A stretch of DNA of 49,266 bases, from positions 1-49,266 of the forward strand of contig CANQKX010000009.1 of NCBI GenBank assembly GCA_947624565.1. The letters run 5' to 3'. The notes beneath the pieces were generated by a model. It made no database searches and had not been told where the DNA came from. It worked only from the letters and a program-made list of their open reading frames with translations. A program made the position numbers and the translations under genes. Source of the stretch: an uncultured Bacilli bacterium. Its GTDB lineage: Bacteria > Bacillota_I > Bacilli_A > RF39 > UBA660. Below, piece after piece: positions 1-49,266 of the stretch; within the stretch, counting starts at the first letter, position 1, and every line of letters starts with the position of its first letter.

Positions 1-1019
1 CGATTAGATCCACCATTTCTAATAAATACTGCACCACAGTCTTTACAATATAACTTACATGAATATTTATATTTTTTGATATGTTCTTCTGCATTTAAAA
101 TATGTCTTGATGGTAATTTTTTTCTTTTTTCATGTAACAAATTTGCTTTTTCCCATAGTTCTTCTGATACTATGGCTGGGATTCTATCATCCTTATATAT
201 AATTTGTTTTTCTTTTGGTACTTTCTTTTTCTTATGTGTTTTATAATCTTCAACCTCAGTAAGTCTTGCAGTATAGTAACCTTTATATCTAGGGTTAGTT
301 AAAAATTTTGCTAAAGTAGTTTGTGAATAAGGTTGTCCTTTTGAATTAAGATAACCTTGCTTTGCAAGTTCTTCACCAATTTTTTTAAGCCCAACATTGC
401 CACTTGCATAAGTAGTAAATAAATATTCAATTATTGGTGCTTCTTTTGGATTTATTTCATATCTTCCATTCTTTTTAAAATAACCTGTTAAATTACCACC
501 AATTAATTTACCATCTTTAATCATACGATTTATACCAAATTTAACTCTCTCAGATAATTTTCTTACTTCATCTTGTGCTAAACTAGACATAATTGTTAAT
601 CTAAATTCTGCATCTTCTTGAATAGTATTTAAGTTATCTGATAAGAAATACACAATAACACCATTTTTAAGCAAATATTCTGTATATTTAATACTATCGA
701 CTGTATTCCTTGAAAATCTTGATATTTCTTTTGTAAGTATTAAATCTATTTTTCCTAAAGTAGCATCTTCTATCATTTTTAAAAAAGAATCTCTTTTGTT
801 TACCTGTGTACCAGAAATACCCTCATCAATATAACCACGAACTAGATTCCAATTTTTATTTTCATTAATCATTTCTTCAAAATAATTTTGTTGATTTTCA
901 AGTGAATTTAATTGATCATCCTTATCGGTAGAAACACGAGCATAATAACCAACTCTTAAATCCATATCATAAATAGTTTTCCCTTTTCTTAATTCTTCTC
1001 TTGCTTTTTTAACATCCAT
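1..1019 (-). CDS. Large serine recombinase (site-specific integrase), C-terminus beyond window
   Basis: Reading back from an ATG at 1019 the frame stays open for 339 codons to the window edge, so only the N-terminal part is seen. The resolvase catalytic domain begins YYARVSTDKDDQ near residue 25, with the nucleophile Ser30 followed by the GTQVNKRDSF and EISRFSRNT segments. The DNA-binding recombinase domain comes next (about residues 165-280), and a zinc-ribbon start (YCKDCG) is reached at the edge. Such enzymes integrate and excise conjugative elements or prophages. An AAAGGA ribosome site precedes the start. The small gene at 1061-1297 lies directly upstream on the same strand. A remnant of the first seven codons recurs at 5444-5463, so a second related integration module once stood there. 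Confidence 0.93.
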   Translation of the reverse strand, partial: MDVKKAREELRKGKTIYDMDLRVGYYARVSTDKDDQLNSLENQQNYFEEMINENKNWNLVRGYIDEGISGTQVNKRDSFLKMIEDATLGKIDLILTKEISRFSRNTVDSIKYTEYLLKNGVIVYFLSDNLNTIQEDAEFRLTIMSSLAQDEVRKLSERVKFGINRMIKDGKLIGGNLTGYFKKNGRYEINPKEAPIIEYLFTTYASGNVGLKKIGEELAKQGYLNSKGQPYSQTTLAKFLTNPRYKGYYTARLTEVEDYKTHKKKKVPKEKQIIYKDDRIPAIVSEELWEKANLLHEKRKKLPSRHILNAEEHIKKYKYSCKLYCKDCGAVFIRNGGSN

Positions 1020-1060
1020 AATATCATATTCCTTTCTATGTTCCTAAAATCCAAGACAAC

Positions 1061-1297
1061 TTAGGTTGCTTGAATGTTACCTCCTTTGCTAGTGTTTGTC
1101 AAATCATTAGAATATTCATTTTTAATTTTAGTAAGTCTTGATAAAAGAGATTGTTCCATTGTTTTAAATGTTTTTAAATCTATAACTTTTTCATCATATA
1201 ATTCTTTATTTGCAATCAATCTAAATTCTAACCACTTATACTCAAAAGGTAAATGCTTTGTACTAAACTTAACTTCTATATCGTTAGTTTCATACAT
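1061..1297 (-). CDS. Small recombinase-associated protein (SHOCT-like)
   Basis: A 78-codon gene just upstream of the recombinase. I chose the ATG at 1297 rather than 1312, because the bases around 1305-1310 read GGAGG on the minus strand and sit 8 nt before the inner ATG. The C-terminal half (NKELYDEKVIDLKTFKTMEQ) resembles the short SHOCT-type helical motif often found in proteins beside integrases of Firmicute mobile elements; this is a resemblance only. Function is unknown; a role in controlling recombination is inferred from position. A decayed copy lies at 5505-5719. Confidence 0.7.
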   Translation of the reverse strand: MYETNDIEVKFSTKHLPFEYKWLEFRLIANKELYDEKVIDLKTFKTMEQSLLSRLTKIKNEYSNDLTNTSKGGNIQAT

Positions 1298-1343
1298 TAA
1301 AAAAACCTCCATGTTCTTTAAATTTTATGAAAACTAATAAAAA

Positions 1344-1381
1344 AAAGAACAATAAGTCAAAACTAGACATTATTGTTCTTT
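1344..1381 (-). terminator. Rho-independent terminator upstream of recombinase module
   Basis: A perfect 12-bp inverted repeat (AAAGAACAATAA with TTATTGTTCTTT, 14-nt loop) is followed on the minus strand by eight T residues. It ends transcription coming from the cargo genes before the recombinase module. T-rich sequence on the other side may let it work in both directions. The copy near 5765-5804 has one mismatch in the stem. Confidence 0.75.
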
Positions 1382-1413
1382 CCTTTTTAAAAGATTTTTA
1401 AAATAATGATACA

Positions 1414-1620
1414 TTATTTAATATTATTCATTTTGTCAAAATATTGTTTGAATGGTAAGTTTATTCCTAATTCACTTAAATTTTCATATATTAATATACC
1501 CTCTGTTACAACACTAACTATAACACTAACAATTAAAAATATCTTTTTGATTAGAGATTTCCAATACTTTTGATATAAATTCTTCCATTTTATTACCCCT
1601 AATATATATCTATATAACAC
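1414..1620 (-). CDS. Possible small single-pass membrane protein
   Basis: An open frame of 68 codons with one clear hydrophobic segment (IFLIVSVIVSVV) after a basic, aromatic N-terminus. The ATG at 1620 lacks a good ribosome site. A better one (AGGGG) precedes an ATG in another frame that stops after 20 codons, so the gene may be broken or misread here. No family recognised. It lies among other membrane proteins of the toxin/immunity island. Confidence 0.3.
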   Translation of the reverse strand: MLYRYILGVIKWKNLYQKYWKSLIKKIFLIVSVIVSVVTEGILIYENLSELGINLPFKQYFDKMNNIK

Positions 1621-1723
1621 GCATTACCACTTATATAATAAGTATATCTAGTACTTTTATTTTTACTATAGTTTTACAAAATTCTAATAAATCTTGACCA
1701 CTTATTCCTGTAACATATATATT

Positions 1724-1757
1724 GCTTTACCTGATTTTCACTAAAAAAAGATTTAAG
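1724..1757. repeat. Short repeat shared with 2688-2723
   Basis: The plus strand here reads GCTTTACCTGATTTTCACTA followed by an A-run and GATTTAAG. Nearly the same string occurs at 2688-2723 in the same orientation, where it overlaps the terminator of the gene at 2752-3369. It probably marks where one gene cassette of the island was copied or joined. Confidence 0.7.
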
Positions 1758-1819
1758 TTTTTTGATGTCTACTCTAAGGGGTGCATTTCATTTTTCTTAA
1801 ATTTTTTTATTTATTAATA

Positions 1820-2359
1820 TCACTTACATTTTTTACGATAAATATTTTTATTTATATTTCTAATGAAATTTTTTTGATTATCATCAAGTATTTCCTTTCT
1901 TAAAAATATAATTGATATATCATCTACTAGATAAAAATATTTATCATTTTCAATAATTTTTTTAATATATGTATATTCTATTTTTTTGCACATATGTTCA
2001 CTGGATCTTATGAAATATTCTTCATAAAAATCTAATTGATATTCACTATCTCGTAATCTTTTTATACATGCTATATATTTTTGTTGTACAATTTTTTTTC
2101 TCCTTAAAAATCTACAAAAAATTATAAACAAAGTAAATATTACATAAAATGTTAATGAATAACGCGCTGGTGTGTATCCAGTACAAGCTGATATAAATGA
2201 CTCAACTAAATATATTATTGTAAAATAAATGTAACCAACAGGTACTGATGTTATCGGAAATACCTTAAGATAATCCTTAAATTGTTCAAAACTAATTTCT
2301 CCATTATAACTAAAAATTTTTCTTGTATTTTCGTTATTCATAATATTCTTCATATACAA
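1820..2359 (-). CDS. YcxB-like membrane protein
   Basis: About 175 residues. Two hydrophobic segments lie near residues 40-60 and 68-88, followed by a cytoplasmic domain with the pattern seen in YcxB-like proteins: an amphipathic strand, then YIKKIIENDKYFYLVDD, then a hydrophobic IIFLRKEIL and a closing helix. The family has no established function. The start is unsure: an in-frame ATG also occurs at the third codon and MNNENTRK is possible. Its place beside toxin remnants suggests an orphan immunity-type protein, but this is inference. Confidence 0.65.
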   Translation of the reverse strand: MYMKNIMNNENTRKIFSYNGEISFEQFKDYLKVFPITSVPVGYIYFTIIYLVESFISACTGYTPARYSLTFYVIFTLFIIFCRFLRRKKIVQQKYIACIKRLRDSEYQLDFYEEYFIRSSEHMCKKIEYTYIKKIIENDKYFYLVDDISIIFLRKEILDDNQKNFIRNINKNIYRKKCK

Positions 2360-2506
2360 CTTGTATGATATATATATTAGTTAATTGTAAACAACGTTAT
2401 CAATATTATATCATTAAAAACCTTTCTACAATTTCTATTTATTAAAAATATTATAACATATTTATTTCTCTATAACAAACTTTCAACATTTCTATTCATA
2501 ATCTTT

Positions 2507-2620
2507 TTAAAAATTTTTATATGCATTTTTAGTTTGTGGTCCTTCTATTCCATATATTTCACCTTTATAATAATAGTTATATGTCTTTAAATTTTGTTGT
2601 CTTTGTTTTATATTAAGCAT
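2507..2620 (-). pseudogene. Endolysin N-terminal fragment (peptidoglycan-binding domain)
   Basis: A 37-codon reading frame with its own AGAGGTG ribosome site. It begins MLNIKQRQQNLK and runs through YYYKGEIYGIEGPQTKNAY before a stop. That is the repeat-type peptidoglycan-binding start (KQRQ...L..YY.G.IDGI.GP.T..A) of phage or D,D-carboxypeptidase endolysins, whose catalytic domain would follow. Nothing of a catalytic domain is present downstream, so I call it a truncated remnant. It lies in the 392-bp gap between the genes at 1820-2359 and 2752-3369, where I see nothing else but the terminator and short repeat. Confidence 0.6.
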
Positions 2621-2687
2621 AATGACACCTCTTTCTTCAACTATAAAAATTAATAATTATTATTTTTACAATTTAATTATAAATTAG

Positions 2688-2723
2688 GCTTTACTTGATT
2701 TTCACTAGAAAAAAAGATTTAAG
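2688..2723. repeat. Short repeat shared with 1724-1757
   Basis: Second copy of the island repeat, differing from the first by a few bases. It overlaps the left arm of the terminator at 2713-2740 and the start of the leader of the endolysin remnant. Confidence 0.7.
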
Positions 2724-2740
2724 ATAATTCTTAAATCTTT
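2713..2740 (-). terminator. Terminator of the gene at 2752-3369
   Basis: An 11-bp perfect stem (AAAGATTTAAG with CTTAAATCTTT) and 6-nt loop, followed on the minus strand by a run of seven T. It starts 11 bp past the stop codon. Confidence 0.85.
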
Positions 2741-2751
2741 AAATTAACAAA

Positions 2752-3369
2752 TTATTTTTTAAAGGGTTTATATTCTTTTCCATTAAGATAGATTGTATAA
2801 TTCTTATCTACCTTTTCGTTCAAAATAACTACATCTACGTTTAATTGAGAAAATTCATCCATATCAGTAACAAATTTTTCAAAATCAGAAGATAATGAGT
2901 CTGATATTTTACCATCTATACCGTCAGTAAAAATATGATATACAGCAATACCTATTGAGTCATTTTCTTTCAATTTAATAATAGCCATAGAACAACCAGC
3001 ATACGTTTTATGAAGAACTCTACCTTTGGTTAATAAATTATTAATTTTCCAAGTCCCGTTTTCTTTTATGAGATGCATAAATCCTGGCCCTCCGTCTCCC
3101 TTCATTTCAAAGACTATGTACGCATAATCGTTATATTCATACTTCTTCATTATTTTTGATGTAGGGTAATAATAACTAAATGCATTATCAGAAGAATTGA
3201 ATTTAATCAATTTATTTTCAATAGGATAAATGCAAATAGATATAAAGAGTACAGTAATAGTTATAAAATAATATTTTTTTACATTCTCACTACTTATGTA
3301 TCTGAATGCTACTCTAGTTAACAATATTAATAGAATGAAAATTACAATTCTAATAAAGATATAATTCAT
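2752..3369 (-). CDS. Membrane-anchored protein of unknown function (candidate immunity protein)
   Basis: 205 residues. Two hydrophobic helices lie near residues 5-20 and 34-50, then an extracytoplasmic domain of mixed strands with GDGGPGFMHLIKENGTWKI. Start ATG at 3369 has an AGAGGTG site. I recognise no family. It is similar in plan to the next upstream gene (membrane helices plus a small outer domain) and lies downstream of a toxin tail, so an immunity role is plausible. The 190 bp upstream hold no gene that I can support. Confidence 0.6.
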   Translation of the reverse strand: MNYIFIRIVIFILLILLTRVAFRYISSENVKKYYFITITVLFISICIYPIENKLIKFNSSDNAFSYYYPTSKIMKKYEYNDYAYIVFEMKGDGGPGFMHLIKENGTWKINNLLTKGRVLHKTYAGCSMAIIKLKENDSIGIAVYHIFTDGIDGKISDSLSSDFEKFVTDMDEFSQLNVDVVILNEKVDKNYTIYLNGKEYKPFKK

Positions 3370-3560
3370 ATAAACACCTCTTTAATTTTAATATGATTTT
3401 AGTGGACTAGAAAGGATAGTTTTTAATAAGCGTGCTAAGCTAACTTTTTATATCGAATGAACTTGCGAATTTTTTTATTTTATGGTTTTATTATAGGTAC
3501 TTTTTTGCGTTCCATTAGATATTTTAATATGATTCAACAAATTAAAACTAACATAGTTTC

Positions 3561-4169
3561 TCATTTAAAATGAACAAGATACCAGTTTTTATCCATTTTT
3601 TTTATATCACTAATGTAATTAATATTCTTTTTTATTAAAGTTTCATTACCTGACGAATAGAATAAAGAGTATCCTCCATCTGGGAATGGTAATGTAATAC
3701 AAAATTCAATCAATCTTTCATTTTCAGTATTTTTATATATATAAATTTTCCCATTACATGAAACATTATAGTTTTGCGTCTCTAAATATAGGATATTTTT
3801 TTCTTTGTTTTTATTCTCTTCTTTTATTATCGTATTAACTATATTGTTTCTCTTTTCATAATTTTTTTTATAATTATATACTTTATTTAGGTATAATGGA
3901 TTAAAAAATATATAAACGATAATGATAAAAATCAAGATAAATAATGGTATCCAATTTAAAATATTATTTTTTTCTTTTATTAATTTGATTGATCTGATAA
4001 ACATACAAATATATAATATTGGAATTATAAATATAGGAAAACCAAGTAACATATAAATATATGGAAATAATGCATCAGAAAACCATAATATAATAAACAT
4101 ATATAGTAACAAAACTATACTACCAACAATTAATTTAATTCTACTCAAATTATTGATGTTCTTGATCAT
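3561..4169 (-). CDS. Multi-pass membrane protein, probable toxin immunity protein
   Basis: 202 residues: three hydrophobic segments near 14-30, 36-60 and 70-92, a basic coiled stretch (about 97-125), then a small domain ending in YLVHFK. No family recognised from sequence. Its ATG at 4169 lies inside the last codons of the frameshifted toxin tail at 4150-4424, in another frame, with a TTAGGAGCG ribosome site within the toxin. That overlap of toxin end and downstream start is the usual plan of toxin-immunity pairs, which is the main reason for the call. Confidence 0.6.
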   Translation of the reverse strand: MIKNINNLSRIKLIVGSIVLLLYMFIILWFSDALFPYIYMLLGFPIFIIPILYICMFIRSIKLIKEKNNILNWIPLFILIFIIIVYIFFNPLYLNKVYNYKKNYEKRNNIVNTIIKEENKNKEKNILYLETQNYNVSCNGKIYIYKNTENERLIEFCITLPFPDGGYSLFYSSGNETLIKKNINYISDIKKMDKNWYLVHFK

Positions 4170-4424
4170 ATTTTATCGCTCCTAATTTTATAAAATAAGT
4201 ATCTATTGGATTGTCACATAATGATGAGGTAAAACAATTCGCATAAGTAACTGATTCTTGTAATTATCTACAACTTGTTGAAATCCTGCACCAAGTTTTA
4301 AAAAGTCAAGGGAATATCCATATGCTCTACCTATATAACCATAACTAAAATTACCTAAATCTTGTGGATATTTTAACTTTTTTTGATTTAATATATCTAA
4401 AAAATCCCCGTCATAAACTACAAT
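4150..4424 (-). pseudogene. C-terminal fragment of a polymorphic toxin (toxin 44-like), frameshifted
   Basis: Translation in line with the Nudix stop gives IVVYDGDFLD...QDLGNFSYGYIGRAYGYSLD then GAGFQQVVDNY. After a one-base shift near 4258 the frame continues QESVTYANCFTSSLCDNPID then TYFIKLGAIKYDQEHQ and a stop at 4150. The DLGN..YG..G.A.G pattern, then a GAG and a D.P.D segment near the end, match my memory of the bacterial toxin 44 domain of secreted polymorphic toxins. There is no start codon: the fragment follows directly on the Nudix stop codon, so the N-terminal part of the toxin has been lost. The end overlaps the candidate immunity gene. Confidence 0.55.
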
Positions 4425-4820
4425 TTACATATTCGATAATTTATCTTTTATAAATTCATCTAAATAATTGGAATCTTTTGTAACCCATTTATAATCACAA
4501 TGTTCATCACTTAATTTAACATTCATTTTAGATTTATCTACATTAATGATAAAATCAAATTCCAAGTCATGTACTAATACGCCATTTTTTTCTTTAACTT
4601 CGTCATAATAGTGTGTAATTATCGGATCAAATTCATCGATAAATCCTATTTCTTCTTTAAGTTCTCTTTTTAATCCATCCTTTAAAGTTTCGCCATTTTC
4701 CAAATGACCACCTGGAAATTCCCATGTACCTGGATATAACTCATCAGTTTCATTTCTTTTTACTATTAAAAGTAAATCATTATCTTTTAAAATCCCCGTC
4801 AATACAATTTTAGTTTTCAT
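4425..4820 (-). CDS. MutT-type Nudix hydrolase
   Basis: 131 residues with a complete Nudix box (GHLENGE, seven residues, RELKEEIGF) near residues 38-60, preceded by the FPGG signature of MutT-like enzymes. These hydrolyse nucleoside diphosphates linked to another group, often oxidised or non-canonical NTPs; the substrate cannot be told here. Start ATG at 4820 has an AGGAGAAC site. It is intact while both neighbours (toxin tail downstream, HAD gene upstream) are broken. The 13-base string AAAATCCCCGTCA occurs at both ends of the gene (4401-4413 and 4789-4801). Confidence 0.88.
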   Translation of the reverse strand: MKTKIVLTGILKDNDLLLIVKRNETDELYPGTWEFPGGHLENGETLKDGLKRELKEEIGFIDEFDPIITHYYDEVKEKNGVLVHDLEFDFIINVDKSKMNVKLSDEHCDYKWVTKDSNYLDEFIKDKLSNM

Positions 4821-4841
4821 ATATAAGTTCTCCTATCTTAT

Positions 4842-5352
4842 TTACATTATATCATATATTTTTAATAAATCATTTATAATTATAAATTTATCATTTTTAT
4901 TTCCATAACTGTCATGATTATTTAAGTCTTTATTAAAGAAAATTGCTATACCACCATATTGTTCCCATTCTTCTAAATTTTTTATATTATCATCAATTAA
5001 AATGTTATTATGTGGATCTATATATCGAATTTTAGATGAATCATATGGAACAAAACACATTTGTTTAATATTGTTTTGTAATAAAAAGTTAATTTTAGCA
5101 TTTTGCTCTTGTTTGGAGTTAACTTTTGATAAAATGCAAATATCATAAGTTTTAGTAATTTTTTTATTTTTTCTAAACTATGATTAATTTCTTTACTATT
5201 TTCTAAAATGAGGTCCCATCCAATATTAAGCATTATTTTTTTATTTCATTTTCTTTTATATTAGTAGTATTATATATTTCATAATATTTTTTAAACATTA
5301 CATCCCATGTATCAAGAATAACACCATCAAAATCTATGTATATTTTAGTTAT
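4842..5352 (-). pseudogene. HAD-family 5'-nucleotidase-like gene broken by frameshifts
   Basis: Three frames join to one HAD protein. The first carries IYIDFDGVILDTWDVM (motif I, DxD) then reaches a stop after an A-run near 5240. The second carries MLNIGWDLILENSKEINHSL. The third, after another A-rich stretch near 5165, carries TYDICILSKVNSKQEQ then HNNILIDDNIKNLEEW (motif IV, DD) and the end. The first codon would be ATA at 5352, one base from ATG, with an AAAGAAAG site upstream. Two homopolymer frameshifts plus a lost start point to decay rather than a sequencing fault. About 170 residues in total, typical of small 5'(3')-nucleotidases. Confidence 0.75.
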
Positions 5353-5443
5353 TGTTAACTTTCTTTATTTTAGATGCTATATACATAAATGAGGTTGATA
5401 GCCATTATAGAAGAATCTAATCTATTTAATAAATCAATAGCAA

Positions 5444-5810
5444 CTTGCTTTTTTAACATCCATAATACCATATTCCTTTCTATGTTCCTAAAATCCAAGA
5501 CAACTTAGGTTGCTTGAATGTTACCTCCTTTGCTAGTGTTTGTCAAATCATTAGAATATTCATTTTTAATTTTAGTAAGTCTTGATAAAAGAGATTGTTC
5601 CATTGCTTTAAATGTTTTTAAATCTATAACTTTGCAATCAATCTAAATTCTAACCACTTATACTCAAAAGGTAAATACTTTGTACTAAACTTAACTTCTA
5701 TATTGTTAGTTTCATACATTAAAAAAACCTCCATGTTATTTAAATTTTATGAAAACTAATTAAAAAAAGAACAATAAGTCAAAACTAGACATTATCGTTC
5801 TTTCCTTTTT
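5444..5810. repeat. Direct repeat copy B, decayed recombinase start module
   Basis: Matches 1000-1388 in the same orientation. It keeps seven codons of the recombinase, after which the sequence departs (AGA becomes AGT and a stop soon follows). It lacks 22 bp inside the SHOCT-like gene and has a mismatch in the terminator stem. Immediately to the right lies ordinary chromosome (nadK), so this copy marks the right edge of the island. The rest of the 5353-5870 gap holds nothing recognisable. Confidence 0.9.
5505..5719 (-). pseudogene. Decayed copy of the SHOCT-like gene
   Basis: Same start (ATG at 5719 with GGAGG upstream) and same end as the intact gene at 1061-1297, but 22 bp are missing near 5632. 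That shifts the frame. Other codons still match closely, so the loss is fairly recent. Confidence 0.85.
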
Positions 5811-5870
5811 CTAAAGTTAAATCTCATTTTAGATAATAATTAATTTATAATGAATTATATCATAATCTAT

Positions 5871-6683
5871 CTAAATTGAATTATTATCACTTAAAAACTT
5901 ATCATTTATTATATTTATAAAATTATAACTATTTAATCTTAGACATTTTATCCTTTTTTTAGAAACTGTTGTTTCTATTTTTTCTACGTCATTATATATA
6001 TTATTTTCTCCATCTACTGTAATTATCAAGTTTCTTTTATCTTTATTAGGTATTATTGTTATTTTTTTATCTTCTGGAATAATTACACCATTTAATAAAT
6101 TTCTATATACTTTACTGTTTAATGGTGCGATAGGTGTTATTTGTAATACATGTAATGTATTATAAACTATGCTGCCACCATAACTCATATTATATGCTGT
6201 TGAACCTACTGATGTTGATATTAATATACCATCACCTACAAACATTTCTAAAGGTTCATTATTTACTTGTATATCTAAAATAGTTGTATTTAACTCTTTA
6301 TCTCTTATAACTATATCATTTAAAGAATAAAATATAGAACTGCTTTCTTGTGTAATTATTTGAGTCTTTTGAATACCTATATTGTCTACTTTAAAATTAT
6401 TTTCTTTTATATTTTGCACAAATTTTTCAATTTCATTAGGTTTTATTTCTTGTAAAAAGCCAAGAGTACCAGTATTCACACCAATATAGTATATATCACT
6501 ATTAAAATTATTTTGTTTTAACATTCTAAGGAATGACCCGTCGCCACCAATTGCTATTGCTAAGTCATAATCATGATTACAAACAACAAAATTATTTTTT
6601 TCTAATACATTTTTTATTTGTATTTCTATATTTTTTGACTTTTCATTATTATTAGGAAATAAGCATACTCTATTTATTTTCAT
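5871..6683 (-). CDS. nadK: NAD kinase
   Basis: 270 residues. Catalyses ATP (or polyphosphate)-dependent phosphorylation of NAD to NADP in the cytoplasm. The family motif GGDGS is at residues 46-50 (AIAIGGDGSFLRML), followed by the NTGTLGFL strand, the NDIVI motif and the glycine-rich loop GDGILISTSVGSTAYN. Length is normal for the short bacterial type. It starts 2 bp after the nrtR stop, so the two are one operon. It is the last step of the pathway laid out in this locus. No clear terminator follows; the decayed island begins within 70 bp. Confidence 0.97.
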   Translation of the reverse strand: MKINRVCLFPNNNEKSKNIEIQIKNVLEKNNFVVCNHDYDLAIAIGGDGSFLRMLKQNNFNSDIYYIGVNTGTLGFLQEIKPNEIEKFVQNIKENNFKVDNIGIQKTQIITQESSSIFYSLNDIVIRDKELNTTILDIQVNNEPLEMFVGDGILISTSVGSTAYNMSYGGSIVYNTLHVLQITPIAPLNSKVYRNLLNGVIIPEDKKITIIPNKDKRNLIITVDGENNIYNDVEKIETTVSKKRIKCLRLNSYNFINIINDKFLSDNNSI

Positions 6684-6685
6684 AT

Positions 6686-7510
6686 CTAATTACCACTTTT
6701 GTATTTAAAAAGTACAGATGGTCTATGTCCCCCTCCTGTTTTAATTTTAGTTGTTTTTTCTACTTTATTAGCAATTATTCTTCTAAATGCTGGATCTAAT
6801 AATTTTTTACCTAATATTACTTCATAAACTTGTTGTAATTCTCCTAATGTAAAATATTTTGGCATCATGTTAAATACTATATCAGTATACTCTATTTTAT
6901 TTTTAAGACGTGATATACCGCTTGCTATTACTAGTGGATGATCAAATGCTAGTTTTTCGTTTTCTATAATTTCATATTTATATCTATCTGTTGTTTTTTC
7001 TTTTAATATTTTTTTAATTTTGAAATTAATTGTCTCAACACCATTATCTAAACTTACAAATATCTCTTTTTTGTCTTCTAATACAGATACATTAAACCAT
7101 GAAGCATTATCTGATATTTTATCAGGTAATTTATTTTTATCTATTAGTGCCATATATGATGTTGATATGACTCTTGTACGAGGATCTCTTTTAGGATTAC
7201 TAAAAGTATATAACTGTTCTATATAAATATCATTAATATTAGCCTCTTCTTTTAATATTCTTTTTGCAGCATCTTCAATATCTTCATCTATTTGTACAAA
7301 ACCACCAGGTAAGCACCATTTATCTTTAAATGGATAATTATCTCTTTTAACAAGTAATACACTAAAAAACTTTTTATTTAATTTTCTATAATTTTCTTGA
7401 ACACCATCTGATACACTAAATATTAAAATATCTGCAGTTACAGACAATCTATCAAACTTTGTTACATCATAATCTTTTAAAAATTCTTCTTCTGATTTAT
7501 ACTCTTTCAT
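6686..7510 (-). CDS. nrtR: NrtR-type regulator of NAD metabolism (Nudix domain plus winged helix)
   Basis: 274 residues. An N-terminal Nudix domain has its box at about 70-92 (LPGGFVQIDEDIEDAAKR), but the box is degenerate: the RE of the catalytic REUXEE reads RI and the final G is N, so hydrolysis is probably lost, as in NrtR proteins that sense ADP-ribose or related NAD metabolites. The C-terminal part (about 200-274, TLGELQQVYEVILGKK then FRRIIANKVEKT) is the winged-helix domain of this family. NrtR usually represses NAD salvage genes. Here the likely targets are the three palindromes before pncA (15190-15327). It has its own extended -10 promoter and is followed by nadK. Confidence 0.9.
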   Translation of the reverse strand: MKEYKSEEEFLKDYDVTKFDRLSVTADILIFSVSDGVQENYRKLNKKFFSVLLVKRDNYPFKDKWCLPGGFVQIDEDIEDAAKRILKEEANINDIYIEQLYTFSNPKRDPRTRVISTSYMALIDKNKLPDKISDNASWFNVSVLEDKKEIFVSLDNGVETINFKIKKILKEKTTDRYKYEIIENEKLAFDHPLVIASGISRLKNKIEYTDIVFNMMPKYFTLGELQQVYEVILGKKLLDPAFRRIIANKVEKTTKIKTGGGHRPSVLFKYKSGN

Positions 7511-7599
7511 TTTGCACCTCTTTTATATACTATTTTAAAATTATTAACTATAATCAATATCTATTTTTACTACGATATATACCTCTTATTTACAATTTG

Positions 7600-7608
7600 A
7601 TTATAACA
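7600..7608 (-). promoter_or_regulatory. Extended -10 promoter for nrtR-nadK
   Basis: Minus strand reads TGTTATAAT (TGn plus TATAAT), about 90 bp before the nrtR start. No good -35 box. I see no copy of the pncA-type palindrome here, so autoregulation of nrtR is not supported by sequence. Confidence 0.55.
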
Positions 7609-7723
7609 TAGTATTTAAAAAAATTAAACATTTATTATTAAATAATCAATCTAAAAAAGAAATGAAAAAATATGGGATAAAGGTGTAAGTTTTTATAGAT
7701 ATTATAATAATTTTAAAATTATA

Positions 7724-8200
7724 CTAAACATCACTTTCTATTATGCTTTTTAATATTTCTATTACATTATCAACTATCATTTTTTTATTTTCTTCTCTTG
7801 TTGCATTTATAGCATCTACTTTCTTATTATAAAATTTATTATTATCTTTATCATAAACGCTAATATATATTTTATCATTTTCATTTGTAATATTATTTGG
7901 ATCAACTTTATTTATTTGGCCTGTTATACCAATTCCATAATTAGAATTAGTAAAATTAGCTATATTTTTACTCATTTCATCAGCTGTCTTAATACTATAA
8001 ACTGTATACATATCTATTATATTTTTATCTACACCCATTTTTATCTTAAATTCATTTGAATATGTAACTGCACTAAATTTAAGTATATCACTAGAGCCTT
8101 CTATATTTGTTATAGCATTTACGATTGCTCCTCCTGTACAAGATTCCATTGTACTTATTGTTTTATTTTTTTCAATTAATAACATTACTACTTCTTTCAT
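7724..8200 (-). CDS. pncC: Nicotinamide-nucleotide amidohydrolase (CinA C-terminal type)
   Basis: 158 residues, the stand-alone PncC/CinA C-terminal domain. It deamidates NMN to nicotinate mononucleotide, returning NMN released by DNA ligase to the pathway at the NadD step. The signature STMESCTGG is near residues 16-24; the later segment GIGITGQINKVD stands where most family members have GITGxAGP. The start overlaps nothing: nadD ends 19 bp upstream. A perfect AT-only palindrome (ATAATTTTAAAATTAT) follows the stop but lacks a U-run. Confidence 0.85.
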   Translation of the reverse strand: MKEVVMLLIEKNKTISTMESCTGGAIVNAITNIEGSSDILKFSAVTYSNEFKIKMGVDKNIIDMYTVYSIKTADEMSKNIANFTNSNYGIGITGQINKVDPNNITNENDKIYISVYDKDNNKFYNKKVDAINATREENKKMIVDNVIEILKSIIESDV

Positions 8201-8219
8201 ATAAAATCCTCTTTCTTAA

Positions 8220-8786
8220 TTAATAATATATTTTTTCATTTTTTATATATTTTACTATATTTTTATCTAAATCATCAAATATATTCTTTTTTATATTATT
8301 TCTAATATATGTAGATGATATATTACTTAATTTTATATTGGGAATTATTATATTACTACTATTTATGTTTTTTAATATATCATCTAAATTATCACTATTT
8401 CTTTTAACTACTAGTAATTTAAAATTATCTAATATATATTCATAATTTTTCCATGTTTTTATTTCTTTTAAATTATCAGAACCACATATAAAATATATTT
8501 CATCTTTAAAGTATATATTTTTAAAATAATCTAGTGTTTGATAGGTATATGTTAGATTAGTTTTTAATTCATAATCAGATACAAATAAATTTTTATTATC
8601 TTTAGTCATCAATTTAAGCATGTTATATCTATGTTTTGAATCAATTAAATATGGTTTGTTATATTTATTTCCTGTTGGTACATATATAACTTTATCTAGG
8701 TATTGCTTTTCTATTAATTCTTCTGCCATTTTTTTATGCATTTTATGTGGTGGATTAAAACATCCTCCAAATATCCCTATCTTCAT
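8220..8786 (-). CDS. nadD: Nicotinate-nucleotide adenylyltransferase
   Basis: 188 residues. Transfers AMP from ATP to nicotinate mononucleotide, giving deamido-NAD. The nucleotidyltransferase motif GGCFNPPHKMH lies at residues 7-17 (the usual form is GGxFDPxHxGH; here Asp is Asn and Gly is Met). A C-terminal ISSTYIR motif binds the phosphate. The middle FICGSDNLKEIKTW segment is typical of NadD. It follows prs by 24 bp and precedes pncC by 19 bp in the same operon. Confidence 0.95.
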   Translation of the reverse strand: MKIGIFGGCFNPPHKMHKKMAEELIEKQYLDKVIYVPTGNKYNKPYLIDSKHRYNMLKLMTKDNKNLFVSDYELKTNLTYTYQTLDYFKNIYFKDEIYFICGSDNLKEIKTWKNYEYILDNFKLLVVKRNSDNLDDILKNINSSNIIIPNIKLSNISSTYIRNNIKKNIFDDLDKNIVKYIKNEKIYY

Positions 8787-8810
8787 ATTAATTCTTCCTT
8801 TCTAATTTTT

Positions 8811-9857
8811 TTAATATCTTTTTTTATCATTAAAAATATTTTCTAATGATTCTTTATTGTGTAAAGAATTTATAATATTTGAAAGTCTTTTCGAACAATC
8901 AACATCTTCATACCATGGTTCTTTTTTTATAATTTCTGGTACATAAGATAAATTAGTTGAATATAGTTTATCAAATAGGCCATTCTTATAAGCATCTATA
9001 AACCTATCTGGTCCTTGTGTTAATAATGAAAATGTAGATACTAAATATACTTTATTTGCGCCATTTTGTTTTAGATATTCTGATACTTCTATCATTGAAG
9101 AACCACTTGCTATCATATCATCTACAACAATAACATTTTTACCTTTAACATTAGATCCTAAATAAACATGTTCAACTATTGGATTTTTGCCATCAACTAC
9201 TTTACTTAAATCACGTCTTTTATAAAATACACCAACATCACATTCAAGTATTTCAGCATAATATCTTGCTCTTTCCATAGCACCCATATCTGGACTTATA
9301 ACAAGTAAATTATTAATATTTTCTTTTTCTATTAGCTTATCTAATATATCGTTAGCAACATAAAAATTTTCAAAGGGCATATTAGGGATAGCATTTGATA
9401 CATTAGGATCATGAACATCAAATGTTATTATATGATTAACACCTAATGCTTCAAGTTCTTTAAGTGCAACCGCACAATCAAGTGATTCTTTATTTCTTCT
9501 TTTGTGTTGTCTTGATTGATATAAAAGTGGCATAACTAAAGTTATTTTTGATGCATAGCCACTAATTGCAGATATTACCCTTTTTATATCTTGAAAATGT
9601 TCATCAGGAGACATGTGATGAGTAAGATTATGCATTTGATATGTAATATTATAATTACCTACATCACTTATTATATAAATATCTTTATCCCTAATATCTT
9701 CATTTATTGTTATTTTTCCTTCTCCATTACTAAATCTATCTCTAATAATAGGTATAATATATGAATAATCTACATCATTTATTTTCTTTAAATATTCATC
9801 AACTTTCTTACCAAATTCTTCTATATTATCCATTACTAGCAATCTTAAATTATCCAT
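8811..9857 (-). CDS. prs: Ribose-phosphate pyrophosphokinase (divergent)
   Basis: 348 residues, longer and more divergent than the usual house-keeping Prs of about 315. Tandem phosphoribosyltransferase folds are present: DVGNYN and MPLLYQSRQHKRR in the first half (ATP-binding and flexible-loop region), DVHDPNV (metal site), and the PRPP-binding loop NVIVVDDMIASGSSM near residues 240-255. It makes PRPP from ribose 5-phosphate and ATP. PRPP is the co-substrate of PncB in this operon, so it is probably a pathway-dedicated copy. It starts 1 bp after the radical SAM remnant. Confidence 0.88.
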   Translation of the reverse strand: MDNLRLLVMDNIEEFGKKVDEYLKKINDVDYSYIIPIIRDRFSNGEGKITINEDIRDKDIYIISDVGNYNITYQMHNLTHHMSPDEHFQDIKRVISAISGYASKITLVMPLLYQSRQHKRRNKESLDCAVALKELEALGVNHIITFDVHDPNVSNAIPNMPFENFYVANDILDKLIEKENINNLLVISPDMGAMERARYYAEILECDVGVFYKRRDLSKVVDGKNPIVEHVYLGSNVKGKNVIVVDDMIASGSSMIEVSEYLKQNGANKVYLVSTFSLLTQGPDRFIDAYKNGLFDKLYSTNLSYVPEIIKKEPWYEDVDCSKRLSNIINSLHNKESLENIFNDKKRY

Positions 9858-9858
9858 A

Positions 9859-10559
9859 TTACTTCACCTCACAAAAATCTTTATATAAATTACCATCTTC
9901 TCTAAATACCATATATCTATTAGTAGAATCCATGCATGTTTCATCAAACATTATACTAATATTGCCATTATAATTAATAATTTGTTCTTTTAAATTATTT
10001 ATTGTTTCATCATTTGTTTTATGTTTATCAATCCATGTATATAATTTTTTATTATATCCATTACTATCTTGTATTATTTTAAAAGTTAGTTGTTCAATTT
10101 TTTGATCAAATTGTTTTATTATATCAATAAGTCTTTTATCATTAAAACTATCTGTTAAAATTACAACTATTCTAGTTATATTTTTTGTTTTTATTACTTT
10201 CTTAAGTAATTTATAATCACTAACTGAAAATGCAACTACATCTAACAAATCAAAAACTTATCATATTTATAATATCTAGTTTGGAGTTCTATATTTATAT
10301 CAGATTTATATTTTCTTGTAATTCTTACTATATCTTTTATACATTTTACATCTTGCATTGGTTCATTAGTACCTGTTATAACTATATTTTTTAAATTTCT
10401 ATTTTCTTTTAATATTTTTATTAGATTTGATTCCCATTTTGAATAATTATTTTCATAATTATTTACAAAATCATTATTATGTTCATGACCTTTTGCTATA
10501 CAAAATGGGCAATCAAATATACATTTTTTATTTGGTGTTAATACCTGTAAACTTTTCAT
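9859..10559 (-). pseudogene. Radical SAM protein, split by a one-base frameshift
   Basis: The first part (105 codons from ATG at 10559, GGGAGG site inside nadE) has the 4Fe-4S motif CIFDCPFC near residues 14-21 and NIVITGTNEPMQD, the usual second strand of small radical SAM enzymes. It stops at 10242. The protein continues in the -1 frame from a run of five T near 10255: with one more T it would read YDKFFDLLDVVAFSVSDYKL and run 129 further residues to 9859. The joined length of about 235 is normal for a stand-alone radical SAM protein. The site is not a classical slippery heptamer. Substrate unknown; its place in an NAD operon suggests a link. A sequencing error remains possible. It overlaps the end of nadE by 32 bp. 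Confidence 0.8.
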
Positions 10560-12471
10560 TTAAATCATCCTCCCAAATATTATAAGAAGCATCACTTGGC
10601 ATTCTTAAATCACCTCTAGGAGATAAACTAATACTTCCAACTTTTACACCATCTGGCATACAACTTCTTTTAAATTGTTGAGTGAAAAATCTTTTTATAA
10701 ATATATGTAACCACTTTAAGATTTCATCTTTAGTAAAATCATCTTTAAATGTTAATTTTGCAAGTTCAAATATTTTGCTTGGTGGAAAACCATTTCTTAA
10801 AAAATGATATAAGAAGAAATCATGTAATATATATGGTCCTACATTATCTTCTGTAACTTGAACTATTTTATCTTTTCCATCGGGTGGTAAAAGCTCTGGT
10901 GAAATGGGTGTATCAAGTATATCATATAATATATCTTTAATTTTTTTATTATTATCTGCAACATATTTTACTAAATACTTGACTAATGTTTTAGGTATAC
11001 TACTATTAACTGCATACATACTCATATGATCACCATTATATGTGCACCATCCAAGCGCAAGTTCACTTAAATCTCCAGTTCCTATAACTAATGCTTTTTC
11101 TTTATTTGCAATATCCATAAGAATTTGAGTTCTTTCCCTTGCTTGACAATTTTCATAAGTAATATCGTGATTATTGATATCATGATTTATATCTTCATAA
11201 TGAATAATGCATGCTTTTTTAATATCTACTTCTTTTAATGTAGCACCACATTTTTTAACTAATGAAACTGCATTATTATAAGTTCTATTTGTTGTTCCAA
11301 ATCCTGGCATTGTAACTGCGATTATATTTTTATTATCAATATTTAATTTTTCATAAGCTTTAATAATAACTAAGAACGCTAATGTTGAATCTAATCCTCC
11401 TGATATACCTATTACACATTTATTTATTTTAGTATGATCTAATCTTTTAGCAAGTGCAGAACTTTGAATATTTAATATTTCATTACATCTTTCATTTCTT
11501 TTATATTCATTGCTTGGTACAAAAGGTGTTTTTTTATATACTCTTTGTAATTTTTGTTTTCTATTTGATAGTTCAAAGTATACTATTCTATAATTATATT
11601 GTTTTTCATTATTCATAAAACTAGTATCTTTAATTCTGTCATTGATTATCTTTTTAACATCAACATCTGCTGTTATTAAATTACTATTAAAGTCAAATCT
11701 TTCATTTTCATTTAACAATGTACCATTTTCATAAATCATACTACTTCCTGAAAATAATATATCTGTACTACTTTCATTTACTCCACTTGATGCATAGACA
11801 TATGATGATATGATTTTTGATGATTGCATTTTAACTAGATTTTTTCTATATTCATATTTACTAATTATTTCATTACTTGCTGATAAATTAAATATTATTG
11901 TTGCTCCATTAATTGCATGATTATTACTAGGTGAAAAAATACTCCATAAATCTTCACATATTTCAATACCAAATTTAATATCACTATTTTTTATATCTTC
12001 AAATAATATATTTACGCCTATTGGAACATTTTTTCCAAATATATTTATTTCATTTGATAGTAATTCTTTGCTTGATCTAAACCATCTTTTTTCATAAAAT
12101 TCATTATAATTAGGTATATATGTTTTTGGTACTATTCCAAGAATATTACCATTATTTATTACTATAGCTGCATTAAATAAAGAATTATTACATTTAATTG
12201 GCATACCTACAATAAATACAATCTTTTTACCTTTAGAATACTTTAATAATTCTTTTAAGCTGTTATAAGACTTATTAATTAAGGTATCTTGATTAAATAA
12301 GTCAGCACATGTGTATCCTGTTATTGATAGTTCAGGAAATGTTAATATATCTACACCTTTTGAAATAGCAAGATCTATTTGTTTTTTGATTTCTTTAGTA
12401 TTAAACATTGTATCTGCTACTTTTATCTTAGGTACACTTGCACCTACTCTAACAAAACCATACTTTCTCAT
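10528..12471 (-). CDS. nadE: Glutamine-dependent NAD+ synthetase
   Basis: 647 residues in two domains. The N-terminal nitrilase-like glutaminase has its triad at Glu47 (FPELS), Lys116 (VPKTY) and Cys172 (EICEDLW), and releases ammonia. The C-terminal synthetase has the ATP P-loop SGGLDS at 357-362 and converts deamido-NAD to NAD via an adenylate. Length matches the long bacterial form, which uses glutamine rather than free ammonia. Its start overlaps the Nudix gene end by 4 bp (ATGA type) and its end overlaps the radical SAM start, so translation is coupled. Confidence 0.97.
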   Translation of the reverse strand: MRKYGFVRVGASVPKIKVADTMFNTKEIKKQIDLAISKGVDILTFPELSITGYTCADLFNQDTLINKSYNSLKELLKYSKGKKIVFIVGMPIKCNNSLFNAAIVINNGNILGIVPKTYIPNYNEFYEKRWFRSSKELLSNEINIFGKNVPIGVNILFEDIKNSDIKFGIEICEDLWSIFSPSNNHAINGATIIFNLSASNEIISKYEYRKNLVKMQSSKIISSYVYASSGVNESSTDILFSGSSMIYENGTLLNENERFDFNSNLITADVDVKKIINDRIKDTSFMNNEKQYNYRIVYFELSNRKQKLQRVYKKTPFVPSNEYKRNERCNEILNIQSSALAKRLDHTKINKCVIGISGGLDSTLAFLVIIKAYEKLNIDNKNIIAVTMPGFGTTNRTYNNAVSLVKKCGATLKEVDIKKACIIHYEDINHDINNHDITYENCQARERTQILMDIANKEKALVIGTGDLSELALGWCTYNGDHMSMYAVNSSIPKTLVKYLVKYVADNNKKIKDILYDILDTPISPELLPPDGKDKIVQVTEDNVGPYILHDFFLYHFLRNGFPPSKIFELAKLTFKDDFTKDEILKWLHIFIKRFFTQQFKRSCMPDGVKVGSISLSPRGDLRMPSDASYNIWEDDLNEKFTGINTK

Positions 12472-13070
12472 ATTACATTCTCCTTTATATATGACTTTCC
12501 TTTTTCAATAGCATAAACTGAATTTAAACCTGTTATAAAACCTTTTTCAAGTAATTCTTCTAATTCTTCAAATGTTACTAGTACATATTTTATAAATTCA
12601 TCTTTATCTAATTTTTGTTCTTTTACTTTTCTACAATTTTTTGCTAGATAATAATAATTATATGCTCCTGAGCATCCTTGATCTTGATAAAAACTTCCTA
12701 GATAAATTAAATCATCTGATGTATAACCTGTCTCCTCTTCTAATTCTCTTATTGCTGAAATTTCTGGTATTTCATTTTCTTCTATATAACCAGAAGGAAA
12801 TCCTATATCAACAGTTTTATTTGTAAATACTCTTGGTTCAATAGCTAGTAAAACTTCATTATCTTCAGTTATTGGAAATATAATCGCTGCACTACCATCT
12901 TTTTTTCCCTTTAATATTTTTTCTCTTTTTATAGTGTGTCCATTATTTAATACACATTTATATGTCTGTACTGTTAAAAATGTATTTTCTATGGATTTTA
13001 ATTTTTCCATATACAATGTTTTTAATTCTGCAAAAGACTTTTTTATTTCATCTATTTTTTCTTTGCGCAT
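12468..13070 (-). CDS. Nudix hydrolase, ADP-ribose pyrophosphatase-like
   Basis: 200 residues. A perfect Nudix box (GYIEENE, seven residues, RELEEETGY) near residues 91-113 follows GFPSGY. Flanking strands (LLAIEPRVFTNKTVDIGFPS; YLGSFYQDQGCSGAYNYYYL) are of the ADP-ribose or NDP-sugar pyrophosphatase type. In this setting it may hydrolyse ADP-ribose from NAD breakdown, feeding ribose 5-phosphate back to Prs; this is inference. It sits 1 bp after pncB and overlaps nadE by 4 bp. Confidence 0.85.
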   Translation of the reverse strand: MRKEKIDEIKKSFAELKTLYMEKLKSIENTFLTVQTYKCVLNNGHTIKREKILKGKKDGSAAIIFPITEDNEVLLAIEPRVFTNKTVDIGFPSGYIEENEIPEISAIRELEEETGYTSDDLIYLGSFYQDQGCSGAYNYYYLAKNCRKVKEQKLDKDEFIKYVLVTFEELEELLEKGFITGLNSVYAIEKGKSYIKENVI

Positions 13071-13071
13071 A

Positions 13072-14547
13072 TTACTTCCTACCTAAAGTTAATTTCTTAG
13101 TATCCATAATTAATTGATTTTTAAAATTTACATATTCGTCAGTTCCATCAACATAATATTCATGAGGATTTTTTGTTCTTTTTACTTCTGGATATATTGT
13201 TTTCATTTGATCATTACAATATTTTTGTTTTTGTTGGATTTGTGGATCATCATACACTAATTGACCATTTATGAATATTGGTTTTTGCAATTCAACTAAT
13301 TCAAAGTCATTAATTGTGCTTCTTTTTAGATAGTCAATTGGACTTACGATAACTAAATTATCTTTGCTTATTTTTTCATTTTGTCTTGTCATTATATCTG
13401 CAATTGCATAACCTGTATTTTTATCATAAGCACGATATAATTTTTTATGATCTGGGTTTACTATTTTAATATTATCATTGCTTAGTTTGATTTTTGGTAC
13501 CCATATTCCATTTTCATTTAAAGCTACCTCTTTATAAACGCATCCCATACGTCCATCTGGTTTAGAAATGTTATCTCCAACACCTAAGCTGTCAAATTTA
13601 GCGCCTTGCATTATTAATGATTCAATAGTTTCAGCAGTTAATCCATTACTTAAACATATTTTAGCTTGTGGAAATCCAGCATTATCTAACATTTTTCTTG
13701 CTTCTTTAGATAAATAAGATAAATCTCCTGAATCTATACGAATACCAATGTTATCAATGTTCATATTATGATCTTTCATATATTGAAATACTTTTATAGC
13801 ATTAGGAACACCACTTCTTAAAGTATCTATCGTATCAACAAGTAAAATACAATTATTTGGATAAACCTTAGCATAACTTAAGAATGCATCATATTCACTA
13901 GGATATGATTCTATCCAGCTATGAGCTTGGGTTCCCATTGCTTTTAAATTTAACATATCTGCAGCTATTATATTACTTGTTCCAATACATCCTGCCATAA
14001 TTCCGTATATAGATGCATCAATTGCTGCTTCATTACCATCTGCTCTTCTTGCTCCAAATTCCATAACGCCTACATTATCTGGAGTTGCTTCAATTATTCT
14101 TCTCGCTCCTGTAGCATGTTCCATTGCCCCATTAACTATAGATAGTATTGCTGTTTCAACTATTTGTGCTTCAATAAGTGGAGCTTTTACAGTTATAAGT
14201 GGTTCATTTGGAAATACAGGTGTACCATCAGGAACTGCATATATATCTCCAGTAAATTTAAAATTTTTTAAATAATTTATAAATTCATCAGAATAACCCT
14301 TTCTTCTAAAATAATCTAATTCTCTTTCACCAAATTTCAGATTTTGAATATATGGAATTATTTTATCAATTCCTGCCATAACAGCATATCCACCACCATT
14401 TGGTATTTTTCTAAAAAATACATCAAATACTGCTTCTTGATTTTGTTTACCATTCATAAAGTATCCATTAGACATTGTAAATTCGTATTCATCTGACATT
14501 AAAGTATAATTACGAGGTAATCTATCATATCCATTATAAATTTTCAT
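13072..14547 (-). CDS. pncB: Nicotinate phosphoribosyltransferase
   Basis: 491 residues, the long Firmicute form. Joins nicotinate and PRPP to nicotinate mononucleotide with ATP hydrolysis. Recognisable segments are ANGYFMNG-like NGYFMNGKQNQEAVFDVFFR at the N-terminus, EFGARRADGNEAA, MGTQAHSWIESYPSEYDAF (with the family's active-site His), DTIDTLRSGVPNA and IRIDSGDLSYLSKEARKML. It lies 16 bp after pncA in the operon and receives its product directly. Confidence 0.97.
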   Translation of the reverse strand: MKIYNGYDRLPRNYTLMSDEYEFTMSNGYFMNGKQNQEAVFDVFFRKIPNGGGYAVMAGIDKIIPYIQNLKFGERELDYFRRKGYSDEFINYLKNFKFTGDIYAVPDGTPVFPNEPLITVKAPLIEAQIVETAILSIVNGAMEHATGARRIIEATPDNVGVMEFGARRADGNEAAIDASIYGIMAGCIGTSNIIAADMLNLKAMGTQAHSWIESYPSEYDAFLSYAKVYPNNCILLVDTIDTLRSGVPNAIKVFQYMKDHNMNIDNIGIRIDSGDLSYLSKEARKMLDNAGFPQAKICLSNGLTAETIESLIMQGAKFDSLGVGDNISKPDGRMGCVYKEVALNENGIWVPKIKLSNDNIKIVNPDHKKLYRAYDKNTGYAIADIMTRQNEKISKDNLVIVSPIDYLKRSTINDFELVELQKPIFINGQLVYDDPQIQQKQKYCNDQMKTIYPEVKRTKNPHEYYVDGTDEYVNFKNQLIMDTKKLTLGRK

Positions 14548-14563
14548 ATTAACATCTCCTTTA

Positions 14564-15175
14564 TTAATTAATCTTTCTATAAATTTTTACACCATTTGCC
14601 TTCATATCTTCAATTGCTGCTTCAGTTACTTCATCTGCATTATGACTAGGTGCGTCATACGTATCAATAGCATCTTCATACACACCAACTTCTATATCAC
14701 GATTAACTTGATCAAAATAATTTCTTAAAGTAATAGCGGCATTTTTAACACATACTTCTGATAAACATCCTTGGTATTTTACTTTTACCAAATTAGGCAA
14801 TTTTTCAAAAAATTGTATAACACCTGGTGCTAATACAAAATTAGTAGAATTTTTTTCAAAATCATATCCATTTTTGTACCACTTTTCAAGTTCAGGTATA
14901 ATTAATTCTTCTCCATTACCTCTTATACAATGTTTACCAAATGTATTAAATTCAGTTGAGTTTTCATCATGCACATCTCTAACAAATACATTTGCAGATT
15001 CATTATTTTGTTCATATTTTTCTAATAACTCTTGCTGCCTAGGTACTATTCTCATAATTGATGGACTAGCTAAATTACCACATTTTACAAATCCATTTAC
15101 CATATCAATAGTAATCAATAACTCTTTAATCCTTTCTAATTCTTCTTTTCTTTGTTCATTATTTTTAATTTTCAT
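14564..15175 (-). CDS. pncA: Nicotinamidase
   Basis: 203 residues of the isochorismatase-like fold. Hydrolyses nicotinamide to nicotinate, the entry point of the salvage route. The triad is visible as Asp24 (TIDMVNGF), Lys108 (FEKNSTNF) and Cys142 (CLSEVCVKNAA). RDVHDENSTEF with a later KHC supplies metal ligands. First gene of the operon: the AGGAGG site is at about 15183-15190 and directly abuts the first of three palindromic operators. Confidence 0.95.
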   Translation of the reverse strand: MKIKNNEQRKEELERIKELLITIDMVNGFVKCGNLASPSIMRIVPRQQELLEKYEQNNESANVFVRDVHDENSTEFNTFGKHCIRGNGEELIIPELEKWYKNGYDFEKNSTNFVLAPGVIQFFEKLPNLVKVKYQGCLSEVCVKNAAITLRNYFDQVNRDIEVGVYEDAIDTYDAPSHNADEVTEAAIEDMKANGVKIYRKIN

Positions 15176-15189
15176 TTTACTTTCCTCCT

Positions 15190-15214
15190 TCTTTTTAACA
15201 TTTTGTTAAGAACA
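15190..15214. promoter_or_regulatory. NrtR-like operator 1 (degenerate palindrome)
   Basis: Core TTAACATTTTGTTAA followed by GAACA, aligned with the perfect copy at 15248-15272. One half is intact, the outer left arm is weaker. It sits in the leader immediately before the pncA ribosome site. Confidence 0.6.
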
Positions 15215-15247
15215 TATTTTAAAAAAATATAAATAAAATTAATTGTA

Positions 15248-15272
15248 TGTTATTAACATTTTATTAATAACA
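15248..15272. promoter_or_regulatory. NrtR-like operator 2 (perfect 25-bp palindrome)
   Basis: TGTTATTAA, seven bases (CATTTTA), TTAATAACA: two perfect 9-bp arms. It lies within the transcribed leader of pncA, centred 58 bp from operator 1 and 55 bp from operator 3. Size and symmetry fit a dimeric repressor such as NrtR. Confidence 0.7.
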
Positions 15273-15302
15273 TATTTTTGAAAATTAACAAGTTGCTTGA
15301 CT

Positions 15303-15327
15303 TGTTATTAACATTTTATTAAAAACA
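15303..15327. promoter_or_regulatory. NrtR-like operator 3, covering the pncA -10 box
   Basis: TGTTATTAA, CATTTTA, TTAAAAACA: one mismatch from the perfect palindrome. On the minus strand its centre contains the -10 hexamer TAAAAT (15313-15318), so a bound repressor would block the promoter. Confidence 0.7.
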
Positions 15328-15341
15328 TTTACTTTTGTCAA
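15313..15341 (-). promoter_or_regulatory. Promoter of the pncA NAD-salvage operon
   Basis: Minus strand: -35 TTGACA (15336-15341), 17-bp spacer, -10 TAAAAT (15313-15318). Start of transcription is expected near 15306, giving a leader of about 130 nt that contains two operators. A further hairpin (TAACAAGT, 6 nt, ACTTGTTA; 15286-15307) begins at the predicted start. The remainder of the 310-bp gap, up to 15485, shows nothing else. Confidence 0.8.
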
Positions 15342-15485
15342 TACTTTTTTTTAAAAAAATTTAAAAATATATTTTGGCCATTATTAAAATGTAAATATTT
15401 ACTTCATTTTTTCCTCTTTTTATATAGAAAATCATAAATCTTTTTTTATACAAAAAATTTTTATAATAGAACCTTTAACGCATAT

Positions 15486-16589
15486 TTATTTTAAAAAGAT
15501 ACTATTTTTCACATTTGTATGTGTTGCTGTATTGACACCAAGATTACAAGAATTTTCTACAACTTGAAGAAATGTCTGTGATCCATGACCCCCTGCTTTC
15601 CAACATTTTATTTTTGCATTTGCAACTCTTACACTTCCTCCATCATAAAATCTTTCATTTTGTAAATCTACTGTATCTTCTTGTAAAGATGCAGCAAGTG
15701 TAATAATTTTGAAAGTTGACCCAGGTTCATAGTTCATCCAAATAGGTAAATTTCTATTTATTTCTTCTGTAGAATAGTCTTGATAATTTGATGGAGAAAA
15801 ATTAGGTCTTGAACTCATTGCAAGTATTTCTCCTGAATTTGGATCCATTACTATTGCAAGGGCATGTTCTGGATTATACTTACTTACTACATTATCAAGT
15901 TCTCTTTCAACAGAAAGTTGTATATTATTATCAATTGTTAACATCAAATTCATACCATCTTGTGGTTGTTCATATATTTCATTTAATTGTAATTTATTTC
16001 CCTTAGCATCTGAAAAATATTTAATTGATCCATATTCCCCAGTTAAATATTTATCATATTGTAATTCTAGTCCAGATAATCCTTGATTATCTATCCCTAC
16101 ATAACCTAGTACATGAGATAAATTTGAATCATATGGATAATTTCTTTTTGATTCTTTTACTAGATAAACTCCTTCTATATTTAAAGCTGCTATTTTATCT
16201 GCTACTTCAAAGGATAATCTTCTACCTTCAGGGTGAACTCTTTCAATAGATGTATTTTTATTTACATGTTTACTCATTTCTTCTTCACTAATATTTAATA
16301 TTTTTGATATTTCTTTTATTGCTCTTTCTTTTTCTTTTATTTGATTTGGAATAAGAACTAAACTTGTTGTTGTTACATTATCCGCAAGAACTTCTCCATT
16401 CCTATCATAAATAAGTCCTCTATTAGCCTCAACTGGTAAATTTCTACTCCATAAGTCACTAGACAATTCAGATAATTTTTGATATTCAAATACTTGTATA
16501 TATATTACTTTACCTATTATAGTTAAAAATAGTATAACTACTATTACAAAAAATAATCTAATTTTTACATGTATATCTTTAAAAAACAC
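15486..16589 (-). pseudogene. Truncated class B penicillin-binding protein (SpoVD-like)
   Basis: 367 codons from a GTG start at 16589 with an AGAGGTGAG site. One N-terminal membrane helix (12-32), the PBP dimerisation domain (EANRGLIYDRNGEVLA at 54-69), and the first half of the transpeptidase domain: STFK at 291-294 holds the active-site Ser, and SCN is at 347-349. Just after SCN the sequence departs (LGVNTATHTNVKN) and stops, so the KTG motif and about 200 or more residues typical of SpoVD/FtsI are missing. No remnant is found in the 150 bp downstream, so a deletion fused this gene to the NAD promoter region. It is unlikely to be an active transpeptidase. Confidence 0.8.
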
Positions 16590-16641
16590 ATACTCACCTC
16601 TAATTAAATATATGTGTACGAGCCTTTGATATGATAATAAA

Positions 16642-16667
16642 AAATTCTATACTTTCGCATAGAATTT
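16642..16667 (-). terminator. Terminator after the gene at 16750
   Basis: Stem AAATTCTAT with ATAGAATTT around the loop GCGAAAGT, then a T-run on the minus strand. It separates the small membrane protein from the truncated PBP. Confidence 0.85.
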
Positions 16668-16749
16668 CTTAAAATCAATTAAATTTTTATAACTTTTTTA
16701 TTCTAGCTATATAAATTTCTTAATATAAAATACTGCCCTTTATTTTTAA

Positions 16750-17112
16750 TTAATAAACAATAATAATTTTTCTATATAAACCATTATCTATAACTTCATA
16801 AGACTGAATAAATAAATCGTCTTTTTTATATCCATAAGTAGAATCATCACTAAAATACTCAAACTCACTCATGTAATTATCTATTTCTTGTTTTAATCTT
16901 TTTTGTGTTCTTAATGAGTAAAATGTTGCCGCTGTCATACAACATTCTTCTTTAAAATATGAATATTTTGGTATAAATATTTCTTGCTTTCCAACTCCTA
17001 TATAAGTAGTTTTAAAAAATGTTTTATTGTTAAATAAAACTATAAAAGATAATATAATTATGACAGTTAATGATAATACCATTGATATTAAAATTATTTT
17101 TTTCTTCTTCAT
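16750..17112 (-). CDS. Small exported or membrane-anchored protein, unknown
   Basis: 120 residues from the ATG at 17112, chosen over an upstream in-frame ATG at 17157 because AAGGAG lies 5 nt before it and the longer form would overlap the DUF4186 gene. Begins MKKKKIILISMVLSLTVIII (a single membrane or signal segment), followed by a soluble part with adjacent cysteines (KEECCM). No family recognised. Lies directly after the DUF4186 gene and is probably co-transcribed with it. Confidence 0.6.
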   Translation of the reverse strand: MKKKKIILISMVLSLTVIIILSFIVLFNNKTFFKTTYIGVGKQEIFIPKYSYFKEECCMTAATFYSLRTQKRLKQEIDNYMSEFEYFSDDSTYGYKKDDLFIQSYEVIDNGLYRKIIIVY

Positions 17113-17135
17113 ATTTTCTCCTTTTTTATATTTTA

Positions 17136-17477
17136 TTACATTTGATTTTCTATCCACCTAATTATTATACAAACTATATAATCTATTTCATCATTTGTTA
17201 ACTCTTTATTCATAGGTATTTTATGCCATTTATATAGACAACTTCTACAACATGTTGCAGTAGCATGTTGCGCTACAAATACAGGATGATTTTTCATTGG
17301 TGTTTGCTTACCATCATTTAATATTACTTTAGGTTTTAATCTTTTATTTATAAAATCATATGCATGATTTTTAATTACATCAATACCTTTTTCTTTAACA
17401 TATAATTTATCTTTATTACTTAATTTAAAACTACTTCTAAATTTAGACTTAGATAATTTATAAAATATATCATCCAT
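17136..17477 (-). CDS. DUF4186 family protein
   Basis: About 113 residues. The conserved family block is complete: GID.IKNHAYDFINKRLKP, NDGKQTPMKNHPVFVAQHAT, ATCCRSCLYKWHKIPMNKEL, ending in a helix with IIIRWI. Invariant His and Cys residues suggest a metal site, but the function is unknown. I prefer the ATG at 17477 (MDDIFYKL, with GGTGAT upstream) over 17489. A -10-like TATAAT lies about 20 bp upstream. Confidence 0.85.
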   Translation of the reverse strand: MDDIFYKLSKSKFRSSFKLSNKDKLYVKEKGIDVIKNHAYDFINKRLKPKVILNDGKQTPMKNHPVFVAQHATATCCRSCLYKWHKIPMNKELTNDEIDYIVCIIIRWIENQM

Positions 17478-17508
17478 ATACATCACCATTTATATTATAC
17501 AATAAAAA

Positions 17509-17528
17509 AAGTATAATTTCTTATACTT
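17509..17528 (-). terminator. Terminator of the XRE membrane regulator
   Basis: AAGTATAA, four-base loop, TTATACTT, then seven T on the minus strand. The stem begins at the stop codon of the gene at 17527-19113. Confidence 0.85.
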
Positions 17529-19113
17529 AATTTATTTCACATGAATAATTAATCGCAGTTCCTCTATTAGTTTTTTCTTCTGTAATATCACATGTACAAA
17601 CATTTGAACTAGGAGTTACTGTATTATTTTTTACATTATATTTTCCATGGCAATCCAAATATCCATATATTCTATGTTCAAAATTAGATAACATATATCC
17701 TTTTTCTGTTTTTTCTTCATCAACAAAATATAATAATTTAGTATTTTCAATTAATTTATCTATAACTTTTTTTGATGAAATAACTTTTACATTTAAATAT
17801 TGATTATTATAATCTCTAATAATATTATTTTTTAAATCTTTAGTTACTTGATTAAATAACTTTGCAAAATTAATATTTGAATATAAATTTATATTTGTTT
17901 CATGTAAACCATAATTATCATAACCTTGTATAACATCATATGAATAAAATTTATCATCATATTCAATTTCTAATTTAATATCATTATTTAAACTTTCATC
18001 AACAATATATTCAATATCATCTAAATTATATGTATTTGTAATAACCATATCTTCATCATATTTTATCTTTTCTTCTTTGATAACTGTCTTAATATCAGAA
18101 TCAGTTTGCATTTGAATATTTTTTATACTAATAGTTGAAATACCAATACCTATTCCACATAGTACTACAGATACCATAAATATTATTAACATTAATTTAT
18201 AATTTGAGTTTTTACTAAATATAAAGTTAATAGTTAATAATAATATAATTATATTTATAGATATTATACTAGCAAGTGTAATACTACTTCCTACAAATAT
18301 TATTGATGTAGTAAATAAACAAATAGATATTACAAATAATGCTGCAAAAAATATTAAACTAAATATTAACATTAATGCAAAGAACGCTAACATAAATTTT
18401 ATAAAGAATATAATTATTTTAGATAAAATTGATAAAAATGCAAATGGTCTATGTTTTTCATCTCTGATAATTATTTTTGGTTTTTTCTCTAATTTTATTT
18501 TTTTATTTTGCTTTTCTATTTCAAATTCTTTAGAATTTTCTGTATCTTTATCATTTAATACTTTATCATAATAATCTAAGTATCTAATTTTAAATACATG
18601 TACTAATATTATTAATGAAACAATACACCATAATACTATAAAAATACTTTCAATTATTTTATGAATTATACTATCTAATGGTCCTGGAACAAATGAAAAT
18701 AAATTTGATACTACATAACTAGAAAAACCAACAAAGATAAGTCCTAAAATAGATAATATAGATATAAGTATAAATATTTCTATTACACATTTTAATCCGC
18801 TAATAAACTTCATATCACAAAACATATTAATTGTTTTTGTAATAAATTCCAAAAATGAATCAAGTGCTATATTTAGTGTATTTTTATTTTTTCTTTCAAT
18901 ATTTTCAATTGAATCTATGTTTTCATTTATTAAATCGTCCATAGAACAATCAAATATATTACATATTTGTACAATTTTATCAGTTTCTGGATATGAATTA
19001 TTACTTTCCCATTTAGACACTGATTGTCTTGATACACCTAATTTTTCTGCAAGTTCTTCTTGAGATAATCCTTTTTTCTTTCTAAGCATAATTAGTTTAT
19101 CTCCAAATTTCAT
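17527..19113 (-). CDS. XRE-family helix-turn-helix protein with membrane and extracytoplasmic domains
   Basis: 528 residues. The first 60 are a typical XRE DNA-binding domain (MLRKKKGLSQEELAEKLGVS then RQSVSKWESNNSYPETDKI). A linker is followed by hydrophobic helices near 105-135 and 150-175, a basic cytoplasmic stretch, more helices at about 225-320, and a C-terminal domain of about 190 residues that should face outside. The plan suggests a membrane-bound regulator responding to an external or envelope signal; target unknown. Its promoter (extended -10, 19212-19220) overlaps the pyk terminator. The leader has CCAA and TTGG half-sites and repeated ATGCAAC, which could be an autoregulatory site. 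Confidence 0.8.
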   Translation of the reverse strand: MKFGDKLIMLRKKKGLSQEELAEKLGVSRQSVSKWESNNSYPETDKIVQICNIFDCSMDDLINENIDSIENIERKNKNTLNIALDSFLEFITKTINMFCDMKFISGLKCVIEIFILISILSILGLIFVGFSSYVVSNLFSFVPGPLDSIIHKIIESIFIVLWCIVSLIILVHVFKIRYLDYYDKVLNDKDTENSKEFEIEKQNKKIKLEKKPKIIIRDEKHRPFAFLSILSKIIIFFIKFMLAFFALMLIFSLIFFAALFVISICLFTTSIIFVGSSITLASIISINIIILLLTINFIFSKNSNYKLMLIIFMVSVVLCGIGIGISTISIKNIQMQTDSDIKTVIKEEKIKYDEDMVITNTYNLDDIEYIVDESLNNDIKLEIEYDDKFYSYDVIQGYDNYGLHETNINLYSNINFAKLFNQVTKDLKNNIIRDYNNQYLNVKVISSKKVIDKLIENTKLLYFVDEEKTEKGYMLSNFEHRIYGYLDCHGKYNVKNNTVTPSSNVCTCDITEEKTNRGTAINYSCEIN

Positions 19114-19211
19114 ATTTTTTCACCTCTTTCATAAATAATTTTATTATTATTTGTAGTTGCATTCTACCAACTTTACTTGGAAATTTTGTAAACTTTCGGT
19201 TGCATATTTAT

Positions 19212-19220
19212 ATTATAGCA
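19212..19220 (-). promoter_or_regulatory. Extended -10 promoter for the XRE membrane regulator
   Basis: Minus strand TGCTATAAT (TGn plus TATAAT), just behind the pyk terminator. No consensus -35. Leader of about 95 nt to the ATG at 19113. Confidence 0.5.
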
Positions 19221-19222
19221 AA

Positions 19223-19255
19223 AAAATAGAAGAATTAATTAATTTCTTCTATTTT
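19223..19255 (-). terminator. Terminator of pyk
   Basis: AAAATAGAAGAA pairs with TTCTTCTATTTT, followed by more T. The stem includes the last four sense codons and the stop of pyk. Confidence 0.85.
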
Positions 19256-20644
19256 CATAAAGTTAGTAGTTTTTTTACCTGTATTAGGAAAACCACCAGT
19301 AATAATTATTTTATCTCCTTTGTTTAATTCAATAATCTTTTTAGCTTGAATTACACCATCATTTACAACTTCATCAGTTGAATTATATTCTTTTACAACT
19401 ACTGGATATACACCATAATTTATAGCAAGTGATTTTGCAATTTTTTCACTTGGTACTGTTGCAAGTATTGGTGAATTTGGTCTTAAATTACTTATTGCAG
19501 ATGCTGTATGTCCTGACATAGTAGCAGCAACTATTACTTTTGAATTTAATTTATTACTAGCATTTACTACGCTTTGTGCAATTATCTCTGTTTCACCATT
19601 TGAAGAATAATCATATTTATTATCATATTTATAATAACTTTCAACTTTTTTACAAATTTCAGCCATATTTCTAATTGTTTCTACTGGATATTCACCCATT
19701 GTAGTTTCATCACTTGTCATAACTGCATCACACCCTGCTAAAACTGCATTAGCAACATCTGTTACTTCTGCATTTGTAGGTCTAATATTATGTTTCATAC
19801 TAGCCATCATTTGAGTAGCCATTATAACAGGTATACCTTTTTGACGACATTTAGCTATCATCATTTGCTGATATAAAGGTAAATTTTCAACTCCTGTTTC
19901 TATACCTAAATCTCCTCTTGCAATCATAACAACATCTGTTTCATCAATTATAGAATCAAGATTATCAATAGCATATTGAGTTTCTATTTTTGATACTATT
20001 TTCATATTTGGTTTTCCAAATTCTTTACATAAATTTCTTACTTCTTTAATATCATCAGCGCTATTAACAAATGATATTGCTAAATAATCTCCATCGTGCT
20101 CACACGCATATTTAATATCTTCCTTATCTTGATTACTTACATATGGAACATCTAATTTAATACCTGGTATACATACACCACGTCTACTTTTAATTGTTCC
20201 TCCATTACATATTCTGCATGTTACTCCACCATCAGAATCTATACTCTCAACGACTAATTTATAAAATCCATCATCAATTAATATACTCATACCAACTTTT
20301 AAATCTTTTAATATTCCCCTATAATTAAAAGAAATGCTTTCATTTGTTCCAAGTTCATCTGATTCTACTATTCTTATTGTTTTTCCCTCAACTAAATCTA
20401 TATAATCTCCTTCAAATGAACATGTTCTTAAATCTGGACCTTTTGTATCATATAATATTGCGATATTAGTGCCTAATTCTTTATTTGCTCTTGCGACTAA
20501 CTCTTCATCTATTCTTCTTTCTTCCATAGTAGCATGAGAAAAATTAATTCTTGCTACATTCATACCTGCATCTACTACACCTTTAAAACTTTCCCAATCT
20601 TGTGTAGAAGGTCCAATTCCACATACTATTTTTGTTTTTTTCAT
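19235..20644 (-). CDS. pyk: Pyruvate kinase
   Basis: 469 residues from the ATG at 20644 (KKTKIVCGIGPST), which has GGAG 8 nt upstream; an in-frame ATG 21 bp further up is a poorer choice. Converts phosphoenolpyruvate and ADP to pyruvate and ATP in glycolysis. Signature segments: NVARINFSHA, DTKGPDLRT, the active-site MIARGDLGIE, MATQMMASM, and the C-terminal regulatory-type domain ending in GDKIIITGG. No extra PEP-utiliser domain is attached. Own promoter and terminator, so a single-gene unit. Confidence 0.97.
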   Translation of the reverse strand: MKKTKIVCGIGPSTQDWESFKGVVDAGMNVARINFSHATMEERRIDEELVARANKELGTNIAILYDTKGPDLRTCSFEGDYIDLVEGKTIRIVESDELGTNESISFNYRGILKDLKVGMSILIDDGFYKLVVESIDSDGGVTCRICNGGTIKSRRGVCIPGIKLDVPYVSNQDKEDIKYACEHDGDYLAISFVNSADDIKEVRNLCKEFGKPNMKIVSKIETQYAIDNLDSIIDETDVVMIARGDLGIETGVENLPLYQQMMIAKCRQKGIPVIMATQMMASMKHNIRPTNAEVTDVANAVLAGCDAVMTSDETTMGEYPVETIRNMAEICKKVESYYKYDNKYDYSSNGETEIIAQSVVNASNKLNSKVIVAATMSGHTASAISNLRPNSPILATVPSEKIAKSLAINYGVYPVVVKEYNSTDEVVNDGVIQAKKIIELNKGDKIIITGGFPNTGKKTTNFMKIEEIN

Positions 20645-20670
20645 ATACAACTCTCCTTTTTGCATAATGT

Positions 20671-20700
20671 ATTATACACTAAAATTAACAAATATGTAAA
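20671..20700 (-). promoter_or_regulatory. Promoter of pyk
   Basis: Minus strand: -35 TTTACA (20695-20700), 18-bp spacer, -10 TATAAT (20671-20676), about 27 bp before the pyk start. Confidence 0.75.
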
Positions 20701-20717
20701 TAGATTAATATATAAAA

Positions 20718-20745
20718 ATGTAAATATGATCTTTCATATTTACAT
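20718..20745 (-). terminator. Terminator of the mraZ-rsmH-ftsL-pbp operon
   Basis: ATGTAAATATG and CATATTTACAT, 6-nt loop, then TTTTTATAT on the minus strand. The stem overlaps the pbp stop codon. It shows that the division cluster ends here, without mraY or murD. Confidence 0.85.
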
Positions 20746-22845
20746 ATATTTATCAGTTAATATTATATTGACTTTTTTTGGTTTACCATTTTCATCTACA
20801 TCAACTTGATATGATGATACAAAACCATTTCCTTCAATTGAATATTCTAAATTTAATAATTTCATTAAATTAACTGCATCTTTACTAGAATACCCAATAA
20901 TATTAGGTATACTAATATCATTTGAGTTAGTTTTAATAAATACTCTACCATTTACAATTGTTCCATTAATTGGATATTGGTCTACTACTTTATTTCCATT
21001 ACCTAATATTTCATATTTTATATTTAATAAATTTAATTTATTTTTTACTAACTCTACATCTTTGTTTAATAAATTTTCCATCTTATATAAATTATTATCA
21101 TTCGCATTTATTTTAGTAATATTATAATATGTTTCAATATCTTGAATTATTGATTTTAACATATCAGGCATTTTATTTGAAATACTTCTTTCTAAATATA
21201 TATAAAATATAAATTTAGGATTATCTTTAGGATACATTCCCTCAAAAGATTTTATAGAAGCAATATCACCAGAATAATATTGTCCTGTATTTGGATTTAA
21301 TATCTGGGCAGTACCAGTCTTTCCTATAATATTATATCCATCCATATGATATATATACCCTGTTGCTTCTTGATTATTTACAACAGAATACATTAAATCT
21401 TTTATTTTAGATATGGTCTCTGGTTTTGCTACTTTAGTACCTTTTTTATCTTTGTATTGGTATACTACCTCTTTTGTATTAGAATCAACTATTTTTTCTA
21501 TAATAGTAGGATTTAATAAATATCCATCATTTGAAATTGAAGTTAGTGCCTTTATATGTTGTATAGGAGTAGTCATAATACCTTGACCAAAACCTGCAGT
21601 TGCAACTTCAATATCATACTTAAATGATATCTTACCAGGTACTTCACCTGGAAGTTCAATTCCAGTTTTAGAACCAAATCCTAATTTTTCAAAATAAGAT
21701 TTCAAATCATCTTTTGTAATATATTTATTTACTAAATTTGCTACACCTATATTAGATGACTGCATATAACCATAATCATAGGTTACTTCACCCCAACCAA
21801 CTTTATTCCAATCTCTTATAGTATATCCACTTAACTGCATAGTACCTGACATATAAGTATCATCACCCTTATATGTACCTTTTTCTAAAGCAGTCATATA
21901 TGTATAAGTTTTCATAGTTGATCCTGGTTCAAACGCAACTGATATTAAAGGATCCAAATAACTTTTTATATCTTTTACATTAGGATCAAAACTAGGTCTA
22001 CTAGCAGTTGCAAGTATTTTACCTGTTTTTGCATCGGCAACTACTATTCCACCATTAGTTGCCCCTGATTGTTCAAAATATGCATTTAATGCCCTTTCAA
22101 CTATTAATTGAACATTACTATCAATTGTTAAATAAATATCCATACCATCTATTTTATCGATTTTTATTTCTGGACTATTAATTAACTTATATCCATTTGC
22201 ATCTTTTTGATACATTAGTGATCCATTTGTACCTGTTAATTCCTTATTGTAATATAACTCTATTCCCATTTCACCATTCATTTCACCATCATCATTACTT
22301 TTAACATACCCTAAAGTATATGATGCAAAATCAAGGTTTGGATAATATCTTTTTGTAGTACTTATAAAATCTATACCTGGAAGTTCTAATTTTTCTATTT
22401 CTTCTTTTTGAAGTTGCGTTAAACCTTTACCACTTGGACCAAATTCTACTTGATATAATCCTTTTTGATTTAATAATTCAAGTATTCTCTCCTCTTTCAT
22501 ATTAAGTATAGGTGCTAATTTTTTTGCAGTTTCTTCCTTATCTACAACATGCTTTGGTGTAGTTTGATTTTTACTTCTACTTTTATCTAAATATGCAATT
22601 ATTGTATATGAATCAACAGATTGAGCAAGTATTTCTTCATTTGAATCATATATAGTTCCTCTTGTTGCATATAATGTTTCCTTCGTTGTATTTCTATTTT
22701 CAGCAAATTCTGACAAATTAATTCCATCTATTGTACTTGCTAAATTCAAATATATTAATCTACCAATTATAACGCAAAATAAAAGAAGGATTATTATGAA
22801 TACAAGTTTATTTATATGAACTTTATTCAATCTTTCCTTCCTCAT
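20740..22845 (-). CDS. pbpB: Class B penicillin-binding protein, septal (PBP2x/FtsI type) with PASTA domain
   Basis: 701 residues from the ATG at 22845; a GTG 9 bp upstream lies only 1 nt from the GGA of the ribosome site and is rejected. One N-terminal membrane helix (about 15-37), the dimerisation domain (YATRGTIYDSNEEILA), then the transpeptidase with STMK (residues 309-312), SSN (QSSNIGV) and KTG (IGKTGTA) all present. The end carries PASTA-type sequence (DVELVKNKLNLLNIKYEI; SIPNIIGYSSKDAVNLMKLL). It cross-links septal peptidoglycan. Position after mraZ, rsmH and ftsL matches the division cluster. Confidence 0.95.
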   Translation of the reverse strand: MRKERLNKVHINKLVFIIILLLFCVIIGRLIYLNLASTIDGINLSEFAENRNTTKETLYATRGTIYDSNEEILAQSVDSYTIIAYLDKSRSKNQTTPKHVVDKEETAKKLAPILNMKEERILELLNQKGLYQVEFGPSGKGLTQLQKEEIEKLELPGIDFISTTKRYYPNLDFASYTLGYVKSNDDGEMNGEMGIELYYNKELTGTNGSLMYQKDANGYKLINSPEIKIDKIDGMDIYLTIDSNVQLIVERALNAYFEQSGATNGGIVVADAKTGKILATASRPSFDPNVKDIKSYLDPLISVAFEPGSTMKTYTYMTALEKGTYKGDDTYMSGTMQLSGYTIRDWNKVGWGEVTYDYGYMQSSNIGVANLVNKYITKDDLKSYFEKLGFGSKTGIELPGEVPGKISFKYDIEVATAGFGQGIMTTPIQHIKALTSISNDGYLLNPTIIEKIVDSNTKEVVYQYKDKKGTKVAKPETISKIKDLMYSVVNNQEATGYIYHMDGYNIIGKTGTAQILNPNTGQYYSGDIASIKSFEGMYPKDNPKFIFYIYLERSISNKMPDMLKSIIQDIETYYNITKINANDNNLYKMENLLNKDVELVKNKLNLLNIKYEILGNGNKVVDQYPINGTIVNGRVFIKTNSNDISIPNIIGYSSKDAVNLMKLLNLEYSIEGNGFVSSYQVDVDENGKPKKVNIILTDKYM

Positions 22846-22859
22846 TTTAAGCACATCCT

Positions 22860-23162
22860 TTATTGATTATTAACTATTACTATATTACCATTATTATACG
22901 CTAATCCCTCTGAATTTGCAACATGTTGTATATTTTCTAGTGATGCAAGTTCATTTATTTTCATTACTAGACTTTGATTGGTCTTTTCTTGCTTACTTAC
23001 TTCATTATCTAATCTTTCTACTTCTACATTAATAGAAGATAATGATATTTTCGCAAAAAAACTAACAATCCATAAGCAAAGTAGCGCAAAAGACCCTACA
23101 TATGTATATTTTCTTTCAAATTTTTGTAATTTTACATAATTACCCTTTTTATTTTTCTTCAT
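22860..23162 (-). CDS. ftsL: Cell-division protein FtsL-like
   Basis: 100 residues from the ATG at 23162 (MKKNKKG), with AAGGG 8 nt upstream; the in-frame GTG at 23171 falls within that ribosome site. A basic cytoplasmic tail, one membrane helix (about residues 25-45), then a heptad-rich segment (VEVERLDNEVSKQEKTNQSL). Sequence similarity in this family is weak; the call rests on shape and on its place between rsmH and the septal PBP. Confidence 0.85.
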   Translation of the reverse strand: MKKNKKGNYVKLQKFERKYTYVGSFALLCLWIVSFFAKISLSSINVEVERLDNEVSKQEKTNQSLVMKINELASLENIQHVANSEGLAYNNGNIVIVNNQ

Positions 23163-23173
23163 TTTTATCACCC

Positions 23174-24088
23174 TTATAATTTTTCTGCAACTCTAAGTAT
23201 TGCGCTTCTTGACCTATTATTATCTTGTAATTCTTTTTTACTTGGTTTTATCTTAGCAATTAATTTTAACTTAGGTTTATATTCATCAGGAATATTTGGT
23301 AAACCCTTATAAAAATTATTTACTTCACTTTCTTTTTTAAATTTTAATTTGCATATTCTATCTTCTAATGAATGAAATGTTATTACACAGATTCTTCCAT
23401 TTTTATTAAGTAATTCTATCGCATCATTTAAGGCCTTTTCAAAAACCTCTAATTCCTTATTTACTTCAATTCTTATTGCCTGAAATACTTTTCTTGCTGG
23501 ATGTGAGTTTCTTCTATATCTTTCTGGAACACTTTCTTTTATTATTTCAGCAAGTTCTAAAGTAGTTTCAATATTTTTTTCTTTTCTTTTATTTACTATA
23601 GCACTTGCAATTACCTTAGAATATTTTTCTTCGCCATATTCATAAAATATTTTAGTTAATTCTTCTTTAGAATAATTATTAACTACATCATAAGCACTTA
23701 GTAAATTATTTTTATCCATTCTCATATCAAGTTTTGCATCTTTATGATAACTAAAACCCCTTTTAGCATCATCAAGTTGAACACTTGAAACACCTAAATC
23801 AAATAAAATACCATCTACTTTTTCTATACCTCTTTTATTTAATTCAGACTTTATATTTACGAAATTACTATTAATAATTTCGTAATTACTACTTACTTGA
23901 TCAAGAATCTTTTTACTATATTCGATAGCTTCCCCATCTTGATCAAAGGCGAATAATTTACCCTTTTTTATTCTTTTTAATATCTCTTTACTGTGACCCG
24001 CATAACCTAAAGTACAATCAACATATATTCCATCTTCTTTAATATTTAAATTTTCTATTGATTCATTTAATAATACACTAACATGCAC
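23174..24088 (-). CDS. rsmH: 16S rRNA m4C1402 methyltransferase
   Basis: 304 residues. SAM-dependent N4-methylation of C1402 in the ribosomal P site. Recognisable parts: [28 protein letters not shown] (SAM loop), [52 protein letters not shown] and [10 protein letters not shown]. It overlaps the mraZ end by 11 bp. Confidence 0.97.
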
Positions 24089-24506
24089 TAAACAAATTCT
24101 CCGCTATATCACTAAAATTATCAATATTACTATTAAAGAAGTTTTCAAATTTCTCTTCTGACCATATTTCAAGTCTATCATTTACACCAATAATTACACA
24201 TTCTTTTTCTAAACCAGCATAATTAATAAGCGTATCTGCTATGTTAACTCTACCACTTTTATCAAGTTCACATTCCAAAGCACCAGATAAAAACATTCTC
24301 ATGAAAGTACGTGCATCTTTACTTGTAAAAGGAAGTTCTTTTAATTTATCAATAATCTTATTCCATTCATCTAATGAATACACAAATAAGCATTCTTCAA
24401 TACCCCTTGTAATAACAAATTTTTCTCCAAGCTCAAACCTAAACTTAGATGGTATTATTAATCTTCCTTTTTCATCAATATTATGATGATACTCACCCAT
24501 CATCAT
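24078..24506 (-). CDS. mraZ: MraZ transcriptional regulator
   Basis: 142 residues from the ATG at 24506 ([16 protein letters not shown]), preceded by GGGGGA; upstream in-frame codons to 24539 fall in the promoter leader. Two SpoVT/AbrB-like halves are seen: [19 protein letters not shown] and [16 protein letters not shown]. MraZ forms rings and binds direct repeats before its own operon, usually repressing it. Three matching boxes lie directly upstream. Confidence 0.96.
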
Positions 24507-24515
24507 ATTAATCCC

Positions 24516-24539
24516 CCACATTCTTCCACTTTGTTCCAC
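24516..24539 (-). promoter_or_regulatory. Three MraZ boxes (GTGG repeats at 10-bp spacing)
   Basis: Minus strand reads GTGGAACAAAGTGGAAGAAT then GTGG: GTGG at 24536-24539, 24526-24529 and 24516-24519, exactly one helical turn apart. Known MraZ sites are TGGG/GTGG-type direct repeats with five or six bases between. They lie between the predicted transcription start and the mraZ ribosome site; the last box merges with that site. Confidence 0.85.
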
Positions 24540-24550
24540 TGGATAACATT

Positions 24551-24579
24551 ATTATACTATTTAGTTTAATTATTGTCTA
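24551..24579 (-). promoter_or_regulatory. Promoter of mraZ operon
   Basis: Minus strand: -35 TAGACA (24574-24579), 17-bp spacer, -10 TATAAT (24551-24556). Predicted start near 24544, just before the MraZ boxes. Confidence 0.85.
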
Positions 24580-24604
24580 CAAAAATTATAAAAAAAAAGA
24601 AAAA

Positions 24605-24628
24605 AAAGAATAGTTTACACTATTCTTT
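24605..24628 (-). terminator. Terminator of nfo
   Basis: AAAGAATAGT, loop GTAA, ACTATTCTTT, then a run of T on the minus strand. Begins at the nfo stop codon. Confidence 0.88.
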
Positions 24629-25532
24629 ACAAATTAATATTTCTTATCTCATTTATCATATTTGAATCAAACTTCTTATCTCTTATCATTTGTATTTCAT
24701 ATTTATATGGTGAATACATTCTTTCTTTAGAACTATCATCCTTTGTAACATATGGAGTTTCTAATATTTTAGGTATATTTTCAAATAATGGATTATATAT
24801 AATATTAATTAATGTATCAAAGCCAATATTACCAAATCCTATATTAGCATGTCTATCTTTATGCGATGATATAGGATTCATACTATCATTAACATGTATA
24901 CATCCTATTTTATTAATCCCTATTTTTTCATCAAAATCTTTTAAATACAAATCAAAGTTATTTAAGTCAACTCCTGAATCATGTAAATGACAAGTATCTA
25001 AACAAACACCTAAATTACTGCTATTAACATTATCAATAATATATTTTAATTGAGTTGTTGTTTTTCCAAGTTCGCTACCTTTACCAGCCATTGTTTCAAG
25101 TAATATTTTTACACCCTTATCTTCCTTTAATATTTCTTTTAAAGCAAAAACTATATTATTAAGTCCTTTTTCTTCACCAAGACCTACATGTGATCCTGGA
25201 TGAAGAACTATATTTTTAATTCCTAGTTTTGAACATCTATCTATTTCTTGTTTTAGAAAATTAATTGAAAAATCATAAGACTTCTCATCATTAGCAAGAT
25301 TAATTATATATGGAGCATGTACAATTACATTATTTTTATCAATATTATTTTCAACCATTAACTTATCTGCTTGCTTTATTAATTCTTCATTTATTTCACT
25401 TCTATTAGTATTTTGAGGTGCACCTGTATAAAACATAAAAGTATTACTACCATAACTTAATGCTTCCTTTACACTACCTAAAAGTTGTAAATCTTTATTA
25501 AAAGATACATGTGATCCTATTATTAATTTCAT
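24627..25532 (-). CDS. nfo: Endonuclease IV (AP endonuclease)
   Basis: 301 residues from the ATG at 25532 (MKLIIGSHVSF), with AGGTGA 5 nt upstream. Cuts DNA 5' to abasic sites in base-excision repair. The metal-ligand segments of the TIM barrel are present: GSHVSF, HAPYIINLA, NIVLHPGSHVG, ILLETMAGKG, CLDTCHLHDSG, CIHVNDS and HKDRHANIGFGNIG, ILETPY. Own terminator downstream. Confidence 0.96.
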   Translation of the reverse strand: MKLIIGSHVSFNKDLQLLGSVKEALSYGSNTFMFYTGAPQNTNRSEINEELIKQADKLMVENNIDKNNVIVHAPYIINLANDEKSYDFSINFLKQEIDRCSKLGIKNIVLHPGSHVGLGEEKGLNNIVFALKEILKEDKGVKILLETMAGKGSELGKTTTQLKYIIDNVNSSNLGVCLDTCHLHDSGVDLNNFDLYLKDFDEKIGINKIGCIHVNDSMNPISSHKDRHANIGFGNIGFDTLINIIYNPLFENIPKILETPYVTKDDSSKERMYSPYKYEIQMIRDKKFDSNMINEIRNINL

Positions 25533-25574
25533 ATACTTCACCTAACACAATTATACCATTTAATAAAAAGAAAA

Positions 25575-25598
25575 AAAATACTTTTTTCAAAGTATTTT
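25575..25598 (-). terminator. Terminator of the pilin-like gene
   Basis: AAAATACTTT, loop GAAA, AAAGTATTTT, then T-rich sequence on the minus strand, starting at the stop codon. Confidence 0.85.
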
Positions 25599-26001
25599 AG
25601 TACTCTTTTTCTACGGCAGTTATAGAAGGTTTAGCAAATTGACCTTTTGGAGCAATTTTTACTTTATATTTTCCACCTGAGCTATAGCAAGTTACTTCTG
25701 TATCATCAGCAGATATATCTGCAATTTTTGAAATTGCTTCTGTTATTGTTGAAGGTGAACCTTCAGTTGTTGATGTACATGAAGTACTTAAAGAAAAAGT
25801 AGAAAACTTATTTTCTGCAATAGCCATATTCAAAGTAATTGCTTCATCTATTAATTTAACATTACTATCCCAAGCTTGTTTTCTAGAATTATCAATAACG
25901 TCTAATATTTGTGGTACTGCTATTACCATGATTATTGCTAGTATAACTATAACTGCTAATAATTCGATTAATGTAAAACCTTTCTTATTCATTTTTTTCA
26001 T
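25597..26001 (-). CDS. Type IV pilin-like protein with prepilin signal
   Basis: 134 residues. N-terminus KKGFTLIELLAVIVILAII is the class III prepilin signal: cleavage after Gly8, Phe at +1 and Glu at +5, then the hydrophobic stalk helix. The C-terminal domain has two Cys (TSCTSTTEG and VTCYSSGG) that could form a disulfide. It may be a surface pilin or a ComGC-like competence pseudopilin. No prepilin peptidase, ATPase or other pilin gene is next to it, so the assembly machinery must lie elsewhere. Confidence 0.85.
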   Translation of the reverse strand: MKKMNKKGFTLIELLAVIVILAIIMVIAVPQILDVIDNSRKQAWDSNVKLIDEAITLNMAIAENKFSTFSLSTSCTSTTEGSPSTITEAISKIADISADDTEVTCYSSGGKYKVKIAPKGQFAKPSITAVEKEY

Positions 26002-26110
26002 AATTTTATTCCTCCTCTTTATTATTACAAATTAATAATATCATTTTATTTTTTTATAGTCAATAAATTTTTTTAATTATTGTATACACTTTACACTACA
26101 TTTATATTAT

Positions 26111-26656
26111 TTACTTCTTTTGAATATATATACCCACTTTTCTATATCCATAATTTTTTGATTTTTGAATATCAAAATATTCACAATTAATTTCTTCATC
26201 TACATATTCACATACAACAATTGCATTTCTTTTTAATAATTTTTTTCTATATAGTGTTTTAAATATTTCTGTTATAACATGATTTTCATATGGTGGATCT
26301 AAAAAAACAATATTAAATTTTATTCTATTTTCTTTAAAATAATCAAGGGCATCCATATAATCTTTATTTAAAACTTCACATTTATCTTGTATTTGAAATT
26401 TTTCAATATTCTCTTTAATTATTTTAGTTGCAATTTTATTTTTATCAACAAAATAACACCTTTTTGCTCCATTACTTATTGCCTCTATTCCAAGGTTACC
26501 TGTTCCCGCAAATAAATCTAGACATACACTATCTTTTATATCATTTTGTATTATTGCAAACATAGATTCTTTTACTCTATCCATTGTAGGTCTTGTCCCA
26601 TCAATTGTATAACCTTTTATTTCTCTTCCTCGTAAAGTTCCACTTATAATTTTCAT
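26111..26656 (-). CDS. rsmD: 16S rRNA m2G966 methyltransferase
   Basis: 181 residues from the ATG at 26656 (MKIISGTLRGREI), with AGGTGATT upstream; a longer in-frame start at 26665 is less likely. SAM loop LDLFAGTGNLGIEA and catalytic FLDPPYEN are present, and the RPTMDRVKESMF segment is typical. In Bacillus this gene is ylbH, and the order ylbD-ylbE-ylbF-rsmD is kept here. A terminator lies between it and ylbF. Confidence 0.95.
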   Translation of the reverse strand: MKIISGTLRGREIKGYTIDGTRPTMDRVKESMFAIIQNDIKDSVCLDLFAGTGNLGIEAISNGAKRCYFVDKNKIATKIIKENIEKFQIQDKCEVLNKDYMDALDYFKENRIKFNIVFLDPPYENHVITEIFKTLYRKKLLKRNAIVVCEYVDEEINCEYFDIQKSKNYGYRKVGIYIQKK

Positions 26657-26687
26657 ACTAATCACCTACTTTTAGTATACTTAAAAA

Positions 26688-26709
26688 AAACTACTTACTC
26701 AAGTAGTTT
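26688..26709 (-). terminator. Terminator after ylbF
   Basis: AAACTACTT, loop GAGT, AAGTAGTTT, then eight T on the minus strand. Splits ylbD-E-F from rsmD; a TATACT box for rsmD follows. Confidence 0.88.
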
Positions 26710-26718
26710 CTTTAATTT

Positions 26719-27012
26719 TTAATCTAATACACTTAAAATTATTTTATTTATACTAATTGATAACATTCTTATATCGTTTTGTAATTTCAAAAATTCTTTT
26801 AATTCTTCTATTGAAAATAGTTCTTTTCTTAATTTTTTTATTTCTTCATTAATTGTATTATTTTTTATATATACATCTTTTGAATCAATAAAATTTTTCA
26901 TTAATTTTTTATATTCTTCGTTGTTATTTATTTTATCTTGTAGATTTTTTATTTTTATTATTTCTTCACTCTTATCTATTTTTTCTATTATTTCTTTTGT
27001 TTTTTCTTTCAT
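26719..27012 (-). CDS. ylbF: YlbF/YmcA family protein
   Basis: 97 residues, all helical with the family pattern of an N-terminal I..I..SEE....K.LQD.I..NEEYK.L...F segment. In Bacillus subtilis YlbF joins YmcA and YaaT in a complex with RNase Y that controls RNA processing and development. The call rests on sequence type plus its place between ylbE and rsmD, as in Bacillus. ylbG, normally next, is absent. Confidence 0.8.
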   Translation of the reverse strand: MKEKTKEIIEKIDKSEEIIKIKNLQDKINNNEEYKKLMKNFIDSKDVYIKNNTINEEIKKLRKELFSIEELKEFLKLQNDIRMLSISINKIILSVLD

Positions 27013-27019
27013 TTTACAC

Positions 27020-27241
27020 CTATTTTAAAACATTCATAAAGGTTTTTATTAAATCTAATTTATCCGATAAGTTATTTATTTTATCAGTTGTTGTTAATTT
27101 ATATGTTTCTTTCATTTGTTTAATCATATATTCTATTGATTTTGGATTTCTATTTAAATTTTTATACCAGTATGAATTTTCTCTTAAATATCTTTGAAGC
27201 ATGGGATCGTTTTTTATTCTAAATTGTGTTTCTAAATTCAT
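27020..27241 (-). CDS. ylbE: YlbE-like protein
   Basis: 73 residues. Matches the YlbE pattern: M.QRYLRENSYWYKNLNRNP then a helix and DKINNLSDKLDLIKTF. Function unknown. Its ATG overlaps the ylbD stop by one base, so it is translationally coupled. Confidence 0.8.
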   Translation of the reverse strand: MNLETQFRIKNDPMLQRYLRENSYWYKNLNRNPKSIEYMIKQMKETYKLTTTDKINNLSDKLDLIKTFMNVLK

Positions 27242-27603
27242 TAATCTTCAAATTTTTTATATAGTGGTCTTGGAGTATATGTATCAGTATTTTGCACTTC
27301 ATCTTTTACAACCAAAGATTGAATCAAAGCGAGTGCTTTATTAATATTAGTAATATTTTTTTGAACATTATTTAAGTCTATTTTTTTTACCATTTCTATT
27401 AAATCTGATACTGACATACTTTCTTTTGAACCACCTGATGAATCATCTGAATCATTTATGTATTTATCCCATACATCATTTTCATTCCCATAAAGAGAAT
27501 ATATTTCATAAAATTTTTGCCATGACATTTCATCTGTTTTTACATATCTTATTAATTGTGGATGTTGTTTCACAAATAATTTAAATTCTTCTTTTTTAGA
27601 CAT
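27241..27603 (-). CDS. ylbD: YlbD-like protein
   Basis: 120 residues. The N-terminus KKEEFKLFVKQHPQLIRYVK then SWQKFYEIYSLYGNENDVWD matches YlbD, annotated in Bacillus as a putative spore-coat protein; the C-terminal PRPLYKKFED tail is also typical. Coat function is doubtful here, since no sporulation genes are seen in the window. Start has TAGGTGGTT upstream. Confidence 0.82.
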   Translation of the reverse strand: MSKKEEFKLFVKQHPQLIRYVKTDEMSWQKFYEIYSLYGNENDVWDKYINDSDDSSGGSKESMSVSDLIEMVKKIDLNNVQKNITNINKALALIQSLVVKDEVQNTDTYTPRPLYKKFED

Positions 27604-27655
27604 ATAACCACCTAGTATAATATATGCCTAAATTAAGTAAAATTTACAGTTATTT

Positions 27656-29395
27656 TTACCAGCGACTACCGCCGCCTCCACCTCCTCCTCCACCGGAGAA
27701 TCCACCACCACCAGAGAAGCTACCTCCTCCTGATGTTCCGCTTGATTCATATGGTCTAGAACTCATTGTTGAACTAGCACCCACAAGTGTTCTTGTTAGT
27801 GATGTATTAAATAAAGATGGATTAAATGCACCTGTTGAACCTGAATACATTGTACCAACATACCATGTTGGTGGAGTTAATGTAATAGATTCAAATTTCT
27901 TACTCCATTTATCAGATACACCTAATACATAAGCATATGGTAATATATCGTAAAAATAATTTGGATTATCTTCAACTAATTTTTCTAATTTGTCTTTTTC
28001 TACAAATTCAATATAATGTTTAAATCCTCTTGTTTTCTCGTAGTATTTTGTTGCTTCTTCTGTTCTTTTTTTATTGTTTATCATAAATATAATTCCTAAA
28101 ATAATACATACATATGATAAACATTTATATATAAAATATATTTTCGAATAATTATAATCTAGTCTATAAGTTGTATACTGTAAAAGAAATTCTTGAACAA
28201 ATTTCAAACCAAATATCATAAATATATAAAATAGTATAACTAAAGTATGAGATTTATAATAAATTTTATGAGTTTTTGATAGTTTTAATAATGCAGTTTG
28301 AAGTGTTGTATAAAATTTATCTTTTAAATTTGATTTTTTTACAATACCCTCTTCATTTGCTTCTTTAAATAATCCTTTAAATGTAGTTTTAGCGTAATCT
28401 TTTTCACTTTCATCAATTTCTTTTATTTTCTTAAGTGAAAAATCTGATTTACCATTTTCAATGATTTGTAAATATCCTTTGTTAGCAAAATATATAATTA
28501 ATGATACTATTTGATTATTTTCAGTTGCTCCCTTATATAAATAACCTATTTCTGCTGATGACAAATCATCAGGCGCTACATATTCTGGAACTAATAAATC
28601 TTTTTTTCTATAACTATATTTCGTAAATAAATATATACCTAATACAATTAATACAATAGATAATGTAAATAAACTAATTACTATTAATTGTGTTGGATCA
28701 AATACTTCTCTTTCATTTTTAAAATATCCTTCTGGTAATTCAATTCTAACAGTTAATGCTTCATAAGCAGTAAGTGCATAATTAAAATATGAATTTTCTT
28801 CAACATATCCAGTTATTGTATTTTCATTTATATCATATTTTACATCTTCATAATAAGTTGATCCATAACGACCTATAGTAAAATTAACTAATGATTCATC
28901 AAATGATTTTGGCATATGTATTTTAAATGTTACATTTTGTATATTAGTTGTCCATTCATTCCCAATTATATTAAAATATAAATCATCATATTCATCTAAA
29001 TTATCATCACCAATATCATAATCATACTTAATAATATATTGCTTTTTTCCAGTTATTGTTTTTGATGGATTACCTATTTTAAGTTCTAAATTTTCTTTTG
29101 TTTTACTAGTTGTATACTCTTCATTTATTTTGATATTTGATATTTTTGCTTTTGTTTCTATAGTAAAATCTTTTCTTTGATATTTATTTTTTATAGGAAT
29201 TTGTCTTTTTATACCATGACTTTCTAAAGTAAAATTTACATCTATTGTTTCTGTTACATTAAGTACATTATTTTCGTTTACTATTATATCTACGTTATAC
29301 TTTTCTATTATATAACCACTATCTGCATTAACATGAAGTGGTAATAAAAATAGAAAAAAAGATATAAAAAGTAACTTCATAAAATTATTTTTCAT
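27656..29395 (-). CDS. DUF2207 membrane protein with glycine-rich tail
   Basis: 579 residues. Signal peptide (1-24, ending HVNADS), a long extracytoplasmic DUF2207 domain (about 25-225, VDIIVNENNVLNVTETIDV; GIKRQIPI), a membrane helix at about 232-255, a cytoplasmic stretch, two more helices near 385-435, and a C-terminal tail of repeated SGGG and GGGG ending GSRW. Function unknown. It follows lemA by 13 bp, the usual pairing of these families. The tail produces a proline-rich frame on the opposite strand that is not a gene. Confidence 0.9.
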   Translation of the reverse strand: MKNNFMKLLFISFFLFLLPLHVNADSGYIIEKYNVDIIVNENNVLNVTETIDVNFTLESHGIKRQIPIKNKYQRKDFTIETKAKISNIKINEEYTTSKTKENLELKIGNPSKTITGKKQYIIKYDYDIGDDNLDEYDDLYFNIIGNEWTTNIQNVTFKIHMPKSFDESLVNFTIGRYGSTYYEDVKYDINENTITGYVEENSYFNYALTAYEALTVRIELPEGYFKNEREVFDPTQLIVISLFTLSIVLIVLGIYLFTKYSYRKKDLLVPEYVAPDDLSSAEIGYLYKGATENNQIVSLIIYFANKGYLQIIENGKSDFSLKKIKEIDESEKDYAKTTFKGLFKEANEEGIVKKSNLKDKFYTTLQTALLKLSKTHKIYYKSHTLVILFYIFMIFGLKFVQEFLLQYTTYRLDYNYSKIYFIYKCLSYVCIILGIIFMINNKKRTEEATKYYEKTRGFKHYIEFVEKDKLEKLVEDNPNYFYDILPYAYVLGVSDKWSKKFESITLTPPTWYVGTMYSGSTGAFNPSLFNTSLTRTLVGASSTMSSRPYESSGTSGGGSFSGGGGFSGGGGGGGGGSRW

Positions 29396-29408
29396 ATCTT
29401 CCTCCTAT

Positions 29409-29954
29409 TTAAAATTCTACTTTAACATTCTTCCTTTGTTCATCTTCAGCAGTAAACATACTCATTTCTTTATGAGAAAATAATTTAGCTACTATACAAT
29501 TTGGTATAACTTTTATTGCATAATTATAATCTCTTGCTGCTGCATTATAATATTTTCTAGCACCTGCAAGTTCTGTTTCTATCTTTGTTAGATCATTTTG
29601 TAAATTTAAAAAATTTGTATTTGCTTTTAAATCTGGATAACTTTCAGCAAGAGCAAATAGTTTTCCTATTGCTTGTGTTACCTTATTATCAGCATCTATT
29701 TTGTCATCTACACCTTGGGCACTAACTGCATTGTTTCTAGCATTAATTACTTCTTCTAAAGTTTCTTTTTCATGTTTTGCATAGCCTTTTACAGTATTAA
29801 CTATATTAGGAATTAAATCATATCTTTTAACTAGTTGTACATCAATATCAGCAAATGCATTTTCAGCTTGCATTTTCTTTTTAACTAAAGAATTTTGTAC
29901 ACCAATTACCCATAATATTAATAATACTACAATTACTACTATAATCCATACCAT
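29409..29954 (-). CDS. lemA: LemA family protein
   Basis: 181 residues from the ATG at 29954 (MVWIIVVIVVLLIL) with GGAAGGTGAT upstream; the longer frame start at 29978 lies before the predicted transcription start and is rejected. One N-terminal membrane helix, then helical bundle with NSLVKKKMQAENAFADIDVQ and KRYDLIPNIVNTVKGYAKHE, the family signature. Function unclear in bacteria; often encoded with DUF2207 proteins, as here. Confidence 0.92.
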   Translation of the reverse strand: MVWIIVVIVVLLILWVIGVQNSLVKKKMQAENAFADIDVQLVKRYDLIPNIVNTVKGYAKHEKETLEEVINARNNAVSAQGVDDKIDADNKVTQAIGKLFALAESYPDLKANTNFLNLQNDLTKIETELAGARKYYNAAARDYNYAIKVIPNCIVAKLFSHKEMSMFTAEDEQRKNVKVEF

Positions 29955-29976
29955 ATATATCACCTTCCTTATCAAC

Positions 29977-30005
29977 ATTATATATTATATTTTATTTTTA
30001 GTAAA
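29977..30005 (-). promoter_or_regulatory. Promoter of lemA-DUF2207
   Basis: Minus strand: -35 TTTACT (30000-30005), 17-bp spacer, -10 TATAAT (29977-29982). It separates this pair from parC upstream. Confidence 0.75.
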
Positions 30006-30022
30006 TATATTTTTATATCTTT

Positions 30023-32566
30023 TTACATTTTAAAATCATCTAAAAAATCATCTATAGTCATCATTCTATCATCTATTTCTTTTAACGATATATTTTCTTT
30101 TGGAACCTCTTCTATTACTTTTGTTTCATCATTTATACTATCCTTTGTTAATAATTCTTGGATAATAAATACATCTTTTATTTTTGTTTTTGATATATTT
30201 GATCCAGTTGCATGTCTATCATTAATAGATATTTCAGAATTTTTTATTATTTTTATACCATTTGCATTTATTATTCCAATTTTATCTTTAGTATTTGTTA
30301 TAAACCCTTTTATTATTTTATGTGGATTTGTTTTTACTTCTCTTATAATTTGTAAACCTCTTCTTGCTCTTGTTGATTTTTCAAGTTCACTAAGTTTTAC
30401 TCTTTTTGATGTCATTTTATCAGTAAATACAGTTACATATTCACTTAAATTATTAAATAAGAATCCACTTACTACATAATCATCTTTTAAATTAATTGAT
30501 TTAACACCAGAAGATTTAATACCTGTAACTGGTACTTCTGATGAACTATACCATAATGCATATCCATTATTAGTTATTACTAGTACTTCTTTATCATTTG
30601 AATTAGTTACATTTATAACTTTATCATCATCTTTTAATTTTATACAAGATATTTCTTTAGAATATCTTGATACTTTAAATTCAGATATATCTGTTTTCTT
30701 TATCATACCATTTTTAGTAAATATAGTTACTTGATTTGGTTTATCAAAATCATATATAGGTATACATGATACTATATTTTCTTGTGATTTTATATTTATT
30801 ATATTACTAACATGTTTTCCTAAATCTTTCCATTTTAAATCAGGAAGTTCATGAACAGGAATGAATAAATAGTTACCTAAATCAGTAAATAATAATATTG
30901 TATCAAGAGTATTTAATTCATATAAACCAATTACATAATCATTTTCTTTTAAAATTATATCTTCATTATTTGATGAAGAATAACTCTTTTTAGAGACTCT
31001 TTTTACATATCCCTCTTTAGTTACTAATACTATAACATCTTCCTTAGGTATCATTAAATTAGTATCTATTTTTATTTCCGTTACTTCATCTTTTATTATA
31101 GTTTGTCTTTCTTTTGAATATTCTTTCTTTATTTCAAGTAATTCTTTTTTCATTTGTCTAAATAATACTTTCTTATCAGATAATACTGAATTTAAAAATT
31201 CAATTATTTTTTCTAGATTTTTCTTTTCTTCTTCTAATGCCAAAACATCTGTATTAGTTAATCTATAAAGTTTCATATCTACAATTGCAGTTGCTTGTTC
31301 TGTAGTAAATTCAAATTCTTTAACTAAATTATTAATAGCATCTAATCTATTACTACTTTTTCTAATACATGATATTACTTCATCTAGTATACTCATTGCT
31401 TTTAAATAACCATCTACAATATGCATTCTAACTTTTGCATGTTCTAAATCAAATTTACTTCTTCTTGTTATTACATCAATTTGATGAGCAATATATGCAT
31501 CTAATATTTCAACTATACCGACTAACTTTGGTCTTCTATTTACTATTGCAATCATATTAAAACTATATGATATTTGCATTTCAGTATTTTTAAGTAAATA
31601 ATTAAGTATTAAATTGCTATTAGCATCTTTTTTTAAATCAATAACTATTCTAAGATCTCCTCTTGCTGTTTCATCTCTTGCATCAACAATACCATCTATT
31701 TTCTTTTCTATTCTAATATCATTTATTTTTTTTACTAAATTTGATTTATTAACCTCATATGGTATTTGAGTAATAACTATTTGATGACTACCTTTTTCTT
31801 TAATTATTTCATATTTACATTTAACATTTATTTTACCTTTACCAGTCTTATATGCTTCTTCTATTTGCTTTTTTCCTTCTATTATTCCACCTGTTGGAAA
31901 ATCTGGTCCTTTAATAATATCAAATATTTCTTCAAATGAACAATTAGGTTTTTCTATTCTATAAATAGTAGCGTCTATTACTTCTTGTAAGTTATGAGGT
32001 GGAATATTAGTAGCATATCCTGCGCTTATACCTGTAGATCCATTAACTAAAAGGTTAGGAAATCTACAAGGAAGAACTGTAGGTTCAACTCTTGTATCAT
32101 CATAGTTAGGTGCCATATTAACAGTACCTTTTTCTATATCTTTTAAAAGTTCATTACTTATTTTAGAAAGTCTTGCTTCTGTATAACGCATAGCAGCTGC
32201 TGAATCTCCATCCATAGATCCATTATTACCATGCATATCAATATATGGAGTCATTAATTTCCAATATTGACTCATTCTAACCATCGCATCATATATAGAT
32301 GAATCTCCATGTGGATGATAATTACCCATTATTTCACCTACTGCTTTGGCACTTTTTCTATATTTCTTATCATATGTATTTTTACTTTCATACATACCAT
32401 ATAAAATTCTTCTTTGAACAGGTTTAAGACCATCTCTTACATCAGGAAGAGCTCTATCTTGTATTATTTCTTTACAATAAGATGCAAATCTATCACCCAT
32501 TATTTCTTCAAGTGAATAATCATGTATTCTTTGAACAATATTACTATCTTCTTTTTTCTTAACCAT
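30023..32566 (-). CDS. parC: DNA topoisomerase IV subunit A
   Basis: 847 residues. Decatenates daughter chromosomes. Catalytic Tyr128 in [12 protein letters not shown]. The segment [20 protein letters not shown] with Ser89 and Asp93 is the quinolone-binding region in its sensitive form. I call ParC rather than GyrA because of [17 protein letters not shown], the [11 protein letters not shown] spelling, the pairing with parE, and the lack of a canonical GyrA box; [11 protein letters not shown] is a degenerate version. Starts 15 bp after parE. Confidence 0.93.
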
Positions 32567-32581
32567 TATTTCACCTACTTA

Positions 32582-34483
32582 CTATATCTTGTAATTATCT
32601 TCTAAAGAAAACTCTACATTTTCTTCTATCCATTCTTTTCTTGGTTCTACACTATCACCCATTAAAACTGAAACTCTCTTTTCAGCAAGAGCAGCATCAG
32701 TTATCTTTACTCTTATTAAAAGTCTTGATTCAGGATTCATTGTAGTATCCCATAATTGATTAGCATCCATTTCTCCTAAACCTTTATATCTTTGAATATC
32801 AATTGGCTTTTTAGAACTTGTATACTCTTTTAATTCTTCATCTGAGTATGCATATATAACTTCATTTTTACTAAATTCTATTTTATAAAGTGGAGGTGTT
32901 GCAATATAAAGTTTACCTGCTTCAATTAAAGGTCTCATATATCTATAGAAGAAAGTTATTAATAAAACTTGAATATGTGATCCATCTACGTCAGCATCTG
33001 TCATTATTATAATTTTGTCATAATTACAATCTTTTATATCAAAATCTGTACCTACTCCTGCGCCTATTGTATAAATTAAAGTATTTATTTCTGCATTTTT
33101 ATATGCTTCTTCTATTTTTGCTTTTTCAGTATTAAGTACTTTACCACGTAATGGTAATATCGCTTGATATCTTCTATCTCTTCCTGTTTTAGCAGAACCT
33201 CCTGCTGAATCCCCCTCTACTATAAATAATTCATTTTTAGTAGGATCTTTCTTTTGTGCAGGAGCAAGTTTATCACTTATATTTTTTTCTTTTTTACCAC
33301 CTTTTTCCTTTCTTGCTTCATCTCTTGCTTTTCTTGCCGCTTCTCTTGCTACTTTACCTTTTAATGCTTTATTAATAATTGTAACTGCAGTTTCTTTATT
33401 TTCTTCTAAATAATATCCTAGTTTTTCTGTAACTATATTTTCAACAACTGTTTTTGCAATTGGAGTTCCTAACTTACCTTTTGTTTGTCCTTCAAATTGT
33501 AAAAGTGATTCTGGTATTTTAAGAGATATTACAGCAGTTAATCCTTCCCTTACATCTGATCCTTCAAAGTTTTTATCTTTTGCTTTTAAATATCCATTTG
33601 CTTTAGCATATTCATTAAATACTTTAGTTATTGCAGTTTTAAATCCTACTTCATGTGATCCACCATCTGCTGTTTTTACATTATTAACAAATGAAACAAT
33701 ACTTTCATTATAACTATCTGTATATTGCATTGCAATTTCTACTTGTATATTATCTTTTTGCGCAGAAAAATGAAATACATCATGAAGAGATACTTTACCT
33801 TCATTTATATATTCCGTAAATGATTTAATACCATTTTCATAATGATATGTAACTTCTTTTTTATCTACTTCATCTATTACTGTTACAGTTAAATCTTTAA
33901 GTAAAAATGCAGATTCTTGCATTCTTTCACAAATTGTAGTAAAGGAAAAATTAGTTGTTGAAAATATTTCATCATCAGGCATAAATCTAACAGTTGTACC
34001 TGTTTTATTAGTAGAGCCTATTTTTTTTAAATCAGTATCAACTTCTCCACCATTTTTAAAACTAATAGTATATTCTCCACCATCTCTTTTAGATGTTACA
34101 ATCATCCATTTAGAAAGCGCATTAACTACAGATGCTCCTACACCATGAAGTCCTCCAGATACTTTATAGTTTCCTTCTTCAAATTTACCACCAGCATGTA
34201 ATATTGTATATATAACTTCTACAGTACTTTTACCTGTTTCATGCTTTCCAACGGGTACACCTCGTCCATCATCAGATACACTAACTGATCCATCGGTATG
34301 AAGAATAATTTTAATATTTTTACCATATCCATTCATTACTTCATCCATTGAATTATCAACTATTTCCCATACTAAATGATGTAACCCTCTTTTGTCTGTT
34401 GAACCAATATACATACCCGGTCTTTTTCTTACTGCTTCTAAACCTTCTAGTACTTTTATTGATTTTTCATTATATTCTGCCAT
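32582..34483 (-). CDS. parE: DNA topoisomerase IV subunit B
   Basis: 633 residues. GHKL ATPase domain with EIVDNSMDEVMNG, SDDGRGVPVG and GGLHGVGASVVNALS; TOPRIM domain with EGDSAGGSAKTGRDR and MTDADVDGSHI; C-terminal RYKGLGEMDANQLWDTTM. STDKRGLHHLVWEIVDNSMD is of the ParE type. First gene of the parE-parC operon. Confidence 0.94.
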   Translation of the reverse strand: MAEYNEKSIKVLEGLEAVRKRPGMYIGSTDKRGLHHLVWEIVDNSMDEVMNGYGKNIKIILHTDGSVSVSDDGRGVPVGKHETGKSTVEVIYTILHAGGKFEEGNYKVSGGLHGVGASVVNALSKWMIVTSKRDGGEYTISFKNGGEVDTDLKKIGSTNKTGTTVRFMPDDEIFSTTNFSFTTICERMQESAFLLKDLTVTVIDEVDKKEVTYHYENGIKSFTEYINEGKVSLHDVFHFSAQKDNIQVEIAMQYTDSYNESIVSFVNNVKTADGGSHEVGFKTAITKVFNEYAKANGYLKAKDKNFEGSDVREGLTAVISLKIPESLLQFEGQTKGKLGTPIAKTVVENIVTEKLGYYLEENKETAVTIINKALKGKVAREAARKARDEARKEKGGKKEKNISDKLAPAQKKDPTKNELFIVEGDSAGGSAKTGRDRRYQAILPLRGKVLNTEKAKIEEAYKNAEINTLIYTIGAGVGTDFDIKDCNYDKIIIMTDADVDGSHIQVLLITFFYRYMRPLIEAGKLYIATPPLYKIEFSKNEVIYAYSDEELKEYTSSKKPIDIQRYKGLGEMDANQLWDTTMNPESRLLIRVKITDAALAEKRVSVLMGDSVEPRKEWIEENVEFSLEDNYKI

Positions 34484-34516
34484 TACTATATTCTCCTTTA
34501 CTTTCCACTATAAGTG

Positions 34517-34546
34517 ATTATATCATAAAAATAAAAGGAAAAACAA
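34517..34546 (-). promoter_or_regulatory. Promoter of parE-parC
   Basis: Minus strand: -35 TTGTTT (34541-34546), 18-bp spacer, -10 TATAAT (34517-34522). Confidence 0.7.
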
Positions 34547-34578
34547 GAAATTTTACATTTTATTTATGTAAAGAAAAA

Positions 34579-34596
34579 GAGAAATTTTAATTTCCC
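34579..34596 (-). terminator. Terminator of rpsB-tsf
   Basis: GGGAAATT, AA, AATTTCTC with one G-U pair, then CTTTTTCTTT on the minus strand, directly after the tsf stop. Confidence 0.75.
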
Positions 34597-35469
34597 TTAT
34601 CCATTTATCTGACTCATAACTTCTTCTACGAAGTTTTCTTCTTTTTTTTCTATACCTTCTCCAACCTCAAAACGTATCATATTTACTATTGAACCATTAT
34701 TATTTGCAACATATGATTTAACTGTTTCATCTGGATTTTTAACAAAATCTTGTTCTTCTAGGCATATTTCTTTATAAAATTTATTTATACGACCTTTAAC
34801 CATTTTTTCAGCTATATCTGCAGGTTTTCCTTCATTAATTGCTTGTTCTTTTAATATATTAGTTTCTTTTTCAACTTCATCTGATGGTACATCTTCAATT
34901 CTTACATACTTAGGTCTCATTGCAGCACTATGCATAGATACATCTTTTGCTACATCACTATTTGCACCTTCAACTAAAGTTAAAACTGATATCTTCCCAC
35001 CCATATGAATATAACTACCAAAATTTTGTGAATCAGTTTTTGTAAGTCTTGCAAATCTTCTAAAACTAATTTTTTCACCTATAGTAGCAGTCATATTAAC
35101 AAGTGTATCATTTAATGTTCCTTCTGCTGTTTTTAACTCGTTTGCCTCTTGTAATGTTTTTACATCATTATCAACTATTAACTTTGCAATTGTATTTACT
35201 AAATTTACAAATTTTTCGTTTTTAGCAACAAAATCTGTTTCGCAGTTTACTTCAACAACACAAGCATTATTACCTTCAATTAAAACAGTACTTAATCCTT
35301 CTGCAGCTATTCTATCTGCTTTTTTAGCAGCTTTACTAATTCCTTTTTCTCTTAAATAATCAATTGCTTTATCTATATTTCCATCAGTTGCTTCTAATGC
35401 TTTTTTACAATCCATTAATCCCGCACCTGACATATCTCTTAATTCTTTTATTAAACTTGCATTAACCAT
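34597..35469 (-). CDS. tsf: Translation elongation factor Ts
   Basis: 290 residues. Nucleotide exchange factor for EF-Tu. N-terminal UBA-like part (LIKELRDMSGAGLMDCKKAL), core with VVEVNCETDFVAKNEKF and HMGGKISVLTLVEG, and the C-terminal LEEQDFVKNPDETV motif. Follows rpsB by 22 bp as in most bacteria. Confidence 0.97.
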   Translation of the reverse strand: MVNASLIKELRDMSGAGLMDCKKALEATDGNIDKAIDYLREKGISKAAKKADRIAAEGLSTVLIEGNNACVVEVNCETDFVAKNEKFVNLVNTIAKLIVDNDVKTLQEANELKTAEGTLNDTLVNMTATIGEKISFRRFARLTKTDSQNFGSYIHMGGKISVLTLVEGANSDVAKDVSMHSAAMRPKYVRIEDVPSDEVEKETNILKEQAINEGKPADIAEKMVKGRINKFYKEICLEEQDFVKNPDETVKSYVANNNGSIVNMIRFEVGEGIEKKEENFVEEVMSQING

Positions 35470-35491
35470 TTTATATCCTCCTTTTAGATTC

Positions 35492-36430
35492 CTATTTATT
35501 TAAAACTTCTAAAAGTTCACTTTTCTTAAGTTTACTATAACCTTCTATACCTTGAGCTTTAGCCATTTCTTTTAATTCAGCAACTGTCTTTTTAGATAAA
35601 TCTATCTTTTCTTCGGCTTTGACTTCTTCAACAGTTTCTTTAACTTCTTCTTTTTTCTGCTCTTTTACTTCAGGTTTTTTTGTTTCTTTATTTGTATCTT
35701 TATTAGAATTTTTTAATTTATCATCATCAGTTAAGAAATCAACCATTTCTCTATCTGTTCCTTCATTAATTGCATTAGCAAGTACTCCCAAAATAATTTT
35801 AACAGCTCTTACTGCATCATCATTCGCAGGTATTACATAATCAACTAAATCTGGATCACAATTTGTATCTACAATACCAAATACTGGTATACCAAGTTTT
35901 CTTGCTTCTTTTATTGCAATATATTCCTTTTTAGGATCAACAATAATCATTGCATCTGGTATTTTTTTCATGTTTCTAATACCACAGAAATATGAATTTA
36001 ATTTATCATATTCCTTTCTTATCTTAATAACTTCTTTTTTAGGAAGTAAATCAAGAGTACCATTTGCTTGCATTTTTTCAACTTGATCTAAATAACCTAT
36101 TCTTCTTCTAATTGTTCTAAAGTTAGTTAAAGTACCTCCAAGCCATCTTTCAGTTACATAATAACTATCAGATCTAACTGCTTCTTCCATAGATGCTTCT
36201 TGTGCTTGTTTTTTTGTACCAACAAAAATAACTTTACCACCATTTTGAGATATTTCTCTTAAAGCATTATATGCTTCTTCAATTTTCTTAACTGTTTTTT
36301 GTAAATCTATTATATAGATACCTTCTCTTGCTGTAAAAATATATTCTTTCATTTTTGGATTCCATCTTTTTGTTTGATGACCAAAATGAACACCAGCTTC
36401 TAATAAATAACCCATTGAAACTACTGCCAT
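35492..36430 (-). CDS. rpsB: Ribosomal protein S2 with C-terminal SAP/Rho-N-like extension
   Basis: 312 residues, about 60 longer than usual S2. The S2 core covers residues 1-235 ([54 protein letters not shown]). A charged linker rich in Lys and Glu follows, then a small helical domain at about 275-312 ([31 protein letters not shown]) of the SAP or Rho-N type, which binds nucleic acid in other proteins. Start has AAGGAGGAAT upstream and a structured leader. Confidence 0.96.
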
Positions 36431-36444
36431 AATTCATTCCTCCT

Positions 36445-36531
36445 TTTGTTTTTTCTTCCAGATATATCTTCTTTACTCTCCACCATAAGGCACTAGGTTT
36501 GTAAATCAATATCTGTGTTTTTTTCAAAGCC
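36445..36531 (-). promoter_or_regulatory. Structured rpsB leader, candidate S2 autoregulatory RNA
   Basis: The leader of about 100 nt folds into nested stems: P1 CAGATAT (36509-36515) with ATATCTG (36459-36465); P2 TTTAC (36501-36505) with GTAAA (36472-36476); inside, CCTAGTGCCTTATGGTGG makes CC/GG pairs around a TTAT loop with an asymmetric bulge. No terminator is formed, so any control would act at translation. S2 is known to repress its own operon through the leader in other bacteria; this fold was read by eye. Confidence 0.5.
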
Positions 36532-36537
36532 AAAATT

Positions 36538-36566
36538 ATTATATCACAACAAAAATAATGTGTAAA
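36538..36566 (-). promoter_or_regulatory. Promoter of rpsB-tsf
   Basis: Minus strand: -35 TTTACA (36561-36566), 17-bp spacer, -10 TATAAT (36538-36543). Confidence 0.85.
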
Positions 36567-36583
36567 TAATAATATTTACTTTT

Positions 36584-37810
36584 TTATTTTTTAAATTTTT
36601 CTTTTATTTTTGCAATTAAAGTCAAATATCTTGGTTCTTTATCTTTAAATTTAAATTTCATAAACCATCTTAAATCCTCTGGTACTTCTTTAAATTCATA
36701 ATTTTGTGTAAATTCTTTTTGAATATCTGCATAATAATTATGAAAATTATATTTAATTTTTTTCATTTTTGGTAATTTTTGCATCATTTCTTTTCTTTTT
36801 TCTTTAGTTAATTTAAATCCAAATACATTTGGATCTTTTTTTTCAGCAATTATACCAAGTATAGTTCTATAACATTTTTCACATGAACAACAATTTTCTC
36901 CACCTTTTGATTCCCAGCATACTCTTAAAGGTAATTTTTTAATATCATTACCATCAAAATAATTACATATATTTTTTATTTTTTCTTGTCTGTTCATTTC
37001 AAACGCATCATGTACTACATGACATTTACCAAATTTTAAATTATTATCAATTGTTGGATATGAGGCACATGTATATTTTTCTTTCATATCTTTTGTCAAA
37101 GAAGAAGCAATATAAAGTTTGTTATATTTATGTAAATATGCTAAAGGAGCAAATAAACCTAATATACCAATACCATGTTGAAATTCGTGCCACCATTCTC
37201 CATCAATTTTAGATGATACATATTCAGATAAAACACTATAGTTAATAAATGTTCTAAAATTAGATTTAATAAAACTACATTTTAAATTAAATCTTTTAGC
37301 AGCATTTACATTATTTTCTTTTACTATTTTCCACCCTTTTACATCATCCAAACTTATATCCGATCCCCAAACAGTTAAAAGTTCTGGTTTTTCTTTTATA
37401 TGTAAAAATAAGGTATTATATGCATCTACTCCACCTGAGAATAATGATCCACAATTCAAAGGTTTATATGTATTATTTTCAATATCATCATATTCCAAAT
37501 TTCCTAAAAACTTAAATTCTGGATACATATCAATATAACCTTTTTTAATCATAGGTATATTTTTATAAAAATTTTTATCTATTGAATTAACTTTAATTGT
37601 AATATCATATATCCAACTAATAGGTAAAACATTAACTAGTAATGGTATTATTGCAATACTATCTGGTACATTTTCAACATTTTCCTCAAATTCTACAAAC
37701 ATTTTTTCATTTTGTATTAATAATTCTTCCCATTTTCCACTTATCGTATAATCATATTGTATTTTGTTTTTCTTTTTTAATATATTTGTTACAATTAAAT
37801 AATTATTCAA
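36584..37810 (-). CDS. PP-loop ATP pyrophosphatase-like protein (QueC-related), unknown substrate
   Basis: 408 residues. A PP-loop-type motif SLFSGGVDAYNTLFLH lies near residues 122-137 (the usual SGGxDS has Ala for the last Ser). A C-terminal cysteine cluster CWESKGGENCCSCEKCYRTI resembles the zinc site of QueC. The N-terminal 115 residues are unlike QueC. Such proteins activate a substrate with ATP to adenylate or thiolate it. It lies 37 bp after the HD-domain gene, on the same strand. No other queuosine gene is in the window, so I do not call it QueC. Confidence 0.6.
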   Translation of the reverse strand: MNNYLIVTNILKKKNKIQYDYTISGKWEELLIQNEKMFVEFEENVENVPDSIAIIPLLVNVLPISWIYDITIKVNSIDKNFYKNIPMIKKGYIDMYPEFKFLGNLEYDDIENNTYKPLNCGSLFSGGVDAYNTLFLHIKEKPELLTVWGSDISLDDVKGWKIVKENNVNAAKRFNLKCSFIKSNFRTFINYSVLSEYVSSKIDGEWWHEFQHGIGILGLFAPLAYLHKYNKLYIASSLTKDMKEKYTCASYPTIDNNLKFGKCHVVHDAFEMNRQEKIKNICNYFDGNDIKKLPLRVCWESKGGENCCSCEKCYRTILGIIAEKKDPNVFGFKLTKEKRKEMMQKLPKMKKIKYNFHNYYADIQKEFTQNYEFKEVPEDLRWFMKFKFKDKEPRYLTLIAKIKEKFKK

Positions 37811-37847
37811 ACTAACACCTCAACTTTTTAATAATTATAACATAATA

Positions 37848-38465
37848 TTATTTACCTGCATAATTAATTTTTCTAATTCCAATATATTTTGGAATAGATG
37901 CTACATGACATAACACATTTAAAGATACATATTTATCAACAAATGTTATTAACCATCCTTCTTTGTAATGTGGAAGTTTATAGTTTGTAAAAATTGATAA
38001 AGGAAACATATGTGTAACTATTGAATCTTCAATTTCTTTATTCATGTACTTTTTAAAATATTTTCTAGAATTTCTTAATGCTTCTACAGGATGATATATA
38101 CCATGAGAATATTTAAATTTTGGTTTTTCATTTGTTAAAAATTTTTCTCTATACTTTTTACTTAACATTTCAAGTTCATTCGAATACTGCCATGCCTTTG
38201 TATAAAAATCATGAAGTAAACCTGCAACTGCAACATTATATTTATTAAGATTTAACTTTTTTGCAAGTTTATAAGATTTAAAAGATACTTTTATACTATG
38301 AGTCCATAAACTTTCATTTTCATGATGCAAAAATAATCTTCTTTTTTGAAACTCTTTATTTTTAAGAATATTTTTAACAATTATTAACCATGAATCATAA
38401 TCTTTATCATTAGATATTTTTTCTAATATATCTATATCATCTATACACTTATATCTATATTTCAT
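37848..38465 (-). CDS. HD-domain phosphohydrolase-like protein
   Basis: 205 residues. HD-fold ligands can be seen: His in LWTHSIKVS, HD in VAGLLHDF, a middle His (SHGIYHPVEA) and a late Asp in ITFVDKYVS. Members hydrolyse phosphate esters of nucleotides; the substrate is not clear. It follows priA by 16 bp and precedes the PP-loop gene by 37 bp, suggesting a shared transcript. Confidence 0.7.
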   Translation of the reverse strand: MKYRYKCIDDIDILEKISNDKDYDSWLIIVKNILKNKEFQKRRLFLHHENESLWTHSIKVSFKSYKLAKKLNLNKYNVAVAGLLHDFYTKAWQYSNELEMLSKKYREKFLTNEKPKFKYSHGIYHPVEALRNSRKYFKKYMNKEIEDSIVTHMFPLSIFTNYKLPHYKEGWLITFVDKYVSLNVLCHVASIPKYIGIRKINYAGK

Positions 38466-38481
38466 TTTATATCTCCTTTCA

Positions 38482-40650
38482 TTATAAATTAATTGGATTA
38501 ATATCTACATTCAAACTTATTTTATTATTATCTTCTTCTAATAATACCAAATTATTTAACATTTTTTTTACTTTTTCTTTATTTCTATACTTAATTATTA
38601 TTTGAAAATTATATATATTGTTTATTTTAGAAATATTACTAGTTGAGGGTCCTAAAATAATCATATCTTGTGATGAGTTTGCTTTTATATAATTAAATAT
38701 TTTCTTTGATTCATTTAACGATACATCATATACTTTACTACCTATCTTAATAAGTGCTAAAAAATAATATGGTGGATATTTTAGTTTTTTTCTTATTTTA
38801 ATTTCCTCATTATAAAAACCTACATAATCATGATTTTTAGCATAATTTATACTATAATTATCCTTGTTAAAAGTCTGAATAATTACTTCTCCTAAAATAT
38901 CTGATCTACCAGATCTACCAGAAACTTGACTTATTAAGTCATATGTATGTTCATTACTTCTAAAATCTGGAATATTTAAAAGAGTATCTGCATTTATAAC
39001 ACCAACTAATGAAACAAGAGGAAAATCAAGTCCTTTTGCTATCATTTGAGTACCAACTAAAATATCATACTCATGATTTAAAAATGCATTAATAATCTTT
39101 TCATGAGATCCCTTTTTTGAAGTTGTATCTATATCCATTCTAATTACTCTTACACTATCAAACATTTTTTTAATTTCTTCTTCTACTTTTTCTGTTCCTA
39201 ATCCAAAACTTTTAAGTGAATTACTTTTACATTTAGGACATACATCAACTTTTATTTCACTATAACCACAATAATGACATCTATTCATTTGACTATTTTT
39301 ATGATAAGTTAATGTTATATCACAATTTGGACATTTAATTACTTCTCCACAATTACTACACATTTGATAAGAAGAATAACCTCTTTTATTTAAAAATAGT
39401 ATTATCTGTTCATTTTTATTTAATCTATCTCTAATTTTTTCTATTAATAATTTTGAAAATATACTATTACCATGTTTTATTTCTTCTCTCATATCAACTA
39501 TATTTACAATTGGCATTTTAGCATCATTGGCTCTTTTATTTAATGATACTAATTCATAATATGATTTATCTGCCCTTGCATAAGTTTCAATTGTAGGTGT
39601 AGCACTTGCAAGTACTACTTTTGCATTATGATATTTTCCTCTTTGTATTGCAACGTCAATTGCATTATATCTTGGATTATGATCTTGTTTGTATGATGTA
39701 GATTGTTCTTCATCAACAATTATTATTCCTATATTATCAAATGGAGAAAAAATAGCACTTCTTGCACCAATTACAATTGATACTTCTTTTCTTCTTATTT
39801 TTCTATATTCATCATATTTTTCACTATTAGATAATCCGCTATGAAATACTGATATTTTATTTGAAAAATGTCTTTTAAATCTATTAATAATTTGTGGTGT
39901 TAAACTAATTTCTGGAACTAAAACAATTGCTTGTTTACCATCTTTTATTACATCATTTATTAAATGCATATATATTTCAGTTTTACCACTGCCAGTTACA
40001 CCATTAAGTACAATAACATCTTTTTTACTATTTTTTATCTTCATATATGCTTCTTTTTGATATTCATTTAAAACATTTAAATCTTCTATCTTACAACTAT
40101 TATCAATTCTATATTTTTCTCTTCTTTCTTCAATTATTATATTTTTATCTAATAATGTTCTTAATATATTACTTTCATATTTATTTTTCAAAATAACTTC
40201 ATTTTCAAGTAAATCATTTAGTACCTCTATTTGCTTTTTTGATCTTGAGGTATTAATAAAACTATATGCACTTTCTTTATTTACAAGTTTTATGTATTTT
40301 TCTTCTTTAACATTAATATTTGTTTTACTTGATGCTTTATATGCTTTAGGAAGCATGGCTTGATATATTGATATTAAATTACATACAATATCATCTGACA
40401 TTTTTTTACCCAAATCTAATAATTCCTTAGTTAATATAGGTTTTTCATCTATAATATCAATAATAGGTTTTAATTGATATTCACTATCACTTTTAATATC
40501 TATTATAAAACCTTCTAATTTTTGCTTTCCAAAAGGAACAAGCACTCTCTTACCAATTTCTATTTCATCTTTTAAATTCTCAGGAACTAAATAATCAAAA
40601 GTTTTTTCTTTTTTATTTAATGAAATTTCAACAAGAACACTTATAATCAT
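38482..40650 (-). CDS. priA: Primosomal helicase PriA
   Basis: 722 residues. Restarts stalled replication forks. N-terminal DNA-binding domain (ISVLVEISLNKKEKTFDY, VPFGKQKLEGFI), Walker A GVTGSGKTEIY near 217-227, DEEQ box (IIIVDEEQSTSYKQDHNPRY), a zinc-binding insert with paired CxxC motifs (CSNCGEVIKCPNC; CHYC; CPKC), and QVSGRSGRSD motif VI. Complete in length and motifs. Confidence 0.97.
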   Translation of the reverse strand: MIISVLVEISLNKKEKTFDYLVPENLKDEIEIGKRVLVPFGKQKLEGFIIDIKSDSEYQLKPIIDIIDEKPILTKELLDLGKKMSDDIVCNLISIYQAMLPKAYKASSKTNINVKEEKYIKLVNKESAYSFINTSRSKKQIEVLNDLLENEVILKNKYESNILRTLLDKNIIIEERREKYRIDNSCKIEDLNVLNEYQKEAYMKIKNSKKDVIVLNGVTGSGKTEIYMHLINDVIKDGKQAIVLVPEISLTPQIINRFKRHFSNKISVFHSGLSNSEKYDEYRKIRRKEVSIVIGARSAIFSPFDNIGIIIVDEEQSTSYKQDHNPRYNAIDVAIQRGKYHNAKVVLASATPTIETYARADKSYYELVSLNKRANDAKMPIVNIVDMREEIKHGNSIFSKLLIEKIRDRLNKNEQIILFLNKRGYSSYQMCSNCGEVIKCPNCDITLTYHKNSQMNRCHYCGYSEIKVDVCPKCKSNSLKSFGLGTEKVEEEIKKMFDSVRVIRMDIDTTSKKGSHEKIINAFLNHEYDILVGTQMIAKGLDFPLVSLVGVINADTLLNIPDFRSNEHTYDLISQVSGRSGRSDILGEVIIQTFNKDNYSINYAKNHDYVGFYNEEIKIRKKLKYPPYYFLALIKIGSKVYDVSLNESKKIFNYIKANSSQDMIILGPSTSNISKINNIYNFQIIIKYRNKEKVKKMLNNLVLLEEDNNKISLNVDINPINL

Positions 40651-40718
40651 ATTTACCTCCTAAAGATATTTTAACAAAACATAAAAAATTTATAAATATA
40701 TTTTTATTATTAATATAT

Positions 40719-40746
40719 AAAAATGTAGATTTTAATCTACATTTTT
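40719..40746. terminator. Bidirectional terminator of the repeat-rich surface protein gene
   Basis: Perfect 13-bp arms AAAAATGTAGATT and AATCTACATTTTT with a 2-base gap, directly after the stop at 40749. Runs of A and T on both sides let it act on either strand. Confidence 0.88.
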
Positions 40747-40748
40747 AA

Positions 40749-42947
40749 TTAATCTATTCTAACTTTTCTAGTTTTGTTTGCATATACCCAGTCTCCACCA
40801 GGATTCTTATCAAACCATTTACTTTCAGTTCTAGTTGTTGTTCTTCTATATTTGTATCTATATAATTTTCTTGTTTGAACATCATAAGTATATTCACCAA
40901 GTTCTTCTTTACTTGATACCCATCTACCTAAATCAACATAACTTGTTTTTGTTGATTTTTTATATTCTCCAGTATATGTATATCCACTTGGTGATACAAT
41001 TGAATCTGTCCATATTGTATCTTCTATATATTTTTCTGGATTATTATACTTATACTTATATTGTTTTTTAGTTTTAACATTATATGTATATTCTAATAAT
41101 TCTCCTTCACTAGTTACCCATTTATTGAAATCTTTAAACTTAGTCGTAGTAGTTGTTGTATACTCACCAGTATATGTATATCCACTTGGTGATGTTTTTG
41201 AATCTGTCCATACTGTATCTTCTATATATTTTTCTGGATTATTGTATTTATACTTATATTGTTTTCTTGTTACTACATTATATGTATATTCACCTAATTT
41301 TTCATAACTAGTTACCCATTTACCTAAATTTTCATATTTATATGTTACTAACTTTCTTGTTGCATTAGCATATGTATATCCACTTGGTGATGTTTTTGAG
41401 TTTGTCCATATTGTATCAATTACTGTTTTAGATGGTTCATTTACTCTGTATTTATATTCAGTTTTAACTACTGTATAACCACTATTTAAGTAACTAGATG
41501 GATCAGAAACTACTTTTTCTTCTGTACTAGTTGAATATGTTCTATACATATATCTATATTCTTTAATAATAGATCTTTCATATACATCATAATAATTTAC
41601 TCTAACAGTTGCTTTACCATTACATGCTGATGTACAAGTTTCTTCTCTTGAATATAAGAAATCATATCTTCTTGTATCAGTTGTTGTTGGAACATTTCCT
41701 GTTATTGCATATGAACTATATTTTAATTTCCAATCTCCATATGCTTCTCTTTCTTCATATGCATTAGACCATTCTTTTACTCCAGGAGTATTTGCTGGTT
41801 TTGATGTTCTCCATGTTGAATCTTTTACATAAGAACTCCATGTACCAGTAGTTTTTCTAACTGTATATCTTGTATCTGTTAATATTACTGAAGATGAAGT
41901 ATTGTATTTAGTTGTTGTCCAATTTATATCTTTCCAATTATCTTTATATTCATATTTTTCATGTTTATATTGTGTTGTTTCTTCAGAATATTTTCTTTGA
42001 CCTGTATATAATGTTCTTTCTGCATATAATTTTAATTTATCTGTTTGTTGTTTTACTTCTTCTGTCCAATCTGTATCTATTGTCCAGTTATCTTTATAAG
42101 CATATTTTACATGTTTATATTTATTTGTTGTTTCAGTATATTTCTTTTGACCTGTATATAATGTTCTTTCATCAGCTAACTTAACTCTATCTGTTAGTTG
42201 TTTTACTTCTTCTGTCCAGTCTGTATCATATGTCCAATTATCTTTATAAGCATATTTTATATGTTTATACATATCAGTACCAGAAGAAACTTTCTTTTTA
42301 CCAGTATATTCAGTTTTAGTATCTACTAATTTTACATCATCTGATTCTTTTTCTTTATTTGCTTGATAATTACCTGTTACCCAATCAGTATCAGTAATTG
42401 TTCTAGTATATAAATATTGTAATTTATATTTACCATTATCTGTATTACTATTATTAGGAGTTTCAATTGTTACATTACCATTTTCATCAGTTGAAACCTT
42501 TCCTTCACATGAACAATTACATTCTTTACTATCATTACAATAGTTGTAGCATCCAAGTGGTTCTACAATATAATTATCGTCTTTTCCACATGATAAATGT
42601 ACTTCAAGTTCATATTCAGTTTCTTTTTTAGTAACTTGTACATATGATTTTTTTAAGTTACATTCTTTTCCATCTTTATCTAAGAATGGTAATATCAACT
42701 TTTTATCAAGCATTTCTTGTAAAGTTAATTTTTTAGAATCTCCTACCTTTTCAGGCATTCTTTCTTTTGTAAAATATTTTTCAGCAGCATCTTTCATAGT
42801 TTGTACGTTATTATTAAATACTGCATCATAAAATGGTGTTAAATTAGGCATAGGAAATAATAAAGTTATTAAAAATACAAATAATAATATTAAAAATACT
42901 TTTATAACAATATCTCTTATAAATCCTGATTTATTACTTTTTTCCAT
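40749..42947 (-). CDS. Membrane-anchored surface protein with two families of aromatic-rich tandem repeats
   Basis: 732 residues. N-terminal anchor helix (about 10-30) after MEKSNKSG, a pilin-like head (AVFNNNVQTMKDAAEKYF; LTLQEMLDKKLILPFLDKDG), then a Cys-rich knot (CYNYCNDSKECNCSCEG). Repeat family A follows, with units of 50 residues (YTGQKKYTETTNKYKH then AYKDNWTIDTDWTEEVKQ), two full and one partial. A linker precedes repeat family B, three units of 66-68 residues (YNNPEKYIEDTVWTDSKTSP then SGYTYTGEY and KWVTS...EYTYNV). Tyr, Thr, Lys and Trp dominate, as in extended beta-rich stalks. No LPxTG motif. Function unknown; surface or adhesion role inferred. Confidence 0.75.
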   Translation of the reverse strand: MEKSNKSGFIRDIVIKVFLILLFVFLITLLFPMPNLTPFYDAVFNNNVQTMKDAAEKYFTKERMPEKVGDSKKLTLQEMLDKKLILPFLDKDGKECNLKKSYVQVTKKETEYELEVHLSCGKDDNYIVEPLGCYNYCNDSKECNCSCEGKVSTDENGNVTIETPNNSNTDNGKYKLQYLYTRTITDTDWVTGNYQANKEKESDDVKLVDTKTEYTGKKKVSSGTDMYKHIKYAYKDNWTYDTDWTEEVKQLTDRVKLADERTLYTGQKKYTETTNKYKHVKYAYKDNWTIDTDWTEEVKQQTDKLKLYAERTLYTGQRKYSEETTQYKHEKYEYKDNWKDINWTTTKYNTSSSVILTDTRYTVRKTTGTWSSYVKDSTWRTSKPANTPGVKEWSNAYEEREAYGDWKLKYSSYAITGNVPTTTDTRRYDFLYSREETCTSACNGKATVRVNYYDVYERSIIKEYRYMYRTYSTSTEEKVVSDPSSYLNSGYTVVKTEYKYRVNEPSKTVIDTIWTNSKTSPSGYTYANATRKLVTYKYENLGKWVTSYEKLGEYTYNVVTRKQYKYKYNNPEKYIEDTVWTDSKTSPSGYTYTGEYTTTTTTKFKDFNKWVTSEGELLEYTYNVKTKKQYKYKYNNPEKYIEDTIWTDSIVSPSGYTYTGEYKKSTKTSYVDLGRWVSSKEELGEYTYDVQTRKLYRYKYRRTTTRTESKWFDKNPGGDWVYANKTRKVRID

Positions 42948-42980
42948 ATATTAATCCCCCTTCAAAATAGATCGTGCATT

Positions 42981-43009
42981 ATAATAGCACAACAATCAAT
43001 ATTTGTCAA
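42981..43009 (-). promoter_or_regulatory. Promoter of the repeat-rich surface protein
   Basis: Minus strand: -35 TTGACA (43004-43009), 17-bp spacer, -10 TATTAT (42981-42986); an overlapping TATAAT lies 3 bp on. GAAGGGGGAT follows as ribosome site. Confidence 0.8.
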
Positions 43010-43102
43010 ATAAAATATGTCGACAATTTTTATTTTTTCCTGATATATACATATACTTTGTAATATTTAAAGTCATATACTATATTAGAAAGAAGGGATT
43101 AA

Positions 43103-44320
43103 ATGGATAATAAATTTCCCGTAATTGAAAAAAAATGTTATCTTATTGGACCAACAGGACCAACAGGTCCTAAAGGTGATTTAGCGGAGGCAGAAAGAAT
43201 ATCTTTAGGTAAAGTTAGTACAGTTGATTCAGAAAATGAAGCGCAAATTATAGATAATAAATCTGGATTAACTCATATTTTAGATTTTATGATTCCAAGA
43301 GGACCTAAAGGTGATGCTGGCTCTAGTGTAACAATATTAGGTTCATATAGTTCATTAGATCAATTAAAACAAAATCATCCTATAGGAAAAGTTGGAGATT
43401 CATATCTTGTTGAAGATAATTTATATGTATGGGATGAAAATACTAATAATTGGAATGATGTAGGAATAATAAAGGGACCTAAAGGCGATACTGGACCTCA
43501 AGGACCTATTGGACCTAAGGGTGAGCAAGGCATTCAAGGTCCTAGGGGTGAACAAGGTATACATGGTATTCAGGGCGATATTGGACCTAAAGGGGATACT
43601 GGGCCTCAAGGGCCTGTAGGACCTAAAGGTGAACAAGGTATTCAAGGTCCTAGGGGTGAACAAGGTATACATGGTATTCAAGGTGATATTGGACCTAAAG
43701 GCGATACTGGACCTCAAGGACCTATTGGACCTAAAGGTGAACAAGGTATTCAAGGACCAATGGGATTAAAAGGTGAACAAGGTATTCAAGGACCACAAGG
43801 GCCAACAGGACCAACTGGACCTACTGGACCATTGTTAGTTCCAACTACAGTTTTTATAAAATTTAATAATGATACATCAATTGATGAAGAAGTTAAATCT
43901 TTAGAAAGAATTCCACTTGACGTTAAAATTGGTGATGATACATCACAATTTATACTAAATGAAGAAGATAAAACTATTACATTTGTAAATAGTGGTATGT
44001 ATTATATAGATTTTATAGTTCAAGCACATCCAGTAAATGGTACTACATTTAATGATGACCATGATATGATTGCAATTGGATTTAAAAAAACTGATGAACC
44101 AACTGTATATGCAGGAGGTAGTGTATGGTGTCTAACATCAACACCTGTTAATATTATTGGAAAAGGTATTGTAAACTTACCATATGAAAATGAAGTATTT
44201 GAATTAGTAAATTTAGGTAAATATCCTATTTATTTAAATAGTCCAAATAGATCATATATGTATACTTATTCATCTTTTATAAATCCAGTAGTTAGTTTAT
44301 CTATTCAAAAAATAAAATAA
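43103..44320 (+). CDS. Collagen-like surface protein
   Basis: 405 residues, the only convincing plus-strand gene. Short Gly-X-Y stretches at 16-26 ([11 protein letters not shown]) and 67-73 flank a small domain; a second one at 74-124 ([31 protein letters not shown]) is of the type found in phage tail fibres. The main collagen stretch is 125-243, built of 12-triplet units of 36 residues: two full copies and a partial. A C-terminal domain of about 160 residues (VFIKFNNDT...[12 protein letters not shown]) looks like the jelly-roll trimerisation heads of BclA-like proteins. No signal peptide is seen. AGAAGGGATTAA precedes the start. Confidence 0.9.
43475..43750 (+). repeat. 108-bp tandem repeat encoding Gly-X-Y units
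   Basis: Two full copies (43475-43582, 43583-43690) and a partial third. Each encodes 12 Gly-X-Y triplets beginning [11 protein letters not shown]. Copies differ mainly at silent positions, so the protein sequence is more conserved than the DNA. Confidence 0.88.
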
Positions 44321-44346
44321 AAAATATAGAAAGTTCTATATTTTTT
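44319..44346. terminator. Bidirectional terminator between convergent genes
   Basis: AAAAAATATAGAA and TTCTATATTTTTT with AG between. It lies between the collagen-like gene (+) and the lysozyme gene (-) and overlaps the last codon of the first and the stop of the second. Confidence 0.88.
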
Positions 44347-45547
44347 AATTATATAATATATCTATATCTACATTACCATATATTCCATCAACTTTACCAT
44401 CACTACATAATTGCCACATTTTATAATCTTTACTATAATTTGTTTGACTTGTATAATGAGCAAGCCATATATCATAATCTGTATCAAACCAAATATTTTC
44501 TAAATATGTTTTACTACTATAAAGCATACCTTTATATCCACTTTTTTCAACAACTTTAAAAAAATCTTCTGCCATATTAGTAAGTCCAAAGAAACTTAAA
44601 TGATATTTATTAAAACTACTCCATTCTTCCCAATCAAAAGCAATTGGTAAATCAATATCGTATCCTTTTATTTGTTTTAATACCCATCTTGCGTCTTTTT
44701 GAGCTTTTTTAGATGAATCTGCATATGAATAAAAATAAACTCCTACTGGAATATTCGCCTTATTAGCGCCCTTTATATTTTGTTTAAATTTTTCATCCAA
44801 AACATATTCTCCATCTTTCCCTTTTGAATAACCAACTCTTATCATTATAAATTCTACACCAGATTCTTTTAATTTATCAAAATCAACATCACCTTGCCAC
44901 TCAGATATATCAATACCTATCTTATTATTTTGTGTTTTATAATTACTAATAACATCATTAAAATATGTATGACTTTGAGTTGTACTTTGATTTGATGATG
45001 AAGTAGAAGATGGTTCATAAACTGATAAAGTAAAATTAACTTCCTTAATATTTCCACTGCTATCTTCTGCTTTAAATACTAAAGGATAATCACCTACTAC
45101 ACTTAAATCATAATTACCCTCAATATAACAATTTGGATTGCTATCATAATTATCTCCACATAATATTGCCTCAGTTAAATCTATATTACTATCTTTTCTA
45201 ACACTATAAGTATTACTAAGCCATACTAATGGTTTTACTGTATCTACTATTTGTATATCATAATTATATTTTAATTTTATGTTATCATCATTTATAAAAT
45301 CAAACTCTATATTTTTAACACCTAACTTAGTTGTGTCAATTTTATAATCATCTACTATTTTACCATTAATACTAGTAATATAATCTGATACTTTAATATC
45401 ACTATTAAATTCTGCAGTCATATCATCTTTTAAAGTTACTTCTATTTTTGCAGTCTTAATTCTAATATAATTGTATAGTGGTATGCTTATACAAATAACT
45501 AAAATAATTATTAAAACTATTAATATAATTTTATATTTTTTCTTCAT
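44345..45547 (-). CDS. Membrane-anchored GH25 lysozyme
   Basis: 400 residues. N-terminal signal or anchor helix (6-27), two beta-rich modules (about 32-100 and 101-177; the second has the bacterial Ig-like VVGDYPLVFKAEDSSGNIKE), a Ser/Thr/Gln linker (178-195), and a GH25 muramidase domain (210-400). Catalytic-site landmarks are Asp213 (GIDISEWQG) and Asp305/Glu307 (AFDWEEW). Cleaves peptidoglycan glycan strands; probably acts in wall turnover from the outer membrane face. AGGAGA ribosome site. Confidence 0.92.
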   Translation of the reverse strand: MKKKYKIILIVLIIILVICISIPLYNYIRIKTAKIEVTLKDDMTAEFNSDIKVSDYITSINGKIVDDYKIDTTKLGVKNIEFDFINDDNIKLKYNYDIQIVDTVKPLVWLSNTYSVRKDSNIDLTEAILCGDNYDSNPNCYIEGNYDLSVVGDYPLVFKAEDSSGNIKEVNFTLSVYEPSSTSSSNQSTTQSHTYFNDVISNYKTQNNKIGIDISEWQGDVDFDKLKESGVEFIMIRVGYSKGKDGEYVLDEKFKQNIKGANKANIPVGVYFYSYADSSKKAQKDARWVLKQIKGYDIDLPIAFDWEEWSSFNKYHLSFFGLTNMAEDFFKVVEKSGYKGMLYSSKTYLENIWFDTDYDIWLAHYTSQTNYSKDYKMWQLCSDGKVDGIYGNVDIDILYN

Positions 45548-45685
45548 AAATTTCTCCTAATATTTTACATACATATTCTACCACATATTTATATATTTTA
45601 AAACTCGAAGATAAAACATTTCTTAATAAATTTTATATTAGTTTAAATAGTTTACCTAATGGTAATTTAAGCATTAAAAATATTA

Positions 45686-46525
45686 CTATTTTATTAATGA
45701 TTTAAATAAATCTTCATAAATTTTATTAGCATCTATCTTTTTTATAAATGTTATTTTGTGTCTACCTTGAGTAAAGGTAAATGTATTATCTTCATTAATA
45801 ATTGGACAACTTATTTCCATTGTTTGAAACCATTTATTATTTATCATATACGCGATAGCACCAATATCCCAAATAGGATATCTTTTATGCGGACCCCAAA
45901 ATCGATTATAAAATTTATCACATAAGTAATCACACAATTCATTTTTACCACCAATTTCTGCATGAAGTTCATAAATTGATGTCATTAAATTAGATGTTAT
46001 TGGAGAACATGGAACAACTGTTAATTTTACTTTTGAATAAAAAACTGTTTTTACTGCTTCAACATCTTGTCTGAAATTAAAATCTTTATTATCTCCAAAT
46101 AGAAAATTTGTTCCACCCCAAATCACTTCAATTTTATTAATTATTTTTGGCTCCTTTATTATAGCTAGTGCAATATTTGTTAAACATCCTATCGCAACTA
46201 TATATATTTTATCATTTTCCATTGCTAATTCAATTATTTTATCTACTGCATCACTAGTATTTAAATAACCATTAGATAAGTAATCTCTACTACCTTTATA
46301 AATTAGACTTTTATCAGATATATTAAGATATTTAAATATTTTACATGTTTCATCATAACTATCATCTATTGAATCAAATACACTTTTTTTATAACCACTA
46401 TGTTTAAATGGAGCAATTGTTATTGCTTTAATATCAAATATATCTTTATTTTTTAATAAATATGATATTGCAAATAAATCATCTGCCTCATTAAATGTAT
46501 CTGTGTCCAAAATTATTTTTTTCAT
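45686..46525 (-). CDS. Inosine-uridine preferring nucleoside hydrolase
   Basis: 279 residues. Calcium-binding signature DTDTFNEADD at residues 7-16, and YIVAIGCLTNIALAI, FNFRQDVEAVK and the late DIGAIAY (Asp ligand) are in place. Hydrolyses nucleosides to base and ribose; released nicotinamide riboside or purines may be salvaged, but the exact substrate is unknown. Single-gene unit with its own promoter. Confidence 0.9.
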   Translation of the reverse strand: MKKIILDTDTFNEADDLFAISYLLKNKDIFDIKAITIAPFKHSGYKKSVFDSIDDSYDETCKIFKYLNISDKSLIYKGSRDYLSNGYLNTSDAVDKIIELAMENDKIYIVAIGCLTNIALAIIKEPKIINKIEVIWGGTNFLFGDNKDFNFRQDVEAVKTVFYSKVKLTVVPCSPITSNLMTSIYELHAEIGGKNELCDYLCDKFYNRFWGPHKRYPIWDIGAIAYMINNKWFQTMEISCPIINEDNTFTFTQGRHKITFIKKIDANKIYEDLFKSLIK

Positions 46526-46556
46526 AAAAATACTCCATCCTATTATGCATATTACT

Positions 46557-46586
46557 AGTATACAAATATTTTTTCTAAATTGACAA
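46557..46586 (-). promoter_or_regulatory. Promoter of the nucleoside hydrolase, with overlapping palindrome
   Basis: Minus strand: -35 TTGTCA (46581-46586), 18-bp spacer, -10 TATACT (46557-46562). A palindrome AAATTGA, 8 bp, TCAATTT (46577-46598) covers the -35 box and could be an operator. Confidence 0.6.
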
Positions 46587-46636
46587 ATATATCAATTTAA
46601 ACCTAAAAATATTGTATCATATTTTCAAACATTTTA

Positions 46637-46663
46637 AAACTCGAACTATAAAAGTCCGAGTTT
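46637..46663 (-). terminator. Terminator of tRNA-Thr
   Basis: AAACTCGGAC pairs with GTTCGAGTTT (one G-U pair), followed by TTTAAAA on the minus strand. Confidence 0.75.
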
Positions 46664-46673
46664 GGTATCAATC

Positions 46674-46749
46674 TGGTGCTGAAAGCAGGAATTGAACCCG
46701 CAACCTACTGATTACGATTCAGTTGCTCTACCAATTGAGCTATTTCAGC
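46674..46749 (-). tRNA. tRNA-Thr (anticodon CGT)
   Basis: 76 nt with encoded CCA. Acceptor GCTGAAA with TTTCAGC, D-arm GCTC..GAGC, anticodon stem ACTGA with TCAGT, loop ATCGTAA giving anticodon CGT (reads ACG), variable loop AGGTT, T-arm GCGGG-TTCAATT-CCTGC. All stems pair. Confidence 0.97.
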
Positions 46750-46778
46750 ATATATTAATTATAACATAAAAATTAAAA

Positions 46779-46802
46779 AGTTAATCTATTTTTAGATTAA
46801 CT
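46779..46802 (-). terminator. Terminator of the Smr-domain gene
   Basis: AGTTAATCTA, loop AAAA, TAGATTAACT, then five T on the minus strand. The stem overlaps the last codons and the stop. Confidence 0.85.
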
Positions 46803-47050
46803 ATAGTACACCCAATATTAAAACTATTTAATTTATAACTTTCTACATTTTTATTTTTCTTAAGTGTTTTGAAAACCTCATCTTTTACTATACCTTCACC
46901 CTTACCATGGATTATAACTACTTTTCTATGCCTTAATTTTACACTATCATTTATAAATTCTTCTGTTTTTATTTTAGTAAGTACTCTATCCATACCATGT
47001 AAATCTATTGATGGTAAAAAATCAGTAAATGGGTCAATTATTTTTTTCAT
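46781..47050 (-). CDS. Stand-alone Smr-domain protein
   Basis: 89 residues, essentially only an Smr domain: SIDLHGMDR (DLHG at 16-19) and VVIIHGKGEGIVKDEV (HGKGxG at 48-53). Smr domains are structure-specific or ribosome-linked nucleases, as in the MutS2 C-terminus; here there is no MutS part. It overlaps the end of the PfkB-like gene by 17 bp and is probably translated from the same mRNA. Confidence 0.85.
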   Translation of the reverse strand: MKKIIDPFTDFLPSIDLHGMDRVLTKIKTEEFINDSVKLRHRKVVIIHGKGEGIVKDEVFKTLKKNKNVESYKLNSFNIGCTIVNLKID

Positions 47051-47921
47051 AAATATCTATTACCTCTTTTATATTTAAATTTTGTTTATTATTATCTGAT
47101 AAAAATTTAGATACAGTTGATATTTTTATTGATTTATCGATAGAAAAATCCTGATTTATGCAATATATAAATGTAGATATAAAAATATCAAAACTATTTT
47201 TATTTACTAAATTTTTATTACCTAATTTTGGTATTATATTAACCATATTATTGTATTCATATATAGTACCTATATTTTCAATATATATTATTATTTTACC
47301 AGAAAATAATGTTTTTGTCTTTATATATAAGTCAATAATAGATTTTTTATTTCTAATATCTAACCTTACATTTGATAATATTTGTGCATATTTTATTGGT
47401 ATTATAATGTAATCTGATAAATTACATATTTCAAGAGATGTGTTTGTTATTTCGTTTAATGTTGTTATTATTTTAGAGGTATTAAATTTTTGTTTTAAGT
47501 TTTTAATTAAATTTAATTGATAATTATCTGTATATATTACATTTGGTATAAAGTTGATATCTCTATTAAGATTATATCTATTATTTAATCTTTCTGTTAA
47601 TATAGTTTTTGAATCATTTTTATTATTTCTAATAATATATTGCTTACTAGTTTTATAATTATTTATAATATTTACATAATCAGTATTTATTTTATTTGAA
47701 TGTAAATAATTAATTATTTCTTTACCTTCTTCATCATCACCTATAGATGAAAAATAATATACATTTAAATCATTATTACTAAGTACTATAGATATATTTA
47801 GTATATTACCAATACTTTTAGTTTTTTTTATAATATTATAAGTTTGATTCTCTAGAGGATATGAATTTAAAAATAGATTTATATTATAGCTTAAATTACC
47901 AATCATAAGTATATTATTCAT
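47034..47921 (-). CDS. PfkB-like (ribokinase-fold) protein with degenerate motifs
   Basis: 295 residues from the ATG at 47921 (MNNILMIGNLSYNINLF), with GGTGAT 6 nt upstream. The open frame runs to 48095, but the upstream part is leader. YFSSIGDDEEGKEIINYLHS is the classic VGxDxxG segment. The first signature, normally GGxAxNvAv, reads SIGNILNISIVLS, and the C-terminal anion-hole GAGD reads NSFD, so only the Asp remains. Sugar-kinase activity is doubtful. Could be a binding or regulatory relative. Confidence 0.7.
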   Translation of the reverse strand: MNNILMIGNLSYNINLFLNSYPLENQTYNIIKKTKSIGNILNISIVLSNNDLNVYYFSSIGDDEEGKEIINYLHSNKINTDYVNIINNYKTSKQYIIRNNKNDSKTILTERLNNRYNLNRDINFIPNVIYTDNYQLNLIKNLKQKFNTSKIITTLNEITNTSLEICNLSDYIIIPIKYAQILSNVRLDIRNKKSIIDLYIKTKTLFSGKIIIYIENIGTIYEYNNMVNIIPKLGNKNLVNKNSFDIFISTFIYCINQDFSIDKSIKISTVSKFLSDNNKQNLNIKEVIDIYEKNN

Positions 47922-48091
47922 TATTATCACCATTTTTATTATGACCAAAAAAAAAGAGCTTATGCTTTTGATTTTATTACGGTTTGTAGTATAGTTAAAT
48001 TCGGAATGCAATTGATATTTAAAAATAAATCTTCTTTGAAGACTTACTTCATCAATAACATACAAATTAATTATATCACAATAATTAATTA
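47922..48091 (-). promoter_or_regulatory. Leader and promoter region of the PfkB-like and Smr genes
   Basis: Minus strand has TGTGATATAAT (a -10 box) near 48070-48080, then about 150 nt of leader ending in GCATAAGCTCTTTTTTTTT near 47945-47962, a weak hairpin with a long T-run that might attenuate. No T-box or known riboswitch sequence is recognised. Confidence 0.4.
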
Positions 48092-48126
48092 ACAAAAATA
48101 CCTAATCTCTTAAAAAGAAATTAGGT
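48092..48126 (-). terminator. Terminator after the downstream abiF-type RNA element
   Basis: ACCTAATTTCT, 5-nt loop, AGAGATTAGGT (one G-U pair), then ATTTTTGTT on the minus strand. It begins 3 bp past the 40-nt RNA element at 48129-48168, giving a defined 3' end. Confidence 0.85.
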
Positions 48127-48128
48127 AG

Positions 48129-48168
48129 ATTGACTTAAGGCTTCGTAAGTTTCTTAAATACTAATCAA
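48129..48168 (-). ncRNA. Structured RNA element, copy 2 (downstream of the AbiF-type gene)
   Basis: On the minus strand: TTGATTAGTATTTAAGAAAC then TTACGAAGCCTTAAGTCAAT. Stem ATTTAAG with CTTAAGT encloses a 3-bp CTT/AAG hairpin; TTG and CAA close the base. Matches copy 1 at 33 of 40 positions. A TATAAT box sits 4 nt upstream and a terminator 3 nt downstream, so it could be made as its own small RNA of about 75 nt as well as from read-through. Confidence 0.75.
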
Positions 48169-48195
48169 TAATATTATATGAATTATCAGTATTAT

Positions 48196-49065
48196 TTATA
48201 CATTAGGATATCCCATGATTTTTAAAATTATTCTAGCATCTATTGATTTAATAGACTCATTTAACTTATCAAACTCTTTATTAATCAAATTTATTAAGTC
48301 ATTGTAATCTTGTTCACTTAAAAATTTTTCCATGCTTCTAATTAACATATATAAATTAGTTGAATTGTTATTTACTTTATATGTGTTATCTATTAAGCTA
48401 AAAGTCATAAAAAATTTACTATGAAAAGAAAATAATCTATCAGAATGAGCACAAATATTTCTTGCTAATGTCATATTAATAAGAATTTGCTTTAATAATT
48501 TTGGTGATACATTAAATTTTTTAGCTATTTCATTTCTATCTGATTGTTTTAATAATCCATACCATCTACTTATTTGTCCAAAAGATAATATTTTAATTGC
48601 AACAAATGGAGGTATAAAACCATAAGTTTGATCATAATGCGTAATAGCTGGATGCTTACCTTTATTTTTATCTATTTCTGTATTGATAGAATCAATTATA
48701 TCATTTATATCATCTTCATTTGCTAATTCATCAAAATTTGTTTTGTTAAGATAATCTTGAATCCCATAATTCTTAGCGATGATATTTCCCATAATATCTC
48801 TTATTTTTAATTCGAATTCTAAAGCATACTTTAAAAATATAACTCTTATATTTTTATCAAAATCATATAAAGAATATATTTCATTAAAATGAACATTTTC
48901 AAAATATGTATTATCATCTTTTTTAAATACATATTTATATGTGTTAATAACAGAATAATATGAATAATTATCTATGATATTTAAAGCTATATTCTCATCA
49001 TCAATTATTACATTTTTATTTTTTAAATGTTCTAATAATTCTTCTTTATGTTTATATTCTTTCAT
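48196..49065 (-). CDS. abiF: Abi_2 family (AbiD/AbiF-type) HEPN abortive-infection protein
   Basis: 289 residues from the ATG at 49065 (MKEYKHKEELLEHL), 7 nt after GGGGGA; the longer frame to 49143 runs through the RNA element and is rejected. The catalytic HEPN-RNase motif is ARNICAHSDRLF, with Arg202, Asn203 and His207. LEFELKIRDIMGNIIAKNYG and FGQISRWYGLLKQSDR are typical of the Abi_2 family. Lactococcal AbiD/AbiF proteins stop phage by abortive infection, presumably as RNases. Flanked on both sides by structured RNA copies, one in its own leader, as expected for a protein held in check by an RNA partner. Confidence 0.85.
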   Translation of the reverse strand: MKEYKHKEELLEHLKNKNVIIDDENIALNIIDNYSYYSVINTYKYVFKKDDNTYFENVHFNEIYSLYDFDKNIRVIFLKYALEFELKIRDIMGNIIAKNYGIQDYLNKTNFDELANEDDINDIIDSINTEIDKNKGKHPAITHYDQTYGFIPPFVAIKILSFGQISRWYGLLKQSDRNEIAKKFNVSPKLLKQILINMTLARNICAHSDRLFSFHSKFFMTFSLIDNTYKVNNNSTNLYMLIRSMEKFLSEQDYNDLINLINKEFDKLNESIKSIDARIILKIMGYPNV

Positions 49066-49088
49066 ATAATATTCCCCCATAAATAAAA

Positions 49089-49128
49089 ATTGACTCAGGG
49101 CTTCATAAGTTTCCTGAGTACCAATCAA
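49089..49128 (-). ncRNA. Structured RNA element, copy 1 (abiF RNA motif-like, leader of the AbiF-type gene)
   Basis: On the minus strand: TTGATTGGTACTCAGGAAAC then TTATGAAGCCCTGAGTCAAT. Seven-bp stem ACTCAGG with CCTGAGT encloses CTT-ATG-AAG; TTG and CAA close the base. The predicted transcription start (near 49127) coincides with its 5' end. Rfam-type catalogues list a conserved RNA near abiF genes of Firmicutes; I believe this is it, from memory. Confidence 0.78.
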
Positions 49129-49133
49129 CACAA

Positions 49134-49163
49134 AGTATATCATATATTTACATATAAAGTCAA
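49134..49163 (-). promoter_or_regulatory. Promoter of the RNA element and AbiF-type gene
   Basis: Minus strand: -35 TTGACT (49158-49163), 18-bp spacer, -10 TATACT (49134-49139). Nothing recognisable lies further right to the window end except a small palindrome GCACAATTGTTGTGC near 49208-49222. Confidence 0.75.
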
Positions 49164-49266
49164 TATGTTTTTAATACATTTTTTATACTTGTAGATTATT
49201 TTTGAAAGTGCACAATTGTTGTGCAGTTAATTTTAGAATCATATATAATATCTTTCAGCAATTTAT

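Follow-up and report, generated by a model that had tools for sequence, protein, structure and literature searches.

A conserved RNA-abiF-RNA cassette and its probable role as a type III-like toxin-antitoxin system

Introduction

In an uncultured Bacilli bacterium, a gene for an AbiF-type HEPN protein is flanked on each side by one copy of a short structured RNA, and this two-sided arrangement is conserved in nearly all of the related loci compared. The whole stretch of DNA analysed, 49,266 nucleotides of contig CANQKX010000009.1, is referred to here as the window. Within it the conserved cassette, made of promoter, RNA, abiF, RNA and terminator, extends over 47963..49176 on the minus strand, as delimited by near-identical cassettes elsewhere. 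The best explanation, to which a probability of roughly 0.7 is given, is that of a type III-like toxin-antitoxin (abortive-infection) cassette with two antitoxin RNA genes.

The AbiF family consists of bacterial phage-defence toxins thought to be ancestral to CRISPR-Cas13, AbiF-RNA systems being regarded as its source. Zilberzwige-Tal and colleagues reportedly described one of them in 2025, PbAbiF-AbiFr, as an ancestor type of Cas13. That AbiF-RNA systems exist and function as toxin-antitoxin pairs is known. For the RNA family, the two-sided layout with its differing transcription logic and the solo hybrids presented below, no description was found in the literature searched, which did not include the main AbiF paper (Cell 2025). 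The cassette appears to be a variant of RNA-controlled toxin-antitoxin systems that has not yet been described, although a prior description is possible.

The abiF gene and its product

The abiF gene (48196..49065, minus strand) encodes an Abi_2 HEPN RNase-type toxin (PF07751) of 289 amino acids, preceded by a Shine-Dalgarno-like GGGGG (49074..49078, minus strand) read from the sequence between the upstream RNA and the ATG. The protein matches PF07751 (Abi_2) with an E-value of 4.7e-43 and 148.1 bits, against a Pfam cut-off of 25.6, and its PADLOC match is AbiD (E 2e-52). Within the HEPN motif RNxxAH, residues R202, N203, A206 and H207 are invariant across 23 sequences. The sequence also matches chain A of PDB entry 8VZ6 (E 1e-13), and the same chain is the sole PDB fold match with E <= 0.001 for the AlphaFold2 model of the protein (pLDDT 89.5; 8vz6_A, TM 0.73, E 5e-12). 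This entry, the PbAbiF dimer bound to its own ncRNA, is the closest solved structure, the likeness being one of protein sequence and fold. The Abi_2 match, the invariant RNxxAH and the PbAbiF fold together bear out the AbiF-type HEPN protein proposed in an earlier note on this DNA.

The two RNA copies in the window

The upstream copy (49085..49127, minus strand; 65.0 bits with the R1 covariance model) is a putative antitoxin and possible terminator or attenuator. It forms a 39-nt hairpin, GAUUGGUACUCAGG-AAA-CUU-AUG-AAG-C-CCUGAGUCAAUU, with an adjacent U-run and a folding energy of -10.7 kcal/mol. The downstream copy (48126..48167, minus strand; R1 61.3 bits) has an AU-rich stem and no U-run of its own, and adopts the same fold at -4.5 kcal/mol. 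Each is built of an outer stem, an AAA bulge of 3 nt, an inner CUU/AAG stem closed by a loop of 3 nt, and one bulged C.

The earlier note had placed two 40-nt copies at 49128-49089 and 48168-48129 (minus strand), on either side of abiF, and had counted 33 of 40 identical positions with only transitions among the differences. Both positions and counts were recovered (7/7 transitions), the runner-up 40-mer in the whole window reaching 24 matches and shuffled downstream flanks 23-26. The paired change reported in the stem, from C-G to U-A and from G-C to A-U with both sides altered, is likewise present.

A sigma-70-type promoter serving the upstream RNA and abiF lies at 49134..49163 (minus strand; 10/12 matches in the scan) and consists of TTGACT, 18 nt, and TATACT with a TG before the -10 box. 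The leader copy begins about 7 nt past this promoter, in agreement with the claim that it sits at the predicted transcription start. Ahead of the downstream RNA, a TATAAT -10 box without a recognisable -35 (48173..48178, minus strand) stands 4 nt before the start point chosen in the earlier note, as it had said, and 6 nt before the first paired base. The terminator announced behind this copy was also found: an intrinsic terminator with a 13-pair stem (48127-48099) followed by TTTTTG, spanning 48094..48127 (minus strand) and so placed that it would also end the abiF mRNA.

Conservation of the architecture and of the RNA fold

The R1 model was applied to 80 loci on genome contigs, all encoding relatives of the window protein. 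RNA was found on both sides of abiF in 78 of them, the exceptions being L094, whose start is too near the contig end, and L147, which holds an array. In these 78 relatives, 14-41 nt separate the end of the 5' copy from the ATG, and 30-40 nt lie between the last codon and the start of the 3' copy. Among 291 genomes of the same family, a set that partly overlaps the 80 loci and shares some contigs with them, relatives of 44-85% identity carry the motif on both sides whenever the contig suffices. The records of relatives are MAGs, for the most part of animal-gut origin, and bear the labels Bacilli, Tenericutes, Mycoplasma, Clostridia or Candidatus Onthousia. A paired copy in related genomes had been named beforehand as a test of the idea; it is present almost everywhere, and the RNA-gene-RNA sandwich stands as a conserved architecture.

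The fold is conserved as well. Over 37 distinct copies from relatives, 96.2% of the pair cells are standard pairs, and double changes occupy 64 cells versus 22.1 in shuffles (0/500 reach 64), with a covariation score that drops sharply once the partner is slid. Each side covaries on its own: double changes occupy 42 cells among the 5' copies, where no shuffle exceeds 21, and 74 cells among the 3' copies, where no shuffle exceeds 36. Such compensatory covariation upholds the view that structure is kept rather than sequence, and together with the two-copy layout in 78/80 loci it rules out chance.

A family of RNA outside Rfam

The earlier note had proposed the Rfam abiF model (RF03085) as a check, which did not bear it out: no match was obtained in the region or in the genome, even at E <= 10, nor in 98 genomes of the family. 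Because the positive control, C. difficile phiC2, does match, RF03085 was rejected as the identity of the RNA. No other Rfam family scored over threshold for the RNA; weak snoRNA matches in the region remained under their families' own thresholds and were attributed to chance. With neither RF03085 nor another Rfam family matching, the RNA is, judged by its sequence, a distinct AbiF-linked family. The window RNA and RF03085 are both short hairpins beside abiF genes, but the fold described here differs by its 3-nt 5' bulge, 1-nt 3' bulge and triloop. The Zilberzwige-Tal group built its own AbiF RNA covariance models (PMC12804078), and the window RNA may already be known to the group behind them.

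A broader covariance model, R2, matches upstream of 28%-identical AbiF genes in viral contigs L155 and L156, in fecal phage L176 and in L212 from another Bacilli family, the sequences of all four being among its building set; weak further candidates occur in L192 and L211. Weak R1 matches in L004/L008 were discarded, as they lie inside or antisense to a whiA-like gene.

Two copies, two transcription designs

The copies on the two sides differ consistently in the signals around them. On the 5' side, where the typical promoter is TTGACA-17-TATAAT, the -35 box is a full TTGACA (6/6) in 33/77 loci, with a 17-nt spacer in 48/77 and a -10 box present, stems have 65% GC, and a T-run of at least 4 directly adjoins the hairpin in 77/77. 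Stems of the 3' copies have 36% GC; a perfect TATAAT (6/6) precedes 57/80, and in 68/80 it lies 6 nt before the first paired base while the neighbouring bases vary. No -35 box above chance level was found for 3' copies, the best match being 3/6 or lower in 79/80. Their T-run is 3 or shorter in 80/80, and a hairpin + TTTT terminator of -5 kcal/mol or better follows in 76/80, as against 9/80 after shuffling; in the L027-L033 subclade a T-run is found behind the downstream copy too. From these signals the upstream design is like that of an antitoxin/attenuator that would be able to terminate its own transcription. The lack of a -35 makes independent transcription of the downstream RNA uncertain.

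Does the downstream copy then act as a separate RNA at all? It might instead be a 3'-UTR site, AbiF dimers binding the hairpins at both ends of the mRNA; the toxin would then restrain its own production, and each message would bring its own dose of antitoxin. The missing -35, the position of the 3' copy 30-40 nt past the last codon and just before the terminator in nearly all loci, and the two RNAs per dimer in AbiF homologues (8VZ6; PMC12737573) all suit this explanation. It is nonetheless unlikely, as the TATAAT keeps its fixed 6-nt spacing in 68/80 loci amid varying neighbours, the extra copies of L147 are full promoter-RNA-terminator genes, and the downstream RNA of L212 has its own TTGACT/TATAAT.

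The same conserved signals bear on the suggestion that an RNA-abiF unit was once doubled in tandem and lost its last abiF, leaving the downstream RNA as a functionless leader. Tandem cassettes do occur in L075, L132 and L147, and a remnant abiF start lies behind the 3' copy of L032/L184. Against this, the 3' copy is retained in 78/80 loci, covaries alone, and has a promoter and terminator design that is both conserved and unlike the leader's, which makes the suggestion quite improbable. The 3' copy is under selection now, whereas its origin may well lie in tandem duplication. Within a locus the two copies resemble each other more closely than between loci (5.6 versus 7.3 differences of 35), and their distance matrices are correlated (Mantel r 0.37, 0/2000), which is consistent with a shared partner protein or with gene conversion.

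Layouts in other AbiF lineages

When the two flanks were compared with each other in about 75 other Abi_2 loci, two more, independent sandwiches came to light. In L176/L072, a fecal phage, the RNA is nearly identical on both sides, while in L207, which belongs to another Bacilli family, the RNA has a different sequence and shows a compensatory stem change between its copies; no further abiF was found behind the downstream copy of either in the sequence examined. In the tree, the window clade is a single group (100/100), and L207 falls in the other main group together with phiC2; the sandwich layout thus has more than one origin or has disappeared from many lineages. In L212 the RNA lies downstream only, as a complete sRNA gene with its own TTGACT/TATAAT promoter. 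In L147 (1247-2950) two abiF genes stand in tandem, with one R1-type RNA between them and four behind the second, all five RNA genes having their own TTGACA/TATAAT and GC-rich terminator. Among the other AbiF loci tested, most lack a downstream copy. The flank repeats of L158/L159/L165/L166 and L155 were set aside, being shared terminators far from the RNA. Viral contigs (IMG/VR) hold no close relatives; their AbiFs are 25-32% identical and have an upstream RNA at most. The clade supplies a series of layouts (upstream only, both sides, downstream only, array, RNA alone) as well as an AbiF RNA family invisible to Rfam models. Multiplication and relocation of antitoxin RNAs around a toxin gene are part of the Cas13 origin story.

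A second, distant gene of Abi_2/AbiD type with an intact RNxCAH lies between whiA-like and trypsin-like protease genes (G000:C1:12526-13419, that is L010; L002 1222-2166). No R1 or RF03085 RNA was recognised beside it, so not every Abi_2 protein needs a modelled RNA. At least one match to the query was found in 270/291 family genomes, mostly to this second gene, which looks vertically kept and may have been domesticated.

The cassette as a unit, and the solo RNAs

Cassettes about 95% identical to that of the window, in the genomes behind L074-L077, match it only from 49180-49165 to 48066-47963, between unrelated flanks; the shared stretch begins around the -35 region and stops shortly beyond the last terminator. 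As identity is confined to the cassette, both RNAs travel with the gene as one unit. A pyruvate phosphate dikinase-like gene is found upstream of the RNA-bearing loci L026, L051, L052, L058, L065 and L069, suggesting a preferred insertion site.

Every clade abiF match has at least one adjoining RNA (31/31), and 63/124 RNA matches have no adjoining clade abiF match: the toxin depends on the RNA and not the reverse. Some of the orphan RNAs carry decayed abiF remnants; flanks of solo RNAs are of low complexity and AT-rich. The orphans were sorted with a flank classifier of 5'-type versus 3'-type, which assigned 252/256 known copies correctly in leave-one-out. Eighteen of 58 orphan copies clearly combine a 5'-type promoter flank with a 3'-type tail, and the opposite combination appears twice, weakly. 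At least four more (L287, L291, L293 and L295) are 5'/5' for the classifier, yet hybrid by comparison with their own subclade. These hybrids look like products of recombination between the flanking copies, leaving a promoter-RNA-terminator unit comparable to a solo LTR. Assembly error is a possible but improbable source of them, given that several differences distinguish the copies over a length of 40 nt. Simple recombination was rejected as an explanation covering every orphan, since many are 5'/5' leaders whose gene is truncated or decayed. The orphan RNA genes L263-L316, many of them 5'/3' hybrids, may serve in anti-addiction or in immunity to incoming AbiF cassettes.

Such solo hybrids, and cassette boundaries near the outer signals of both copies, recall a mobile element whose terminal direct repeats are the RNA copies and whose mere cargo is abiF. 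This is very improbable: compensatory changes are present in the copies, as are promoters and terminators, neither a transposase nor a target-site duplication was identified, and the RNAs accompany other AbiF lineages in upstream-only, both-side and downstream-only layouts. The orphans bear equally on a purely cis-regulatory role, the leader acting as an attenuator and the 3' copy as a stability element, in response to a signal other than AbiF. The leader position with its U-run and ribosome-binding site would suit that role, as would the structured 5' UTR of L. lactis abiD1, to which a phage protein binds (cited in PMC12373285). However, RNA genes persist without abiF, their promoter, fold and terminator intact, and an RNA always accompanies abiF; the chance of cis-regulation only is accordingly the slimmest of all those considered.

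Function and comparison with known systems

The type III-like toxin-antitoxin reading, already advanced in the earlier note, is supported by its fit with AbiFCd/RCd22 (PMC12373285) and PbAbiF-AbiFr (8VZ6), and by the fact that abiF never occurs without RNA while RNA often occurs without abiF. The C. difficile pair, from prophages phi027/phiC2, shares with the window cassette an Abi_2 HEPN toxin with an adjoining short structured RNA, a promoter at the RNA start, a terminator ahead of the toxin gene and two motif copies (PMC12373285). RCd22 neutralises the toxic AbiFCd by direct binding, in cis and in trans (PMC12373285). In that system, however, both motifs belong to one upstream transcript, whereas here one stands on each side, accompanied by signals of its own; phiC2 lacks a downstream copy. 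RCd22 matches RF03085 (PMC12373285), which the window RNA does not; with its different fold, AbiF binding is not directly transferable from RCd22. In PbAbiF, a HEPN homodimer binds one RNA per monomer (PMC12737573).

ToxIN, CptIN and TenpIN likewise have a promoter-driven RNA antitoxin and a terminator between the RNA and the RNase toxin gene, but their antitoxins are tandem repeats placed upstream only, as opposed to a single copy on each side, and their toxin fold is unrelated to AbiF (PMC5086642). The sequence signals of the present cassettes comprise a structured RNA gene adjoining the toxin, a promoter ahead of that RNA, and a terminator (U-run of at least 4, 77/77) that separates it from the toxin gene. 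The upstream-only repeat array of type III antitoxins is missing, an array being seen downstream and in L147 only.

According to the type III-like reading, both RNAs would hold AbiF inactive and a loss of transcription would free it. RNA polymerase would initiate at the strong promoter that lies at the foot of the upstream hairpin. As the U-run directly adjoins the hairpin, most transcripts probably end at the leader, yielding an RNA of about 42 nt, while a minority would continue into abiF. The downstream copy, with its own -10 box and terminator, would give a second RNA of about 70 nt, and both hairpins would also be carried by the full-length abiF mRNA. The AbiF homodimer, as a HEPN RNase binding two RNAs, would be kept inactive by the folded RNAs that occupy it, as others have reported for PbAbiF and for the AbiF of C. 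difficile. Once a phage or stress halts transcription the RNAs would decay first, and free AbiF would then cut RNA and arrest growth.

Why then keep two RNA genes? Dose, two different kinetics, binding at the mRNA ends and selection acting through the formation of solo RNAs are all possible reasons, and the many near-identical cassettes could be used to probe them. A more specific version of the type III-like reading sees a distinct AbiF architecture with two functionally different antitoxin RNA genes, a new RNA family and recombination as a built-in exit from the toxin; it is tentative, with somewhat less than even odds. If it holds, the strong upstream RNA acts as its own terminator, the downstream RNA is the weaker, -10-only one, and recombination between copies deletes the toxin and leaves a stand-alone antitoxin able to protect against later copies. 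The toxin-less hybrids suggest a simple genetic route from a toxin-antitoxin module to a free-standing antitoxin.

Three minor observations concern neighbouring sequences. A T-box leader (L179 827-1044) lies near an Abi_2 gene of another Bacilli family. In Streptococcus phage IPP38, 3' of abiF, a Spy779816-like sRNA match (L070 1952-2034) scores 41.8 bits, below the gathering score. In the window itself, positions 43103-44320 encode a collagen-like GPxG repeat protein of 405 amino acids, adjoining a GH25 lysozyme-like gene (44345-45547).
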